Part shown: piece after piece, positions 1-64,000 of the stretch
How the letters are laid out: every line of letters begins with the position of its first letter
Position numbering within the stretch: position 1 is the stretch's first letter
Assembly (NCBI RefSeq): GCF_004117075.1
Contig: NZ_CP026721.1
Location: 1,488,001 to 1,552,000, forward strand
Length of the DNA: 64,000 nucleotides
Direction of reading: 5' to 3'
Source: Fervidobacterium changbaicum
GTDB lineage: Bacteria > Thermotogota > Thermotogae > Thermotogales > Fervidobacteriaceae
Program-made: the position numbers and the translations under genes
Notes under the pieces: model-generated
Told to the model about the DNA's origin: nothing
The model's database searches: none
Seen by the model: only the letters and a program-made list of their open reading frames with translations

Positions 1-1
1 G

Positions 2-658
2 AAAATCGCCGTTGCGAAGCAGTCATTTGACGAAGGAGTAGAAGAAGGTGTCAAGCAAAAGGTTGAGGAGTTCGTTAGGTTTGTTGAAAATTTCGGACAT
101 TCTGTGGAGCTGGTCGATATAGACGAGATCAAATATTCCGTTGCGACGTATTACATAATCGCACCATCGGAAGTAAGCTCAAATTTATCTAGATTTGATG
201 GGGTGAAATACGGTCTAAGAATATCAGCGGAAGGACTAAGGGAGATGTACGAAAAGACTAGAGGGATAGGCTTTGGGGATGAAGTTAAAAGGAGGATACT
301 CATAGGAACGTTCACATTGAGCGCAGCCTATTACGATGCATATTTTGAAAAGGCCCAGAAGGTGCGAAGGAAAATAGCCATGAAGCTCAACAACGTCTTC
401 GAACAGTACGATTTTATCGTTACTCCAACTTCCCCTATCGTTGCTTTCAAAATAGGTTCTGTAAGTGACCCGCTTGTTTATTATATGATGGACATATTCA
501 CAATTCCTGCGAATCTTGCAGGTTTACCTGCCATCAGCGTGCCATTTGGCAAGGTAGGACATCTTCCGGTGGGAATCCAAATAATGGGACCAAGGTTTTC
601 CGATGCCAAGGTCTTAGGTTTCGCTGACCAGATTGAAAGGCATTTGAAGGATAAGTAA
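2..658 (+). CDS. gatA: GatA, Asp/Glu-tRNA amidotransferase subunit A (3' part)
   Basis: This is the C-terminal part of the amidase subunit of the GatCAB complex, which turns Glu-tRNA(Gln) or Asp-tRNA(Asn) into Gln-tRNA or Asn-tRNA in the cytoplasm. The reading frame is open from base 2, so the gene begins outside the window and the Ser-cisSer-Lys catalytic triad is not visible. About 218 residues remain. They include the conserved stretches YIIAPSEVSSNLSRFDG, TPTSP and LPAISVP near the C-terminus, which are typical of GatA. gatB starts 27 bases downstream, so the two are surely co-transcribed. gatC is not in the window. Confidence 0.95.
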   Translation, partial: KIAVAKQSFDEGVEEGVKQKVEEFVRFVENFGHSVELVDIDEIKYSVATYYIIAPSEVSSNLSRFDGVKYGLRISAEGLREMYEKTRGIGFGDEVKRRILIGTFTLSAAYYDAYFEKAQKVRRKIAMKLNNVFEQYDFIVTPTSPIVAFKIGSVSDPLVYYMMDIFTIPANLAGLPAISVPFGKVGHLPVGIQIMGPRFSDAKVLGFADQIERHLKDK

Positions 659-685
659 TTATAACCGAGGAGGTTGAATGAGAGC

Positions 686-2125
686 ATGGATAAACTAGAT
701 AGATACAAGCCCGTTATAGGTCTTGAGATACATGTTCAGTTAAGTACCAAGACGAAAGCTTTCTGCAGTTGTAGTGCAGATGTGTTCGATTTGGAACCGA
801 ATACTTCGATATGTCCGGTTTGTACAGGTCAACCTGGGGCATTGCCTGTACCGTCTTTAGAGATGTTTGAATTGGGAGTTAAGCTGGGATTGGCTTTGAA
901 TTGCAAGATAAACAAATATTCGAGATTCGATAGAAAAAATTACTTCTATCCTGATTTGCCGAAAGGCTATCAGATTACGCAATTTTTCTACCCGCTTGCA
1001 GAATACGGATTTTTGGAAGTTGAAGGTAAAAAGGTCCGAATAAGAAGAATACACTTAGAGGAAGATGCAGGAAAGCTTATGCATGCTGGTGATAATATCA
1101 CCGAAGCTGACTACTCACTCGTAGATATGAACAGGTGTGGTGTTCCGTTGGCTGAGATTGTCACAGAACCCGATATAGAATCGCCTGAGCAGGCAAGAAT
1201 ATTTATGGAAAAGCTTAGAAGTATCTTGAGGTACATCGGTGTCAGCAGTGGCGATATGGAAAAAGGTGCTATGCGCTGTGATGCAAACATCTCTGTATTA
1301 GACACCTTAACAGGAAGGCAGAGCAACAAAGTAGAAGTGAAGAACATGAACTCGTTTAGATTCGTTGAAAAGGCGCTTGAGTACGAATACGAACGCATCG
1401 TAGAGCTCATGGAAAAGGGTTTGGAAGTGGAGAGAGAAACAAGAGGATGGAATTTGAATACAAAGACAACGGTCAGCATGAGAAGTAAAGAAGAAGCGCA
1501 CGATTACAGGTACTTTCCAGAACCAGATATACCTCCCGTATTACTTGAGGATGAATTCATCGAGCAAATTAAATCAACGATCGGTGAATTACCTGAACAA
1601 AGACTTCGCAGGTTTGTTGAAAGTTACGGGTTGAACGCAAAAGAAGCGTGGGCATTGGTTGAGGATAAAGAGGTTGGTGATTTGTACGAAGAAGCAGTTA
1701 AAAAGAGTGGAGAGCCAAAAGAAGTTGCCAACTGGTTTTTAACTGAGCTCTTCAGACTGTACAGTGAGCACGAACCAGAAAAGCTACACGTAAATGCTGA
1801 TACTTTTGCGCAAATTATCGGCTTGGTGAAAGATGGCACTATTTCAAGAAACATGGCAAAAGAGGTGTTCCAAGAATCCGTTCTCACAGGTAAGATGCCA
1901 AAACAGATAGTTGAAGAAAAGGGTTTAAGACAAGTTGACGATGCATCATTGATAGAAGAGATTGCAAAGAAGGTCATCGAAAGCCATCCAAAAGAGGTTG
2001 AAACCTTCAAAGCGGGAAAAGAAGGTCTCTTCGGTTTCTTTGTTGGACAAGTTATGAAGGAACTAAAAGGAAAGGCCAATCCTAAAACCGTAAACGAGGT
2101 ACTGAACAGACTACTGAAAGGATGA
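686..2125 (+). CDS. gatB: GatB, Asp/Glu-tRNA amidotransferase subunit B
   Basis: This is the tRNA-binding and kinase-like subunit of GatCAB, which phosphorylates the misacylated Glu or Asp side chain before amidation. The protein has about 479 residues. It opens with the family signature [13 protein letters not shown], followed by two Cys pairs (CSCS and CPVC) that match the zinc site of GatB. The C-terminal third is the YqeY-like helical tRNA-binding tail. A TTG at 674 extends the frame but touches the GAGGAGG ribosome binding site at 667-673, so ATG 686 is preferred. It lies directly downstream of gatA. Confidence 0.95.
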
Positions 2126-2170
2126 GTCGGGAAGGGAACGCGTTTGACAAAGCTTGAGGGGGGAACTGGG

Positions 2171-3067
2171 ATGTTTGGAAAGAGGCAGCTAAGGAAGTTG
2201 CTAACAGTTGGTGTATTCTTGTTTCTCTTTTTCACAGTAGCTTTTGGAGATTTAATGGAAGATATTACCAATATTGTGAAAGGCATAAGTCCTGAAATAC
2301 ATGGGATGTACAATGCACTTTCGCTGAATATGTGGAATGCATCACTAATTTACGAAGACTCCAAGCTGGCAATAGGATTAAGACTGCACGATGAAAGTAC
2401 CAGAAGCGAATCGTACAAACTGGGATTCATAACGATGAAACGGCCGGTTGACAAAAGCTATTTCAACTTTATGGCTTTTGTCGGGCAAGTGCATGGTGTT
2501 GCACTAACGATTGGGTACGAGAGCTATTCGATACCTGTCACGGGATTTGAAAAAACGTACTACATTTCTACAAACCAAGTCCTGCAATCAGAATATTCAA
2601 AGACTTGGTTGTCATTGCCAAGTATTCCATTAGGTGAAACGATTATAGGGCCGTTTGCGTTAAACTATGAAGGCTTCTCACTTTCAAAACTGGGAAATGA
2701 AGAACCGAAAATTGAAATAAACCTAAAGAGAGGTTATGCGTTGATCGATACGCTACCTCTTAGCTTTGTTCAAATTGGCGGTATATACTCATTTGGCATG
2801 TTCTTGTTTGCGGATAAGTCGCTTGAGCAGGGAGCAATCGTGAACTTAGGTTGGGATTTTGACGAGGGCAGATTGGTAGGTGTCCTTGGTGGAAGATTAT
2901 TCATAGACTTCCAGGATTTCAGATTTTTCTTTGCAACGTTTGGAACGTACATCCCGTCGTCGCAAAACGTCAAATACGGTGTCTGGTTTAGATTTCTCTC
3001 ACCGATATCAGGAGATTTGATAATTCAGAATAACGTGGCTTACTTCAAATTAAGATTTTCTGAATGA
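2171..3067 (+). CDS. Outer-membrane-like protein with signal peptide, function unknown
   Basis: I do not recognise a named family. The protein (about 298 residues) starts with a basic stretch and a hydrophobic core (LLTVGVFLFLFFTVAFG) that reads as a Sec signal peptide cut near AFG-D. The rest is rich in alternating polar and hydrophobic residues with many Gly, Phe and Tyr, as in a small beta-barrel or beta-sheet envelope protein. The ATG at 2171 has a GGGGGG ribosome binding site just upstream; a TTG at 2144 is in frame but poorly placed. The gene sits between gatB and hemW in the same direction. An outer-membrane location is inferred from composition only. Confidence 0.6.
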   Translation: MFGKRQLRKLLTVGVFLFLFFTVAFGDLMEDITNIVKGISPEIHGMYNALSLNMWNASLIYEDSKLAIGLRLHDESTRSESYKLGFITMKRPVDKSYFNFMAFVGQVHGVALTIGYESYSIPVTGFEKTYYISTNQVLQSEYSKTWLSLPSIPLGETIIGPFALNYEGFSLSKLGNEEPKIEINLKRGYALIDTLPLSFVQIGGIYSFGMFLFADKSLEQGAIVNLGWDFDEGRLVGVLGGRLFIDFQDFRFFFATFGTYIPSSQNVKYGVWFRFLSPISGDLIIQNNVAYFKLRFSE

Positions 3068-3102
3068 CTTGAATAAACAACTCGGAGAGGCTGAGTATAC
3101 CG

Positions 3103-4224
3103 ATGCATTTTAAGAAAGTTCAAGATGGTTTAGGTGTCTATATCCATATTCCATTTTGCAAAAGTCGCTGTGTATACTGTGATTTCGTTAGTTATCTGGA
3201 TAAGAACTATGATGAATACACCGATTACCTGTTGAGAGAGATAGATATGTATAAAGAATACCTCGGTCAAGGTGTTGCGACTTTATACGTAGGTGGTGGT
3301 ACTCCGAGTATCTTTCCGGTCCAGAACCTTGCAAGGATCGTCAAATCACTAATCGTTTATTCTAAAAACAATTCCTTTGAAGAGTTTACAATTGAAGTAA
3401 ATCCCGATTCATTTGATGTAAACTTAGCAGTAGAGTATAAAGCGCTTGGCGTGAACAGATTGAGCATGGGATTGCAGAGCACGGATGATACGGTGCTTAA
3501 AAAATCAGGAAGACTGTACGATTTTGAGACTTTTTTAAGAAAGTACGACATAGCTCGAAGGTACTTTGACAATGTAAATGTGGATTTTATCGTTGGATTA
3601 CCTGGAGAAACGTGGGGAACGATACAGGAAAATGTTCGTTTTGTCAGCGAGTTTGTACCTGACCACGTTTCGGTTTATATGTTGGAGGTCCATTCCGAGA
3701 ATGGTGCTGGGATACTTAAAAAGCCAGATGAACAGGCATTTCAGAGGTATGACGAGTTCTTAAATTCACTGAAAGCTCTTGGATACGAACGATACGAGAT
3801 TTCTAATTTCACTATCAACGGAAAATATTGCCTCCACAATTTAAAATACTGGTTCAATGTAGATTACATAGGTCTTGGCGTTGCGGCAGGTGGTCACATT
3901 GGTTTTCTGAGGTATAATAACTTCGAGCGGTTAAACGATTATTTTTTAGCTATTTCCGAGGGTCGACTACCGAGGTCCTACGAAGTATTCAATTCACCCG
4001 AGAGAGAGGCATTGGAAACGTTGTTTATGTCACTAAGAACGAAATGGGGTTCTGACATAGAGTATTTGAAACGTAAGACAGGTGTGGAATTTACAGATGT
4101 GTTGGAAGTCCTTAAGAGAAAATTTGATTTCTTCGATGGTCAAAAGCTTACCGAAAAAGGTATGGATTTTAGCAATCTTTTCTTTGTGACACTTCTTAGC
4201 GTGTGGGAGGAGTATTTCAAGTGA
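3103..4224 (+). CDS. hemW: HemW-like radical SAM protein (CPDH-like)
   Basis: This is a radical SAM enzyme of the coproporphyrinogen dehydrogenase-like family. Its members include HemW, a heme-binding protein thought to deliver heme to apoproteins, and are often misnamed HemN. The 373-residue protein begins with YIHIPFCKSRCVYCDF, giving the CxxxCxxC cluster at about C20, C24 and C27. GGGTPS (SAM-binding region) and GLPGET follow. HemW proteins have one extra Cys after the cluster motif in some lineages; here the residue after YC is D. The stop codon overlaps the start of ftsW (GTGA at 4221-4224), so the two are translationally coupled. Heme use in this anaerobe is uncertain. Confidence 0.85.
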   Translation: MHFKKVQDGLGVYIHIPFCKSRCVYCDFVSYLDKNYDEYTDYLLREIDMYKEYLGQGVATLYVGGGTPSIFPVQNLARIVKSLIVYSKNNSFEEFTIEVNPDSFDVNLAVEYKALGVNRLSMGLQSTDDTVLKKSGRLYDFETFLRKYDIARRYFDNVNVDFIVGLPGETWGTIQENVRFVSEFVPDHVSVYMLEVHSENGAGILKKPDEQAFQRYDEFLNSLKALGYERYEISNFTINGKYCLHNLKYWFNVDYIGLGVAAGGHIGFLRYNNFERLNDYFLAISEGRLPRSYEVFNSPEREALETLFMSLRTKWGSDIEYLKRKTGVEFTDVLEVLKRKFDFFDGQKLTEKGMDFSNLFFVTLLSVWEEYFK

Positions 4225-5339
4225 GGACAGAACTCAAAGTTACGATAGTTACCTATCTGATATTGTTCGTGGTTGGAGCAATTGCGATGTACAGTTTAGA
4301 CATAGCAAAAGAGCAAGTTTTTAACACTTCAAGCAATTTTTTCGTGAAACATTTGGTTACAATGGGTGTTAGCTTGTTCCTCATGCTCCTTGTGAAGAAT
4401 ATACCATTTAGTTTTTACGAAAGGAACGATAAATGGCTTTATCTGGCGGGTATAATCTTGCTGGTTGCAGTCTTTGCATTTCCACCCATAAATGGTGCGC
4501 ACAGGTGGTTACACATTGGCGGATTCACAGTTCAGCCCTCTGAGTTTGCTAAGATAATCCTCATATTGTACTTGTCAATTTACGTTAAGAAGCATAAAGG
4601 GAAGATGTCAGAGTTTTGGACAGGAATGGTTGTACCTATGCTATACGCAATAATATATGTAGGTTTGATTGTTCTTGAGCCGAATTTGAGTACCGCGATG
4701 TTCACGTTTTTGATAGCCGTAGTGACTTTATACTACGGAGGCACGAAGCTGAGGTATTTTGTTATCGCTGTTGTGCTAGTAATAGCGCTTGTCATAATAG
4801 GTTCTATAACGGGGTTGCTTCACTCTTATCAACTTGGCAGACTGCGTTATTTCTTCAGCGGGGAAATCGCACCGCAAGTTGATATAGCACTGAAAACTCT
4901 GAAAAACTCTGGCCCAACCGGTGTTGGAATTGGGAACAGCTGGTTGAAAGTGTACGTCCCTGAAGCGGAAAGTGATTTTGTACTGGCTGTTATTGGTGAA
5001 GATTTTGGATTTTTCGGAATACTTCTTGTTTGCATCACCTACTTGTTCCTGAGCTACTCACTTATGAGGTTAGGTAGTTACATCGAAGACATTGCAGTTC
5101 GTGTCTTTACTTGGTCTTATGCAACTGTTATACTTTTCCATGTGACAATAAACTTAGGCGTTTTCGCAGGATTCTTCCCTGTAACAGGAATTCCACTGCC
5201 GTTTATAAGCACTGGCGGAAGTTCAATGATGGCACTCTTAATTGGCTTTGGTATTATACTCTCGGGCTTGCTCAACACAGGGGAAGGTAAAGAGAATCAA
5301 AATAGTGCAAGGTCATCAATAGAAGGAGAGAGTTTGTGA
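4221..5339 (+). CDS. ftsW: FtsW/RodA/SpoVE family SEDS glycosyltransferase
   Basis: This is an integral membrane peptidoglycan polymerase of the SEDS family, which extends glycan strands from lipid II with a partner class B PBP. The protein has about 372 residues and some ten hydrophobic segments. It carries family landmarks GAHRWLHIGGFTVQPSEFAK and, near the end, GIPLPFISTGGSSM. The gene is assigned to ftsW rather than rodA because murG and murC follow directly. GTG 4221 is chosen because a GGGAGGAG site lies eight bases upstream; an in-frame GTG at 4203 is inside hemW and has no site. No PBP gene is nearby. Confidence 0.88.
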   Translation: MRTELKVTIVTYLILFVVGAIAMYSLDIAKEQVFNTSSNFFVKHLVTMGVSLFLMLLVKNIPFSFYERNDKWLYLAGIILLVAVFAFPPINGAHRWLHIGGFTVQPSEFAKIILILYLSIYVKKHKGKMSEFWTGMVVPMLYAIIYVGLIVLEPNLSTAMFTFLIAVVTLYYGGTKLRYFVIAVVLVIALVIIGSITGLLHSYQLGRLRYFFSGEIAPQVDIALKTLKNSGPTGVGIGNSWLKVYVPEAESDFVLAVIGEDFGFFGILLVCITYLFLSYSLMRLGSYIEDIAVRVFTWSYATVILFHVTINLGVFAGFFPVTGIPLPFISTGGSSMMALLIGFGIILSGLLNTGEGKENQNSARSSIEGESL

Positions 5340-5342
5340 AGT

Positions 5343-6395
5343 ATGGAAAATACGTCTGCATCAAAAAGTAAAGTACTGAAAATCGCAGTAGCTGGTGGTG
5401 TTACCGGAGGTCATCTCTATCCGAACCTCGCTGTCTTGGAAGAATTCCAACGCAGAAGGAATATCGAAGTTCTGTATTTCTGCGTTCAGGGGAAGATAGA
5501 AGAACGGGTGCTTCCAAAATTTCACCCAGAGTTCAAAAGGTACAGTGTAAAAGTAAAAGGATTGAGAAGGCCTATATTCCATCCAGAAAACTTGGTAAGG
5601 TTTTCGAGATTGTTGATTAACTCGGTTAATATAAAAAGGGCTCTTGAGGAATTCGCCCCAGATTTTGTCTATGTATCTGGCGGATATGTAAGTTACCCAG
5701 TTGCTCTGGCTGGAAGAAAACTCGGTATTCCTGTTTACGTTCAAGAACAAAACACAATTCCAGGGAAGGCCAATATAACTATCTCAAAATTTGCCAAAAA
5801 GATCTTCGTTGCATTTGAGGAGTGTGTAACGAGATTTCCTGATGAGGTGAGGAAAAAGATAAAGGTTACCGGCAATCCCGTATGGACAAGGGAAGGGAGG
5901 GTTGAATTACCACGTCCAACAGTTCTTGTCATCGGTGGTAGTGGTGGTAGCGAGTTTCTCAACAAGATTACCTTGGAAGTTTCATGGTTGTTACCAGATG
6001 TGCACTTTATACTTTCAACTGGTGGGAAGAAGGTAGAAGGTGAAGTTCCAGCTAACGTTGAGATAGTGGATTACATAGAGAATATGTATGCCTACTGGCG
6101 CAGTGTGGACCTTGCGATTACCAGAGCTGGTGCAACGACTATATCAGAGCTCATTTATTTCAACGTCCCTGCAGTGGTGGTACCTTGGGAAGGTGCAACT
6201 GAATCGCACCAAGTTACAAACGCTAAGATTATCGAAAGACATGGGTTGGGAGTTATGATGAGAGAAATCGAATACGAACCAGAAAAACTGGCTGATATGA
6301 TAAGAACATTGATGAAGAAAGGTAGGAATTTCAACGAGCGGGAAAACCCCGCAAAGATAATAGTAGATGAGATAGAAAGTAACATGTCCCTGTAA
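5343..6395 (+). CDS. murG: MurG, lipid II-forming GlcNAc transferase
   Basis: MurG adds GlcNAc from UDP-GlcNAc to lipid I on the inner face of the membrane to make lipid II. The 350-residue protein has the N-terminal glycine-rich loop as AGGVTGGHLYPNLAV, which is one residue longer than the usual GGTGGH form. It has a second glycine loop VIGGSGGS at the start of the C-terminal domain, and the UDP-GlcNAc-binding region ITRAGATTISEL. The gene starts three bases after ftsW with a GGAGAG site upstream and is followed by murC, forming a lipid II synthesis operon. Confidence 0.95.
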   Translation: MENTSASKSKVLKIAVAGGVTGGHLYPNLAVLEEFQRRRNIEVLYFCVQGKIEERVLPKFHPEFKRYSVKVKGLRRPIFHPENLVRFSRLLINSVNIKRALEEFAPDFVYVSGGYVSYPVALAGRKLGIPVYVQEQNTIPGKANITISKFAKKIFVAFEECVTRFPDEVRKKIKVTGNPVWTREGRVELPRPTVLVIGGSGGSEFLNKITLEVSWLLPDVHFILSTGGKKVEGEVPANVEIVDYIENMYAYWRSVDLAITRAGATTISELIYFNVPAVVVPWEGATESHQVTNAKIIERHGLGVMMREIEYEPEKLADMIRTLMKKGRNFNERENPAKIIVDEIESNMSL

Positions 6396-6437
6396 TTCGC
6401 AAAAAATGAAATAATCTACAGCATGGAGGCATAGAAG

Positions 6438-7781
6438 ATGGGTTTTGAGGAAAGTAAAAGAGAGAAAAAAGAAAAGATACACTTTATCGGTGTTGGCGGC
6501 ATTGGGATGAGTGCACAAGCGATGCACGAACATTTCTGTGGAAAAGAAGTCTCAGGAAGCGACCCGTATAGCTCGGAAAGAACACAGTATTTGAGAACCT
6601 TGGGTATTAGAGTGTACGATAGACACGAAGAAGGTAACGTAAACGGTGTTGATGAAGTTGTGATGACGCCAGCAGTTTCCAAGGATAATCCTGAATACAT
6701 TGCCGCAGTTAGAAATAACGTGAAGATAACGATGCGTATAGACCACTTCAGAAGGATCTTAGAACCGTTCAAGGGTTTTGCAGTGACTGGAACAGATGGG
6801 AAATCGACAACCACATCGATGCTCGCAAACAGTTTGATAAACCTTGGCGCTGATCCGTACGTTTTCTTAGGCGCACTGCACAATAAATTGGAACATGGGA
6901 ATTACAGAAAGGGCTCTGAAAAAACAAAAATTGCGGTCTATGAACTCGATGAGAGTCAGCCAGGTTTTGAACAGTTCCGCCCGGAGTATCTTATAATCAC
7001 AAACATACGTGAGGACCACTTAGAAAATTATCGAGATCTAGAACACTACTACAGTTCGTTTGAAACGCTTATCAAAAATTCAAAATTCGTCGTTACATTT
7101 GCAGACGAGGGCAAATACAAAGGTCATGCAACCTTTGGCATATACTCCGGTGATTTTAAGATGGTGGAGCGAAAACAGGAGGGCTTCAGGCAAGTTGTTA
7201 CGATAATTACGCCTTGGGGTGAGAAGAAACTTTTCCTGCCTGTTCCCGGATATCACAACGCTCTGAACGCTCTTGCGGTTGTCACATTACTGGCGAGCAC
7301 AGGTTATAACATTGATGATGTATTAAGTTCGTTCCATGATTTTGCACTTCCCGGTAGAAGGTTTAACGTGAGCTACGAAGATCCGAATAGAAGAATTACG
7401 GTCGTCGATGACTATGCTCACACGGCAGAGGAAGTTGAGGTGCTCTTGAAGACGGCTAAAGAGGTATATCCTGACAGAAAGGTTGTTGTGATTTTTCAAC
7501 CACATCGCTACACACGACTGAAAAGGGAAGCCGACCGGTTCAGTAAGGTCCTGCAACTGGCTGATGAAATATACGTTACTGAAGTCTATGGGGCTTTCGA
7601 AAGCAAGAACGGAGCGAGTGCAAGGAAAATAGTGGAAGCTATACCAAGGGCTGTTTTTATTGAGCAATTAGACGAGCTAAAGAAGATGACGTTCGAAGAC
7701 GGAGCGGTTTACATGTTCGTTGGTGCCGGGGATATTTACAACGTATCGCAAGAGATAATAAAGAATCTAAGCGTTCAATGA
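6438..7781 (+). CDS. murC: MurC, UDP-MurNAc--L-alanine ligase
   Basis: MurC joins L-Ala to UDP-MurNAc with ATP in the cytoplasm, the first peptide step of peptidoglycan synthesis. The 447-residue protein has the N-terminal Rossmann motif IGVGGIGMSA, the Mur ligase P-loop as TGTDGKSTTT (about residue 117), and the C-terminal domain motif VVDDYAHTAEEV followed by FQPHRYTR. The more usual P-loop is GTHGKTT or GTNGKST. Its length is normal for the family. It follows murG after 42 bases, with a GGAGGC site near 6425. Confidence 0.94.
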   Translation: MGFEESKREKKEKIHFIGVGGIGMSAQAMHEHFCGKEVSGSDPYSSERTQYLRTLGIRVYDRHEEGNVNGVDEVVMTPAVSKDNPEYIAAVRNNVKITMRIDHFRRILEPFKGFAVTGTDGKSTTTSMLANSLINLGADPYVFLGALHNKLEHGNYRKGSEKTKIAVYELDESQPGFEQFRPEYLIITNIREDHLENYRDLEHYYSSFETLIKNSKFVVTFADEGKYKGHATFGIYSGDFKMVERKQEGFRQVVTIITPWGEKKLFLPVPGYHNALNALAVVTLLASTGYNIDDVLSSFHDFALPGRRFNVSYEDPNRRITVVDDYAHTAEEVEVLLKTAKEVYPDRKVVVIFQPHRYTRLKREADRFSKVLQLADEIYVTEVYGAFESKNGASARKIVEAIPRAVFIEQLDELKKMTFEDGAVYMFVGAGDIYNVSQEIIKNLSVQ

Positions 7782-7838
7782 TTCTGTAAGTCCGAATTTT
7801 TTGAGTGTGTTCCCTGTAAATAATGGGGAGGGTGGTCG

Positions 7839-10800
7839 GTGGTTTTAAAGGAGATTTTTATCAAGGGATTCAAGTCTTTCGCAGACCCTGTTCGCATAGA
7901 GATATCCGATAGAGTAACAGTTGTCGTTGGACCCAATGGTTCCGGAAAGTCGAACGTAGTCGATGCGATCCGCTGGGTGCTCGGTGAACAGTCGATGAAA
8001 GAAATACGCGCTCAAGAGCGTGAAGACGTTGTATTTTGGGGAAACGAAAAGAGACCACCTGCGCAGTATGCATACGTTGAACTGGTTTTTGAAGACAACG
8101 GGAATAAGGTCTCCATCGCAAGGGAACTTTCACGCGATGGAGTGAGTAAATACTTGCTCAATGGCGACGAAGTAAGACTCAAAGATTTAAGAGAACTCCT
8201 CATGTCTCACGGGTTTGGCAAAAACCCGTATTCTATTATTGGACAAGGGCAAATAGATAAGATAGTGTCTTCAACTCCCGAGAGTCTGCGTTCAATAATT
8301 GAGGAAATCGCAGGGATCGGTATATACAGAGAGAAAAAGAAGGAAGCACTCGCAAAACTCGATGCGACTCAAATAAATTTGAGCAGGATAACCGATGTGC
8401 TCTTTGAAGTGGACAAAAATAGAAAATCTCTTTACCTCAAAGCGAAAAGAGCAGAACGTTACCTTGAATATTCTCAGGAATTGGAAAATGTGAAGAGAGA
8501 ATATTACGGTGGGGTTTATCAAATAGAGACACAAAGACTTGCAGATATGGAAAGCTACTTTAACGAGCTTAATGTTTTGTTAAAAGAAAAGCTGAAAAGG
8601 CTTGCTCAGCTGGAGATGAACTGGGCAACCTTACGCGAGGAGTTCAACCAGATAGACGTTGAAATTGAGAGCTACACAAAAACGTTGGAAGAATTTAAAA
8701 CAAGGGAAGATCAACTAAGGGAGATTAGAGAAAAATTCAGCAAGAAGCTGAACGAATTGGAAAGTAGATACATTGAAACAACAACTCGACTCGATATGTT
8801 GACCGATGAAGCAAATTCGTTGAAGAACAGATACGAAGAAATAAAACTTATAGTTTCCAAGATAACAGAGGAACTGAATGAAAAAGAAGAAGAGCTTTCC
8901 AAACTCGAAAAAGAGAAAAGTGAAATATACACTCAGTATTCCGAACAGGAAAAAGAGATACTCAAGAAGAAGCAAGAGTACGAAGAAACAGAAAGAACGC
9001 TTTCAAGAATCCACAACGAGATAATTCGGTTGAATGAAAGTAACCAAGACATCAAGCATAGGCTTGAGATGATTCAGAGCCAAAGAACATCGAAGGAGAC
9101 CAGAAAGCAGGAGTTAGAAGAAGAAATAAACGACCTTGAGAAGCATTTGCTTGAAATTGTGGAGAAAGAGAACGAACTTGTTAAGGAGTTAGAACTTGCT
9201 AAAAGTTCATTGGAAGAGTACAATCAAAGCAAAGAACAAAAGGTTCGACAGTTGGACGCAATTGTGCGAAGACAAAAAGAAGTCCAAGCGGAAATCGATG
9301 TGCTGAACAGACAGATTTCGGAATATCAAGGGTTTGGCTATTCGATCCGGAAGATTTTCGAAAATAAAGACGTGTTCAAAGGTTTAATCGACGTTGTTGC
9401 CAATCTCATTGACTTTGATAAATCGCTTTCTGTAGCGTATGAGACGCTTTTAGGAGGAGCTGTCCAGCACGTTGTTGTAAAAACGGCGGAAGATGCAAAA
9501 CAGATAATCGAATTCTTGAAAGCCGGAGAATACGGACGTGCCACGTTCATACCTCTTGATCTGATCGATGCCTCGTTTTCACCTATAAACGGAATCGAAC
9601 GTGAACCAGGATTCATCGGATATGCTGCAAATCTTGTGAGTGTATCAGCTGAGTATAAGAATTTGCCACTTTATCTTTTTGGTAACGATATCATCGTAAA
9701 GGATATCGATTGTGCCATAGAAATAAAGCGTAAATACGATATTAGGTCGAGAATCGTCACGTTAGATGGCGAGCTCATCTCTGGAAGAGGCTCAATCAGT
9801 GGTGGGAAGGCGAAAGAAGATTATTCAAATTCGCTCATAGCAAGAAAAGTAAGATTAAAAACGCTACAAGAGGAACTCGACGGGCTAGTTAGTGAGAAAG
9901 GAAAAATTGAAAAAGAAATTGATACAATACAAAGTGAGATTAAGCAACTTCAAGAGAGCATGGGTGTAATAAGGGAAGAACTGGCAAGTGTGTCGAGTAA
10001 ATCACTTTCATCAAAGCGCGTGCTCGAAGAGCTTCAAAAGGCACTCAAAGACGTTTCGAACGAGCTTGCGGATTTGGTAAAGCTCGAAGCTGAATACAAC
10101 GGGAAGTACGAAGGAAACCTCGCAAGAGTTGAGTACCTCGAACAGGAAAGTAAGAATTTAGAAGAGAAGCGGAAGGTTTTGCAAGCTGATGTCAGCGAAT
10201 TTTCAAAAGAACTCGAAGAGCACAGGAAGAAGTTGGAGACACTGAACGAGCATATCGCTACACTGCGCGCTGAAATTAAGAATCTCGCTGAAAGGAAACT
10301 CCAATACACCGCTGAAAACGACAGAATAAGTAGCAGGCTATATGAAATCGCCAAAGAAGTCGCCGACGCCAAATACAGTATATCTCAGCTCGAACAGGAG
10401 ATAAACGAAACTAAGAACTTTCTTATAGAAAACGAAAGAGAACTTGAAAGTCTGAAAGCAACAGCCCAGGATATTTTCACAAGTATAAGGGAAAGGAAAA
10501 CCGGAAAAGAAGAAAAACTTCAACAACTCCAGATATTAGAAGAAGACATTAGCAAGTTGAAAAACGAAATAGAATCCACAAGGGAAAGAATCCACGAAAC
10601 TGATTTGAGATTGCAAGAGATCAGATTCAGGATTTCTAATGTTCCTGAGGAATACAGGAATCCTGTGGAAATTGAACCTGAGAAATTGGATGAACTTGCA
10701 CAACAAATGAAAGAACTGGAAAACAAAATAAAAATGCTTGGCGCAGTCGACTTGAGCGCTATTGATGAGTACAAAGCGGTTGAAAACGAGTACAACGAAC

Positions 10801-11333
10801 TTGTTAAGCAGAAATTGGACTTGGAAGAGGCGAAAAGGAAACTGGAAGAGCTCATTGAACAAACGGACATTCAAGCAAGGGAGCAGTTCTTAACTACCTA
10901 CAACAGAATCAATGGAGCCTTCAAAAGTTACATAGAGAATCTCTTCTACGGTGGTACAGGGAGCATGAGATTAATAGACGATGGGAATATATTTGAATCA
11001 GGGATAGAAATTGTAGTTTCAAAAGCAGGTAAGAAAGTTCAAAAACTTCAACTGCTCTCTGGTGGGGAAAAAGCGCTCGTTGGCATTGCACTCATCATGG
11101 CGATGCTTGAGTCGAACAAGGGTGTTTTTTACGTGCTTGATGAAGTGGACGCACCGCTTGACGATTACAATTCTGAGAAATTCAGAAGGTTGTTACAGCA
11201 ACAGAACTCACAGTTCATAGTTATAACTCACAATAAGTTGATTATGGAAGCTGGAGATATCGTGCATGGAGTAACCATGGTCGATGGGGTTTCAAAAATC
11301 ATTCAAGTAAAGATGGAGGAGGTAACAGCATGA
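7839..11333 (+). CDS. smc: SMC chromosome segregation ATPase
   Basis: SMC is the dimeric ATPase of bacterial condensin that compacts and segregates the chromosome with ScpA and ScpB (not seen here). The 1164-residue protein has Walker A at residues 31-38 (GPNGSGKS), then a long coiled coil. A globular hinge lies at about 500-660 (FKGLIDVV to ISGRGSISGGK) and the return coil follows. The C-terminal head has the ABC signature LLSGGEKAL at about 1072-1080 and Walker B YVLDEVDAPLDD. The GTG start has a GGGGAGGG site upstream. Its last four bases (ATGA) overlap the start of the next gene. Confidence 0.97.
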   Translation: MVLKEIFIKGFKSFADPVRIEISDRVTVVVGPNGSGKSNVVDAIRWVLGEQSMKEIRAQEREDVVFWGNEKRPPAQYAYVELVFEDNGNKVSIARELSRDGVSKYLLNGDEVRLKDLRELLMSHGFGKNPYSIIGQGQIDKIVSSTPESLRSIIEEIAGIGIYREKKKEALAKLDATQINLSRITDVLFEVDKNRKSLYLKAKRAERYLEYSQELENVKREYYGGVYQIETQRLADMESYFNELNVLLKEKLKRLAQLEMNWATLREEFNQIDVEIESYTKTLEEFKTREDQLREIREKFSKKLNELESRYIETTTRLDMLTDEANSLKNRYEEIKLIVSKITEELNEKEEELSKLEKEKSEIYTQYSEQEKEILKKKQEYEETERTLSRIHNEIIRLNESNQDIKHRLEMIQSQRTSKETRKQELEEEINDLEKHLLEIVEKENELVKELELAKSSLEEYNQSKEQKVRQLDAIVRRQKEVQAEIDVLNRQISEYQGFGYSIRKIFENKDVFKGLIDVVANLIDFDKSLSVAYETLLGGAVQHVVVKTAEDAKQIIEFLKAGEYGRATFIPLDLIDASFSPINGIEREPGFIGYAANLVSVSAEYKNLPLYLFGNDIIVKDIDCAIEIKRKYDIRSRIVTLDGELISGRGSISGGKAKEDYSNSLIARKVRLKTLQEELDGLVSEKGKIEKEIDTIQSEIKQLQESMGVIREELASVSSKSLSSKRVLEELQKALKDVSNELADLVKLEAEYNGKYEGNLARVEYLEQESKNLEEKRKVLQADVSEFSKELEEHRKKLETLNEHIATLRAEIKNLAERKLQYTAENDRISSRLYEIAKEVADAKYSISQLEQEINETKNFLIENERELESLKATAQDIFTSIRERKTGKEEKLQQLQILEEDISKLKNEIESTRERIHETDLRLQEIRFRISNVPEEYRNPVEIEPEKLDELAQQMKELENKIKMLGAVDLSAIDEYKAVENEYNELVKQKLDLEEAKRKLEELIEQTDIQAREQFLTTYNRINGAFKSYIENLFYGGTGSMRLIDDGNIFESGIEIVVSKAGKKVQKLQLLSGGEKALVGIALIMAMLESNKGVFYVLDEVDAPLDDYNSEKFRRLLQQQNSQFIVITHNKLIMEAGDIVHGVTMVDGVSKIIQVKMEEVTA

Positions 11334-12556
11334 GGTACTTGTACTTCTTACAACAGTTTTTCGAAAGACTTCCAGCACCCGCGTTCATTAAAGACAATAA
11401 AGGACGTTACTTGTGGATAAATAAAGAACTTGAAAATGCTCTGGGGCTGCCGGAAGAGAAGATCGTTGGAAAGCTGGAAAGTGAAATTCTGGGAATTGAG
11501 GAGATTGAAGAAATTGACAGGAAGGTTAAAAGAACGAGAAGAAACCACTCGCACGAGATAGTCTACAACGGAAGGTACTATAACATTCAGCGAATGCCTA
11601 TAAGACTTGGAGACGGTAATTACGGAGTTGCTGGTGTTATGTTTGACATCACTCAAAAAGTTCTTGAACAGACGCTTTATAAACTTCTCACTTTTGTCGA
11701 GGAGAAAATCATGGAAGCTTTAGGTGAGGCAGATGGAGACATAGTTACGTTTGTGACTTCTTTTTCCAGAAAGTTCCATGCGCAGTATCCACACATCGCT
11801 GTTGTTCTTTTAATGGACAATGAATATCTTATTGGTACAAACGACGAAAAGCTCATAGAGAAAGCAAAAGAAATCGATGAGGTTAAGACTTTTGTTTACG
11901 ACAAAAAAACTTATCAGGTCGTTCCTATCGACCGGTTTAAGTTTGTTGTGCACGTACCAGAACATTACGTAAGCATGGCAAAGGCGTTAGCAGGATTCCT
12001 TGGTTCTTATGTGCTCGCAGCACTTAAAGTGCTAGAAAGCCAAAAGGTCTACAAGGATGTTATTGAAAAGTTAAACTCGATAACAAAGCTCATAAAACTC
12101 TGGAACGAAACACAGTCGCTGGAAGAATACCTCAAGATTATGCTTGATGAACTTGTGAAAGTCATTCCGGAAACCCAAAAAGCCTCAGTATGGCTTTTGG
12201 AAGGCGACGATTACAAATGCGTTGCCGTTTATAATTATGGCGACGAAGTCAAGAACCTTGTCATCAAGGCTTCGGAAGACAGCTACGGACCACGTATTGG
12301 TGAAAATAAAGTTGTGGAGTTTTTGGATGCTTACAAATTCAATAGAGAGAGTAAGTACAAAGACCTTTGGGAAAAGTCGGGAGTTACCTCTCCAAACTTC
12401 ATACCACTGGTTGGTAGTGTCAAAGTTGGAGATAAGAAAATGATTATAATATCGCTCGATAACTTTGAAGGAAAGCGGTTCTCTGAAGCAAGTAAAAAGG
12501 TTTTGCAGATCTTTGTTGAACTGCTCTCGACATTTTTATCTTCTAAGGAAAAATAA
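11330..12556 (+). CDS. PAS and GAF-like domain protein, orphan sensor
   Basis: This is a cytoplasmic sensory protein of 408 residues with no transmembrane segment. Residues about 10-115 form a PAS domain (PAPAFIKDNKGRYLWINKELENAL split by the usual loops, ending in a FDITQ motif). After a linker, residues about 250-405 look like a GAF domain. No histidine kinase, GGDEF, EAL or DNA-binding domain can be seen, so the output is unknown. The start overlaps the smc stop (ATGA), with GGAGG just upstream inside smc, which indicates translational coupling. The ligand cannot be told from sequence. Confidence 0.75.
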   Translation: MRYLYFLQQFFERLPAPAFIKDNKGRYLWINKELENALGLPEEKIVGKLESEILGIEEIEEIDRKVKRTRRNHSHEIVYNGRYYNIQRMPIRLGDGNYGVAGVMFDITQKVLEQTLYKLLTFVEEKIMEALGEADGDIVTFVTSFSRKFHAQYPHIAVVLLMDNEYLIGTNDEKLIEKAKEIDEVKTFVYDKKTYQVVPIDRFKFVVHVPEHYVSMAKALAGFLGSYVLAALKVLESQKVYKDVIEKLNSITKLIKLWNETQSLEEYLKIMLDELVKVIPETQKASVWLLEGDDYKCVAVYNYGDEVKNLVIKASEDSYGPRIGENKVVEFLDAYKFNRESKYKDLWEKSGVTSPNFIPLVGSVKVGDKKMIIISLDNFEGKRFSEASKKVLQIFVELLSTFLSSKEK

Positions 12557-12573
12557 AAGGAGAGCAGAGAGAA

Positions 12574-13017
12574 TTGCCGTTCAGACTCGAAAAGTTACTT
12601 TCGTTAAGGCAAAAGGAAGAAGAAGCTCTAAAAAACGAGCTTAATAAAGTAAGAGTGGAGATAAGAAGGCTGGAAGAAGAAATAGAAGAAGTTAAGAATT
12701 CGAAAAGATTTACCGAAGAGCAACTTCGCACCGGCGTCCAAACTGGTGCACAAGTTGCTTTTTTAATGTACTTGATACATATGTACGATGAGCATTTGAA
12801 AAAGCTCAATCTAAAGTTGTCCAACCTGCGTAAGATTGAGGAAGAGACTTTAAGAGCATATCTTGAGAAACGAACTGAGCGAAGGAGTTTTGAAAAGCTT
12901 AAGGAAAGGTATCTCAGGGCACAACTGATGGAGGCTGACCGCAAGGAGAGGATTATCATAGATGAAGTTGCTCTTCAAAAATACATACGAAATTTGGAAG
13001 GGCAGGTGCGTGAGTGA
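12574..13017 (+). CDS. FliJ-like coiled-coil protein
   Basis: The product is a 147-residue, highly charged, almost entirely helical coiled coil. The N-terminal pattern PFRLEKLLSLRQKEEEALKN, the length and the composition fit FliJ, the soluble chaperone-like stalk of the flagellar export ATPase FliI. The family is poorly conserved, so the call is tentative. No fliI or fliH is nearby, although flgB-flgC-fliE lie about 18 kb away. The start is TTG with AAAGGAGAG about ten bases upstream. An alternative is an unrelated coiled-coil protein linked to the SMC/PAS gene cluster. Confidence 0.55.
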   Translation: MPFRLEKLLSLRQKEEEALKNELNKVRVEIRRLEEEIEEVKNSKRFTEEQLRTGVQTGAQVAFLMYLIHMYDEHLKKLNLKLSNLRKIEEETLRAYLEKRTERRSFEKLKERYLRAQLMEADRKERIIIDEVALQKYIRNLEGQVRE

Positions 13018-13041
13018 CTGAAAGGGGACTGGTTCTCAGAT

Positions 13042-13773
13042 ATGTTTGAACTTATGAAGATAATATCTGCCTTTCTAATCTTTCCTGGTATCTTCGTAAC
13101 ACTCTTCTCAGTTCTGACCGTTTATTTTTTTATAAAGGAAAAGAATTCAAAGTACAATAAAATCTGGATTTTATTTCTTCTTTTATCTATTTTCTTTTAT
13201 CTAACTTCTTCGACTTGGTTTGTAAACCTATTTTCAAAGGTTTTGTACGTTCCGGACACATCTGATGGCGGAGATTACATCGTTGTTCTTGGCGGAGGAA
13301 TCGACGAATACTCAGGAAATGTTGAGATAGGAAGACATACTTTGAGGAGGTTGTATAAAGGCTACTTGCTTTACAAATCAAAACCAAGAAAGGTAATAGT
13401 TACAGGTGGGGTTGTTTCGAAGGGCATTCCGGAGGCACTTGTCATGAAAGACGTGCTCCTTTCTTTAGGCGTTCCAGAAGAAGATATCGTAGTTGAAGAC
13501 AAGGCGAGGAATACGTACCAGAATGCAAGATTCACACACGATATAGTTAAGGACAAATCCATAACCCTCGTAACAAGTACAACACATATGAGAAGAAGTT
13601 TGATGGTTTTTAAAAAGTTCTTCAAAGAGATTTACCATGTACAGAGTGATGTGCCTATCGATTTTCGAAATTCATTCCTTGACTATATTCCAACGTACAG
13701 CGCTTTTTACGGGTTCTGTAACATAGTGTATGAACTCGTTGGACTTCTTCAGTACACGATTTTCAAACATTAG
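13042..13773 (+). CDS. DUF218/YdcF-ElyC family membrane protein
   Basis: This 243-residue protein has two N-terminal hydrophobic segments (about residues 1-35 and 45-68) and a C-terminal DUF218 domain. The domain shows YIVVLGGGI, VIVTGG, VEDKARNTYQNA and TSTTHMRRS, all typical of the YdcF/ElyC/SanA group. ElyC influences envelope and peptidoglycan integrity in Escherichia coli, but the chemistry of the family is not settled. The domain probably faces outward. It follows the FliJ-like gene after 24 bases, in the same direction. Confidence 0.8.
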   Translation: MFELMKIISAFLIFPGIFVTLFSVLTVYFFIKEKNSKYNKIWILFLLLSIFFYLTSSTWFVNLFSKVLYVPDTSDGGDYIVVLGGGIDEYSGNVEIGRHTLRRLYKGYLLYKSKPRKVIVTGGVVSKGIPEALVMKDVLLSLGVPEEDIVVEDKARNTYQNARFTHDIVKDKSITLVTSTTHMRRSLMVFKKFFKEIYHVQSDVPIDFRNSFLDYIPTYSAFYGFCNIVYELVGLLQYTIFKH

Positions 13774-13818
13774 AGGCCTTTTATTTTTTTAGTGAAAGAG
13801 TAGAAAGGAGTGGGACCA

Positions 13819-14469
13819 ATGTTCCCATTGTACGATACGATTCCCAGTTTGAGGAAACCTGTTGTGAATTATATGATAATCACCGTCAATGTGTTGGTCT
13901 TCTTGTATGAGCTGGCATTATTTTGGAACGAGGAACTACTCCAGGAGTTTTTTTACACCTTTGGTTTTGTTCCAGAACGTATGTTCTACGCTTTCCCAGT
14001 CTTACAAATCTTCACGCACATGTTTGTTCACGGCGGCTGGTCGCATATAATTGGAAACATGTGGTTTTTAAAGATCTTCGGTGATAATGTCGAAGATGCG
14101 ATGGGGCATTTTAAATTTTTCGTGTTTTACATCACTGGTGGTATTTTTGCGCTCTTTTTCCACGTGGTTTTTAACCCGTTCTCCCCTTACCCGATGGTAG
14201 GCGCGTCTGGTGCAATATCCGCAGTCATGGGTGCTTATTTTGTTCTTTTTTACTATTCACGCATAGTCTCGCTTGTATTTTTCATTCTGCCTTTCATAGT
14301 GGAAATCCCTGCGGTAGTGTACCTCTTTGTTTGGTTCTTGCTACAAGTGTTGAACGGCGTATTTGCCGATGTCACAGGAGCAGGAGTTGCTTATTGGGCG
14401 CATGCAGGAGGGTTTATCTACGGTGTGCTGGTTGGAATGAGGATCAGAAGGAAAAGATACTGGTACTGA
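13819..14469 (+). CDS. Rhomboid family intramembrane serine protease
   Basis: This is a polytopic membrane protease of about 216 residues that cuts transmembrane substrates within the bilayer. The catalytic serine is in VGASGAIS (about S130) and the catalytic histidine in YWAHAGGF (about H195). The oxyanion-side motif HMFVHGGWSHIIGNM is present in the second helix and loop. About six transmembrane segments can be counted. ATG 13819 is preferred because GAAAGGAG lies at 13804-13810; the in-frame GTG at 13810 overlaps that site. Substrates are unknown. Confidence 0.92.
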   Translation: MFPLYDTIPSLRKPVVNYMIITVNVLVFLYELALFWNEELLQEFFYTFGFVPERMFYAFPVLQIFTHMFVHGGWSHIIGNMWFLKIFGDNVEDAMGHFKFFVFYITGGIFALFFHVVFNPFSPYPMVGASGAISAVMGAYFVLFYYSRIVSLVFFILPFIVEIPAVVYLFVWFLLQVLNGVFADVTGAGVAYWAHAGGFIYGVLVGMRIRRKRYWY

Positions 14470-14503
14470 TTAATTAACACACTGAAAAAGGGGAGAGGAA
14501 TGT

Positions 14504-15541
14504 ATGGCTTTTAAAGACGGTAATTGGCTGACCAAAAGAAGGAAAAAGATAGTTATCGTCAGTACAGGCGGAACAATCGCTATGGTGAAGAAAGGCAGAA
14601 CTGTTGTACCTTTCGATAAAGGGAACGCACTTGTTACGGACATCCCTGAGCTTTACGAAATAGCTGATGTTGAACTTTACGAATTTTCAAATATCCCAAG
14701 CCCACACATGACTCCTCGTTTGATGCTTGAACTTGCAAGAAAGATAGATGAATTCTTGGAAGAAAGAGGTTACGACGGCGCGGTTGTAACACACGGAACA
14801 GATACATTAGAGGAGACAGCTTACTTTCTTGACCTCGTTCTGAAAACAGAAAAACCCGTTGTTCTGACGGCTTCAATGAGAAACATCAGTGAGCTAAGTA
14901 CAGACGGGCCGCGAAACGTTCTTTCATCGGTGCTTGTTGCTTCGTGCGATGATAGTTACGGAATGGGGGTTGTTGTCTGCTTGAACGACGAGATCCATGC
15001 AGCACGTGAAGTAACAAAAACATACACGAGCAACGTTGCAACATTCGATTCGCCTGGTTACGGTCCACTTGGCTTAGTTGATGAAAACAACGTCGTGTAC
15101 TTTAGAAAGTCGCTTACAAGAGAGAAAATACCAACTGACAGAATAGAGGAGAAAGTGGCCGTTGTCAAAACCTTCACAGGTGATGACGGTACAATTCTGC
15201 GTGCCGTGTACGAGATGGGCTACAAAGGTATCGTATTGGAAGGATTTGGCCGTGGCAATGTGCCTCCGGAACTTGCAGATGTTGTTGAAGAGATAGTGAA
15301 AAGTGGCATTCCCGTTGTTATCACGTCACGCTGTTTCAAGGGCAGGGTCTATCCAATTTACGGTTACACCGGCGGAGGCGCTGACTTAAGGAAACGCGGT
15401 GCCATACTCAGCGAACATCCACTTGCGCAAAAGGCGAGGATAAAATTGATGGTCGTTTTGGGAATTACGCAGGACATAGAAGAGATAAGGACATACTTTG
15501 AAAAACACATAGGAGGGGTGATAAGTGAAATTGAGCATTAG
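14504..15541 (+). CDS. L-asparaginase family protein
   Basis: This cytoplasmic-type asparaginase (345 residues, no signal peptide) would hydrolyse L-asparagine to aspartate and ammonia. The first nucleophile motif STGGTIA gives Thr21, and the second motif THGTD gives Thr99 and Asp100, as in bacterial class I/II enzymes. The region after REVTK resembles the segment carrying the catalytic lysine. The ATG at 14504 follows AGGGGAGAGG. The last 17 bases overlap the next gene, so the two are co-transcribed. It could also accept related amides; specificity cannot be read from sequence. Confidence 0.9.
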   Translation: MAFKDGNWLTKRRKKIVIVSTGGTIAMVKKGRTVVPFDKGNALVTDIPELYEIADVELYEFSNIPSPHMTPRLMLELARKIDEFLEERGYDGAVVTHGTDTLEETAYFLDLVLKTEKPVVLTASMRNISELSTDGPRNVLSSVLVASCDDSYGMGVVVCLNDEIHAAREVTKTYTSNVATFDSPGYGPLGLVDENNVVYFRKSLTREKIPTDRIEEKVAVVKTFTGDDGTILRAVYEMGYKGIVLEGFGRGNVPPELADVVEEIVKSGIPVVITSRCFKGRVYPIYGYTGGGADLRKRGAILSEHPLAQKARIKLMVVLGITQDIEEIRTYFEKHIGGVISEIEH

Positions 15542-16541
15542 GCAACAGGCGTTGCTCATAGTACTTTTGTACGCCGGGATATTTTTCATTGCATTCACAC
15601 TCTCAAAGACGTTACTCTACGTCTTCGTCTTCTCGCTCATATCTATACTAGTTGTGAATTTCATTTACAAGAACATGATGAGATTGAGAATTCCACATCC
15701 GATTTCGGTTACTGCGGCATTGATTATCTATTTTGGCGTCCTAATTTATGCGTTCGTCAGAATCATCCCTCTAGTGGTTAATCAAATAGGCTCTTTCTAC
15801 GAATTCATGAAGAATATTCTCGATTCAAAATACTGGGAGAACTATTTAGCTGATAATCCAGAACTATCAAAGGTTATAGGTAATTTAGCCGACTGGGCAA
15901 GTCCAAGGATCACAGAGTTGTTCAACAATTTCCTCTTGGAGTTCGCCAAGAAGCTTCCTGGTATTGGTGTCGTTATCTTTTACAGCGTCCTTTTCACAAT
16001 TTACGTGACCATATATACAAAATGGACAACAAAGTCATTGCCGGGGCTTTTTCCAAAACGCGTACGACCATTGGTGGAAGATTTCCTGTCGAAGTTGGGA
16101 ATGTCACTACAAAGCTACGTCGATGTGGTACTTCTTGGAGGCCTTATTGTTGGCTTGAGCTTTTATTTTCTCTTCTCAATTTTTCTGCCAGAATATACCG
16201 TCTTACTCTCTTTTTGGGGGTTTATAACCAACTTAATTCCCATAGTAGGAGTAGTTATCGAATGGATACCTATTCTAATAGTTACACTGGGATTGGGACT
16301 TAAAAACTTCATAGTTGTCAATCTAATTGTCGCAGCCGTTCATTTTGGAGCGTTTCTGTTCTTCATATTCATAATGAAGCACAAAGCTAACATCAACCCT
16401 GTTCTGATGTTGATATTCATCTTCTTGGTAGGCTTAGTCTACGGACTTGTTGGAACGTTTTTTGCCGTTCCCGTCGCCATATTTTTCGTCACGTTATGGA
16501 ACGAATTCATTAAAACTGAACTGGATGAAACAAGGATATAA
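15525..16541 (+). CDS. AI-2E/PerM family transporter
   Basis: This integral membrane protein of 338 residues has about seven to eight hydrophobic segments and a central soluble loop. The C-terminal pattern GLVYGLVGTFFAVPVA and the earlier FWGFITNLIPIVG are typical of the AI-2E/UPF0118 (YhhT, PerM, YtvI) family. Members have been linked to autoinducer-2 export or Na+/H+ exchange, and the substrate here is unknown. The GTG start overlaps asparaginase by 17 bases and has AGGAGGGG upstream. The gene ends seven bases before the convergent panB. Confidence 0.85.
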   Translation: MKLSIRQQALLIVLLYAGIFFIAFTLSKTLLYVFVFSLISILVVNFIYKNMMRLRIPHPISVTAALIIYFGVLIYAFVRIIPLVVNQIGSFYEFMKNILDSKYWENYLADNPELSKVIGNLADWASPRITELFNNFLLEFAKKLPGIGVVIFYSVLFTIYVTIYTKWTTKSLPGLFPKRVRPLVEDFLSKLGMSLQSYVDVVLLGGLIVGLSFYFLFSIFLPEYTVLLSFWGFITNLIPIVGVVIEWIPILIVTLGLGLKNFIVVNLIVAAVHFGAFLFFIFIMKHKANINPVLMLIFIFLVGLVYGLVGTFFAVPVAIFFVTLWNEFIKTELDETRI

Positions 16542-16548
16542 TCACGGA

Positions 16549-17331
16549 TTATTCAAACACATGCGTTTGTTCTGGGAAGAGTTTTGATTTTACCTCTTCC
16601 CTATATTTTTTTACAGCGTTCAACATAACTTCATAGGTATTCGCGTAGCTCTTAGCAAATTTCAAATTCATCTGAGACAAGCCAACGACGTCGTGGAACA
16701 CGAGAACTTGCCCATCACAAAACCTTCCAGCTCCAATGCCTATGGTTGGGATACCAACACTTTCCGTGATTTCCTTTGCTACACTTTCCACAACGAGTTC
16801 AAGAACGATTGCAAAACATCCGGCTTTTTCAAGGGCTTTTGCATCTCTTAGAAGCTTCTCCCTACTTTCAGGTGTTTTTCCCTGCACCCTGTGACCACCG
16901 AGCAGATTGACCGATTGAGGTGTGAAGCCAAGGTGCCCCATGACAGGTATTCCCGCTCGTATGATTTGCTTAATTGTTTCTACGTATTCTTCGCCACCCT
17001 CGAGTTTTACCGCATTGGCTCCGGCCTTGAGCATCAGTCCTGCGTTTTCGACAGCCTTTTCAATGCTCACTTCGTACGACAAAAAAGGCATATCTCCAAC
17101 GATGAACGCATCGGATGCCCCTCTGCGCACAGCCTTTATGTGCATCAACATCTCTTCCATCGTTACTGGTATAGTGCTATCGTAACCAAGCACCACATTC
17201 CCCAGAGAGTCACCGACCAATATAATGTCAACACCTGATTCCGAGGCTATCTTAGCGGTTGGATAGTCGTAGGCGGTTAACATAACGATAGGTTCTTTGC
17301 CCTTCATATCTATAATCTTCTTGGTTGTCAT
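16549..17331 (-). CDS. panB: PanB, ketopantoate hydroxymethyltransferase
   Basis: PanB transfers a hydroxymethyl group from methylene-tetrahydrofolate to 2-oxoisovalerate, the first step of pantothenate and CoA synthesis. The protein has about 260 residues. It shows LTAYDYPTAK near the N-terminus, VGDSLGNVVLGYDSTIPVT (Mg2+ and substrate region), KLEGG, GHLGFTPQS and the C-terminal IGIGAG. An ATG at 17337 lies only two bases from the GGTGAGGAG site; the third codon ATG at 17331 is better spaced. No other pantothenate gene is adjacent. It is transcribed divergently from pepF. Confidence 0.95.
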   Translation of the reverse strand: MTTKKIIDMKGKEPIVMLTAYDYPTAKIASESGVDIILVGDSLGNVVLGYDSTIPVTMEEMLMHIKAVRRGASDAFIVGDMPFLSYEVSIEKAVENAGLMLKAGANAVKLEGGEEYVETIKQIIRAGIPVMGHLGFTPQSVNLLGGHRVQGKTPESREKLLRDAKALEKAGCFAIVLELVVESVAKEITESVGIPTIGIGAGRFCDGQVLVFHDVVGLSQMNLKFAKSYANTYEVMLNAVKKYREEVKSKLFPEQTHVFE

Positions 17332-17383
17332 CGCCATTTCTCCTCACCCCTTGAATTTTTGGAAAACAACTCCAACCAAGAAA

Positions 17384-17393
17384 ATTATACCAC
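17384..17393 (-). promoter_or_regulatory. panB promoter, extended -10
   Basis: On the minus strand these bases read GTGGTATAAT, an extended -10 (TGnTATAAT) about 50 bases upstream of panB. No convincing -35 is seen. The equivalent pepF element on the plus strand is only some ten bases away, so the two promoters are back to back and may compete for polymerase. Confidence 0.6.
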
Positions 17394-17398
17394 TTCTG

Positions 17399-17407
17399 TG
17401 ATATAAT
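17399..17407 (+). promoter_or_regulatory. pepF promoter, extended -10
   Basis: TGATATAAT is an extended -10 element ending about 43 bases before the pepF ATG. A matching -35 hexamer is not evident. It is divergent from the panB promoter. Confidence 0.55.
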
Positions 17408-17449
17408 GGCTATATCGAACGTATAACAGCGGTTAAAGGGGTGAAAATC

Positions 17450-19207
17450 ATGAGATGGAACTTAACGAACATCTATCCTTCGTTTGAGTCTGAAGAATTT
17501 AAATCCGATTTGGTGAGATTTGAGAAAGAAACTGCAGAATTCCTGAAGTGGATGGATGAAAACCTCAATTCAGCGGAAAATGCCGAGGAAAAGCTGGAGT
17601 ATATCATCAGCAAACTGAACGAACTTTCTTTGATTGGTGGAAAATTGTACAACTTTGCCAGCCTAACGTTAAGTGCCGATGCAAATAACGAAACTGCTGC
17701 AAAGTACCTTGATGTTATCAGGAGTAAGTTCGTTGATCTTTCACTTGCGAGAACGAAATTTAGGAAGTTTTTGAAATCGGTGGAAATTGAAAAGCTTGAG
17801 GATACTCCTTCTGAGGTAATTAGATCCCACGTGTTTGTGATTAAAGAACAGAAGATACTTTCTAAATACATGCTTTCGGAGAATGAAGAGAAAATAATCA
17901 GTATGATGAGACTAACTGGTGGAAACGCTTGGAATAACTTGTACGAAAAGACCACGTCAAACTTACTGTGCGAAATGGAACTGAACGGTGAAAAGAAGAA
18001 ATTACCGTTGATGAGAGTGAGAAACTTAGCGTACGATAAATCAGCTGAAGTGAGAAAAAAAGCGTACGAAGCCGAGATACGAGCTTGTGAAAGTGCTGCA
18101 GATGTTGTGGCTCAGTGCTTGAACAGCATAAAAGGGGAGTTTTTAACAGAAGTAAAACTGAGGGGATACACTTCTCCGCTTGAGCCTATGCTCTTTGAAA
18201 ACCGGATAACTGAACAGACGTTCAATGCTATGATGGACGCAGTCAAAGAAAGTATGCCAAAGCTGAGGGAATACCTCAAAAAAAAGGCTAAGATCCTCGG
18301 ACACGAAAAAGGTTTACCATGGTACGATTTATTTGCACCGCTTGGTGGATACGAACGTAAGTGGACCTACGAAGAAGCAAGAAGGTTCATAGTCGATAAC
18401 CTGTCAGCATTTTCAAAAGAACTCGGTGATTTTATCGACAGTGCCTTTGAAAAGAGATGGATCGATGCAGAGACAAGGCCGGGAAAACGAGGAGGGGCAT
18501 TCTGCTCTTCTGTGAAAGCACTAAAAGAGTCAAGAATACTCATGAGTTTTGACGGAACTCTTGACAACGTACTCACACTTGCGCATGAGCTTGGTCATGC
18601 ATTCCACAACTACTGCTTGAAGGACGAAACACCACTGAACAGTACAACTCCAGCCACACTGGCTGAAACGGCTTCGATTTTTAATGAAACGCTGCTCTTA
18701 AACATGATAAAAGCAAGTGCAAAAAGTGAAGAAGAAAAACTCGCATTACTCGATAAAGAACTCTCCGATGCGGTACAGATAATCATAGATATTTACAGCC
18801 GGTTCTTGTTCGAAAAAACGGTCTTTGAAAAGCGTACGGCCGGTCCTCTCAGTGTCAAAGAACTCAAAGAAATAATGCTCAACGCACAAAAACAAGCATA
18901 CGGTGATGGTTTGGACGAAGAGGTTCTCCACCCATTTATGTGGCTTGTAAAACCGCATTACTATTCACCAACGTTCCATTTTTACAACTTCCCATACACA
19001 TTTGGTATGCTCTTTGCATTAGGCGTGTACGCAAAACGCGACGAACCTGGATTTTTTGGGACATACAAAAAACTGCTCTCTTCAACAGGAAAAGGCACAG
19101 CTGAAGAAGTCGCTGCGAGTGTGGGAATAGATATAACCAAAAAGGAATTCTGGCGCTCTTCGTTGGAGGTAATCGAAAAGGCTGTGGAAGAATTCCTCGA
19201 GCTCTAA
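17450..19207 (+). CDS. pepF: Oligoendopeptidase F (M3 family metallopeptidase)
   Basis: This is a cytoplasmic zinc endopeptidase that cuts short peptides, probably in peptide turnover. The protein has about 585 residues. The M3 zinc motif HELGHAFHN is at about residues 379-387, and the downstream ETASIFNE supplies the third ligand. The N-terminal half is helical, as in the PepF/M3B clade. ATG 17450 is chosen because AAAGGGGTG is just upstream; an in-frame GTG at 17441 overlaps that site. galM follows 42 bases later in the same direction. Confidence 0.93.
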   Translation: MRWNLTNIYPSFESEEFKSDLVRFEKETAEFLKWMDENLNSAENAEEKLEYIISKLNELSLIGGKLYNFASLTLSADANNETAAKYLDVIRSKFVDLSLARTKFRKFLKSVEIEKLEDTPSEVIRSHVFVIKEQKILSKYMLSENEEKIISMMRLTGGNAWNNLYEKTTSNLLCEMELNGEKKKLPLMRVRNLAYDKSAEVRKKAYEAEIRACESAADVVAQCLNSIKGEFLTEVKLRGYTSPLEPMLFENRITEQTFNAMMDAVKESMPKLREYLKKKAKILGHEKGLPWYDLFAPLGGYERKWTYEEARRFIVDNLSAFSKELGDFIDSAFEKRWIDAETRPGKRGGAFCSSVKALKESRILMSFDGTLDNVLTLAHELGHAFHNYCLKDETPLNSTTPATLAETASIFNETLLLNMIKASAKSEEEKLALLDKELSDAVQIIIDIYSRFLFEKTVFEKRTAGPLSVKELKEIMLNAQKQAYGDGLDEEVLHPFMWLVKPHYYSPTFHFYNFPYTFGMLFALGVYAKRDEPGFFGTYKKLLSSTGKGTAEEVAASVGIDITKKEFWRSSLEVIEKAVEEFLEL

Positions 19208-19249
19208 ATATAGCCTAATACACAATTAATAACGTGTGAGGTGGGGAAG

Positions 19250-20335
19250 TTGAACGCTCTGTCTGGTTATGGTTCGGTTGAGCAAAGGCTTTTTGGATAT
19301 ACTCAGGATGGCACACAGGTACACGAATACACACTCATCAACAAAAACGGGTTGATGATGAAAGTCCTCTCGCTCGGTGGCATTGTTCGGGAGTTATGGG
19401 TGCCCGATAAAGACGGAAGGTTCGTTGATATTGTTCTTGGATACAACAGTGTGGAAGAGTACGAACAAAACACGGGCTATCTGGGAGCTGTTATTGGTAG
19501 GTTTGCCAACCGGATAGCTTACGGAAGATTCCAAATCGATGGTGTTACTTATCAATTAGCGCTGAACGACGGTGGCGGGAAAAGGCCGAATGCACTACAC
19601 GGTGGTTTTAAGGGATTTGACAAAAAAGTTTGGAAAGCCTTTGATGAAGTGACCCCTGAAGGTCCCAAACTTCAACTAAGACTAAGAAGTCACGATGGAG
19701 AAGAAGGTTACCCTGGAAATTTGGATGTTACGGTTATTTACACGCTAACAAACGAAAATGAATGGAAAATAGAATACACAGCGAAAACTGACAAGCCGAC
19801 AATCGTCAATTTGACACAGCATACGTATTTCAACTTAAACGGCAGAGGCAAAATCTACGATCATAAAGTGTTTATTAACGCAGAGAAGTACACACCGGTC
19901 AATGAAAACCTGATACCTACTGGTGAAATTTCCACTGTCGAAGGTACTCCTTACGATTTGAGAAAGCAAACAACCATAGGAGAAGCAATAGAACGTTTGA
20001 AAAGCGTGTATCCGAACTTGAAAGGTTTTGACATCAACTACGTTCTTAGTGAAAGTGATGACAGATGTGAGAAATTTGTAGGAAAGGTATTAAGTGAAAA
20101 GAGTGGAATTTCAATTGAGGTTTACACAACGCAACCTGGAGTTCAGTTTTACACAGGGAACTACTTACAGGGGTTCCAAGGAAAGTACGGTCAGTATTAC
20201 GACGAGCATACAGGCTTTTGCCTTGAGACACAGCACTTTCCAGACTCACCTAACCATAAAAACTTTCCAACAACGATCTTAAGATCAGGTGTGCTCTACC
20301 ACCATATCACACACTTCAAATTTTCTGTAGCTTAA
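19250..20335 (+). CDS. galM: Aldose 1-epimerase (galactose mutarotase)
   Basis: GalM interconverts alpha and beta anomers of aldoses such as galactose and glucose. The protein has about 361 residues and no signal peptide. The family motifs are visible: VIGRFANRI, LHGG, NLTQHTYFNL (with a catalytic His), and, near the C-terminus, PGVQFYTGN and FCLETQHFPD with the catalytic Glu. The start is uncertain: TTG 19250 is spaced best from GAGGTG at 19238-19243, while GTG 19241 overlaps that site. It lies behind pepF and ends at a strong bidirectional terminator. No other sugar genes are adjacent. Confidence 0.92.
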   Translation: MNALSGYGSVEQRLFGYTQDGTQVHEYTLINKNGLMMKVLSLGGIVRELWVPDKDGRFVDIVLGYNSVEEYEQNTGYLGAVIGRFANRIAYGRFQIDGVTYQLALNDGGGKRPNALHGGFKGFDKKVWKAFDEVTPEGPKLQLRLRSHDGEEGYPGNLDVTVIYTLTNENEWKIEYTAKTDKPTIVNLTQHTYFNLNGRGKIYDHKVFINAEKYTPVNENLIPTGEISTVEGTPYDLRKQTTIGEAIERLKSVYPNLKGFDINYVLSESDDRCEKFVGKVLSEKSGISIEVYTTQPGVQFYTGNYLQGFQGKYGQYYDEHTGFCLETQHFPDSPNHKNFPTTILRSGVLYHHITHFKFSVA

Positions 20336-20338
20336 AAC

Positions 20339-20379
20339 AACAAAGCCCCCAAATTTTTGTTTTTCGGGGGCTTTGTTTT
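20339..20379. terminator. Bidirectional terminator between galM and pmbA
   Basis: A 12-base-pair stem (AACAAAGCCCCC at 20339-20350 with its complement at 20366-20377) encloses a 15-base loop. T-rich runs follow on both strands, so it can stop transcription from galM (+) and from pmbA (-). Confidence 0.9.
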
Positions 20380-20403
20380 AGTTTTTAATTTAAGTGCAAA
20401 CTA

Positions 20404-21711
20404 TCACGCGTTACCGGCTATATCGAGTGTACTTATCAGCACAGAAGGTGTTATTATTCCCATAAATGCGCGTATATCACTTCCTACTTCCTCGATGTTC
20501 TTTATCATCTCAAGGAAGTTCCCGGATATCGTTATCTGTTCAACTCCGTGCGTGATTTTCCCGCCTTCAACTTTGAAAGCTTTAGCACCAAGCGAGAAGT
20601 TACCTGATATTGGATTGGCTCCCGAATGCATACCTTCCACTTCGATTATCACAAGCCCATCATCCAAAGTCATCAGCAATTCTTCAAAGGATTTCTTGCC
20701 CGGTTCAATGTAAAGGTTTATCGGCTGTATACCGGTTCCCATTGCGTTACCTGTTGGCTCAACGCCATCTTTTTTTGCTGTTTTTAAATTGTGCAGGAAT
20801 GTTTTGAAAACACCGTTTTCGATAATTGTCTTCTCTTTTGTAGGGACTCCTTGTGTATCAAACGGTGCACAGCTTATACTTAGTGGATGATACGGCAAGT
20901 CTTTAACCGTGAGTACCTCACTTCCAATCTTTTCACCAAGTTTTCCTTTAAGAGGTGACAAATTTTTCTGCGCATTTTCTGCGCTGATCATCGAAATAAG
21001 CATGCCAAGTATGTCTGAAAAAACGTCGTTTCTAAGAATCACTCTGTATTTCCCACTTTTGACTGATTTTGAGCCTACAAGTGCAAGTGCCTCATCGCGT
21101 GCTTTTGAACCCACCTGAATTGGATCAAGAGCTTCTGGTTTCCTTCCAAGTGCGAATTCGACTGCTGACCTGGGAGAGACATCTTTTGCAACGGCCATCG
21201 CGTACATGAATCCTCCACCGTTGACGTAAGACACGTCAAGTCCAAGGGTGTTAGCAAGTCGCATTTCGTTCATCTGTTGCCCGTAGACAGCCATATCGTT
21301 CATTATTTCCGCGCTTTTACGAATCTCTTCATGCGCCTTCTCAACGTACGACAGTCTTTCTTTCACAGACAATTTCTCAAAACTACCATCGTATGGTTCT
21401 ATCTGTGGATATTCACCTTTTCCATCGTAGAAATATTCAACATCTTCTGTATCAATTATCGATATATTACTCAACGCGTCTTCGAATACTTTCTCTGGAT
21501 CGTCCAAAGTTTCCGTGTAAGACATCCCAAGTTTACCATCTTTCAAAATTTGGAGTGTGATTTTGAATTTGCCTGCATCTGTGTACTGATCCATCTGACC
21601 ATTTTGGTATCTTACTTGGAAGTTCTTATTTTGAGAGTAGCTTATCTGCGCCTCTACGCCATTTGCTTTTGCAAGCTTGAATATCTTTTCTTTGAATTGT
21701 TCGAACGTCAT
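20404..21711 (-). CDS. pmbA: PmbA/TldE, TldD-family protease partner
   Basis: This is the TldE (PmbA) half of the TldD/TldE metalloprotease pair, which degrades unfolded peptides and processes some modified peptides. The 435-residue protein has the family fold but lacks the HExxxH zinc motif, as expected for TldE. Recognisable stretches include ALGRKPEALDP, the DTQGVPT turn, SGANPISGNFSLGA and the C-terminal TISGNFLEMI. Its ATG overlaps the stop of tldD by four bases, with GGGGGGC upstream, so the two are translationally coupled. Confidence 0.9.
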   Translation of the reverse strand: MTFEQFKEKIFKLAKANGVEAQISYSQNKNFQVRYQNGQMDQYTDAGKFKITLQILKDGKLGMSYTETLDDPEKVFEDALSNISIIDTEDVEYFYDGKGEYPQIEPYDGSFEKLSVKERLSYVEKAHEEIRKSAEIMNDMAVYGQQMNEMRLANTLGLDVSYVNGGGFMYAMAVAKDVSPRSAVEFALGRKPEALDPIQVGSKARDEALALVGSKSVKSGKYRVILRNDVFSDILGMLISMISAENAQKNLSPLKGKLGEKIGSEVLTVKDLPYHPLSISCAPFDTQGVPTKEKTIIENGVFKTFLHNLKTAKKDGVEPTGNAMGTGIQPINLYIEPGKKSFEELLMTLDDGLVIIEVEGMHSGANPISGNFSLGAKAFKVEGGKITHGVEQITISGNFLEMIKNIEEVGSDIRAFMGIITPSVLISTLDIAGNA

Positions 21712-23105
21712 GCGTTTCGCCCCCCAACGATGATTTCTCTGACCTTAATCGTTGGTTGCCCAACGTCAGCTGGTATGGAACCACTGTAAGAACCACACAT
21801 ACCTTGTCCTCTTGCCACATCGTTTCCAACCATCTCGATCTTCTGGATGATTTCATAGCCCTTCCCTATCAACGTAGCACCTTTAACTGGTTTTGTTATC
21901 TTTCCATTTTCTATCAGATAGCCTTCGTTTACAGCGAAATTGAACTCTCCGGTTGCGGGGTTCACAGAACCTCCACCCATCGTCTTTGCATACAAACCAT
22001 ATTCAACAGAAGCGATTATTTCTTCAGGGTGGTAATCACCTGGGAGGATGAACGTGTTACTCATTCTCGATGTCGGTGCGAACGTGTAATCTTGCCTTCT
22101 ACCACTGCCTGTTGATGGCATTCCCATCCTTCTTGAGCCGAGCTTATCGATCATGTAACCTTTCAGAATACCGTTTTCAATAAGCATAATTCTTTGCGTT
22201 GGTGTTCCTTCATCATCAACATTTGCACTACCCCATGCATTTGGAATCGTTGCATCGTCAACTGCGCTGACACATTCAGCTGCTACTTGTTGTCCAAGTT
22301 TGCCGGCAAAAACGGACATTCCGCGTGCCACAGAGGAGGCTTCCAGTGCGTGTCCGACAGCTTCATGGAAGATAACTCCACCGAATTCATTGGAAATTAC
22401 CACGGTCATCTTACCTGCCGGAGCTGGTTGTGCATCCACCATCCTCACAGCAATCCTTGCCGCCCTAACACCTGCTTGTTCAACATCGATTTTTTCCAAA
22501 AACTCAGGTCCCATAGCTGCACCCGGACCGTAAAAGCCTGACTCCATCTGTCCATCCTTGACAGCTACGGCATTTATCATCAACCTGGTGCGCACCCTGT
22601 TGTCTGTTACGAATACGCCTTCGCTGTTTGCTATCAGCACATTCTGGTCGTAGTCCCAGTACCTTACGACAACTTGCGCTATCGTTGGTGAGTATCTCTT
22701 AGCTGCCTCGTATGCCCTTTTCATATAACCAACTTTTGCCTCTTTTTTGACTTGTTCTGGCTTCCACAAAACAAAATGCTTGTTCTCAAGTTCTTTCTTT
22801 CTCAAATCGATCGAGAAATCTTTGAGCTTGATTTCTCCAAGAGCTTCGCCAACGCGCTTGGCAACATTAAGAATATTTTCTTTAGACAGATCGTTTGTGT
22901 ACGCATATATTGCCTTATCTCCGAGAAATCCCCTTATACCTACACCGAACATCCTGCCAGTTTGTGCAAGTTCTACTTTCCCGTTCTTCAGCTCAATGTT
23001 TGTAGAATATCTATCTTCGACAAAAACTTCCGCGAAATCTCCACCGTATCTCAGAACCGTTGCCAAAATCTCTTCAACAAAAGGCTTGTCAAATCTGTCC
23101 AACAC
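21708..23105 (-). CDS. tldD: TldD metalloprotease subunit
   Basis: TldD is the catalytic zinc subunit of the TldD/TldE protease. The protein has about 465 residues. The metal site HEAVGH (HExxxH) lies in VIFHEAVGHALEAS, and the C-terminal Cys region GMCGSYSGSIPADVGQP is typical. The frame extends upstream to 23165, but that ATG lies in the promoter -10 element. GTG 23105 (or TTG 23102) has GGGGTGAG just upstream and is preferred. pmbA follows with a four-base overlap. Confidence 0.92.
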   Translation of the reverse strand: MLDRFDKPFVEEILATVLRYGGDFAEVFVEDRYSTNIELKNGKVELAQTGRMFGVGIRGFLGDKAIYAYTNDLSKENILNVAKRVGEALGEIKLKDFSIDLRKKELENKHFVLWKPEQVKKEAKVGYMKRAYEAAKRYSPTIAQVVVRYWDYDQNVLIANSEGVFVTDNRVRTRLMINAVAVKDGQMESGFYGPGAAMGPEFLEKIDVEQAGVRAARIAVRMVDAQPAPAGKMTVVISNEFGGVIFHEAVGHALEASSVARGMSVFAGKLGQQVAAECVSAVDDATIPNAWGSANVDDEGTPTQRIMLIENGILKGYMIDKLGSRRMGMPSTGSGRRQDYTFAPTSRMSNTFILPGDYHPEEIIASVEYGLYAKTMGGGSVNPATGEFNFAVNEGYLIENGKITKPVKGATLIGKGYEIIQKIEMVGNDVARGQGMCGSYSGSIPADVGQPTIKVREIIVGGRNA

Positions 23106-23164
23106 AGTCTCACCCCTTTTTTCAGATAACAGATAGTTCGCTATTCGAACGAAACACATGTACA

Positions 23165-23194
23165 ATTATACCACAAACGAAATTCATAAGTCAA
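23165..23194 (-). promoter_or_regulatory. tldD promoter
   Basis: The minus strand reads TTGACT, an 18-base spacer, then TATAAT inside GTGGTATAAT (23165-23174). This places the start site about 50 bases upstream of the chosen tldD GTG and rules out the longer reading frame start at 23165. Confidence 0.7.
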
Positions 23195-23218
23195 AGCATA
23201 TCAAGATATCGATTATGT

Positions 23219-25054
23219 TCATCTTCTTTCGAAATAACTATCCAGCTGGTCAAACGTGATTTTCATCATTATAGGTCTTCCATGAGGACATGTGAGGAGG
23301 TTTTTACCTTTTATCTCCTCGATAAGCATTCTTACTTCCTCTTCGCTCAGTTTATCACCTGTTTTCACGGCAGTTTTACAGGCCTTCGTTGCAAGAACGT
23401 GCAGAATGCTCTGTGGTTTGTTGAACGGAAGCCTATATTCCTCGAGTACCTCCAGTAACGTCTCTTGAGCTCGTGTTATCTTTATCAACGAAGGGATGGA
23501 TTTTAAAACAACCTTGGCACTATTTTCTGATTTTTCCATCTCTATGCTGAAACCAAGCTCTTTCAATTCAGCTTCCAGACCTTCCAAAACATTCGCTAAG
23601 CTTTTCCCTATACTAAATTCCACAGGTATCAAAAGATCTACAGGCTGGAATTCATGCTCTTTGAGTTGTTCATAAATAACCCTTTCATGCGCGGCATGGA
23701 AGTCTATGATAACGATCCCATCGTTATCTTCAAAAAGGATGTACCTATTCTTTATTATTGTGAACGCTCCTGCTTTATCCAAACTCGTTGGACTGGCGAA
23801 ATTTGGAAAGAGCGCAGGATGTGAGTTGGCGGTTTTGAAATCGACACTTTTCTGATATTTTTCACCTGTTTGAATCATGTGCTGAGGAAACGAAAGGCTT
23901 TTTTCCTTCGTTTGGAATTTTTGAAATTCATCCGTCTGGTTGAACTTTCCTGTTGAATCTTTGCCTGACTCGGTCAAAATGTTTTTTGACTCGCTCTGTT
24001 CAACGTACGTTGAAACGAATTGATCAAGAGCACCTTTGTCAATTTTTTCAACAAACAACTGGAATCCTTCGAACTTTCTTAATGTATCCCTCACGCACCT
24101 TGCTATCGCGTCGTAGACAACACGTGGTTCAGAAAATTTCACCTGCAGCTTTTGCGGATGAATGTTCACATCGACTTCGTTTGGCGGAATATTTATGAAA
24201 ATCACAGCGTATGGGTGCGTGCTTTCAACAAGTGACTCACCGTATCCGCGCTCTAAAGAAAGATGAAGCAAATTATCCAACACAAACCGGCCGTTGACAA
24301 AAAACAGCTGGCCAGAACGGTTCTTTCTGAAAAACTGAGGTGATGAAATTATCCCAGAAATCGAAACTGAACTATTAACATAATTATCAATAACTTCAAA
24401 CGACTTCACCTCTGGGAAAATCAACTTGAACCTATCGGGCAAGCTTGATGCAGGTGCATTGTAAACAATTTCTTCATCTACTTTGAAAAGGAACCGAATT
24501 TCTGGCTTTGTAAGTAAAAACCTCTCGATTACCTCAGTTACCATGCGCCTTTCGATCTTTTCTGAGGAAAGAAACTTTCTTCTTGCGGGGATGTTGAAGA
24601 ATAAGTCGTGCACTTCAACGGTCGTTCCCTTCTCCCTGAAAGTTTCTGCTACTTTGACAAGTTTTCCACCAACCATTTCGAGTTTGTGCGACTCAATGCC
24701 GTCAGAAGTTGTTATCACCAGTCTTGATACTTCACCAATTGAAGCGAGCGCTTCGCCCCTAAAACCGTAGCTCGTGATGTTGTAGATGTCTTCGAGCGAA
24801 GAAATCTTGCTTGTTGTATACCTTTGAACTGCAAGTAGAAGGTCTTCCTTTGACATACCAGAACCGTTATCGACAACTTTGATATAGCTTTTGCCTCCGT
24901 CTTTTATCTGAACTTCTATATTAGAAGCACCGGCGTCAATGGAGTTTTCCACCAGTTCCTTAACAACGGACGCAGGGTTAGCCACAACCTCACCGGCGGC
25001 TATTTTCGATACAACTTCTTCAGGCAGTTTGATTATCTTTGTCTTCTCACTCAT
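23219..25054 (-). CDS. mutL: MutL, DNA mismatch repair protein
   Basis: MutL links mismatch recognition by MutS to strand incision. The protein has about 611 residues. The N-terminal GHKL ATPase shows KELVENSIDAG (motif I), VVDNGSGM (motif II) and YGFRGEALASI (motif III). After a variable linker rich in Ser, Lys and Gln (about 330-420), the C-terminal dimerisation and nuclease domain has DFHAAHERVIYE, ACKTAVKTGD and CPHGRP. The nuclease motif is normally DQHA(x2)E(x4)E; here Gln is Phe while the acidic residues are kept. ATG 25054 follows GGAGG; an upstream ATG at 25093 lies in the promoter. mutS is not in the window. Confidence 0.95.
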   Translation of the reverse strand: MSEKTKIIKLPEEVVSKIAAGEVVANPASVVKELVENSIDAGASNIEVQIKDGGKSYIKVVDNGSGMSKEDLLLAVQRYTTSKISSLEDIYNITSYGFRGEALASIGEVSRLVITTSDGIESHKLEMVGGKLVKVAETFREKGTTVEVHDLFFNIPARRKFLSSEKIERRMVTEVIERFLLTKPEIRFLFKVDEEIVYNAPASSLPDRFKLIFPEVKSFEVIDNYVNSSVSISGIISSPQFFRKNRSGQLFFVNGRFVLDNLLHLSLERGYGESLVESTHPYAVIFINIPPNEVDVNIHPQKLQVKFSEPRVVYDAIARCVRDTLRKFEGFQLFVEKIDKGALDQFVSTYVEQSESKNILTESGKDSTGKFNQTDEFQKFQTKEKSLSFPQHMIQTGEKYQKSVDFKTANSHPALFPNFASPTSLDKAGAFTIIKNRYILFEDNDGIVIIDFHAAHERVIYEQLKEHEFQPVDLLIPVEFSIGKSLANVLEGLEAELKELGFSIEMEKSENSAKVVLKSIPSLIKITRAQETLLEVLEEYRLPFNKPQSILHVLATKACKTAVKTGDKLSEEEVRMLIEEIKGKNLLTCPHGRPIMMKITFDQLDSYFERR

Positions 25055-25092
25055 GACCGATTCTTTCCTCCTTTGAACAGCTTTCCAAAACA

Positions 25093-25102
25093 ATTATACC
25101 AT
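25093..25102 (-). promoter_or_regulatory. mutL promoter, extended -10
   Basis: The minus strand reads ATGGTATAAT about 40 bases upstream of the mutL ATG. No -35 hexamer is evident; the upstream bases belong to the terminator of the preceding gene. Confidence 0.6.
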
Positions 25103-25105
25103 CTT

Positions 25106-25148
25106 AAAAGAAAAAAGCCTGCCGATTTCGTAATTGAAAATCGGCAGG
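25106..25148 (-). terminator. Terminator after the OMP/lipoprotein operon
   Basis: An 11-base-pair stem (CCTGCCGATTT at 25118-25128 with AAATCGGCAGG at 25138-25148) is followed on the minus strand by a run of six T and further T-rich sequence. It ends transcription from the outer-membrane protein gene that stops at 25194. Confidence 0.88.
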
Positions 25149-25193
25149 TTGAGGGATACAAGTAGGTTTAGGATGTAGTTTTAAGTACTTAAC

Positions 25194-26423
25194 TTACAGA
25201 CCTCCGGATATTGTTAGTGAAAATCCTATTCCGGGGGTGGAATTGTTTGTTGGTATGAATGAGTTAGTTGTTGCTGTAAGTTTCAAATCGGCATTAAGGA
25301 AGAATAGATTCATCCCAACACCTATAGTGTGCGAATAGGTTATTTGGTTGTACCCAAGTATGTAGTATGCCTTAGCAATACCAATGTTCAGTCCTGCGTA
25401 GCCTTTTACTGCCCAATTACCGTCGAGCCAGTAACTGCCCATGACTCCCCACATTATGAATCCATCGTTTTTCAAATAAGCTGTAATTTGCATTGGCGGA
25501 GCGACACTTACCGGTGTTATCAGCCTTGCAACAATGGGGTCGGAAACAGAATACGTTGCGTCTGCGGTAATATTTGTACCCTCTGCTGTGTACGTGATTT
25601 TTCCGTTACCTATTACTTCAACTGAATACCAAGCTTTCGCCGGTGATATTACTATGTTACGTACCGCTATACCGAATACGTCATTTCCGTACCCCACTTC
25701 TACCGAAATCCCATAGTCTTCAAAGTTACTAAGGTCATTCACCAAGTTCTGTATATTTTGCGACATTAAGTCGTTCAAAGAAATTCGACTGTAAGCTCTA
25801 ATTTTTCCAGAAGCACTTAGCTCAGCGTAGGCAGGTGTTGCACTTGAAGTGTACGAAACATCTATCATAGTTGTTTGTGGGTCACTGTACAAAACGGGTG
25901 TGAACAAGTTCCCCGCAACGTAAATATCTCCAATAACGATTGCGATACCTCCGTTTGCTGTAATATTTGCATTAAAGAAGTTCGTATAACTGCTTTCATA
26001 TGTTTCATCTATTTGTGTATCACCAACAAGAAGTTCTGCAAACGTCTTCGGAAGCGTTAAGTTGATGTTACCATCAACACGTGTGTACGGTACAAACCTT
26101 AACGCTCCGAGTTTCAAGTCAGCGTATGCGCCTAAACTAACCGGAAGAGCAAACTGAAATCCACTTTGCAAAGCCGAAGAGAGAGTAGTTTTGTCGACTT
26201 TGAAATCCTCTTCATTCAAAAGTGCATTAATATTACCCATGCTGAGAATATTCTGACCAAATTCAAATTCAGCAAACGGGACGAACTTTAAGAGCGCCGT
26301 AAAATCGTGCCTAACCAACGAGACATTTCCAAAAAGTCCGAAAGGTTGGATGGTAAGAGCAAAACCTGAAATTGCTAGAATCAAGCTCAACATTACTAAA
26401 GAAGATGCAATCGTTCTCCTCAT
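25194..26423 (-). CDS. Outer-membrane-like beta-rich protein, function unknown
   Basis: I do not recognise a named family. The protein (about 409 residues) begins with a signal peptide (RRTIASSLVMLSLILAISGFA) and continues with beta-strand-like alternation, many Gly, Tyr, Asn and Thr, and no further hydrophobic helix. This suggests an outer-membrane beta-barrel; repeated pairs such as YTNFFNANITANGGIAI and YAGLNIGIAKAYYIL look like barrel hairpins. The ATG at 26423 has AGGTGAG upstream. It starts 15 bases after the large lipoprotein gene, so the two form an operon and may act together at the outer membrane. Confidence 0.65.
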   Translation of the reverse strand: MRRTIASSLVMLSLILAISGFALTIQPFGLFGNVSLVRHDFTALLKFVPFAEFEFGQNILSMGNINALLNEEDFKVDKTTLSSALQSGFQFALPVSLGAYADLKLGALRFVPYTRVDGNINLTLPKTFAELLVGDTQIDETYESSYTNFFNANITANGGIAIVIGDIYVAGNLFTPVLYSDPQTTMIDVSYTSSATPAYAELSASGKIRAYSRISLNDLMSQNIQNLVNDLSNFEDYGISVEVGYGNDVFGIAVRNIVISPAKAWYSVEVIGNGKITYTAEGTNITADATYSVSDPIVARLITPVSVAPPMQITAYLKNDGFIMWGVMGSYWLDGNWAVKGYAGLNIGIAKAYYILGYNQITYSHTIGVGMNLFFLNADLKLTATTNSFIPTNNSTPGIGFSLTISGGL

Positions 26424-26438
26424 TGCACTCACCTGCCT

Positions 26439-28943
26439 TTAATTTCCAAGTTTGACTTCAGTTGCAACTTTCAGTTCAACGGCGATGTACGGTGCAACAC
26501 TTAATTTACCGTTGTAGTTCAAGGCGATGTTTGAATTTTTCGGTAACAGTATCTGATATGGTGTGTTGTTCTTTGATAATGTTGCAATATCGTCTTTGTT
26601 CACACCTATGGTTGGAACTGAATCTGAAAGTAATACCTCTACTTCGCCATTCTGCCCGAGTTTGAGCTTTGCCTTCAAACCTGTCGTATTTGAATACGTT
26701 TTGAACTTTATACTCACGTTATCTACGAGCTCTTTCAGAGGTTCTAACTGACTCAAGTCTACTGTACCTGAGCTTATTACAACATCATGGTCAGGTGTGT
26801 TTGCACTAATCGGCAGCGTGAACCCAAGGTTAGCTTTTATCTCGCTATCTTTTGTTAGCTCGCCGGGATCGGTTTCAACCGTTATACTAAGACTCAAAGG
26901 CGAACCTCCGCTGATAAGGGTTTCTATAATATTTCCAATATTTACCGGTGTTCCTTTTGAGATGTTGACTGTATTACCGGAGATGTTTAGTGTTAGCGTT
27001 GCAGGTATTGTTGAATTCGTTATATCGAACGAGACGGACGCATTGATGTTTAAATCAAGTTCCCTTATAAATGCGAACTCGTCCTTGAAGATGTCACCGA
27101 AGTTTATCAATGTCCCAAGGTCTTGTGTAAAGGTTTGACCTTTGAGTTTTACTTTGCTGATTTCAAACTTTTCGATAACTGGTTCTATCCAAAGGTTCAC
27201 ACCTTCTCGTATATCAATGTCAGATACAGTCAGTAAAGGCGGTACCAACGGGATTATCGTCAAGTCAAACGAGGTGAAAGTGGAAAAATCGAAGAGCTTG
27301 TTAACAGATTGCAATACAATGGAGTTTTGTCCAGAAAGTACATATGTTCCATTACCCGAGTCGAAGATGTTAGAAGCTATGTTCAAAGTAATTCCTGAGA
27401 TATTCCCAACATTGTAGTTGAGTTTTACCTTTATAGTTGCGGTTGCTTCACTGACGAAGTTGCGTACTTCACTTGGAACAGGCTGACTGAACGAAATGGG
27501 GGCTATACTGATGCCTGAAATCTTCGCGGTGGCTATTTTTATAGTCTGGTCACTTGGCAAATCGATAGTATAGGAAATCATGTTTCCAGTAACATTTCCA
27601 CTTATTGTACCAGAAACTGACGCTGGCAAGGATACATTTTGGAACGGGATTTGAACACCGGCCGCTGTACTTGTAAGAGCATTATTTCCAAACGTTCCAG
27701 ATACGTTAACAGATGTAAGGCCACTGAAGTTGAGTAGCATATATCCGCTATCTGAAGTGAATTTAAGCTCAGTAACATTATTTGGAAGTGGTACGTTAAC
27801 GCTGAGCGGATAGTCCTGTATTTTTTTAACCTGTACGTTTGGCGTGATCTGAACTTTTGGTTTCGTCCTCAAGTCGGCACTGACTAGTCCTGTCAGTTCT
27901 ATCGTGCCGTTAATATCTATTCCATCTCCTACCGTGAACAGTTTTGTATCATCGAGGTTTATTTGGGTGTTAAGTGAATTAGATGAGCCGATTCCGACTG
28001 TGTTACTACCAGAAACAACAGAGTAGTTTTGAGAAATATTTCCACTGAAACCAGCGATTGTTAATTTGATACCAACATTTCCACCAAGGGCTAATTTCCA
28101 TGTGCCAGAGGTTATAGGTATATGTTGCGAAACATTAATGGAAATCTTGCCGCCGCCAAGTTTTGAAGTATCTAAATCTTTAAAGTAATCCACCTTTTGG
28201 TTTTCGAAAGCTAAGGAAATTTTAGCCATTCCTGAAGAGGCAGAATCAAATTTGATTTTTACAGAGGACGTCTTCTTTATCAGAACATTTGCCAAGTTCT
28301 TAATTCCATTTACAGTGATTGGATAAGTTGTTCCATCGATTAGAAGTTCTGCATTTGAACCAGTAATTTGCTCAATAATAAATCTTACATTGACACTTTT
28401 CAAATTCGCTTCACTAAATATAAGTGTTGACAATACAGCAGGGGGGACGTCGAAAACATTTGTACCACCAGTAACTGGTACGATGAGACCTGAAATAAGA
28501 GTGAGATTACCTATTTCTACTTCAGATTGGTTAATCTCTTGAACTACTGGTTCTACAGACGGTAATTCGATTTGTCCGGACATAGCGTTTAAGAAATACG
28601 AAGTATCGATCTTGTACTCGAATCTACTTCCAAGTTCACCAAGTTTCGACTCAAGCTCATTTTGAACATCTTGCAAAAGTGTCCCGGGGCTGTAGGTAAT
28701 TTCCGAGGCGTACTTGAGTGTAATTGGGTCGGTTTTTTCTAAAGTTAAATCTCTACCAAGTTCGTTTGCAAAGCTATCGACCAAATCTTTCACTTTAAAA
28801 TCAAGAGTCGTCAGTGGGAATTCCAGATACTTAGTGTACTGCACCTTAACCTTTTCAGGTGGTTTTGAAGGTAACTTCAAACCGCAGGAAAACAAGATAA
28901 GACCGATGACTACAACGGTGAATACCATGTAGAACTTCCTCAT
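26439..28943 (-). CDS. Large beta-rich lipoprotein, function unknown
   Basis: I do not recognise a family. The 834-residue precursor has a type II signal peptide with lipobox LFSC, so Cys20 should be lipidated and the protein anchored to a membrane. The mature chain is almost all predicted beta structure, with few charged helices and many Val, Ile, Ser, Asn and Thr. Loosely repeating units carry phrases such as TLNISG, SVNVSG, ITVNG and LTISG. No enzymatic motif is visible. ATG 28943 follows AGGAGGTG. The gene heads a two-gene operon with the outer-membrane-like protein. An IS110 element lies about 50 bases upstream of its start and may have replaced its promoter. Confidence 0.65.
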   Translation of the reverse strand: MRKFYMVFTVVVIGLILFSCGLKLPSKPPEKVKVQYTKYLEFPLTTLDFKVKDLVDSFANELGRDLTLEKTDPITLKYASEITYSPGTLLQDVQNELESKLGELGSRFEYKIDTSYFLNAMSGQIELPSVEPVVQEINQSEVEIGNLTLISGLIVPVTGGTNVFDVPPAVLSTLIFSEANLKSVNVRFIIEQITGSNAELLIDGTTYPITVNGIKNLANVLIKKTSSVKIKFDSASSGMAKISLAFENQKVDYFKDLDTSKLGGGKISINVSQHIPITSGTWKLALGGNVGIKLTIAGFSGNISQNYSVVSGSNTVGIGSSNSLNTQINLDDTKLFTVGDGIDINGTIELTGLVSADLRTKPKVQITPNVQVKKIQDYPLSVNVPLPNNVTELKFTSDSGYMLLNFSGLTSVNVSGTFGNNALTSTAAGVQIPFQNVSLPASVSGTISGNVTGNMISYTIDLPSDQTIKIATAKISGISIAPISFSQPVPSEVRNFVSEATATIKVKLNYNVGNISGITLNIASNIFDSGNGTYVLSGQNSIVLQSVNKLFDFSTFTSFDLTIIPLVPPLLTVSDIDIREGVNLWIEPVIEKFEISKVKLKGQTFTQDLGTLINFGDIFKDEFAFIRELDLNINASVSFDITNSTIPATLTLNISGNTVNISKGTPVNIGNIIETLISGGSPLSLSITVETDPGELTKDSEIKANLGFTLPISANTPDHDVVISSGTVDLSQLEPLKELVDNVSIKFKTYSNTTGLKAKLKLGQNGEVEVLLSDSVPTIGVNKDDIATLSKNNTPYQILLPKNSNIALNYNGKLSVAPYIAVELKVATEVKLGN

Positions 28944-28995
28944 GAATGCCACCTCCTACATAAAAATATGGTATAAATAATTTAGCTTAAAAAAA

Positions 28996-29134
28996 TTGAG
29001 GGCAGGACAACTTATGTCACCTTGGCTTTTAAGCCATTTTGGGAGTCTGTTGCCTGCCTTTAACCATGATAAGTTGGTTGGGCTTTCAGCCCTCGTCAGC
29101 ATGGAGGATTGGTTCAGTAGGCTCCCTGCCCTCA
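28996..29134 (+). ncRNA. Candidate IS110 bridge (seek) RNA region
   Basis: The non-coding left end can fold extensively. TGAGGGCAGG (28997-29006) pairs with CCTGCCCTCA (29125-29134) and closes the region. Inside are hairpins at 29023-29036 (TGGCTT/AAGCCA) and 29080-29092 (GGGCT/AGCCC). In IS110-group elements this position encodes the bridge RNA that guides target and donor recognition by the recombinase. A possible extended -10 (ATGGTATAAA, 28967-28976) lies just upstream. The assignment is inferred from position and pairing; loops matching target and donor have not been proved. Confidence 0.55.
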
Positions 29135-29156
29135 TCAATTGAAAGGAGGTTCTTGT

Positions 29157-30356
29157 ATGAATAACTTCTCCATATTCGTCGGCATCGATGTTTCCAAGGA
29201 TAAGTTCAACGTCTGCGCTATCTCTAATCCCAGTTCCATCATCTTCGAATCTTCTTTCGATATGTCCCAGCAAGGCTTTTCCTCCTTCGCAAACAAACTC
29301 TCTGCCTTCCCAAAACAATCCATCATCATCGCTATGGAATCTACTGGCTGTTATCATCTCAACCTTCTGGCTTTCCTTTCTTCCAACGACTTTGCTTGCG
29401 CTGTTTTTAATCCTCTAACTGTTAAAAACTTTGCTTCTCTTCGAAAGACCAAAACCGACAAAATCGATGCTCGCATTATCGCTACTGCTTTGTTTTACCT
29501 ACAACATCAAATTCCTTCTTCTGCTTTTGTCAACTCTGAGCTTCGTGATATTGTCAGAGCACGCGAAAACATTATCCACCGCATCGCAAAAGTTAAAGGC
29601 AATATCGAAAAACTGCTCAACGTTCTTTTCCCTGAACTCGAAAGAGTTACCAATATCTACAGTGACACTATCCTCAATCTTCTTTCTCATTTCCCTTCTG
29701 CCAAGGCTATTCAAAAGGCTCGTAATCTGGATGTGTTCTTTTCCAAAGACCGTGGCAGAAGTACAAAACTTAATGCTCAAAAACTTAAAGAACTCGCTAA
29801 TAACTCGATTGCTCAATATTGGCCGATGAAAGAAAAGATTCTTGTGCAAAATATCAAAGAACTACAATTTTTACAGCAACAGCTTGAAGAATACGACAAG
29901 ATGATGAAAGAATATTGCGAATGTAGTGCGATAAACCTTGATATCGAGATACTCACGTCAATACCAGGTATTGGTGAAAACAGCGCGATGCATTTCTTGG
30001 CAGAAGTTGGAGATATCTCAAGATTTAGTACATACAAAAAACTCATTGCGTATTGTGGACTCGATCCAAGCATTGCCCAATCAGGCAAAAGCAAAGTAGA
30101 AGGACACATATCGAAAAGGGGCAATGCCCACCTAAGACGAATACTATGGCTAATGGCAGTGAGTGTAGTGATTCACAACGAATATTTCCGAACATACTAT
30201 GAACGAAAAAGGCAGCAAGGTTTACCGTACAAAAAAGCGATAATGTCAGTAGTACACAAGTTATTGCGAACGTTGTACGCAATGTTGAGAAAGAAAGAGA
30301 AGTTCAATATTGATTATGCTATCTCACACTCAAAACAAAAATTTAATTTTGCATAG
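29157..30356 (+). CDS. IS110-family transposase (DEDD recombinase)
   Basis: This RNA-guided recombinase has 399 residues. The N-terminal RuvC-like domain has the DEDD residues at D11 (FVGIDVSKDKF), E61 (AMESTGCY), D101 and D104 (KTDKIDARI). The middle is a coiled-coil segment. The C-terminal Tnp domain has LTSIPGIGENSA, YCGLDPSIAQSGKS (candidate catalytic Ser309) and GNAHLRR. All residues look intact, so the gene may be active. ATG 29157 has AAGGAGG upstream. Codon use shifts from C/T-rich in the first half to purine-rich in the second half near 29800. Confidence 0.95.
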   Translation: MNNFSIFVGIDVSKDKFNVCAISNPSSIIFESSFDMSQQGFSSFANKLSAFPKQSIIIAMESTGCYHLNLLAFLSSNDFACAVFNPLTVKNFASLRKTKTDKIDARIIATALFYLQHQIPSSAFVNSELRDIVRARENIIHRIAKVKGNIEKLLNVLFPELERVTNIYSDTILNLLSHFPSAKAIQKARNLDVFFSKDRGRSTKLNAQKLKELANNSIAQYWPMKEKILVQNIKELQFLQQQLEEYDKMMKEYCECSAINLDIEILTSIPGIGENSAMHFLAEVGDISRFSTYKKLIAYCGLDPSIAQSGKSKVEGHISKRGNAHLRRILWLMAVSVVIHNEYFRTYYERKRQQGLPYKKAIMSVVHKLLRTLYAMLRKKEKFNIDYAISHSKQKFNFA

Positions 30357-30420
30357 TTGACTCCCAATATAGTTTCCGTACACAAAAAGCTCTTTCTAAT
30401 AGTTTAGACAACCAATGTTG

Positions 30421-30443
30421 TAAAATAGTTCACTTCTATTTTA
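30421..30443. repeat. Inverted repeat between IS110 and flgB
   Basis: TAAAATAG (30421-30428) and CTATTTTA (30436-30443) form an 8-base-pair AT-rich stem with a 7-base loop. There is no T-run after it, so it is not a clear terminator. It could be a regulatory site of flgB or mark the right end of the insertion sequence. Confidence 0.4.
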
Positions 30444-30462
30444 GCATGTTCGAAGTTCATTC

Positions 30463-30492
30463 TTGTAGGAATCGGAGAATTTGTGGTAGAAT
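30463..30492 (+). promoter_or_regulatory. flgB operon promoter
   Basis: TTGTAG, an 18-base spacer and TAGAAT (within GTGGTAGAAT) lie about 45 bases upstream of the flgB start. This is a sigma-A-like promoter with a TG extension rather than an obvious sigma-28 site. Confidence 0.55.
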
Positions 30493-30536
30493 AGTGAATA
30501 TGAAAACAGGACGATTTGCAACAGGGGGCTTAAAAC

Positions 30537-30929
30537 ATGGCAGGTATATTCAACTCGAATTTTGACACACTAAAGACAGCAATGGATGTTCAAATGAAAC
30601 GGCAAGAACTCCACGCACAGAACATAGCGAATGCGGAAACGCCTGGCTACAAGAGAAAGTACGTAGCATTCGAAGAATACCTTCAGGAATCGAAGATGAA
30701 ATTGCAGCTGAAAACGACAAATCAAAAACATCTTCCAACATCCCCGAAAGTTGTAACTGCAAAAGAGGTAGCTATGAAAAATACGTCTCTTACCAATGAC
30801 CAGAACAATGTGGATATAGACATGGAAGTCACGGAAATGGTTAAAGACGCGCTCAGATATCAGGTTCTTTCAAGACTGATGAGTTCGAATATCGATAGGT
30901 ACAACACAGTGATTAGGAATACAAGGTAG
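30537..30929 (+). CDS. flgB: FlgB, flagellar basal-body rod protein
   Basis: FlgB is a proximal rod subunit of the flagellar basal body, exported through the flagellar type III system. The 130-residue protein has the N-terminal rod signature with HAQNIANAETPGYKRK and a C-terminal helix (DALRYQVLSRLMSSN) that packs with other axial proteins. It is the first gene of flgB-flgC-fliE, the classical order. The GGGGG ribosome site lies at 30523-30527. Confidence 0.95.
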   Translation: MAGIFNSNFDTLKTAMDVQMKRQELHAQNIANAETPGYKRKYVAFEEYLQESKMKLQLKTTNQKHLPTSPKVVTAKEVAMKNTSLTNDQNNVDIDMEVTEMVKDALRYQVLSRLMSSNIDRYNTVIRNTR

Positions 30930-30961
30930 TTGTGTCGTAGAATAACCTGAGAGGTGATATG

Positions 30962-31378
30962 ATGCAGAGTGAATTCAACATAATGAACATCTCGTCAACA
31001 GGATTGTCGGCGCAAAGGTTCAGAATAGAGCTCATCTCAACGAATATAGCGAATTCCGAGACAACGAGAACGGAAAATGGGGGACCTTACCGAAGGAAAG
31101 TTCCTGTTTTTCAGGAACTTGTCAGAAACATCCAAGGCAAGCGTGAAAACTCTGGTGTGATTGTAAAAAGTATCTACGAAGACCCTTCCGAATTTAGGGT
31201 AGTTTACGACCCGACACATCCAGATGCGGATGAGAACGGATATGTGAGACTTCCGAACGTGAACATAGTTCGTGAGATGGTGGATATGATAAACGCACAA
31301 AGAGCTTACGAAGCAAATGCTACAGCGATAAACACAACGAAAGCGATGATAACTTCCGCCCTGCAGATAGGGAGGTGA
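30962..31378 (+). CDS. flgC: FlgC, flagellar basal-body rod protein
   Basis: FlgC is a second proximal rod subunit. The protein has 138 residues with the N-terminal motif SSTGLSAQRFRIELISTNIANSETTR and the C-terminal axial-protein motif VNIVREMVDMINAQRAYEAN. Two ATG codons stand in tandem (30959 and 30962); the second is better spaced from GAGGTG at 30951-30956. fliE follows after five bases. Confidence 0.95.
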   Translation: MQSEFNIMNISSTGLSAQRFRIELISTNIANSETTRTENGGPYRRKVPVFQELVRNIQGKRENSGVIVKSIYEDPSEFRVVYDPTHPDADENGYVRLPNVNIVREMVDMINAQRAYEANATAINTTKAMITSALQIGR

Positions 31379-31383
31379 AGTGA

Positions 31384-31683
31384 ATGGTAGATAAAATTGG
31401 TGGGGTTAATCCGTTAAGACCTAACGTAACGATGAACGTTAACAACAGCCAAAATCAGGGTGAAAGTGAATTCAGTAAAGTGCTTTCTGAAGCACTGAAA
31501 AATGTGAACGATCAGCAAAAGAACGTGGAAAAGTTGACCGATGACTTCGCCATGGGTAAAGTGAGCAACATTCACGAACTGATTGTGGAGGCGGAAAAGG
31601 CTTCCATATCGTTGAGACTTACCGTTGAAGTGAGAAATAGGATAGTAGAAGCGTACAGAGAGATTATGAGGATGCAGTTTTAA
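31384..31683 (+). CDS. fliE: FliE, flagellar hook-basal body protein
   Basis: FliE joins the MS ring to the rod and is the first axial protein exported. The 99-residue protein has a disordered N-terminus, then [18 protein letters not shown] and [35 protein letters not shown] split across the family core. GGGAGGTGA precedes the ATG, which follows flgC by five bases. It is the last gene before a terminator. Confidence 0.95.
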
Positions 31684-31701
31684 TTAGTTCAAATGATGAA
31701 A

Positions 31702-31736
31702 AAACAAGCGGGGCGAATTGCCCCGCATGTTTGTTT
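31702..31736. terminator. Bidirectional terminator after fliE
   Basis: GCGGGGC (31708-31714) pairs with GCCCCGC (31720-31726) around the loop GAATT. The stem is flanked by A-rich sequence on the left and T-rich sequence on the right, so it can serve both fliE (+) and the coiled-coil protein gene (-). Confidence 0.88.
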
Positions 31737-31775
31737 ATACAATTTTCGATTATGCCTGCTCACGTAGTTAAAGGC

Positions 31776-32858
31776 TTATTCCTTTGGCATTACAAAAGGA
31801 AGAACAACCGCGATTGCTCCAAGCACTACTCCAAGCCACGCGATCATATTAACGTTGTTCACTTTCTCTTCAACGACTTTTGCGTCAGCTTTCGTATCGA
31901 TCTTTGCCTGGAGATCTTTTACAGCTGCATTGAGTTCTTCTGTGCTTGCTTTTGTGTCGATCTTTGCTTGGAGGTCTTTTGCTGTGTCGTTAATCTGTTT
32001 CCTCAGCAAGTAATCTGTATCTCCGATTTGTGCGGCAAGGCCTGTGATTATCTCGTTCAAACCCGCAATTTGTTCTTGCAGATCTACAATAGTTGCTTCA
32101 AGAGTATCAACCTGTTCCCTGTCGGCCTTCATGGAGAGGTTGTCGTATATGTTGACAATGTCTTGGTCATGCATATCAAGTCTGAGGGCAAGTGATTCTA
32201 CAATAGACGATGCTTCTTCCTGAGCAGCAAGGGCTTCTTGAATTTGTGCAATTTGTTCGGAGAGCATACCAAGGGTGTCGTATATCTTGAGGATGTCACT
32301 GTCGTGAATGTCAAGCGTTACTTTGAGGTCATCAAGTTGTGGTTGTAACTCATCCATGATCGCGGTTTTAACTTCTTCTTTAGCCGCATCAAGTGAAACT
32401 TCCACAAAAGATGTCAACCTTTCGTCAAGCGCTGCGAGGTTCGCAGAAAGTTCGTAGAGCATATCCCTTAGTGCTGGCAAACCCGTATCAATAGTGCTTT
32501 GAATGTTGAGAACTTTCGTTTCAAGTTCTGAAAGTCTTTCGTCGAGTTCTGCAAATGTTCCTTCAATTTCAGAAAGTGCTACCTCAAACTCATCCAGTGA
32601 GACTTTTGTTCCGAGTGTGTCGTAGATCATGTTGGTGTACTCTTCCAAAAGTTCAATCCTATTGATAAGTGTTTCTACTTCAGAAAGCACTGATTCAAAC
32701 TCGTCCACTGAAACCTTTGTTCCAACTGTGTCATAGATCATGTTGGTGTACTCTTCCAAAAGCTCAATCCTGCTAAGAAGTGCTTCCATGTCAACTTCTT
32801 GAGCAAACGCAAATATCCCGAAAAGAACGACCGCAATAAGAATCCCCAGTTTCTTCAT
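31776..32858 (-). CDS. Omp-alpha-like coiled-coil envelope protein without SLH domain
   Basis: The 360-residue protein has a signal peptide (KKLGILIAVVLFGIFAFA), a long coiled coil and a C-terminal hydrophobic anchor (MIAWLGVVLGAIAVVLPFVM). It matches the middle and end of the Omp-alpha-like protein encoded at 41334, sharing RIELLEEYTNMIYDTVGTKV-type units and TGLPALRDMLYEL, but has no N-terminal SLH domain. The unit RIELLEEYTNMIYDT occurs twice in tandem, and HDxDIxxIYD units occur later. The SD AAAGGAGGG precedes the ATG. Omp-alpha is the rod-like spacer between cell body and toga; this paralogue could make a second spacer that cannot bind the wall by SLH. Confidence 0.75.
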   Translation of the reverse strand: MKKLGILIAVVLFGIFAFAQEVDMEALLSRIELLEEYTNMIYDTVGTKVSVDEFESVLSEVETLINRIELLEEYTNMIYDTLGTKVSLDEFEVALSEIEGTFAELDERLSELETKVLNIQSTIDTGLPALRDMLYELSANLAALDERLTSFVEVSLDAAKEEVKTAIMDELQPQLDDLKVTLDIHDSDILKIYDTLGMLSEQIAQIQEALAAQEEASSIVESLALRLDMHDQDIVNIYDNLSMKADREQVDTLEATIVDLQEQIAGLNEIITGLAAQIGDTDYLLRKQINDTAKDLQAKIDTKASTEELNAAVKDLQAKIDTKADAKVVEEKVNNVNMIAWLGVVLGAIAVVLPFVMPKE

Positions 32859-33164
32859 GCTTAATCCCTCCTTTTAAAAGTGTGATAATGTAGAACCCAA
32901 AAAACACCCGGTTTTTAACTAATAAAGAAGATTAACGTATCTCAAATATCGAACTGTCCAAATTGAGAAGTTCAACTAAATTATATTATAGCACCATTTT
33001 ACAAAAATTTGTAAATAGCTATCTTCAAAAATTCCATAGAAATCCAGCGTTTTTCCATTGGAAACCTGAGAAATTGGCGCTATACGTTTTTTAATCAACT
33101 TTTTCCGAATGTTAAATAACACTTCTTCTCAAAATATAGATAAAACGTGGGCGCGATTCTAAAC
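32859..33164. other. Intergenic region between coiled-coil gene and rpsO promoter
   Basis: No gene is seen in this AT-rich stretch. It holds the promoter and about 120 bases of leader of the minus-strand coiled-coil gene, with an AT-rich palindrome at 32998-33015. The remaining bases up to the rpsO -35 show nothing I can assign. Confidence 0.5.
32985..33015 (-). promoter_or_regulatory. Promoter and palindromic operator of the coiled-coil gene
   Basis: On the minus strand TATAAT (32990-32985) is preceded at 18-19 bases by TTACAA or TTTACA. The -35 region lies in a palindrome with perfect 8-base arms, TTTACAAA and TTTGTAAA (32998-33005 and 33008-33015), separated by AA. Its position suggests a repressor or activator site. 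Confidence 0.5.
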
Positions 33165-33193
33165 TTGACACGGCACTCATCATATTGTATCAT
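33165..33193 (+). promoter_or_regulatory. rpsO promoter
   Basis: TTGACA (33165-33170), a 17-base spacer and TATCAT (33188-33193) form a strong sigma-A promoter about 70 bases upstream of rpsO. Confidence 0.75.
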
Positions 33194-33201
33194 ATTAACG
33201 C

Positions 33202-33242
33202 CCTTGCTCGGTTGCGGGAATATTCCCCTACTTGGCAAGAGG
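33202..33242 (+). promoter_or_regulatory. Structured rpsO leader, possible S15 autoregulatory RNA
   Basis: The short leader folds: CTTGC (33203-33207) pairs with GCAAG (33235-33239), and GGGA (33216-33219) pairs with TCCC (33224-33227) inside it. Many bacteria use leader structures bound by S15 to repress rpsO, and their folds differ between phyla. The match to any known class was not tested. Confidence 0.45.
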
Positions 33243-33264
33243 ACTTTAGACGGAGGTGTAGAAG

Positions 33265-33519
33265 ATGGAGAAGCAGGACATCATTAAGGAATTTCAGATC
33301 CACGACACGGACACCGGAAGTACCGCAGTCCAGATAGCACTCTTAACCGCGCGCATAAGGCATCTGACAGAGCACCTTAAGAAGCACCCGAAAGATTACC
33401 ACTCAAGACGCGGTCTTATGAAGATGGTTGGACGCAGAAGAAAGATGCTTAAGTACCTCATGAAGAAAGATCCAGAGCTTTACAAACAACTCCTTGAAAA
33501 GTTGTCACTAAGAAAGTAA
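33265..33519 (+). CDS. rpsO: Ribosomal protein S15
   Basis: S15 is a primary 16S rRNA-binding protein of the central domain of the 30S subunit. The 84-residue chain has the signature HxxDTGS ([13 protein letters not shown]), [18 protein letters not shown] and the C-terminal [10 protein letters not shown]. It is a few residues shorter than the usual 88-89, mainly at the N-terminus. The GGAGGTG site is nine bases upstream of the ATG. It is followed by its own terminator. Confidence 0.97.
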
Positions 33520-33539
33520 AAAGCCAATTTTAAAATCTC

Positions 33540-33568
33540 AAAGGGCGGGGAACCGCCCTTTACTTTTG
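33540..33568 (+). terminator. rpsO terminator
   Basis: AAAGGGCGG (33540-33548) pairs with CCGCCCTTT (33553-33561) around GGAA, followed by T-rich sequence. It lies just before queA, so queA may be read by read-through. Confidence 0.8.
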
Positions 33569-33596
33569 GATTTTGTGCAAAGAGGTGTGGTGTAAT

Positions 33597-34640
33597 ATGG
33601 GTTCAGTAGACCTTTTTAAATTGGAAGCGTACGACTACAATCTTCCAGAAGAACTTATCGCCCAAGAACCTGTCGAGCCGAGGGACCTTTCAAGGTTGAT
33701 GGTTGTTGACAGACGAACAGGAGAGATCCAACACAAAATATTTAGAGATGTAATCGAACATTTAGACCCCGGTGACTTGTTAGTTTTCAATACATCAAAG
33801 GTCATTCCAGCAAGGCTGTTTGGAAGAAAAACAACAGGAGCAAAGGTTGAAATACTTTTGCTTGAGAAAATTGAACAGGGCGTGTGGAAGTGCCTTGTTA
33901 AGCCCGGCAAGGCGGTAAAAGAACGCACCGAGATTGTTTTTGACCTTTTTAACAAAGAATGTGGCATAACAGCCAAGTGTGTAGGAAGGGCAGAAGAGGG
34001 GACAAGGATTCTTGAATTTTCAACAAAAAGCGATAGCGAAATTTTTGCTATTGGGAAGGTGCCTCTGCCACATTATATAAAGAACGAAAATGTGGACTTC
34101 AACAGATATCAAACGGTGTATGCGAAATACGAAGGAAGTGTTGCAGCACCAACAGCCGGCCTGCATTTCACTACGGAATTGTTAGAAAAGATAAAAAATA
34201 AAGGAATTCTTACCGCCGAAGTTGTACTCCACGTTGGAATCGGCACATTTAGACCCGTTAAAGTGGAAGATATCAGACAACACAAAATGCATGAAGAATA
34301 TTATGTTGTTCCAGAAGAAACCGTTCGGATAATAGATGAAGTAAAAATCAGAGGTGGAAGACTAATAGCGGTTGGCACAACGAGTGTGAGAACACTTGAG
34401 ACGATTGCAAGACTTCCCAAAGCAACATCGTATTCCGGCAAAACAGATATATTCATATATCCACCATTTGAGTTCAAACTGGTCGATGCGTTAATCACTA
34501 ATTTTCATCTCCCAAAATCATCTTTATTAATGCTCGTTAGTGCATTTACAGGGTACGAGTTAACAATGAAAGCTTACAAAATTGCTGTTGAAGAAAGGTA
34601 TCGCTTTTTCTCATTCGGCGACGCTATGCTCATACTTTAA
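33597..34640 (+). CDS. queA: QueA, tRNA preQ1-34 S-adenosylmethionine ribosyltransferase-isomerase
   Basis: QueA transfers and isomerises the ribosyl part of SAM onto preQ1 in the tRNA wobble position to make epoxyqueuosine. The 347-residue protein shows YDYNLPEELIAQEPVEPRD, LVFNTSKVIPARL, PLPHYI, the core APTAGLHFT and the end of the family motif TNFHLPKSSLLMLVSAF. The ATG at 33597 follows GAGGTG by nine bases; the frame runs further up but without a good site. Other queuosine genes are not nearby. Confidence 0.96.
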   Translation: MGSVDLFKLEAYDYNLPEELIAQEPVEPRDLSRLMVVDRRTGEIQHKIFRDVIEHLDPGDLLVFNTSKVIPARLFGRKTTGAKVEILLLEKIEQGVWKCLVKPGKAVKERTEIVFDLFNKECGITAKCVGRAEEGTRILEFSTKSDSEIFAIGKVPLPHYIKNENVDFNRYQTVYAKYEGSVAAPTAGLHFTTELLEKIKNKGILTAEVVLHVGIGTFRPVKVEDIRQHKMHEEYYVVPEETVRIIDEVKIRGGRLIAVGTTSVRTLETIARLPKATSYSGKTDIFIYPPFEFKLVDALITNFHLPKSSLLMLVSAFTGYELTMKAYKIAVEERYRFFSFGDAMLIL

Positions 34641-34691
34641 TTTAACAAAAAGCAAAAATCAAATCGTAACATCCTAAGAAGTTGCAGCGGG

Positions 34692-34699
34692 TGTATAAT
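34692..34699 (+). promoter_or_regulatory. ruvC -10 element
   Basis: TGTATAAT lies about 75 bases upstream of ruvC. A TG directly precedes TATAAT, but no clear -35 is present, so the call is moderate. Confidence 0.4.
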
Positions 34700-34772
34700 T
34701 GGAAATCGAAAGATAAAAGAACAAACTCTAAATGGGTTAAATGATCTAAACACTTTGAAAAGAGGTTTTTCA

Positions 34773-35267
34773 ATGCGGATACTTGGAATAGACCCAGGAT
34801 ATGGTATCGTTGGTTACGGAGTTGTGGAAAAGATCGGCAATCGCATAGCTCACGTGGTACACGGTGCCATAACAACGGGCAAAGAAGAACATTTCGAAGA
34901 TAGACTCGACTACATTTATTCTGAAATCTTGCGCATTATTTCAAATTACACACCTTCACTTATAGCTGTCGAAAGCCTGTATTTTTACAAGAATGCTAAG
35001 ACGGCTATCTTTGTCGGAGAAGCGCGAGGTGTTATCCTTCTTGCTATAAAGCATTCCGGTATTCCTTTTGTTGAATTTACCCCTCACCAAGTGAAACAGA
35101 CCGTTACAGGGTACGGACGTGCCGAAAAGTCTCAAATTCAAAAGGTTATGAAAATACTTCTCAAACTCGATGAAATTCCTAAGCCCGACGATGCAGCCGA
35201 TGCACTTGCTGTAGCTTGGTGCGCCGCCGTGACTCATTCAGGTTTGGCTCCGTCGAGTCGAAAGTAA
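34773..35267 (+). CDS. ruvC: RuvC, Holliday junction resolvase
   Basis: RuvC is the dimeric nuclease that resolves Holliday junctions with RuvAB. The 164-residue protein has the four catalytic acids in context: RILGIDPG (Asp7 region), [10 protein letters not shown] (Glu), and [12 protein letters not shown] (two Asp near the C-terminus). ATG 34773 has AAAAGAGG upstream. A TGTATAAT promoter element lies at 34692-34699 about 75 bases before the start. polC follows after 46 bases. Confidence 0.96.
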
Positions 35268-35313
35268 AACAACCATTCAAAAATAGTACCGGGACCGTTC
35301 CGAGGTGGGCTAT

Positions 35314-38300
35314 ATGTATCACATATTTGAAGTCTCAAAGAACCTGAAGGATATATCAAAGAAAATAGGTATTGATGCAGAAGGAACAATAAAAAAGATT
35401 ATTTACGACCGGAAAAGGGAATCGGTATCTTTTGTTATCCAAGATTTCAGAGGCGATGCGCGTTCATTCAAAAGAACGCTTGAGGATTTTATAGGTGTCC
35501 ACATCGACTTGGTGTTTGAAACCGAAAACGGCAATCATATGGAAAGTTTAGAAACACTGCATAATAGGATCATGCAACTTCTCAACGGTTCGGGAAAATA
35601 TATAGAAAAGATAGAAATAGAAGGAGAACATTTGAGAATCTATGCGCTTGGAGAATTTGGGAAGGCGCATGTCCTTACCCGTTTGAAAAAAATCGAACGC
35701 ACCCTACCTTTCAAGAAGTACACCGTGGACGTAGTTGAGCCAACCAACGATACAACACCTGAAGACTTTCTTTTAAATGGAGCATCTCAAGCTTCTCAAA
35801 ATTCTGTGCAGTTGCCACAAGAAAAACCAAGCAGAGAACTTGGAAAAGATAGTAAAGATGGCGATAAACATTCCATCTCAGAAGGTTTTAGCCCGTCCGT
35901 TCTGAAAACGCTCTACACCCCTTCAGAGCCTCCCGCTGTTAAAAAGAAGGCAAAGCTTTATGGCAAGATCTTCAAAATCGACAAAGTATCGGACGAAATA
36001 CTCAATGTATATATAACAGACAAAAGAGATTCCATCCTTGGAAAAGTCTTCAATTCAAAAGTGAAAGAACTGGAAGAAAGCCTTGCCGAAAGCAATTGGT
36101 ACATATTCACCGGTTCGATGAACTACGACAAAAACGGCAATCTCTTCTTCAAAATAGATTCCGCAACGTCGATTCCTTCACTCGACAGAATGGACAACGC
36201 AGTTGAAAAGCGAATAGAACTCCACGCTCACACGAAGATGAGCGATTTAGACAGCGTGCTTGATATTGCTGAATACGTCAAGACGGCCAAGAAATGGGGT
36301 TGGAATACCATCGCAGTAACGGACCATGGAAATGTACAGAGCATTCCCGAACTTTACGAGCTTGCAAAATCGGAAGGATTAAAACCAATTTTCGGTTGTG
36401 AACTTTACATTGCAAACGACCCGAAGAAAATAATGGTAAACGAAATAGACGGCTCAATAGAAAGTGCGACATATGTTGTGCTTGACTTAGAAACAACCGG
36501 CTTAAACCCTAGGCTTGACGAGATAATGGAAATCGGTGCTGTGAAGATCTTCGATGGAAGGGTTGCTGATGAGTTCCATACGCTTGTAAAACCCACATCT
36601 TTAAAAGAAAAGAGCTTGCAGATCACAGGGATTACCGAAGATATGTTGAAAGATGCGCCGGAGATCGCGGATGTTATCGATAAGCTCTGGGGATTTCTGA
36701 AAGGGGCTGTTCTTGTTGCCCATAACGCCGATTTCGACATTGGATTTTTGAAACACACGTTCGCAAGGTTTGGTAGAGAATTCAACCCGCCGTACATCGA
36801 CACGCTTAGATTATCACAGGCTCTTTTAAGAAACCAGATGAAAGCCTTTTCTCTCGATAAACTCGTAGAACACTTCAAGCTCGGTAAGTTCCAACACCAC
36901 CGTGCGTTGGATGACGCAAGGGTAACTGCAAGAGTATTTCTGCAGCTTGTTGAACTTCTGAAGAAAAAATCCATCACCACATTTGACAGAATAAACAAAC
37001 TTGTTGAGCATATAAATCCGCTCTCCAAACACCCGCAACACTTGACCGTTTTGGTGCAGAACAAAACCGGTTTGAAAAACCTTTACAAACTGATCTCCAA
37101 ATCCCACACAGAAACGTTCTTCACAGTTCCTCAGGTGTTGCGTTCTGATTTAGAAAAGCATAGGGAAGGATTGCTTATTGGAACTGGCTGCGCGAATTCT
37201 GAAATATTCGAAGCTGCCCTCGAAGGTGATAAAGATGCGCTCAACGAGATGTTGAAGTTCTACGATTACGTTGAAATCATGCCGCTCGATACAATTATTT
37301 CTGAAGAATTCACAAAAGATGAAGCGAAGCGTGCTTACAGGCTGTTGTACGAAGTTGCAAAAGAACTGAATATTCCAGTTGTAATGGTTTCGAACGCGCA
37401 CTTTTTGGACCCGGAAGACATAAAGGCACGCAAAGTATTGTTGGCACCGCAGAGTAACGTTGAGGATGTCGATGCGAATTATTACCTGCGCACAACGGAA
37501 GAAATGCTCCAAGCAGCAATGGAAATCTTTGAAGACGAAAAGGTTTCGAGGGAAATTGTGATCGAAAATCCCAGAAAGATAGCTCAGATGGTCGAAGAGA
37601 TAAAGCCTTTAGAGAAAAAACTCCACCCACCGAAAATTGAAGGTGCCGAAGAAAAATTGAGAGAAATGACGCTCATGCGTGCGTACGAACTTTACGGAAA
37701 TCCACTGCCAGAAATAGTTGAGAAAAGAATTGAAAAAGAGCTAAACAGCATAATAGGCCATGGATATGCGGTTCTCTACATGATAGCGCATCTGATTGTG
37801 AAAAAGGCAGGGGAAGATGGATACGTCGTCGGTTCGAGAGGGTCGGTTGGTTCATCACTTGTTGCACACCTTGTTGGGATAACCGAAGTCAACCCACTGC
37901 CAGCGCACTACAGATGCCCGGATTGTAAGTACTTTGAACTTCACGAAGAATACGGTTCCGGCTACGATCTACCAGACAAGCGCTGTCCAAAGTGCGGCGC
38001 AAAGTTGGAAAAGGCAGGGCAAGATATCCCGTTTGAAGTCTTCATGGGATTTGAAGGGGACAAGGTTCCGGATATAGACCTGAACTTTTCTGGCGAATAT
38101 CAAGAACGAGCGCACAAGTTCATCGAAGAACTCTTTGGTAAATCGCATGTCTTCAGGGCAGGAACTATAAGCACGATAGCTGATAGAAGTGCTGTTGGTT
38201 ATGTCAAATCGTACATGGAGGACAAGAACGGAAACATTGTGAACCCACTGAACCCGGCCGAACAAGAGCGGCTAGCGATGTACGTTACCGGGGTTAAGCG

Positions 38301-39498
38301 CACAACCGGTCAGCACCCCGGTGGGCTGATGATAGTCCCGAGTGATTACGACATACACGACTTTACACCTTATCAACATCCAGCGAACGATAAAAAGTCA
38401 GGGGTTTACACCACACACTTTGCTTACGAAGCCATCCACGATGATTTGGTTAAGCTTGATGCACTCGGACACGATGATCCAACGATGATAAAACTGCTGT
38501 ATGAATACAGCGGTGTAGATCCGATGAGCATCCCAATGGACGACAGAGCCACGATGAGCATCTTCTCATCGGTCAGAGCGCTCGGTGTGGATCCACAAGA
38601 GCTTGGAACAGATATTGGAACGATCGGTATACCGGAATTCGGAACTGATTTTGTTATGGGTATGCTTCGAGAAACAAGACCTAAAACGTTTGCTGAACTC
38701 GTGCGAATATCCGGATTGTCGCACGGAACTGATGTGTGGCTTGGCAATGCGCAGACGCTGATTGAAAAGAAAATTGCTACACTGTCCGAAGTTATCTCCT
38801 GTAGGGACGATATTATGATCTACCTCATCCACAAGGGAGTTCCACCATCAAATGCGTTCAAGATAATGGAGAACGTGCGTAAAGGTAAGGGGTTGAAAGA
38901 GGAAGAAGAAAAGTTGATGAAAGAACACAAAGTTCCCGAGTGGTTTATAGAATCGTGTAAGAAGATTAAGTACCTCTTCCCAAAAGCACATGCTGTTGCC
39001 TACGTAAGTATGGCATTCAGAATTGCGTACTTTAAAGTACACTATCCGCTGGCATTCTACGCTGCGTTCTTCTCAACAAAAGGTGACGAATTTGATGCGG
39101 AGTTAATTTTAAAGGGGAAAGAAGCTATCAAAAGAAGACTCATGGAACTCAACAACAATCCGAAAAAGGATGTTAAAGAAAAGAACGAAGAAAAGGTGCT
39201 TGAGGCTGCACTTGAGATGCTCTTGCGCGGGTTTGGATTCAAGAAACCTGATTTGAAAAAAAGCCACCATTCAAGGTTCATAATAGATGGTAAAGACTTA
39301 CTCATACCGTTTAATAAAATACACGGTATAGGTGACAACGTGGCGAAATCGATAGTCCAGCAAAGAGAAATCAAGATGTTCACCTCTGTTGAAGACCTCA
39401 TGAGTAGGGCGAAAGTGACGAAAGCGCAAGTAGAAGTTCTCAAAAGGTTAGGGGTGCTGGACGGACTACCGGAAACCGATCAAGCATCTTTGTTCTGA
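35314..39498 (+). CDS. polC: PolC-type DNA polymerase III alpha subunit
   Basis: PolC is a replicative polymerase with built-in 3'-5' exonuclease. The protein has about 1394 residues. An N-terminal region and OB-like part (to about 300) precede a PHP domain beginning RIELHAHTKMSDLDS with VTDHGN. An inserted DEDDh exonuclease (about 385-555) has VVLDLETTG and HRALDDA. The polymerase core has GSRGSVGSSL, a zinc site with CPDC and CPKC, and the catalytic PDIDLNFSG. A helix-hairpin-helix region (FNKIHGIGDNVAKSI) is near the end. ATG 35314 follows GAGGTGGG; the in-frame GTG at 35305 overlaps it. Confidence 0.97.
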   Translation: MYHIFEVSKNLKDISKKIGIDAEGTIKKIIYDRKRESVSFVIQDFRGDARSFKRTLEDFIGVHIDLVFETENGNHMESLETLHNRIMQLLNGSGKYIEKIEIEGEHLRIYALGEFGKAHVLTRLKKIERTLPFKKYTVDVVEPTNDTTPEDFLLNGASQASQNSVQLPQEKPSRELGKDSKDGDKHSISEGFSPSVLKTLYTPSEPPAVKKKAKLYGKIFKIDKVSDEILNVYITDKRDSILGKVFNSKVKELEESLAESNWYIFTGSMNYDKNGNLFFKIDSATSIPSLDRMDNAVEKRIELHAHTKMSDLDSVLDIAEYVKTAKKWGWNTIAVTDHGNVQSIPELYELAKSEGLKPIFGCELYIANDPKKIMVNEIDGSIESATYVVLDLETTGLNPRLDEIMEIGAVKIFDGRVADEFHTLVKPTSLKEKSLQITGITEDMLKDAPEIADVIDKLWGFLKGAVLVAHNADFDIGFLKHTFARFGREFNPPYIDTLRLSQALLRNQMKAFSLDKLVEHFKLGKFQHHRALDDARVTARVFLQLVELLKKKSITTFDRINKLVEHINPLSKHPQHLTVLVQNKTGLKNLYKLISKSHTETFFTVPQVLRSDLEKHREGLLIGTGCANSEIFEAALEGDKDALNEMLKFYDYVEIMPLDTIISEEFTKDEAKRAYRLLYEVAKELNIPVVMVSNAHFLDPEDIKARKVLLAPQSNVEDVDANYYLRTTEEMLQAAMEIFEDEKVSREIVIENPRKIAQMVEEIKPLEKKLHPPKIEGAEEKLREMTLMRAYELYGNPLPEIVEKRIEKELNSIIGHGYAVLYMIAHLIVKKAGEDGYVVGSRGSVGSSLVAHLVGITEVNPLPAHYRCPDCKYFELHEEYGSGYDLPDKRCPKCGAKLEKAGQDIPFEVFMGFEGDKVPDIDLNFSGEYQERAHKFIEELFGKSHVFRAGTISTIADRSAVGYVKSYMEDKNGNIVNPLNPAEQERLAMYVTGVKRTTGQHPGGLMIVPSDYDIHDFTPYQHPANDKKSGVYTTHFAYEAIHDDLVKLDALGHDDPTMIKLLYEYSGVDPMSIPMDDRATMSIFSSVRALGVDPQELGTDIGTIGIPEFGTDFVMGMLRETRPKTFAELVRISGLSHGTDVWLGNAQTLIEKKIATLSEVISCRDDIMIYLIHKGVPPSNAFKIMENVRKGKGLKEEEEKLMKEHKVPEWFIESCKKIKYLFPKAHAVAYVSMAFRIAYFKVHYPLAFYAAFFSTKGDEFDAELILKGKEAIKRRLMELNNNPKKDVKEKNEEKVLEAALEMLLRGFGFKKPDLKKSHHSRFIIDGKDLLIPFNKIHGIGDNVAKSIVQQREIKMFTSVEDLMSRAKVTKAQVEVLKRLGVLDGLPETDQASLF

Positions 39499-39573
39499 AT
39501 TCTTGCTACATTTCCCAGCGGACAAGCAATTTGTTATGTTTTTTACGAGCTCGAAAAAATTCATTGTTTACTA

Positions 39574-39603
39574 TTGCAAATTTAAAAAAAAACATGTTAT
39601 AAT
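39574..39603 (+). promoter_or_regulatory. secG-tyrS promoter
   Basis: TTGCAA (39574-39579), an 18-base spacer and TATAAT (39598-39603) lie about 60 bases before secG. The same TTGCAA-18-TATAAT layout precedes the Omp-alpha gene. Confidence 0.7.
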
Positions 39604-39665
39604 AAACACTGAATCAGATATAGTAAAAGCGAATAAAGTTTGCATGAAGATTTGGAGGTGTTAAG

Positions 39666-39899
39666 ATGCTTGCGGTTGTTTTGCTAATTATCCACACAGT
39701 AATTGCAGCAGGTCTTATTTGGATGGTATTGCAAGAGATGAGCAAGTTCGCAGAACTCGGTGGAGCTTTTGGAAGTGGTATGGCTTACACTATGTTCGGT
39801 AGAAAAAAGGGATTGGATACATCAGGTAAAATAACAGTTGGATTAGCCGTTGCATTCTTTGTGATGTGCTTTTTAACTTCTTGGGTATTGTCGAGATAA
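39666..39899 (+). CDS. secG: SecG, preprotein translocase subunit
   Basis: SecG is the small accessory subunit of the SecYEG channel. The 77-residue protein has two transmembrane helices (about 2-22 and 55-74) joined by a glycine-rich loop (ELGGAFGSGMAYTMFGRKKG), typical of the family. TTTGGAGGTG precedes the ATG. tyrS follows after about 27 bases. Confidence 0.9.
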   Translation: MLAVVLLIIHTVIAAGLIWMVLQEMSKFAELGGAFGSGMAYTMFGRKKGLDTSGKITVGLAVAFFVMCFLTSWVLSR

Positions 39900-39926
39900 T
39901 TTAAGTATTTAAGTGGGGTGTATCGC

Positions 39927-41141
39927 TTGCCAACGACAAAGCTCCCTCCCGAAGAGCAACTGAAAATACTGAAGAGAAATTGCGTTGATTTAGTTTCTGA
40001 ACAAGAGCTACTCGAACGTTTGAAATCTGGCAGGCCGCTGAGGGTAAAGCTCGGAGTAGATCCTTCAAGACCGGACCTGCACCTCGGTCATGCTGTTGTA
40101 CTTAGGAAACTTAAGCAATTCCAAGACCTGGGTCACCAAGTGATCTTAATCATAGGTGATTTCACCGCGATGATAGGTGATCCCTCTGGGAGAAATACAA
40201 CAAGGCCGATGCTTTCAAAAGAAGAAGTTCTCGAAAATGCAAAAACATATGCAGAGCAGGCCTTCATGATACTTGACAAAGATAAAACGGAAATCCGCTA
40301 CAACGACGAATGGCTCGGCAAAATGACGTTTGCCGATGTTGTGAGGTTGGCTTCAAAGTACACTGTTGCACGTATGCTGGAAAGAGAAGACTTCGCAAAA
40401 AGATATGCAGAAGGTTCACCGATCAGCATCTCCGAATTCTTGTACCCTCTTGCGCAGGCTTATGATTCCGTTGCAATAGAATCTGATGTTGAACTCGGTG
40501 GAACTGACCAGCTCTTCAACTTAATGGTTGGCAGAAAGATACAAGAAGAATACGGACAGCAACCCCAGATAGTTATGACAATGCCCATCATCGAAGGAAC
40601 GGATGGGAAGCTGAAAATGAGCAAAAGTTATGGAAATTACATAGGCTTTACAGACGAACCAAAGGACATGTATGGTAAAATAATGTCGATACCTGACGAG
40701 CTCATTGTAAAATATGCAAGGTTGCTCACTGATGCACAAGAAGAATTCTTAGAAAAAATGGAAAGAGAAATTGACGAAAAGATTGTAAACCCGAGGGACT
40801 ACAAGATGTGGCTCGCAAGAGAAATAGTGAAACAATTCCATGGTGAGCAAGCAGCAAGGGAAGCTGAAGAATACTTCGTGACAGTTTTTCAGAAAAAGGA
40901 ACTGCCCGAAGAGATGCCGGAAAAAATTGTTAAACAAGGTGAATACAACATCGTAGAGTTACTCTTCAACTTAGGAATAGGCACAAAGAGTGAGATAAAA
41001 AGGTTGATAACACAAGGTGGAGTCTACTGGGATAACAACCGAATTGACAACTTTAAGGCAACGATTGCAGTTGTCGAAGAACATGTCCTAAGAGTCGGAA
41101 AGCGTTTATTTATCAAGATTATTGCTGATAAGACCAGATAA
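39927..41141 (+). CDS. tyrS: Tyrosyl-tRNA synthetase
   Basis: This class I synthetase charges tRNA(Tyr). The protein has about 404 residues. The HIGH motif is HLGH (in PDLHLGHAVVL), and the second signature is LKMSKSYGNY. A C-terminal S4-like RNA-binding domain starts near LLFNLGIGTKSEIKRL. The GTG at 39918 lies inside the GTGGGGTG ribosome site, so TTG 39927 is preferred. The gene order secG-tyrS-Omp-alpha-Omp-beta resembles that around the toga genes of Thermotoga. Confidence 0.95.
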   Translation: MPTTKLPPEEQLKILKRNCVDLVSEQELLERLKSGRPLRVKLGVDPSRPDLHLGHAVVLRKLKQFQDLGHQVILIIGDFTAMIGDPSGRNTTRPMLSKEEVLENAKTYAEQAFMILDKDKTEIRYNDEWLGKMTFADVVRLASKYTVARMLEREDFAKRYAEGSPISISEFLYPLAQAYDSVAIESDVELGGTDQLFNLMVGRKIQEEYGQQPQIVMTMPIIEGTDGKLKMSKSYGNYIGFTDEPKDMYGKIMSIPDELIVKYARLLTDAQEEFLEKMEREIDEKIVNPRDYKMWLAREIVKQFHGEQAAREAEEYFVTVFQKKELPEEMPEKIVKQGEYNIVELLFNLGIGTKSEIKRLITQGGVYWDNNRIDNFKATIAVVEEHVLRVGKRLFIKIIADKTR

Positions 41142-41189
41142 CACCTTAAAGAAGTGCTGTTCTTTTCTGGTAAAAGATGAAGAAAAATT

Positions 41190-41219
41190 TGCAATACTAA
41201 GGATTATTGTGGTATAATA
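41190..41219 (+). promoter_or_regulatory. Omp-alpha promoter
   Basis: TTGCAA, an 18-base spacer and TATAAT (inside GTGGTATAAT at 41210-41219) form a strong promoter with a leader of about 110 bases before the Omp-alpha gene. Confidence 0.75.
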
Positions 41220-41333
41220 TACGTGCAAAATGTTTTGCAAAATTCAGAAATCATCATGCATCATGGTATTATTTTAAAATCGACTCTTAATACGCAAGGT
41301 TGAACCAGAATCATTATAAAAGGGGGTAAGATT

Positions 41334-42680
41334 ATGAGAAAAGTATTAGCGTTATTGGCGGTTATTGTTCTTGTCACATTCTCCATGGCAGCTTTTAGAG
41401 ACATTCCGAAGGGGCATTGGGCGGAATCATTTGTGACAAGGCTGGAAGAGGCAGGAATTGCGACGGGGTTTCCCGATGGAACATACCGTGGTGATGAAGC
41501 GATAACGAGATACCAAATTGCGGTATTTTTGGTTAGAACTCTCGATTATGTTTTCCAGACTGTTGATTCCAGCTTGGTAAATTTAAAGTCACAGTTTGAA
41601 AGCGATGCCAAAAAGCTTGAAAACGATATAAATGCACAGTTTGCTGCGGTTAAACAAGACATAGAAGAACTCCAGATAGCGCTTGAGGATGCAAAGTTAG
41701 TTCTTGAACTTCACGACCAAGATATTATAAAGTTATATGACCTCGTCAATTCACTTCAGGATAAGTTCGTTTACACAGATGATGAAGGCAATCAGCAAGA
41801 AGTAGACCTTGCTGCGTTGAAGAGCGATGTACAAACGATCAGTGAAATCCTCAACGGTTTGGCTGCTCAGCTTGGCGATGTAGATTACCTTTTGAGAAAA
41901 CAAATTGCCGACACAAATAAAGACCTTTCATCACAGATAGCAGAGGTCAAAACTAAGGTCGATGCAATAGACCTCGGAACAAAAGTAGACAAGGAAGTAT
42001 TCGAAGGTTTGGTTTCAAGAGTTGAACTCTTGGAAGAATACGTAAATATGGTATACGAAACCCTTGGGACAAAAGTATCTTCTGATGAATTCGAAAGTGT
42101 AATCTCTGAATTAGATGCGAGGATTTCTGAGCTTGAAACACAGGTTCTGAACATTAAGAGCACGCTTGATACAGGATTGCCAGCGATTAGAGATATGGTT
42201 TACGAGCTATACAACAACATCGCAGCACTCGAAGAAAGGGTTACATCGTACACGGATGTCAGGATAGATGAACTGTACACAGAATTGCAAACACTGAAAG
42301 ACGATATCGAACTCAATGCAGCAAAGCTTGCAGAACTTGAAGAAACTGTAGCGAATAATTATGCAACGCTAGAAGACGCGATCCTGGGACTTTACGAAGA
42401 ACTGAACGCTGTTAACAATTCGTTATCGTCGAACGTTGAGAGAGTTGAAGTACTGGAGGAAAGGTTGAACTTAGTTGAAAATCAGGTAGCAAGTTTAGAT
42501 CAGATTGTCAACGAAGTCAAAGCTGACAAGAGCGAAGTACAAGAAGTTAGCAAAAAAATTGACGACCTCAAGGCTGAAAAGGCTCAGGATGTTTCCCGCT
42601 TAGAGCAGATGGCCATGTGGGGCATTGGGCTTGGTGTAATTGGTGTTATAATAGGAATAATTGGTTGGTTCAGGCCGTAA
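41334..42680 (+). CDS. omp-alpha: Omp-alpha-like SLH and coiled-coil toga spacer protein
   Basis: This 448-residue protein has a signal peptide (RKVLALLAVIVLVTFSMA), one SLH domain (about residues 20-75, FRDIPKGHWAESFVTRLEEAG and GDEAITRYQ), a coiled coil of about 340 residues, and a C-terminal hydrophobic anchor (MWGIGLGVIGVIIGIIGW). This layout is that of Omp-alpha of Thermotoga, a parallel rod that links the outer toga to the peptidoglycan, with SLH binding the wall and the tail sitting in the outer membrane. The coiled coil contains LEEYVNMVYETLGTK and LHDQDIIKLYD units shared with the paralogue at 31776. AGGGGGT precedes the ATG, and the porin-like gene follows. Confidence 0.9.
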   Translation: MRKVLALLAVIVLVTFSMAAFRDIPKGHWAESFVTRLEEAGIATGFPDGTYRGDEAITRYQIAVFLVRTLDYVFQTVDSSLVNLKSQFESDAKKLENDINAQFAAVKQDIEELQIALEDAKLVLELHDQDIIKLYDLVNSLQDKFVYTDDEGNQQEVDLAALKSDVQTISEILNGLAAQLGDVDYLLRKQIADTNKDLSSQIAEVKTKVDAIDLGTKVDKEVFEGLVSRVELLEEYVNMVYETLGTKVSSDEFESVISELDARISELETQVLNIKSTLDTGLPAIRDMVYELYNNIAALEERVTSYTDVRIDELYTELQTLKDDIELNAAKLAELEETVANNYATLEDAILGLYEELNAVNNSLSSNVERVEVLEERLNLVENQVASLDQIVNEVKADKSEVQEVSKKIDDLKAEKAQDVSRLEQMAMWGIGLGVIGVIIGIIGWFRP

Positions 42681-42760
42681 TCTAAGTAAACACTGTTTTT
42701 GAGCTCTTCGTTATATGCAGAATACTTCAATCATCCAAAAAGGGGGGATGGTAAAAGATA

Positions 42761-42844
42761 GTGAAGTTGAAAAAGCTATTTTCTTTAGGTTCATTTATAG
42801 ACATTTTAACACCTAAACTTACAGGAGGAGGGAGAAGGTTATGA
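42761..42844 (+). CDS. Possible 27-residue leader ORF coupled to the porin gene
   Basis: A GTG-started frame of 27 codons begins MKLKKLFSLGSF and stops at TGA 42842-42844, overlapping the porin ATG (ATGA at 42841-42844). The GGGGGG site at 42742-42747 is 13 bases upstream, which is long. It could be a translated leader that couples to the porin gene, or a remnant of a signal peptide. Chance cannot be excluded. Confidence 0.25.
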   Translation: MKLKKLFSLGSFIDILTPKLTGGGRRL

Positions 42845-44178
42845 AGAAACTTTTAACGGTTTTGGTAGCACTTTTGGTAGTTGTTAGCATGTTTGCAGCG
42901 GAAAAACCATTCACACTCGGTCCAAACGTAACGTACACAGGAACAGTTAACTTCTCGCTTGTCGTAACAAAAGACGGAGTTGATATTGACGGTTCATTAA
43001 CAAATGTTAAAGCATCGCTTGCATTTGGTCCAACAAGCGATACACAGGCTGGGGCAACATTTAGTATAACTTACGTACCATTTGGTGGAGTTAATCTTAC
43101 ACTCAAGAGCATCACATTCTCCACACCATACTTTGCAGCATTCTACAGCACAGATAAACAGTTTGTAAGTGATTATTTCACAGGTTTGGTCTACAAGCCA
43201 GATGGTACAACCTCATGGGCAGACGCAATGGCAGATTTCAAAGACTCATTAAAACTTACACTCCCAGCAGTTCCAGGTCTTGAGGTTTACTACCTTGACA
43301 AGACATCAGAAGGTAATGCAACATGGTTCAGCGATATGGTTCTTGTAAAATACCCGGTAGCTGGTTTCACAATCGTTGGTGGAACATACAATACAGGTAA
43401 CACAACAACACACGAATTCGGTGCAGGAGTAAAAGGTGCACTCGACTTTGGAATATTCAAACCAAACCTCACAGTATTCGGTGGTATGGTTGATGGCGGA
43501 AAAGGAATGGTAACAGCATACGACGTTATTCTTTCTGGTTCACTCTCACCAGTTACAGGACTAACACTTGCTCCAATATTCAAATTTGCAGAAAACCTTG
43601 ACAAACTCGACTACAAATCAACAAAAATTGAAAACGGTAAATACATCAGCCTTGGTGTAACATACACAACAACATTTGCACCAGTTACGCTTACAGCAAA
43701 AGTTACACCAAAAGTAGACTTCGCATCAGCCAGACCAACGACAACACTTCCACTTAACGAACTTTCAGCAAACATAGCACTCTCACCAGTAACATTCTAT
43801 GTAAAGACAACAAATACTAACCTTTTGACAAACAACCCATTCACACTCTATGCAAAAGCATCTTACGCAGATGCAATGTTGTCCGCAGCTGTTGATGCAA
43901 GCTGGGCAGATATGACACAGCTTGCAACATACACATACATCCATGGAGCAGTAACCATCAAGGCAACACCAGAACTTACACTTTGCTCGGATGTTCACAA
44001 GATAATTGCAAGTACGAACGACTTTGGTTACAACGTTAGAGCAGCATATGCGATCACACCAAACGTAAAGTTGACAGGATCCTACGGAACATTGACAACA
44101 GATTCTAACGATGCTTACACAGTAATCAACACAGACCCAACATGGAACGTTAAACTCACATACACAGCAAGCTTCTAA
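42841..44178 (+). CDS. Omp-beta-like outer-membrane (porin-like) toga protein
   Basis: The 445-residue protein has a signal peptide (KKLLTVLVALLVVVSMFAA) followed by beta-rich sequence high in Thr, Ala, Val and aromatic residues, ending in Phe (KLTYTASF), as outer-membrane barrels often do. Directly behind the Omp-alpha gene, it matches the position and character of the Thermotoga toga porin. Codon choice is strongly biased (Thr is mostly ACA, Pro mostly CCA), as expected of a very abundant protein. GGAGGAGGGAG precedes the ATG, and a terminator follows. The porin role is inferred. Confidence 0.75.
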   Translation: MKKLLTVLVALLVVVSMFAAEKPFTLGPNVTYTGTVNFSLVVTKDGVDIDGSLTNVKASLAFGPTSDTQAGATFSITYVPFGGVNLTLKSITFSTPYFAAFYSTDKQFVSDYFTGLVYKPDGTTSWADAMADFKDSLKLTLPAVPGLEVYYLDKTSEGNATWFSDMVLVKYPVAGFTIVGGTYNTGNTTTHEFGAGVKGALDFGIFKPNLTVFGGMVDGGKGMVTAYDVILSGSLSPVTGLTLAPIFKFAENLDKLDYKSTKIENGKYISLGVTYTTTFAPVTLTAKVTPKVDFASARPTTTLPLNELSANIALSPVTFYVKTTNTNLLTNNPFTLYAKASYADAMLSAAVDASWADMTQLATYTYIHGAVTIKATPELTLCSDVHKIIASTNDFGYNVRAAYAITPNVKLTGSYGTLTTDSNDAYTVINTDPTWNVKLTYTASF

Positions 44179-44211
44179 AAGCCAGCTAATCAATAATTAA
44201 CAAAAATCAAC

Positions 44212-44239
44212 AAACCCCGTCCGAGAGGGCGGGGTTTTT
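44212..44239 (+). terminator. Terminator of the Omp-alpha/Omp-beta unit
   Basis: An 11-base-pair stem with GAGA loop (44212-44222 with 44227-44237, one GU pair) is followed by TTTTT. Confidence 0.88.
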
Positions 44240-44265
44240 CATTTCTTTCACAAAGAGCGTATATA

Positions 44266-44302
44266 AAATATAAAAACGCCCCTCCAGCTTGTAGGAGGGG
44301 CT
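44266..44302 (-). terminator. eno terminator
   Basis: GCCCCTCC (44278-44285) pairs with GGAGGGGC (44293-44300). On the minus strand the stem is followed by GTTTTTATATTTTA, giving a terminator just after eno. Confidence 0.8.
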
Positions 44303-44326
44303 TGGCGTTTAAATTTTCTAATATTG

Positions 44327-45655
<1,329 letters not shown>

Positions 45656-45671
45656 TTAAGAGCCTAAGTAT

Positions 45672-45710
45672 ATTATACCATAGAGTTGCATTAGTGACAA
45701 TTTTCACTAA
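45672..45710 (-). promoter_or_regulatory. eno promoter with overlapping inverted repeat
   Basis: On the minus strand TTGTCA (45700-45695), a 17-base spacer and TATAAT in ATGGTATAAT (45681-45672) form the promoter. TTAGTGA (45691-45697) and TCACTAA (45704-45710) make a 7-base inverted repeat covering the -35, which may be an operator. Confidence 0.6.
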
Positions 45711-45741
45711 CGTAACAATCGATGAAATCGTATTTTCACAC

Positions 45742-47106
45742 TTAGACTATTTTCACTTCGTATGGTTTCAAAGTGATTCCTTCAAACGATTCGTTATGTC
45801 CTGCGATATTTGCGTATACTCTAAAACCATAATTACCATCGGTTACCGTATATGCGATAACAAATGTGTTGTGTGTAACGTTTTCGACCCATGCGTTTGT
45901 GAGCCACTCGTTTTCTTTTCTGAATTTCGTCCATGCTATGACCTCTCTGAGCAAGCTCCCTTCTCTGCTGAGTTGTTCTTCAACAGAGACTCCTGTAAAT
46001 GCTCTGTTAAATCTAATTGCCTTCCAGAACGTTTGACCTTCTCCAGATAGTGATGCATACCATGGGAATGGTTCGATAACGTCTTCTGTGAATGTGGAGT
46101 CGTAAACACCTTTCATGCCAAGTTCATCACCATAGTAGATGAAAGGAACACCAGGAGTTGTCATGAGTAAACCGAAGAAGACTTTTCTTTGTTCTTCCTG
46201 TTGGATAAGGCTTGCGAGTCTGTGCATGTCGTGGTTACCTGTGAAGTTGCTTGGTAGGTATGGTTTTTTTGTTAGTGTCCTTTGGAAGCAATCGACGATT
46301 TTGTAAACGGCTCCATGTTGCATAGACTCTCTAATTGCTTCTGTGAAATAGAAGTTGAACGAACAACCAATTGTCTTTGCGTATCTGTCAACTATCTCTG
46401 GGTCGTCCCAGACCTCCGTAACGGCAAATATGTCTGAACCTTTTACCTGTCTTGCTTTGTCCATAACAAGTTTCCAGTATGCAACATTTTTTTCGTGGTC
46501 GTATCTAAATCTACCTTCTTTAATATCGTAATCGTATATGTGTTTTGCTGCATCGAATCTGAAACCATCAACACCTTGATTGAGCCAAAATTCAACGATT
46601 TCAAGTGATTTTTGGACAACTTCTGGATTTTCGTAGTTCAAATCAGGTGAGGAGCCTCCGAAAACCCCATAATACCACTTTCCATTCCTGTTGTGCCAGA
46701 GTAATTCTTCATCCCAGTGCCTCTTTTCGCTTAGGTTGAAGTGTGGTTGAGCCCAAAGGAAATAGTCTATGTAAGGTTTTTCACCGTTCATTGCTGCTTT
46801 AAACCAAGGGTGTCTGTCCGAAACATGGTTGAGTGGAAGGTCAATGACGACCTTTATACCTTTTTCATGGAGCGTATTGACCATCGCTTTGAAATCTGAG
46901 AGTGAGCCGAAAGAAGAGTTCGTATCGAAATAATCAATGATATCGTATCCGTGATAGCTCGGTGATTTGAAATGTGGTGTGAGCCAAACAAGGTCAACAC
47001 CGATAGCTTTTAAGTAGTCTGCTTTCTGTGCTATACCTTTGAAATCACCTATACCATCGTCGTTTGAATCTGCAAAAGACCTAACAAATATCTCGTAGCC
47101 TATCAT
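45742..47106 (-). CDS. GH13 family alpha-glucan hydrolase, cytoplasmic
   Basis: The 454-residue protein is a TIM-barrel glycoside hydrolase of the alpha-amylase family. The catalytic nucleophile is in GFRFDAAKH, the general acid in AVTEVWDD, and the transition-state Asp in FTGNHDMHR. The first conserved region appears as DLPLNHVSD. There is no signal peptide, so it would act inside the cell on imported oligosaccharides, for example as an alpha-glucosidase or oligo-alpha-glucosidase. Substrate cannot be set from sequence alone. GGAGGG precedes the ATG. It sits between murD and eno on the same strand. Confidence 0.9.
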   Translation of the reverse strand: MIGYEIFVRSFADSNDDGIGDFKGIAQKADYLKAIGVDLVWLTPHFKSPSYHGYDIIDYFDTNSSFGSLSDFKAMVNTLHEKGIKVVIDLPLNHVSDRHPWFKAAMNGEKPYIDYFLWAQPHFNLSEKRHWDEELLWHNRNGKWYYGVFGGSSPDLNYENPEVVQKSLEIVEFWLNQGVDGFRFDAAKHIYDYDIKEGRFRYDHEKNVAYWKLVMDKARQVKGSDIFAVTEVWDDPEIVDRYAKTIGCSFNFYFTEAIRESMQHGAVYKIVDCFQRTLTKKPYLPSNFTGNHDMHRLASLIQQEEQRKVFFGLLMTTPGVPFIYYGDELGMKGVYDSTFTEDVIEPFPWYASLSGEGQTFWKAIRFNRAFTGVSVEEQLSREGSLLREVIAWTKFRKENEWLTNAWVENVTHNTFVIAYTVTDGNYGFRVYANIAGHNESFEGITLKPYEVKIV

Positions 47107-47147
47107 CTATCTTCCCTCCAATTTGAATACTGAAAGCGTTTTTCAAA

Positions 47148-48410
47148 TTATTGTTCCAAAAGCTTTTTGACTATCGCTTTAAAATGGTCTCCACGTTCTT
47201 CGAAATTTTTATACGCATCGTAACTTGCACCAGCTGGTCCCAAGAGCACGTAATCGCCTTCGCCTGCCATTTTTGATATTTCAATAACTGCTTCTTCGAT
47301 ATTTTTGTATCTTTTGTAATTAATCTCTCTTTCCTTCAAATACGGCTCAATCTGGTCCGCGATAGGTCCGACTATAGCAACGTGTTTGCATTTTTTCTTT
47401 ATCTCATCTGCCAGCTTTGTGTAGTCTTCGTTTTTACCTTTTCCGGCAATTATCAAGAAAAGATTCCCGTCGAAATTTTCAAGGGCTTTCAATACTGCTG
47501 CAGCATTTGTGGCTTTTGAATCGTTGTAATAATGTGCTCCGTTTATTGTCCCACAATACTCCATTCGATGTGGCAATGGCACGAAATCTTCGAGCATACT
47601 CATGTCAAATGGTAAGTTCAACACCTTCAACACGGTCTTCGCAGCGGCGATGTTTTCAACGTTCTGTTTTGTGCGGATGTGGAATGGTATCTCTTCGAAT
47701 TTGAAATCCGCTGTGAATGGAACACGTTTGGCTTGGACGAGCGAGAGTCTTTTGAATGTTTCCATATCTTTTGGATTGTAGATGAAGTGGTCTTCGTTAT
47801 CTTGGAACTTTGTTATTTTAAATTTCGATTCAACGTAATGCTCCATAGATGGATGCCAGTCGAGGTGGTTCGGATATATGTTTGTGATAACTGCCACGTG
47901 TGGTTTGAAGTATTCCGCCCAGTAGAGTTGGAAACTGCTAATTTCTATGACAAGATACTCAGGTTTTTTACCTTCCAGAAGTACTTGTGCTATTGGTATG
48001 CCGATATTTCCAGAGAGTTGAGAGGTTGCGGATTTTGAAATGAGATGGTTAATCATTGATACGGTTGTGCTCTTTCCAACGGAACCTGTAACCGCGATGA
48101 TGGTTGGGTTCCAATCAAGATTTTTCGTAAAATAAGTGATTTCTGTGTCAACATGTTTGCCCAATTCTTTTGCTTTCATGAGAATGGGATGGTTGTATGG
48201 AACACTTGGGCTGGTTAATATAACGTCTGCTTCGAGGATTTTTTCGCTGTTTGTCCCTTCTTCATATGGGATGCCCGTTTCTTCCAAATATTTTTTATCC
48301 TCTTCTGAAAGCTTACTACCTTCGCTTACAAAAACTTCTTCTCCGAGTGATTTCAAATACCTTGCTGCGTATTTGTTACTTAACCCAAACCCCAGGAGTG
48401 CAAACTTCAA
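47148..48410 (-). CDS. murD: MurD, UDP-MurNAc-L-alanine--D-glutamate ligase
   Basis: MurD adds D-Glu to UDP-MurNAc-L-Ala with ATP in the cytoplasm. The protein has about 420 residues. It has the N-terminal Rossmann loop LLGFGLSN, the P-loop as TGSVGKSTT (usually GTNGKS or GSNGKS), a Lys-bearing region YVESKFKI, LPHRMEYCG, NDSKATN, IAGKGKNEDY and the C-terminal ERGDHFK. The frame starts at GTG 48419, but this touches AAGGAG; TTG 48410 is better spaced. The gene is separated from the murG-murC cluster by about 40 kb. Confidence 0.94.
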   Translation of the reverse strand: MKFALLGFGLSNKYAARYLKSLGEEVFVSEGSKLSEEDKKYLEETGIPYEEGTNSEKILEADVILTSPSVPYNHPILMKAKELGKHVDTEITYFTKNLDWNPTIIAVTGSVGKSTTVSMINHLISKSATSQLSGNIGIPIAQVLLEGKKPEYLVIEISSFQLYWAEYFKPHVAVITNIYPNHLDWHPSMEHYVESKFKITKFQDNEDHFIYNPKDMETFKRLSLVQAKRVPFTADFKFEEIPFHIRTKQNVENIAAAKTVLKVLNLPFDMSMLEDFVPLPHRMEYCGTINGAHYYNDSKATNAAAVLKALENFDGNLFLIIAGKGKNEDYTKLADEIKKKCKHVAIVGPIADQIEPYLKEREINYKRYKNIEEAVIEISKMAGEGDYVLLGPAGASYDAYKNFEERGDHFKAIVKKLLEQ

Positions 48411-48510
48411 ACAAATCACTCTCCTTTTTAAGTCTAAATTTTCCTGGATTTTCTCAAATTCTGAATATATTTTATCACAAAGTAGATTGTGAAACCGATT
48501 TTTGTGGAAA

Positions 48511-48602
48511 TGTTCAATGAATGTTCATATTTCTAAACTCTACACTCTTGGCTTAAAATCCCCCAATATTGTTTGACTTTGAAAATCGCTTTATGGTATA
48601 CT
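48511..48602 (+). promoter_or_regulatory. dinB promoter region with direct repeats
   Basis: TTGACT (48573-48578), an 18-base spacer and TATACT (48597-48602) form a promoter about 98 bases before dinB. Upstream, ATGTTCA occurs twice (48511-48517 and 48522-48528), one helical turn apart. An AT-rich imperfect palindrome overlaps and follows the -10. No canonical LexA box was recognised. Confidence 0.5.
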
Positions 48603-48699
48603 ATACTTTAGTAAACTATACATATGTTAAGTATGTGTTATAAAACGTCATTGTTGGATTGATGAATATTGATGAATAATAAGCAGGGGGGTGATATCT

Positions 48700-49827
48700 G
48701 TGCTTTACAAGTGTGTTGCTTTGCTGGATATGGACGCTTATTTTGCTTCCGTTGAGGAAGCGAAAAATCTTTCGCTTAGAGGTAGACCTTTTGCGGTAAT
48801 TGGGAATGGGGAAAGACCTATAGTTATAAGTGCGAATTATGTAGCAAAAAGTTTTGGAGTGAAGACTGGGATGGTTATAACAAAAGCACGGAAGTTGTGT
48901 CCGAAGATTATTTTTGTAAAGGCAGATTTTTCGCAATACGAGTTCACAACGTTGAAGATTATCCAACTTGTTGAGAAATATTTTCCTGTCTACAAAGAGG
49001 CAAGCATAGACGAAGTGTATATTGCGGTTGATAGTATTGGAGATGTATCTTATGGGGTGGAAAGGCTCAAAGAACTGAAGGAAGAGATAAAAGAGAAACT
49101 CAACCTTACTTGCACGATAGGGGTTGGACGAAATCCGATAATTGCAAAAAGTGCATGTGAGTTAGCTAAGCCGGATGGTTTCTTTGTCGTTCAAGATTTT
49201 GAGAAATTCGCAAAGGATTTGCCAATAAAGAATGTAACTGGAATAGGTAAGGAAAGTGAGAAGATTTTGGAAAGGTTAGGAATAGGAACGTTGGAGCAAT
49301 TTTTGAACGATAAAAGGTTGGACGGTTTGAGTGGATTTCAAAAATTAAAGACGTTGATTTTAAAAGAATACACAGAATCTGAATTTTTTAAATTTGTTCC
49401 TCCAAAGAGTATTGGCCATTCGCTTACGTTAGATAGACATGTGAACAATTTAGAAGAGTTACTAGAGGTTTATAAATACCTTACGTTCGGTTTATACGCA
49501 AAGCTGTTGAGAGGGCGGATGGGAGCAAAGAGTGTAAGTTTGTATTTAAAAGATAGGTTCGGTTCTTTTTCGATTTCCCGTTCGTTTATTTTCTACACAA
49601 ACGATTTTCTTTTCATTTCGAAAGTTGTTGAGAATCTGGTTGAAAAGTTGTTCAGAGGGTATCCCGTTTCGAAAGTAGGTATCTCTTTGAATAATTTGAA
49701 GTTAATCGATGGTGTTCAAAGCTCGCTATTTTGGGATGAACAGCAGAAAAGGTTTGAGAAATTGGCAGAATTTGAGAACATCTTTTTTGGAGGTTATTTT
49801 GTGTTGCGCACAAAGAAGATAGTTTGA
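48700..49827 (+). CDS. dinB: DinB-like Y-family DNA polymerase (Pol IV)
   Basis: This is a translesion polymerase of the Y family with about 375 residues. Catalytic acids appear in LLDMDAYFASVE at the N-terminus and in EASIDEVYI. Other landmarks are PIVISANYVAKSFGV, CTIGVGRNPIIAKSACELAKPDG and the helix-hairpin-helix NVTGIGKESEKIL. A little-finger domain follows at about 235-350. GTG 48700 is eight bases from a run of G (48685-48690); the GTG at 48691 is too close. No beta-clamp-binding peptide is obvious at the C-terminus. Confidence 0.92.
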   Translation: MLYKCVALLDMDAYFASVEEAKNLSLRGRPFAVIGNGERPIVISANYVAKSFGVKTGMVITKARKLCPKIIFVKADFSQYEFTTLKIIQLVEKYFPVYKEASIDEVYIAVDSIGDVSYGVERLKELKEEIKEKLNLTCTIGVGRNPIIAKSACELAKPDGFFVVQDFEKFAKDLPIKNVTGIGKESEKILERLGIGTLEQFLNDKRLDGLSGFQKLKTLILKEYTESEFFKFVPPKSIGHSLTLDRHVNNLEELLEVYKYLTFGLYAKLLRGRMGAKSVSLYLKDRFGSFSISRSFIFYTNDFLFISKVVENLVEKLFRGYPVSKVGISLNNLKLIDGVQSSLFWDEQQKRFEKLAEFENIFFGGYFVLRTKKIV

Positions 49828-49867
49828 GTTTTGTTTGAAATAATTTGGAGGATTGGAAGTGTTGAGG

Positions 49868-49876
49868 TGTTATAAT
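49868..49876 (+). promoter_or_regulatory. Extended -10 upstream of the MBL hydrolase
   Basis: TGTTATAAT is an extended -10 (TGnTATAAT) about 37 bases before the GTG start at 49913. No clear -35. Confidence 0.5.
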
Positions 49877-49912
49877 TAGATTGTGAAATAGCAAAGCAGA
49901 GGAGTTGAGAAA

Positions 49913-50860
49913 GTGTATGAGGTAATTGATGTAACGGAATCTGTAAAGGTGTTAAGGGCGCCTGTTAATGTGGTGTTTTTCTTCAAATCTACGTTGGGAA
50001 AAAGCGAGTGCTTGGTCATCGATTCTGGAAGTAGCAATGAATATGGGAAAAAGATATTAAAATACCTTGAAAGCCAAGGTGTGAATAGGTTTTCGATACT
50101 CAATTCACACTCGCATGCAGACCATATCGGAGGAAATAGCTTTCTGCAGGAAAGAACCAAGTGCAAGATTTATGCGACGTATTTTGAGAGCGTCTTCATT
50201 GAACATCCTCAGCTTGAGCCGATGTATCTCTGGGGAGGACCTATTTTTGAAGGGATAGATAACAAGTTTTTAATGGCAAAATCTTCAATAGTTACAGACA
50301 TTGTAGAATACGGCTGGTCTTCTGAGCTCGATGTAGAAATCATACCACTTAAAGGGCACTCTTTTAATATGGTTGGAGTGTTGATTGATGATGGTAAAAA
50401 GAGGGTGTTGTTCGTAGCCGATGCTGTTGTTTCTATGCAAACGATAGAAAAATACAAGGTTTATTTCTTATACGACGTGCACGAACATCTAAAAACTCTG
50501 CGAGGTCTAAATAAATGGGCAGAAAACGTAGATGTTGTTGTGCCGAGCCATGGTGAGATTTTTGACTTCAGCAAAGAAGATGATGGAGAAAACAAAAAAA
50601 GAGAGTTTTTGAACCTGATTAAAGGAAATGAGAAAGTTATAGAAGATGTTTTGGGTTTGATTTTGGGAATTCTGGTGGAACCGAAGACGATAGATGAGAT
50701 TTTGAGCGAGGTTGCAGCTAATTTCTTAATCCCCATTGATGCCACGTCTTATGTGTTACTACTCCAAACTCTCAAAGCCTATTGTAGTTATCTGGTTAAT
50801 GTAAACGAGATAGGTCTTACTTTCGAAAGAGGGAAATTGGAGTATATTAGAATGCATTGA
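49913..50860 (+). CDS. MBL-fold metallo-hydrolase
   Basis: The 315-residue protein is a metallo-beta-lactamase-fold hydrolase with the metal motif HSHADH (H66, H68, D70, H71), then GHS with a further His, VADAVV with the bridging Asp, and VVPSHGE. The C-terminal 100 residues are helical and not typical of the core fold. No signal peptide is present. The substrate is unknown. The GTG start has GGAG at 49901-49904 (GAGGAGTTGAGAAA context). VanZ follows after about 30 bases. Confidence 0.85.
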   Translation: MYEVIDVTESVKVLRAPVNVVFFFKSTLGKSECLVIDSGSSNEYGKKILKYLESQGVNRFSILNSHSHADHIGGNSFLQERTKCKIYATYFESVFIEHPQLEPMYLWGGPIFEGIDNKFLMAKSSIVTDIVEYGWSSELDVEIIPLKGHSFNMVGVLIDDGKKRVLFVADAVVSMQTIEKYKVYFLYDVHEHLKTLRGLNKWAENVDVVVPSHGEIFDFSKEDDGENKKREFLNLIKGNEKVIEDVLGLILGILVEPKTIDEILSEVAANFLIPIDATSYVLLLQTLKAYCSYLVNVNEIGLTFERGKLEYIRMH

Positions 50861-50892
50861 GCTAAGAACAAAAAATCGGAGGATTGAGCGCA

Positions 50893-51447
50893 ATGGATGA
50901 ACTTTTAAAAAAAGGTTCGAAAAATGTGCGTAAGGCTACCTTGATAGTGTTATTTGCTGGTGTTTTGTTCTGGGTTGCTACTATATTTTATTTCTCAACC
51001 CGACCGCCGGAGGAATCGCACCAGCAATCGAGTTTGGCGTATAAGGTTATAAAGAAAATCGATAGTATTTTGGATTTTTCCAACACGGAAATTTTCAAAA
51101 AAGTTGAGAGGAAATTGAAATTGATTTGGTTTGGGACGGAATACGTGCCTGCAGAAATGGTGATTAGAAAGACAGCACATTTTGGATTGTATTTTGTATT
51201 TGGATTTTTGGTAGCCTTAACATTTTTTTGGTGGAAGAGAGATATAATAGTATCGGGGATAACAGGTCTTACAATCCCTTCAACGTATGCGATTTTTGAT
51301 GAATATAACCAAATTTTCTACCGACGGGGTTCTTCACTTAACGATGTTGTTATCGATGCTTCTGGAGCATTAGTTGGTGTTATTGTGTTTCTCTTCTTAC
51401 TTACTCTGTTTTGGGGAGTAAAAAGGTTAATTCAAATTCTCAAATGA
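50893..51447 (+). CDS. VanZ-like membrane protein
   Basis: The 184-residue protein has about four transmembrane helices and the VanZ-family landmarks STRPPEES (the FSxxP-type turn), VIRKTAHFGLYFVFG and IFDEYNQIFYRRGSSLNDVVIDASG. Family members include VanZ of teicoplanin resistance, but most have unknown roles in the envelope. ATG 50893 follows CGGAGGA; a TTG at 50884 overlaps it. Confidence 0.88.
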   Translation: MDELLKKGSKNVRKATLIVLFAGVLFWVATIFYFSTRPPEESHQQSSLAYKVIKKIDSILDFSNTEIFKKVERKLKLIWFGTEYVPAEMVIRKTAHFGLYFVFGFLVALTFFWWKRDIIVSGITGLTIPSTYAIFDEYNQIFYRRGSSLNDVVIDASGALVGVIVFLFLLTLFWGVKRLIQILK

Positions 51448-51504
51448 ACTTGTTTGAAATTGCTTATTATATCTCGACTGCTGTTTTGTTTGAGGGGTGA
51501 TAAA

Positions 51505-52969
51505 ATGTGTATGAAAAGGATGCTTAAGGTGGTTTTTAAAAGTTTTATAATGTTTGCTTTGTTTTTCACACCTTCTTTGGTGGTTGGTCAAAAAATTCTC
51601 TACACATACGCTCAAAATGCTGAACCAAAATTCATGTTAAGTGGTGGCAATATAACAGGGCTTTGTCACGACATCATTCAAAAGCTGAACGAGGAACTTA
51701 GAAGTCAAGCAATTAGAATTGAGTACAAATCAAAAGAGTTGAAAAGCAGCTCCGAGATTTTTGATGCACTTTCCAAAAATGAAATTCAGATATTCGTTGG
51801 GGCTGCTTACAGTAAGCAACGAGAAAGTTATACTACATATCTCCAGCCTCCACTTTACGGATTGAGGGAGATGTTTCTTATTAATTCAAGTGATGTAATG
51901 AGATTTGCTGAAAAGCAGTATGCGAAGATAGGTGTTATAGGTAGCACTGTAACATCGGAAAGTTTACCTACTATCGCACCAAAACAGGAAGTTATTCCGT
52001 TCAAGAACATAAATGATGCTATCAAAGCCCTTGAACGAAAAGAGATAGACACGGTGTTTTATTCCAGTCTAACGCTTGGATATATGCTTAAAAACTCAAA
52101 AGGGAAATTCGAAGCCTTAAAAGGTCCTTCGGAAAAGTATTACCATTACATCGTTCTTTCAAAGAGCGTGGGCAAAGATGTTGTGGCTAAAATTGAAACG
52201 GCGTTGGAGAAATTGCACAAAAATGGGGTATTGAAGGCGCTTATAAAGAAATACGGTCTGGATGGTTATGTCGTTCCTGGGAATGTTATAGAGATACTTA
52301 CAATTGATTGGAAACCATACGAATGGTATGATACCATCAAAAAAGATTGGGTAGGCGTAGATGTAGATGTTGTCAGGGCAGTTTTAAGTAAGATGGGATA
52401 TAAACCAGTTTTTATAACGTTCCCGTGGCCAAGGTGTTGAAGTGATGAAGGTCGGGGCGTACGATGGTATAATGAGTTTGAGAATCAGTGATGAGCGAAA
52501 AGGGTTTCTAAGCTTTCCAGAAGAGCCATTAAGCACAGGGAAAGATGTGCTTTTTAAGTTGAAGGGCTCAAAGGTCAACATAAACAGCCTTGAAGGAGTA
52601 CCGCCTGAAACGCTGTGCGGTTACACGGATGGATATGCCTACGGCGATTGGTTCTGGAATTCGAGGTTCAGAAAAATCGCGGTACCAACTGACGAGGTAG
52701 GATTTAAGCTTTTGCAAGGTGGCAGAATAGAGCTTTTTGTGTGTAATTTACTTGTGGGCAGACAGCTTGCAAAGGAACTCGGCATTAATGTTGAGTGGTC
52801 TCCAACTTTTGGAGAGAAGATGATTTACTACTTGGCATTCTCAAATAATTACCAAGGAACTCTGTTGTCAGAGAATTTTTCACAAGTTTTGCGCCAGTTT
52901 AAATCAACAAAGGAGTATTTGCAGATCCTAAGCAAGTATGGGATAACCTATGAAGATTTTTGGAAGTAA
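51505..52969 (+). pseudogene. Tandem periplasmic amino-acid-binding-like protein, frameshifted
   Basis: The first frame (51505-52440, 311 residues) has a signal peptide, a complete family 3 solute-binding domain (about 30-265) and the start of a second one (ILTIDWKPYEWYD to FPWPRC). It stops at 52438. The frame continues from 52442 to 52969 with MKVGAYDGIMSL and the rest of the second domain, ending at YEDFWK. Family alignment predicts seven residues between PWPR and the G of VGAYDG, which needs two more bases in the TGTTGAAG stretch, so a 2-base loss in TGTGTT is likely. A one-base gain or a sequencing error also fits. GAGGGGTG precedes the ATG. Twin domains of this kind feed signals to kinases such as BvgS; a kinase gene follows. 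Confidence 0.8.
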
Positions 52970-52977
52970 GGTTGCTT

Positions 52978-52987
52978 GTGGTATAAT
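52978..52987 (+). promoter_or_regulatory. Promoter of the kinase/HD-GYP pair
   Basis: GTGGTATAAT lies about 90 bases upstream of the kinase start, with TTTGGA 17 bases before TATAAT as a possible -35. The kinase pair can therefore be expressed independently of the broken binding-protein gene. Confidence 0.6.
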
Positions 52988-53078
52988 AAAAAAGAGCATA
53001 TTCTAAGAACTCTTTTCGAGTTTTGGTATTTTAACATACTTGTCGTACTTGTCAAATCTTGTAGAGGGTGAAAATGTG

Positions 53079-54431
53079 GTGGGAAAATATGAAGAACGAA
53101 AGTCGGAGAGAATATATCTTGCTCTAAATCTTGTTATCCTTGTTATCGTCGCTTTTGTATTCTCATGGTATGCAAAAACCTTCTACGAAAACTGGCAAAA
53201 AGAAATTGATACCTTCATGAAAAACATGGCTGCCAGCCTCTCTTATCCAGCTTGGACTTACGATAGAAGGGTTATTGAAGAACTCGTAAAAGTTATGATT
53301 GAAAAAAGGGATATCTTTTCAGTTGCGGTTTACGATGATAAAGGCAGTAAACTTGCCATTAAAGAGAAAAAATTGGAACTAACACTCTTCGACCAGATTT
53401 TCGGAATAAGACAACTGACAAAATCACTTAACCTTACATTTGCAGATACATTCGTAGGTAGCATAAGCTTTGGTTACACGGACAGGCAAGCCAGAATGTT
53501 TTTAGTCACTACGGGTTTCGTTGCTACGCTGTTCTATATAGTTCTTGTACTTCTGACTTTGAATTTGAAAAAGAACAAACAGCTTGGCGCGATGGTTAAC
53601 GAACTCAACGAGATGAACTCTGAACTTGAAACGGCTTTCAACGAGCTTGAAGAAGCGCAAAACAAAGTCATCAACGCTGAAAAGATGGCTGCACTTGGCA
53701 AATTGATGGTGAACATCGCGCATGATATTAACACGCCTACAGGGATAATTTATTCGTCTTTGACTGAACAGATGAACAGATTGGAAAGTGTTAGGGAAAA
53801 ATTCGAAGCCGATGAACTTACGGAAGAGGATTTCGCGGATTGCTTGAACACTGTGCGTGAGTTAACTGATATTATGATTCGGAATGCCAGAAAAATAACA
53901 GAACTTGTGCAGAGTTTGAAGCGTGTGGCACTGAACGAGATGACTCAAACTTGGGCTGAGGTTAATATAAAATCTGTGGTAAACGATGTTCTTAACGCAA
54001 TGCATCCAAAGTTGAGAAAGACGAAGATCGAGGTTGTTACAGAGGTAGACGACAACCTGGTGGCGTATACTATCCCAGGTGTAATTGCCCAGATTTTGAT
54101 GAATTTGATAGACAACGCAATAGTTCACGCATTCGACTACGACAACCCTGGGAAAATTGTGATCAAGTTTGAAAAAGTTAAAAGCCGCAATGATGGTGAA
54201 TTTCTGCTTTTTACTTTTTCTGACAATGGGAAGGGAATGGACGAAGAGACCAAAAAACGTGCTTTCGAACCGTTTTACACAACCGATAAGGAATCTGGCA
54301 CAGGGCTGGGTCTGAGCATCGTGTACAACCTTGTTGTAGATATACTTGGTGGAGAAATCGAACTTGAAAGCATTCCTGGAAAAGGGACAACTTTCCATAT
54401 TAAGATCCCCTTGATGAAAAAAGAACGGTAA
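53079..54431 (+). CDS. Membrane sensor histidine kinase
   Basis: The 450-residue kinase has a first transmembrane helix (about 12-33), a periplasmic region of about 100 residues, and a second helix (about 145-167). A coiled-coil linker leads to the kinase core. The phosphoacceptor is H215 in NIAHDINTPTG. The ATPase domain has LIDNAIVHAF (N box), DNGKGMD (G1), FEPFYTT (F box) and GTGLGLSIV (G2). No PAS or HAMP domain is evident. The start is uncertain: GTG 53076 or 53079, both behind AGAGGGTG. The next gene encodes its probable partner with a receiver domain. Confidence 0.9.
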   Translation: MGKYEERKSERIYLALNLVILVIVAFVFSWYAKTFYENWQKEIDTFMKNMAASLSYPAWTYDRRVIEELVKVMIEKRDIFSVAVYDDKGSKLAIKEKKLELTLFDQIFGIRQLTKSLNLTFADTFVGSISFGYTDRQARMFLVTTGFVATLFYIVLVLLTLNLKKNKQLGAMVNELNEMNSELETAFNELEEAQNKVINAEKMAALGKLMVNIAHDINTPTGIIYSSLTEQMNRLESVREKFEADELTEEDFADCLNTVRELTDIMIRNARKITELVQSLKRVALNEMTQTWAEVNIKSVVNDVLNAMHPKLRKTKIEVVTEVDDNLVAYTIPGVIAQILMNLIDNAIVHAFDYDNPGKIVIKFEKVKSRNDGEFLLFTFSDNGKGMDEETKKRAFEPFYTTDKESGTGLGLSIVYNLVVDILGGEIELESIPGKGTTFHIKIPLMKKER

Positions 54432-54504
54432 GAAAACGTTTAAAATTCCTCAAAAGCTTTTTCGATGAAGCCACTTGCTCTGAGAGGTTGAGAGGTGACA
54501 TAGA

Positions 54505-55926
54505 ATGCCAGAGTTTTTGAAAAAATCAGGAATAAAAGATAGCAATGGAGAATTTTGGAAAATTTTAGTTGTAGACGACGAACCCGATGTGCATGCTATC
54601 ACATCGGTCGTTGCACGGGATATAGAGTTTGAAGGAAAGAAGGTAAAACTATACAGTGCTTTTTCTGCCGATGAGGCCAAAAAGATACTTACGCAAGTGC
54701 CAGACATAGCCCTTGCTATGATCGATGTTGTTATGGAAAAGGATACCTCAGGGCTTGATTTAGTCAGATACATCAGGGAGGAATTGAAGAATCCATATGT
54801 AAGGCTTGTCATTAGAACGGGGCAGCCTGGATTTGCACCGCCAAGGGAGATTGTTTTGAAATACGATATAAATGATTACAGAGAGAAGGCGGAACTTTCC
54901 AGTAACGGATTGTATACGATGATAATTGCAAGGCTGAGAGAGTACAGAGATATCATTGAGCTCGACACACAAAGGAAACTTTTGGAGCGGAGTGCGTTTT
55001 ATTCTTCCGTGGTGCTCAACTCAAACGTCGAAGATTTCGACGACGTCTTAGCGGAAGCGTTCGACAACTTTTCTAAGATTTTGGGATTGACCGTCAGAAT
55101 CGAGAAGCTTAGTGAGGTCAGAGCTGACAAGTTCAATGGTAACGCTTATTCTACCAACGTGTCTTGGAATGAAAGTAAGAGTGTAGAGTTCGTCTTGAGA
55201 AAAGAAATAGGCTTAGGTGAGAGGATAAGAGTAGATTTTTCTAAACCTTTGACACGTCATCAGTCCGAGCTAATGACCATGTTCTTGGAACGTTACCTTT
55301 CGGCTGTGAATAATTATGTTTTGTCGAAAGACTTGATAGAAACTCTATACAAGATAATTTATATAATTTCTGAAGTTACCGAAACTAGGTCACTGGAAAC
55401 AGGCGAGCATGTGAGGAGAGTAGGAAAACTTTCAAGGTTAATCGCTTCGAAATTGGGATATGAAGGTGAATATCTCGAGTTTTTCGAAATCGCCGCGATG
55501 TTGCACGATGTTGGGAAGATAGGTATACCGGACGCTATCTTGAATAAACCTGCCAAGTTGTCAGATGAAGAATTTGAAATTATGAAGCGACACACTATCA
55601 TCGGCTACAATATACTCGCCAGTGTTGAACACCCGCTCTTTAAGTTGGCAGCAAATATAGCACTTTACCATCATGAGAACTGGGACGGAACAGGTTATCC
55701 GAAGGGATTGAAAGGTGAACAGATACCGCTTGAAGGAAGGATCGTCAGTATAGTCGATGTGTATGATGCATTACTTTCTGACCGAATTTACAGGCCTGCA
55801 TGGAGTGAGGATGATACTATACGTTACATTAAAGATAGCTGCGCAAAGAAATTCGACTCAAAGGTGTGCGATGTATTTTTCAAAAACTACGATGAGGTTA
55901 GGGGTATTTACGGGCTCAAGAAATAA
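54505..55926 (+). CDS. Response regulator REC-DUF3369-HD-GYP
   Basis: This 473-residue cytoplasmic regulator begins with a receiver domain (about 12-135; LVVDDEPD acidic pocket, phospho-acceptor D74 in MIDVVME, and Lys in YREKAEL). A DUF3369-like segment follows (about 150-280). A C-terminal HD-GYP domain (about 295-470) has HDVGKIGIPD (H334, D335) and GTGYPKG (G397-Y398-P399). HD-GYP domains with these residues hydrolyse c-di-GMP. It is probably phosphorylated by the kinase encoded 73 bases upstream, turning an extracellular cue into lower c-di-GMP. Confidence 0.93.
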   Translation: MPEFLKKSGIKDSNGEFWKILVVDDEPDVHAITSVVARDIEFEGKKVKLYSAFSADEAKKILTQVPDIALAMIDVVMEKDTSGLDLVRYIREELKNPYVRLVIRTGQPGFAPPREIVLKYDINDYREKAELSSNGLYTMIIARLREYRDIIELDTQRKLLERSAFYSSVVLNSNVEDFDDVLAEAFDNFSKILGLTVRIEKLSEVRADKFNGNAYSTNVSWNESKSVEFVLRKEIGLGERIRVDFSKPLTRHQSELMTMFLERYLSAVNNYVLSKDLIETLYKIIYIISEVTETRSLETGEHVRRVGKLSRLIASKLGYEGEYLEFFEIAAMLHDVGKIGIPDAILNKPAKLSDEEFEIMKRHTIIGYNILASVEHPLFKLAANIALYHHENWDGTGYPKGLKGEQIPLEGRIVSIVDVYDALLSDRIYRPAWSEDDTIRYIKDSCAKKFDSKVCDVFFKNYDEVRGIYGLKK

Positions 55927-55966
55927 AGTATAAGAATTATAAAGAATTCCGGAATTTTTCTAACTT

Positions 55967-56773
55967 TCAGCGAACGGTTATCAGTTCCTTCAGTTTTTCG
56001 AAAGTTTTCTCACCAATTCCTTTTACGTTTTTGATCTCTTCAATGGTTTTAAATGGGCCGTTAACTGTTCGGTAATCGATTATAGCTTGCGCTTTGGTAG
56101 GACCTATACCTGGAAGTTTTTGTAATTCTTCAGAAGTTGCTGTGTTGATGTTAATCTTAGCTTGTTCTTGTTTTTGTGCCGTCTGTGATTGGTTGAGTTT
56201 TGCTTGCTGGAGTGTCTGGTTATCATTTTCAATTTCTGGAACGGTTTGAGGTCTGCCGGCGGTATTTTTCGCACCCGCGGTTTCAACTCTTTCAACCTTT
56301 ATTCTGTCTTTCAATTTTTCGTATGTTTTTTGCCCGATTCCAGGAACGCTCATTATATCCTCAGGCTTTGTGAAAGCTTGATTTTCCCTGTATTCGATTA
56401 TCGCTCGCGCTTTTGAGGGACCTATGCCGGGAAGTGTCTGGAGCTCCTCAAAAGAAGCGGTGTTTAGATCTATAACAGACGGTGCGTAATTTCGCTGAGC
56501 TTCTTGAAGCGTGCCCTGGGTTGTTTTGTTTTCGCCACCCATACCCTCTGCCTGCAATTTCAATCTATCGTAGCTGGGATTGAAGAGTACACCTGAGATA
56601 ACTATCAGTGCTGAAAAAAGAAGGAAAAACGTCTTTTGTTCCTTCGAGAGCTTGGAGTGAAGTGATTTTAAAAACTCCAGAAATCTTGTAAGCAAGATTT
56701 CTGGAGAAAAACGTTCCGAGTCGCCCTGGTCTTCGTCTGGCTTGTATCCACCAACACGGTTCAATGGCAACAT
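55967..56773 (-). CDS. Membrane-anchored protein with two ComEA-type helix-hairpin-helix domains
   Basis: The 268-residue protein has a short cytoplasmic N-terminus, one transmembrane helix (about residues 50-66, FFLLFSALIVISGVLF), a linker, a first HhH domain (about 104-163: IDLNTASFEELQTLPGIG), a Gln/Asn-rich linker, and a second HhH domain (about 205-268: ININTATSEELQKLPGIG). ComEA proteins bind incoming double-stranded DNA in the periplasm during natural transformation and usually carry one such domain. ATG 56773 follows CAGGGGG. It is the last gene of a minus-strand operon. Confidence 0.85.
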   Translation of the reverse strand: MLPLNRVGGYKPDEDQGDSERFSPEILLTRFLEFLKSLHSKLSKEQKTFFLLFSALIVISGVLFNPSYDRLKLQAEGMGGENKTTQGTLQEAQRNYAPSVIDLNTASFEELQTLPGIGPSKARAIIEYRENQAFTKPEDIMSVPGIGQKTYEKLKDRIKVERVETAGAKNTAGRPQTVPEIENDNQTLQQAKLNQSQTAQKQEQAKININTATSEELQKLPGIGPTKAQAIIDYRTVNGPFKTIEEIKNVKGIGEKTFEKLKELITVR

Positions 56774-56853
56774 AAATACAATCCCCCTGAGATACACCCG
56801 TACGTCACGTTTGTTTCATATCTTTTTTACCGTTCTCATCTGAGTTATCGAAC

Positions 56854-57843
56854 TTACCCTCCTATTTTGGTTACCTTTGCCCCTTTTGTGTAGCCGTATT
56901 TTTCGAGCTCTACCCAATCCTGCGAGAAGTAGAAGTTCTTCGCCTGATTTTCGCTGGTGAATATTCCAAAACAGATAACGTACCCTGCGTTCGTAGAGAC
57001 GCTGAAAGCACTTATGCCGAGTGTTCTAAGGTTGACAACGGATTTGAAAGCTTCTTTCGAGCTTGAAATTGGATCGGTCTTCACCGTCCAAAATCCTTTT
57101 GAGGGATTCAATTCAGGCATCACGTTCGTTGGTGTCACAACTACATACTTGCCTGAATCTGTACGGTCTAATACGTAGTTCTGTGTTATCTTTGCTATCT
57201 TGAGGGCGGTCTCTCCATCAACAACGTACACGTACGCATTCGTTAAAATACTTCCTGGTAGATTCTCAGCCATCCTTGAAACTAAGAGGTTGTAGTCGAA
57301 TTTTGTGATATCTTTGAGGAACTTGTTTTCTTCAATAACAGGTTTCGCCTGCCCGCCTTCTGCAGTCGTCGTAGTTGCACTCTGGTTTACCTTAGTTCCT
57401 AAAGATTGGTCGGAAGATTGTGAAGATTGTGCAGCTGCGGTATCTGTAGTGCTTGTTGCTTGTATCAAAGGTATTAAATTCTCGGTTTGTTTGTTTTGTT
57501 TACCTTCTTCGCTCGAAGGCTTTATAACTTGTGATTGAGTAAGGGTGCTTTCATTAACCACCGAAGGTAAGAGCACAGTTAATGTACTCTCCTGTGCAGG
57601 CTCGACTACAATAACGGTCTGCGTTGCTGTCGTTAACGTCTTTTCCACAGGTGGATTAGTGTTAGTCCCTATCTCCCGTATCACAACTTCGACTTTGGAC
57701 TTCTGCATCTTCAGATAAAATGCGTAAAATGCCAGTGCTATTGTGACTAACGAAAGTGCTATGATGATAACTGATAGGATTTTTAAGTCAAAATCAGTAA
57801 TTTCCCTCCACTTTCTCGAACCAATGGGTGTCCTCTGCTTCAT
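56854..57843 (-). CDS. Single-pass membrane protein, possible SPOR-like C-terminus
   Basis: I do not recognise a named family. The 329-residue protein has one transmembrane helix near the N-terminus (about 22-46), a long low-complexity linker rich in Thr, Ser, Gln and Ala (about 50-175), and a folded C-terminal region. The last 70 residues (AFSVSTNAGYVICFGIFTSENQAKNFYF) resemble a SPOR-type peptidoglycan-binding fold, but the match is weak. It lies between the M42 peptidase and the ComEA-like gene, six bases from the former, so it may take part in envelope passage of DNA or in cell-wall binding. Confidence 0.6.
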   Translation of the reverse strand: MKQRTPIGSRKWREITDFDLKILSVIIIALSLVTIALAFYAFYLKMQKSKVEVVIREIGTNTNPPVEKTLTTATQTVIVVEPAQESTLTVLLPSVVNESTLTQSQVIKPSSEEGKQNKQTENLIPLIQATSTTDTAAAQSSQSSDQSLGTKVNQSATTTTAEGGQAKPVIEENKFLKDITKFDYNLLVSRMAENLPGSILTNAYVYVVDGETALKIAKITQNYVLDRTDSGKYVVVTPTNVMPELNPSKGFWTVKTDPISSSKEAFKSVVNLRTLGISAFSVSTNAGYVICFGIFTSENQAKNFYFSQDWVELEKYGYTKGAKVTKIGG

Positions 57844-57849
57844 TGCTGA

Positions 57850-58857
57850 TTATAACCCCTCTTCGCAGTACTTTATGGTAAGTTCTATTGTAGCTTCCAC
57901 ATCAGGTTCGTACACCATTTCGCTCGGGGTGTGGATGTACCTTGTCGGTATGGATATCGTAGCGCTCGGTATACCTGCTTTCGTGGCTTGGTAACCCGCT
58001 GCATCGGTTCCTCCGAATATGAGTACTTCCATCTGATGCGGTATGCTGTACTTTTCGGCGAGTTCTTTTAGCTTGTCGACGATGTGTCTGTTGCTTATCG
58101 AAGCGGAATCCTTTACTTTTATACACGTACCTTTGCCAAGTTCCATTGGGACCCTCTTCAATCCTTTTGGCGTGTCTCCAACGCCTGTAACATCTAGTGC
58201 TATTGCAACGTCAGGTTCTATATCGTATCCCGCAACGTGTGCTCCGATGAGTCCCACTTCTTCTTGAACAGCGAATACGCCGTATACGGTATTCGTAGGT
58301 TGCTTCAAACGTTTGAGTACTTCTATTATAACCGCACATCCGATTCTATCATCCATCGATTTGCTTATCATGTATTCACCTTGTTTGATGAAATAGCTAT
58401 CGAACGTTCCGAACGTGCCGATTGGACACAATTTTTCAGCCTCTTGCCTTGATTTTGCTCCGATATCGACGAAGAGTTTTTCAAACGACATCTTTTGGAT
58501 GTTGGTTTGGAGTTCTTCTGGTGTTTCGCCCTCGATTCCCACGATGCCAACCACATCTCCAAATCTCAATCTTGATTGGTAAATCGTGTACGGAGAAACA
58601 CCACCAACTCTGTCTATTTTGAGAAAGCCTTTGTCATCGATATTTGTAACAACAACACCGATTTCGTCCATGTGGGCGTCAAGAAGGACTTTTTTATCAC
58701 TTTTGCCATTCTTCCAAACGATTAAATTACCAAGCTTGTCTATTCTGTAACCATCGATATGCCCTTCGAGTTCTTTGAGGATTACCTGAGTTATTTCCGA
58801 TTCCCTCCCACTTGGACTTTTTGCCATCGTCAGTTTTTCAACCAATTTTTCCAACAC
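57850..58857 (-). CDS. M42 family aminopeptidase
   Basis: This cytosolic metallo-aminopeptidase of about 335 residues belongs to the M42 family, which forms large tetrahedral complexes in thermophiles. The metal ligands are seen in DAHMDEIG, SMDDRIG, VQEEVG and ALDVTG, with a late His in RYIHTPSEM. The frame reaches up to 58944, but GTG 58857 (or TTG 58854) has GCGGGGGTG upstream and the -10 lies at 58913. It is the first gene of an operon with the SPOR-like and ComEA-like genes. Preferred residue is not known. Confidence 0.92.
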   Translation of the reverse strand: MLEKLVEKLTMAKSPSGRESEITQVILKELEGHIDGYRIDKLGNLIVWKNGKSDKKVLLDAHMDEIGVVVTNIDDKGFLKIDRVGGVSPYTIYQSRLRFGDVVGIVGIEGETPEELQTNIQKMSFEKLFVDIGAKSRQEAEKLCPIGTFGTFDSYFIKQGEYMISKSMDDRIGCAVIIEVLKRLKQPTNTVYGVFAVQEEVGLIGAHVAGYDIEPDVAIALDVTGVGDTPKGLKRVPMELGKGTCIKVKDSASISNRHIVDKLKELAEKYSIPHQMEVLIFGGTDAAGYQATKAGIPSATISIPTRYIHTPSEMVYEPDVEATIELTIKYCEEGL

Positions 58858-58912
58858 AATGAACACCCCCGCTTTTTTGGTTTTTATGAATGTTGTTTTC
58901 GTACTGAATAAA

Positions 58913-58922
58913 ATTATACCAC
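58913..58922 (-). promoter_or_regulatory. Promoter of the M42-ComEA operon, extended -10
   Basis: The minus strand reads GTGGTATAAT about 55 bases before the M42 start codon. A -35 is weak (TTGTTC or TTTGTT). Confidence 0.6.
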
Positions 58923-59003
58923 AACTTGCCTTTCGAACAAACAATTAATTAAGGTTTAAACAACACAATCTAAACATATTCTAAATCTATTCCATTGTTT
59001 TGC

Positions 59004-59013
59004 GTGGTATAAT
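59004..59013 (+). promoter_or_regulatory. Promoter of the radical SAM cluster, extended -10
   Basis: GTGGTATAAT lies 35-44 bases before the ATG at 59048. Because it overlaps the upstream part of the open frame (TTG 59000), translation must begin downstream. Confidence 0.6.
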
Positions 59014-59047
59014 CAGAATTACCGAAAATTTCAAGCCAGTAGGAGGC

Positions 59048-59947
59048 ATGTTCAAGAATATGGGAATTGGAATAGAAATCCTCCACGAATGTACGTTATG
59101 TCCAAGGATGTGTAAGGTGGATAGAAGTGTAACGAAAGGTGTCTGCACGGTTGGATATTTGCCTAAATTGTCGAATATCGTTCTTCACAAAGGTGAAGAA
59201 CCACCATTGTCTGGGGAGAAAGGTGCAGCTGCGGTATTTTTCACGGGTTGTCAAATGAAATGTACTTATTGTCAGAACATGGGTTTTTCGCAGAAAGGCG
59301 TTGGGTTTGAGATAAGCGTAGAAGAGTTGGCTTGCGGGTTTTTGAAAGCGCAAGAGGCGGGTGCAAAAACGCTTGATTTGGTGACTCCAACACCGCATCT
59401 TCCTTGGATAATCAAGGCTTTGGACATGGCTAGGGAAAGAGGTTTTTCGTTGCCCGTTGTTTACAATACATCAAGTTACGAAAGAGTCGAAGTGTTGAGA
59501 GAAATCGAAGGCTACGTTGATGTGTACCTTGCCGATATAAGGTACACGGATAATGAATACGGAAAGGTTTATTCGAAAGTTCCAGATTATTGGGATGTTG
59601 CGCAGCAAGCGATTTTGGAAATGTACAGGCAAGTAGGCCCTTTCGATGAGGAAAGGATGAGAGGACTTATCGTGCGCATCCTTGTGCTGCCAAACAATGT
59701 GAGTGGTCATGAAAAAGCGTTTGAGTTCTTAGCCAAGCTCGATAAGAGGATACCCGTAGCCCTTATGTCCCAATACATTCCACACTTTGGTGCGAAAAAC
59801 GACCCACTGATAGGCAGGAAGATCACAAAGCAAGAGTACGAAAGCGCACTGGATAAGTTGATCGAGTTTGACCTTGATGGTTGGATGCAACTTGATGAGA
59901 AAGAGCGTGTCACAACCGCACCTATAGATTGGAGATGCATGTTGTAG
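59048..59947 (+). CDS. PflX-like radical SAM protein (COG1313 type)
   Basis: The protein has about 299 residues. It carries an N-terminal cysteine set CTLCPRMC followed by GVC, then the radical SAM motif CQMKCTYC (C68, C72, C75). TPTPHLPWI and YNTSSYE follow. This matches the PflX group, related to pyruvate formate-lyase activases but with no known substrate. AGGAGG at 59041-59046 is only one base from ATG 59048 and 13 bases from ATG 59060, so the start is uncertain. Two more radical SAM genes follow. No glycyl-radical enzyme is in the window. Confidence 0.8.
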   Translation: MFKNMGIGIEILHECTLCPRMCKVDRSVTKGVCTVGYLPKLSNIVLHKGEEPPLSGEKGAAAVFFTGCQMKCTYCQNMGFSQKGVGFEISVEELACGFLKAQEAGAKTLDLVTPTPHLPWIIKALDMARERGFSLPVVYNTSSYERVEVLREIEGYVDVYLADIRYTDNEYGKVYSKVPDYWDVAQQAILEMYRQVGPFDEERMRGLIVRILVLPNNVSGHEKAFEFLAKLDKRIPVALMSQYIPHFGAKNDPLIGRKITKQEYESALDKLIEFDLDGWMQLDEKERVTTAPIDWRCML

Positions 59948-59982
59948 TTCGAGAGAAATTATTATGTTGAGAGAGGTTAGAT

Positions 59983-60750
59983 ATGGGCAAGCGTGAGTTC
60001 ATCGGAATAGATCCATCCGCAACTTTATCGGTTAGCGTTACCAAAGGTTGTCCTCTTAATTGCGCACACTGCGGAGGACATTATTTAAAACACATGGTTC
60101 AAGTTGAGGACCTGGAAAAGTACGCAGAAAAGTACAAATCTTTCCTCATCAGTGGCGGGATGTTGCCAAACGGAGAGATACCCTTTGGAAAGTACATCAG
60201 CTTTCTTAAAGAGCTCAAAGAGAAATACGGTTTGAAATACAACTTTCACATAGGCTTTCCCCTCAATCCGCCTTATGAGATAGAAGAAGTTGCAGACGTA
60301 GTCAGCTTCGATTTCTACGCTGACAAAGAAGTGCTGAAGGAAATATACGGTATAGAAAGGGAACCAGAACAGATATTAGATGCGGTTTGGCCTTTAAAAG
60401 TCCAAAAGGTGCCACATATAACAATTGGTGTTTTGTGTGGTAAAATATCTCATGAGGGAAAAGCTCTCGAAGTGCTTTCAGAATATTTTGAAAGCGTTGT
60501 CTTAAACGTTTTTATCCCAACTCCTTTGACGAGGTATGCGAATTGTCAGCCACCGGAAATAGACGAGGTGGAGAAGATATTTGAAAAAGCAAGCAAGTTG
60601 TTCAATAATGTCGTACTTGGTTGTATGCACCCACGAGGCGAATACAGAAAACAGCTGCAAGAAAGGATACAAAGGCACGCGGGCTTTATTGTGAAGCCTA
60701 CAGATAGAACTTATGATTATCACGGCTGCTGCTCTTTTTATGTGAAATAA
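59983..60750 (+). CDS. Radical SAM protein of unknown function
   Basis: The 255-residue protein has the cluster motif GCPLNCAHCGG (C23, C27, C30) near its N-terminus and a core of about 200 residues. FLISGGMLPNGEIPF fits the SAM-binding strand. The C-terminus has a conserved-looking CC pair (HGCCSFY) that could bind metal or substrate. I do not recognise a specific family; it is smaller than most radical SAM enzymes and has no extra Cys-rich SPASM domain. GAGAGAGG precedes the ATG. It lies between a PflX-like gene and rlmN. Confidence 0.8.
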   Translation: MGKREFIGIDPSATLSVSVTKGCPLNCAHCGGHYLKHMVQVEDLEKYAEKYKSFLISGGMLPNGEIPFGKYISFLKELKEKYGLKYNFHIGFPLNPPYEIEEVADVVSFDFYADKEVLKEIYGIEREPEQILDAVWPLKVQKVPHITIGVLCGKISHEGKALEVLSEYFESVVLNVFIPTPLTRYANCQPPEIDEVEKIFEKASKLFNNVVLGCMHPRGEYRKQLQERIQRHAGFIVKPTDRTYDYHGCCSFYVK

Positions 60751-60778
60751 CTAAAAATTGGAAACGAAGGTGATAGAT

Positions 60779-61858
60779 ATGGGAAGTGTTAAAAAGAACT
60801 TACTGGATTTTACTTATGAAGAACTGGTTGAAGAATTCGCAAAACTCGGGCTTGAAAAATTCCGCGTTGATCAAGTGTGGGACTGGATATTCAAAAAGAA
60901 AATATTCGACTTCGGTGAGATGACAAACCTTTCAAAAGAGCACAGGCAAATTCTTGCCGAGAGGTTCTATATTGGTATCCCAAAACTTTTAGATATGCAA
61001 GTTTCAAAAATTGATAAGACGACGAAATTTCTTTGGGAACTGGATGATGGAAACACAATAGAATCCGTGCTGCTGTTCCACCCAGATAGGGTGACTGCGT
61101 GCATTTCATCGCAGGTTGGATGTCCTGTTAAATGTGCATTTTGTGCAACTGGTCAGAGCGGTTATGTCAGAAATCTTTCCGTTGGTGAAATCGTTGCTCA
61201 GGTTATTGCGATGGAAAAGGAAAGGCGTGTGAATATTGGTAACATTGTTTACATGGGCATGGGAGAACCACTTTTGAATTACAACGAAGTGGTAAAAAGT
61301 GTGCGCATATTGAACCACAAGAAAGGCAAAAATATAAGTATGAGACGAATTTCGATATCAACAGTAGGTATCCCGGAAAAGATAGTGCAACTTGCAAACG
61401 ATTTGCCCGAGGTCAAGTTGGCGATTTCGTTGCATGCACCAACGAATTATAAAAGAGACATTATTATTCCTATGAACAGAAAGTATTCTGTCGAAGAGAT
61501 AATCCATGCTGTCAAAGAATATCAAAAGATTACCAAAAACCGTGTCACATTTGAATATATCCTTATTAGGGAATTCAACGATTTTGTGGACGATGCGGAA
61601 AAGCTTGCGGAACTTCTCAGAGGTATAGGCGCTTACGTTAACCTTATTCCTGTTAACCCTGTACAGACCGATAGTGAAATCAAAATGGAAAGACCTCACC
61701 ATTGGGCTATTGAAAGGTTCAAGGAAATCTTAGACAAGCACAACATCGAAAACGAAATAAGAAGGGAAAAAGGAACTGATATAGATGCGGCTTGCGGTCA
61801 GCTCAGAAGAAGACATATATCTGGTGGTAAAGTAAACAAGGTGAAAGAAACAAAATAA
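60779..61858 (+). CDS. rlmN: RlmN, 23S rRNA (and tRNA) adenine-C2 methyltransferase
   Basis: RlmN methylates C2 of A2503 in 23S rRNA, and A37 of some tRNAs, by a radical SAM mechanism with a methyl-cysteine intermediate. The 359-residue protein has the cluster motif CPVKCAFC (C115, C119, C122), GMGEPLLNYNEV, SISTVG and LAISLHAP. The methyl-carrying Cys is C339 in DAACGQLR. ATG 60779 is six bases after GAAGGTG. The PASTA gene follows within five bases. Confidence 0.95.
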   Translation: MGSVKKNLLDFTYEELVEEFAKLGLEKFRVDQVWDWIFKKKIFDFGEMTNLSKEHRQILAERFYIGIPKLLDMQVSKIDKTTKFLWELDDGNTIESVLLFHPDRVTACISSQVGCPVKCAFCATGQSGYVRNLSVGEIVAQVIAMEKERRVNIGNIVYMGMGEPLLNYNEVVKSVRILNHKKGKNISMRRISISTVGIPEKIVQLANDLPEVKLAISLHAPTNYKRDIIIPMNRKYSVEEIIHAVKEYQKITKNRVTFEYILIREFNDFVDDAEKLAELLRGIGAYVNLIPVNPVQTDSEIKMERPHHWAIERFKEILDKHNIENEIRREKGTDIDAACGQLRRRHISGGKVNKVKETK

Positions 61859-61871
61859 GGGGATGGTACCG

Positions 61872-62651
61872 TTGATCGACAAAAGAGGGAAAAAAGTGAA
61901 AAATGACGCATCGAAGAAAGGAAAAAACATAGGCGTGTTGCTCGTTTCTGCTCCGGTTTTAGTCGTTATCGTGTTGATGTTGGCGGTAATTTCAGGACTC
62001 ATTTCGTTTTATTTGTTGATGTTCCTGGAAACGAAAAAGGGAACTGTGCTTCTTCCAAATTTCATAGGTACCGATGTCCGAACGGCAGAACAAAAACTGA
62101 GGAGTATGGGTTTCAAAATTGAAAAAGTGGGCGATTCTGGAAAGGTTATCAACATGGATCCTCCCGGCAATACGGTCGTGAAGAAGGGTAGAAAAGTAAA
62201 GCTGTTTGCTGAGAATGCAGTTCAGAAATCTCTGCTAATTCCTGATTTTAAGGGAACGTGGTATAAGAGCGTTCAACAACTTTTCAACCTGATGGAAATA
62301 CATTCCGTAATCAAAAAAGTGCCTGAGGGTGGGTTGGAGGGTACAGTTATCCAAACATCACCTACTCCCGGCAGTAAAGTTTTCACAGGAGACATTGTTA
62401 CATTGTTTGTAAGTACGGGCACGGGCTCTGCAGGTACAAATTCTTCCGAGAACGAGGATCGTCCAATGGAAAGACTCGATAGCACTATAAGCGAGCCACA
62501 GCCGGGAGGGACGGAAAGTGCGCTGGAAGTTATTCCACCGTCAATTCCGGTTGAATCTCGGAGTTCCCAGGAAACTAAAACTGAGCAAGAAACAAACGAA
62601 AGTTATCCTTTGAGCGAAGGCACTCCGCTTAATCAAGGGGGTCAGTTCTGA
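61872..62651 (+). CDS. Single-pass membrane protein with two PASTA domains
   Basis: The protein has about 259 residues: a basic N-terminus, a transmembrane helix (about 20-50), two extracytoplasmic PASTA domains (about 60-122, VLLPNFIGTDVRTAEQKL; about 127-192, LIPDFKGTWYKSVQQLF), and a Ser/Glu-rich tail of 65 residues. PASTA domains bind muropeptides and usually belong to Ser/Thr kinases or PBPs; neither is present here. TTG 61872 is better spaced from AAGGGG than ATG 61863. rsgA follows after three bases. Confidence 0.85.
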   Translation: MIDKRGKKVKNDASKKGKNIGVLLVSAPVLVVIVLMLAVISGLISFYLLMFLETKKGTVLLPNFIGTDVRTAEQKLRSMGFKIEKVGDSGKVINMDPPGNTVVKKGRKVKLFAENAVQKSLLIPDFKGTWYKSVQQLFNLMEIHSVIKKVPEGGLEGTVIQTSPTPGSKVFTGDIVTLFVSTGTGSAGTNSSENEDRPMERLDSTISEPQPGGTESALEVIPPSIPVESRSSQETKTEQETNESYPLSEGTPLNQGGQF

Positions 62652-62654
62652 GAG

Positions 62655-63548
62655 ATGAAGCAAGAAAGGAAATTGGGCAGGGTTATTAAGTTTTACTCTA
62701 ATCTTCTCGTGGTTCAGGACCTCGAAAGTGGTGAAAGGTTTTTATGTAAGTTGCGAGGTAAGTTTAAGAAGCAAGGGATAAGACCCATCGTTGGTGATGT
62801 GGTTGAATACGTCAAAGTTGTTGGCAACGAAGGGGTAGTGGAGAATATTCTGAATAGGAACAACGAATTAAAAAAGCCGAGCGTTGCAAATGTGGATCAG
62901 GTTATAATCGTTACTACTCTTGAGAAACCACAAGTGCCTTACGATATTCTTGATAGGTTCATTGTTTTGGTAGAGTATGAAAAGTTGCCCATAGTCATCG
63001 CATTAAACAAAGTAGATTTACTTTCAGAGAAACAGATCAAGCAATTTGAATCCATATACGGAAAACTTTACCCGATAGTTAAAACAAGTGCCGTCGAAAA
63101 GGTTGGTTTAGAGGAGCTAAAAAGACACCTGATGGGAAAGGTATCTGTCTTTGCAGGTATGTCGGGTGTCGGTAAGAGCAGCCTGTTGAACGCTATAGAA
63201 AGTACACTTAAATTAAGAACCGGTGAGATTTCTGAAAAGTTGGAACGCGGTAAGCACACAACCACAGCTGCTGAACTGCTTTCGCTTTCGTTCGGAGGAT
63301 GGGTAGTTGATACGCCAGGGTTTGCAAGTCTTGAGATTTCACACATCAAGCCTTTGGAGCTACGAGAGCTTTTCATCGAGTTCGAAAACGATAATTGCTT
63401 CTTCCCGGATTGTTTACATCTGAATGAACCCGAATGCTTTGTAAAAAAGTCTGTTGAGAAAGGGAAGATAAGTCCTTCAAGATACGACAGTTATGTGAAG
63501 TTCTTGAACGAACTGATTGAGAATCAAGAAATGCGAGCAAAGGAATAA
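62655..63548 (+). CDS. rsgA: RsgA, ribosome small-subunit GTPase
   Basis: RsgA is a circularly permuted GTPase that helps late maturation of the 30S subunit. The 297-residue protein has an N-terminal OB fold, then G4 (ALNKVDLL) before G1 (AGMSGVGKSSLLN), and G3 (VDTPGF). A C-terminal zinc finger shows CFFPDCLHLNEPEC (Cys-x4-Cys-x-His-x5-Cys). This order is diagnostic. It ends 4-5 bases before a terminator. Confidence 0.96.
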   Translation: MKQERKLGRVIKFYSNLLVVQDLESGERFLCKLRGKFKKQGIRPIVGDVVEYVKVVGNEGVVENILNRNNELKKPSVANVDQVIIVTTLEKPQVPYDILDRFIVLVEYEKLPIVIALNKVDLLSEKQIKQFESIYGKLYPIVKTSAVEKVGLEELKRHLMGKVSVFAGMSGVGKSSLLNAIESTLKLRTGEISEKLERGKHTTTAAELLSLSFGGWVVDTPGFASLEISHIKPLELRELFIEFENDNCFFPDCLHLNEPECFVKKSVEKGKISPSRYDSYVKFLNELIENQEMRAKE

Positions 63549-63550
63549 AA

Positions 63551-63584
63551 AAGCGCTCCGTTTGTTTTTAAGGAGCGCTTTTTG
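63551..63584. terminator. Bidirectional terminator after rsgA
   Basis: AAGCGCTCC (63551-63559) pairs with GGAGCGCTT (63572-63580). The A-run before it and the T-run after it allow function for rsgA (+) and the glycosyltransferase gene (-). Confidence 0.9.
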
Positions 63585-63585
63585 T

Positions 63586-64000
63586 TTATTCAAACAGTTC
63601 TATGAGCCTTTTAAATATGGCGTTGAGTTTCAGTTGCAAGGAAGTGTTTATTATGGATGGCATATGGAAGTCTATAAACCCTTCTTTCAAAGCCCTTTGA
63701 TAGATCACCTCTAACCTGTCAGCCATGGTGTTCATTGACCAGTGCTTTTCGACATATTCTATGCCTCTTTTTCGTAGTTCATCCTTCTTTTCAAGGGCAG
63801 TGATTATCGCATTGTAGAACTCTTCTTCATCGATACCCGTGGTTATGGCTCCTTCGCCATTTACAAGCACGTTTGCAATGCCTTTGTAAGCTATTGCGAC
63901 GACGGGTATACCGCTTGCCAAAGCTTCTAAAACGACCAGACCTTGTGTTTCTGTAAGTGATGCAAATACGAATAGATCAGCGGCTTTGTAGTAATCTTTT
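63586..64000 (-). CDS. GT4-type glycosyltransferase (C-terminal part)
   Basis: The gene runs off the window, and the frame is open to the edge. The visible 137 residues are the end of the second Rossmann-like domain of a group 1 (GT4) glycosyltransferase, with YKAADLFVFASLTETQ and then GLVVLEALASGIPVV, which holds the donor-binding EX7E pattern (TETQGLVVLE). It is followed by a helical tail. Donor and acceptor are unknown; the family includes enzymes that build envelope glycolipids. Confidence 0.88.
   Translation of the reverse strand, partial: KDYYKAADLFVFASLTETQGLVVLEALASGIPVVAIAYKGIANVLVNGEGAITTGIDEEEFYNAIITALEKKDELRKRGIEYVEKHWSMNTMADRLEVIYQRALKEGFIDFHMPSIINTSLQLKLNAIFKRLIELFE

Follow-up and report, generated by a model that had tools for sequence, protein, structure and literature searches.

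A gene of Fervidobacterium changbaicum, lying in a window of 64,000 nucleotides (the whole stretch of DNA analysed), belongs to a real and conserved class of rod proteins which have no SLH domain and stand outside OmpA as defined. The genome carrying the window is a single contig of 2,266,349 bases. In the current view, rods fixed at either end keep the toga, the loose outer sheath of this heat-loving bacterium, away from the cell. Three paralogue classes are distinguished here: class A, with SLH, coil and helix; class B, that of the window gene; and class C, without SLH and without the helix. The fuller reading, that Fervidobacterium makes class B as an abundant rod of its envelope, held by the outer membrane only and acting as a spacer or brace, is in our judgement evenly balanced between right and wrong.

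The sequence-only reading had described the protein as free of SLH, and this was borne out. SLH is absent from the 25 best Pfam matches of the class B protein, whereas the SLH-bearing homologue in the window, OmpA1, has PF00395 at 1.5e-9. None of the four SLH places in its own genome (E up to 1) falls inside the class B gene, and in the order-wide SLH search all 10 class B places went unmatched. The Pfam and NCBIfam searches of class B gave only sub-cut-off matches, which resemble coil hits.

The distribution was followed by searches at 1e-3, the window protein being run against 20 genomes of the family and an alignment of class B against 45 of the order. Fervidobacterium and a second genus (g1 and g2) together have 11 genomes in the set, and 10 of them carry class B, each time with the anchor and without SLH; the exception, G007, is 60% complete. 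Class C is present in all 11 genomes of the two genera. Of the 34 remaining genomes, none showed either class among the matches that were read. Elsewhere in the family (nine genomes), the matches were all in SLH proteins (seven read, two judged by SLH coordinates), and the 30 rows read from two other families and G016 represent 29 distinct genes, all with SLH (28 rows by pattern, L113 and L120 by a Pfam match at the same place). The ‘second spacer class’ proposed earlier stands as a conserved gene class with strong codon bias, and an additional third class (C) now has to be placed beside it.

In all 10 genomes that have it, the class B gene adjoins an rpsO-like gene, and in 8 of these also a fliE-like gene. 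In the window, it stands alone, with its own promoter-like site and a hairpin after it (Table 1). The flgB-, flgC- and fliE-like neighbours are convergent and the rpsO-like one divergent (names given by eye from translations). An IS110-like transposase ORF, also named by eye, lies near the flgB-like gene (29139-30356). The promoter-like site is 132 nt upstream of the ATG and is absent from the list of the generic scan; GTG[CA]TATAAT occurs upstream of 8 of the 10 class B genes, the exceptions being G005 and G006. The promoter scan of the region gave 4 sites where 3.7 were expected, and the terminator scan 2 against a shuffle mean of 1.4, neither number being above chance. The OmpB-like protein ends in F, and the gene order tyrS-ompA-ompB matches that reported in PMC3387000. 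The class B and OmpA1 genes are less than 10 kb apart in all 8 genomes that have both on one stretch. In the window, the distance measures 8.5 kb and not 9.5 kb as first stated; from lower coordinate to lower coordinate it is 9.6 kb.

Table 1. Features of the class B gene, its neighbours and the class C gene (window positions unless a locus is given; residues are those of the class B protein).
Feature	Position	Strand	Remarks
Class B rod gene	31776-32858	minus	360 aa; signal peptide, M1-M1-M2-G1-G2-D, anchor T, no SLH
Signal peptide, residues 1-20	32799-32858	minus	MKKLGILIAVVLFGIFAFAQ; without lipobox; by eye
Module M1 copy 1, residues 28-58	32685-32777	minus	i-E 3e-19, family-trained model
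Module M1 copy 2 (tandem), residues 65-95	32574-32666	minus	family model and repeat detection
Module M2, residues 103-156	32391-32552	minus	TGLPALRDMLYEL; family model
Module G1, residues 172-212	32223-32345	minus	HDSDILKIYD; family model
Module G2, residues 219-254	32097-32204	minus	HDQDIVNIYD, LSMKAD; family model
Module D, residues 255-302	31953-32096	minus	LAAQIGDTDYLLRKQI; family model
Module T, C-terminal hydrophobic anchor, residues 326-358	31785-31883	minus	C-terminal hydropathy 2.48 and family model
Putative beta-layer 1, residues 45-50	32709-32726	minus	VGTKVS; matched by register search
Putative beta-layer 2, residues 82-87	32598-32615	minus	LGTKVS; unmatched, register search nonad 4 residues further on
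Putative beta-layer 3, residues 241-246	32121-32138	minus	LSMKAD; matched by register search
Putative beta-layer 4, residues 300-305	31944-31961	minus	IDTKAS; matched by register search
Putative beta-layer 5, residues 320-325	31884-31901	minus	IDTKAD; matched by register search
Promoter-like site	32985-33015	minus	TTTACA and extended -10 (TGC)TATAAT, 19-nt spacer; by eye
Shine-Dalgarno	32866-32872	minus	AGGAGGG; GGAGGG in 10/10 class B genes
Intrinsic terminator-like site	31708-31726	minus	GC-rich hairpin and T run, usable on both strands
Class A: OmpA1 / Omp-alpha homologue	41334-42680	plus	SLH, coil and C-terminal helix
OmpB / Omp-beta-like barrel protein	42841-44178	plus	downstream of ompA1; Pfam OMP_b-brl below cut-off
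Class C gene	L008:5990-7237 = G000:C1:923989-925236		

The blocks that class B had been said to share with the SLH protein were recovered by BLASTP at 2e-40 over 230 residues, together with a second, non-collinear segment at 5e-17. The common blocks are similar, not identical, as in RIELLEEYTNMIYDT of class B and RVELLEEYVNMVYET of OmpA1, or TGLPALRDMLYEL and its OmpA1 counterpart TGLPAIRDMVYEL. Six coil and anchor modules were defined (M1, M2, G1, G2, D and T), and the module maps use the best non-overlapping matches. The tandem copy of the first block is confirmed by two copies 37 residues apart, which TRF reports as a 111-nt unit in 1.8 copies with 85% matches (32584-32786); the two are 78% identical in nucleotides. 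The HDxDIxxIYD units, earlier called ‘several’, number exactly two, one each in G1 and G2.

All six modules occur in every one of the 10 class B proteins. The order M1-M2-G1-G2-D is kept in nine, and in G003, D stands between M1 and M2. G000 and G001 have a second M1 directly beside the first; G005, G006, G008, G009 and G010 have an M1 late in the chain, and G008 has an extra G1. In the nine class A proteins of the two genera, SLH is followed by G1, M2 and T in all nine, D is present in seven and M1 in seven (before G1 or after D), while G2 is present in none. The seven class A proteins read from other genera have G1-G2-M2-D-T (four), D-G2-M2-D-T (two) or D-M2-D-T (one). The 11 class C proteins have M1 and G1 in 11, G2 in 8 and M2 in 6 (one partial), with D and T in none. 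Within the window, class B reads M1-M1-M2-G1-G2-D-T and class A reads G1-D-M1-M2-T. Thus, the same cassettes are used in differing orders by the three classes. The modular growth of rods suggested earlier appears well supported by the maps, with modules duplicated (M1 in the window gene, G1 in G008), moved (D in G003) and reordered between classes. In a poorly resolved M2 tree of 54 columns (10 of 29 inner branches starred, 10 open), the two genera, with 25 rows from classes A, B and C, stand apart from 7 class A rows of other genera (100/100), a split that fits duplication inside their lineage. The M2 identities and the same poorly resolved tree gave no clear sign of concerted evolution of class A and B modules within genomes.

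It has been reported that trimers form a beta-layer at nonad steps in which K-A-D or K-D-D replaces position d, with a tendency to a small residue in the middle of the triplet (PMC4786415; Hartmann 2016). We infer that class B is a parallel trimeric alpha/beta coiled coil with such layers at its TK[A/V][S/D] motifs. The pattern [ILVM]xxK[AVL][DSNGE] occurs 6 times in the window protein against a shuffle mean of 0.60, with 0 of 300 shuffles as high. Over the class B proteins, 0-15 of 300 shuffles were as high; the counts were weaker in class A of the two genera (3-52 of 300) and in some class C proteins (up to 114 of 300). A register search that is blind to the motif and uses hydrophobicity only placed 87 nonads in 10 class B and 11 class C proteins, and 35 of 77 TK[A/V][S/D] motifs were within one residue of a nonad (circular-shift mean 3.3, 0 of 2000 as high). 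In the window protein, four of the six motifs were matched (45, 241, 300 and 320), and those at 82 and 329 were missed, the former being inside the tandem M1. The register set by hand there has position a at 31, 38 and 45, beta at 48-50, a at 54, 61, 68, 75 and 82, beta at 85-87, and a at 91. Since four heptads and one nonad add up to the 37 residues of an M1 period, the duplicate preserves the coil register. K244 and A245 do not vary among the 10 proteins of class B. The AF2 model of the monomer is of poor quality (mean pLDDT 44), with secondary structure almost entirely helix; only its helix breaks were taken, as weak evidence, and five of the six motifs meet its six breaks, a result reached in 5 of 320 circular shifts when the unshifted one is counted. 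The alpha/beta coiled coils of Actinobacillus OMP100 and Tcar0761 have, like class B, the nonad step with a K-A-D/K-D-D type triplet in place of position d. The class B motifs differ in being isolated among heptads, in the form K-[A/V]-[S/D], and are known here from sequence.

The way in which such a rod might work can be proposed as follows. The signal peptide, with an N-terminal hydropathy maximum of 2.52 and aligned and similar in 10 class B proteins, would export the chain, which would fold to the trimeric coil. At 0.1485 nm per residue, the class B coils come to about 39-53 nm, or 73-89% of the OmpA1 coils (52-74 nm), in all nine genomes compared. The C-terminal hydrophobic helix would enter the outer membrane among OmpB porins, as thought for Omp-alpha. 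As there is no SLH, the wall-side end would be free, about 6-20 nm short of the OmpA1 coil-SLH junction. Attachment at the outer membrane only, as first suggested for this protein, is thus plausible. Standing among the ties that OmpA1, OmpA2 and SLH3 form to the wall, class B would then serve as a spacer or brace, keeping the toga off the cell without riveting it, so that the sheath may slide or balloon, and rods would lengthen or shorten through module gain, loss and relocation.

The three SLH-coil-TM rods named here are OmpA1 of the window, OmpA2 (L061:6659-8179) and a third with a degenerate SLH (L062), with loci L136-L151. The third, weaker SLH protein, SLH3 (SLH at G000:C1:457885-458013; also G035:C1:733018-733140), is present in many genomes of the order with open frames mostly of 387-600 aa, and comes in addition to the two OmpA reported in 2012.

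Rod lengths were compared as logs in nine genomes, from SLH to stop for the SLH proteins (a 1000-aa protein in eight) and as the mature chain for class B. Class C was taken after its Cys motif, or from residue 24 in G005, where the motif is absent, and is cut by a contig end in G009. Fifteen pairs were tested, with independent contrasts on a four-protein tree. The SLH rods are closely coupled: OmpA1-OmpA2 has r 0.98 (contrasts 0.98; without G008 0.93 and 0.91), OmpA1-SLH3 0.97 (0.96; without G008 0.93 and 0.84) and OmpA2-SLH3 0.95 (0.93; without G008 0.86 and 0.72). Class B follows OmpA2 with r 0.87 (contrasts 0.85, p 0.004), and without G008 with 0.83 (0.83, p 0.012). With OmpA1, r is 0.83 (contrasts 0.78, p 0.012) and, when G008 is removed, a non-significant 0.69 (p 0.058; contrasts 0.63, p 0.093); with SLH3, it is 0.77 (contrasts 0.66, p 0.051) and 0.56 (p 0.15; contrasts 0.32, p 0.44), respectively. 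The impression from nine genomes that class B tracks OmpA1 closely was weakened once G008 was left out. The lengths of class C (r 0.08-0.35) and of the 1000-aa SLH protein (r -0.01 to 0.36) showed no significant coupling; class C is unchanged without G009, and without both G009 and G005 has r 0.37-0.62 with p at least 0.13 (0.62, p 0.13, with class B). The partial coupling suggests that class B sits in the same gap as the SLH rods and is not unconstrained. That its coupling is looser than that of the SLH ties, with none seen in the anchorless class C, is what is expected of a rod not pinned at both ends.

Order-wide, open-frame lengths were used in 35 of 45 genomes, with rods assigned by hand and without tree correction; the ten dropped were incomplete or had too many SLH proteins to assign. 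On these, OmpA1-OmpA2 has r 0.96, and 0.85 in the 26 genomes outside the two genera, while SLH3 does not follow (r -0.47 and -0.41). The matched lengths of separate rods are the most surprising part of the analysis and lie outside the class B gene itself. OmpA1, OmpA2 and the third SLH rod are a possible joint ruler of the toga gap in the nine genomes. More tentatively, and with doubt outweighing confidence, the width of the toga gap in Fervidobacterium may be evolvable and module-encoded, with OmpA1, OmpA2 and SLH3 held to matched lengths as joint rulers and the outer-membrane-anchored class B as a wall-free sliding brace in the same gap, made of OmpA1's register-preserving cassettes in shuffled order. 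Enteric Lpp and RcsF are a precedent for a coil as ruler, in which the partner must be lengthened too (PMC5771553).

Length matching is not required of a rod that is free at one end, and hence the partial matching also fits a co-assembly of class B with OmpA1 via the common modules, as mixed trimers or side-by-side bundles that set the number of SLH grips per tie or stiffen it. Both proteins hold the same module families, their lengths co-vary in part and their genes are close together. Nevertheless, the module order differs, so that parallel chains from the same membrane mostly would not pair like with like. Moreover, the SLH of SlpA, one per chain, is predicted to be trimeric (PMC9388160), and mixing would spoil this if the same holds here. 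Co-assembly is regarded as rather unlikely, though it is the best placed of the alternatives.

Codon bias was used as a proxy for expression. The reference set comprised 26 genes chosen by their position in the ribosomal-protein region, among which elongation factors and RNA polymerase alpha were recognised by eye, with correction for amino-acid make-up. Among 117 mechanically chosen ORFs, OmpB ranks 1, class B 6, OmpA1 13, OmpA2 56, the 1020-aa SLH protein 57 and class C 107 (over-long start). Class B is thus probably abundant in the envelope. This rank near OmpA1 and OmpB, the length coupling with SLH rods and the lack of any other domain above cut-off in class B speak against a non-structural role, in which the coil would belong to a periplasmic or surface process such as adhesion or enzyme display and the modules would be kept by descent. 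A coiled coil alone does say little on function, and class C has the same modules with no anchor and a low rank; even so, we consider a non-structural role improbable.

Across the 10 class B proteins, the last 40 residues reach a hydropathy maximum of 2.33-2.88. It is unusual for an outer membrane to contain transmembrane alpha-helices, and an alpha-helical anchor could be sited in the inner membrane. The C-terminal helix would then lie in the cytoplasmic membrane with the rod pointing outward, and a signal peptide and a C-terminal helix alone do not select between the membranes. Against this stands the homology of T to the corresponding part of OmpA1, the T. maritima counterpart of which was reported in toga fractions (PMC3387000). 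Omp-alpha, with F. nodosum as an example, is described as SLH, coil and C-terminal TM helix (PMC9388160). A cytoplasmic siting is, by a shade, the less probable of these last two alternatives, and the outer membrane is preferred.

The homology of the modules was assessed with test models trained only on the ten proteins of class B. At 1e-3, on 27 class A and C proteins, these matched M1 in 20, M2 in 23, G1 in 27, G2 in 24, D in 14 and T in 6; M1, G1 and G2 are mutually alike, and their models may match one and the same stretch. The best match in class A reached 3.5e-33. With the T model, matches were obtained in 6 of the 16 proteins of class A, the best at 4.5e-9, and in none of the 11 of class C; T was found in all 16 class A proteins once the models were retrained, the E-values of retrained models being not independent of the family. 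At the same threshold, there were 0 matches in 185 heptad-preserving shuffles, and 0 in 797 further ORFs and in two more SLH-coil proteins of the genome, while 37 reversed proteins gave 3 (one G1, two T; best 1.8e-4). The earlier reading would have been given up had the likeness been lost under proper statistics; it survives BLASTP and the shuffle controls. Convergent coiled-coil composition in place of shared descent, which the spurious profile matches of coils (many sub-cut-off in the family searches) and the three weak reversed matches could be taken to favour, is next to impossible in view of the clean controls and the strength of the best class A match, which count against it for M1, M2, G1, G2 and D, T being the weakest case.

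Among the known systems close to it, Omp-alpha/OmpA1 of Thermotogales (TM0477) shares with class B the signal peptide, a long helical coil, a homologous C-terminal anchor (a hydrophobic C-terminus of about 20 residues) and the common coil modules. Class B differs in having no N-terminal SLH and another module order, and in lying beside the rpsO-like gene instead of in secG-tyrS-ompA-ompB. Two OmpA homologues per species, and one in Mesotoga, are reported in PMC3387000 (Petrus 2012), where the analyses suggest an SLH motif in all OmpA homologues found; those of F. nodosum are Fnod_1724 and Fnod_0047. OmpA2 (TM1729 class) resembles class B in its C-terminal hydrophobic helix and co-varying length, but has SLH, no module match at 1e-3 and a coil-like similarity of only 1e-4. 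The SlpA (Deinococcus)/OmpM tethers also span a wide periplasm by a coil, trimeric with two beta-layers in SlpA; class B, however, has neither their C-terminal beta-barrel, ending instead in a hydrophobic helix, nor their SLH. SlaB is described as a stalk that is trimeric and has a membrane helix at its C-terminus (PMC10903991). This Sulfolobus protein (8QOX) is like class B in joining a coil to such a helix, and the last 114 aa of class B are weakly like it in a PDB sequence search (0.0025). A PDB profile search put the retron effector PtuA (0.00062) above SlaB (0.007), and these are thus coil-level matches. SlaB has N-terminal beta (Ig-like) domains facing SlaA and stands in an archaeal membrane, whereas class B has no such domains, its M1 beginning at residue 28, eight after the signal peptide. 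The resemblance may be convergent.

In the literature searched, mostly at the level of titles and abstract openings, no account of SLH-less Thermotogales rods was found; the accounts consulted give these rods an SLH grip and leave open the reason for more than one OmpA. With two SLH-less shuffled classes and co-varying rods, the width of the giant periplasm becomes a testable question. If rods set the gap, that of G008 (OmpA1 coil about 74 nm) should be much wider than that of G004 (about 52 nm). The expanded togas reported for feather-grown F. islandicum (PMC13157175) offer a setting for measuring these rod proteins.

Two further proteins deserve mention. In class C, the signal peptide is followed by a short His/Cys stretch, GHHHEEGEECACE here and HVHDEECGCE in relatives, and then by the common modules; the stretch is missing in G005 and G007 and is just EECACE in G006. 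It is possibly a metal site on a soluble rod. The 1020-aa SLH-coil-TM protein (L060:7686-10748) is far longer than the other rods and is not length-coupled. No counterpart was found in G009, and those in 7 of the 8 other genomes have 851-1130 aa. Such a protein might extend beyond the usual gap or else double back on itself.
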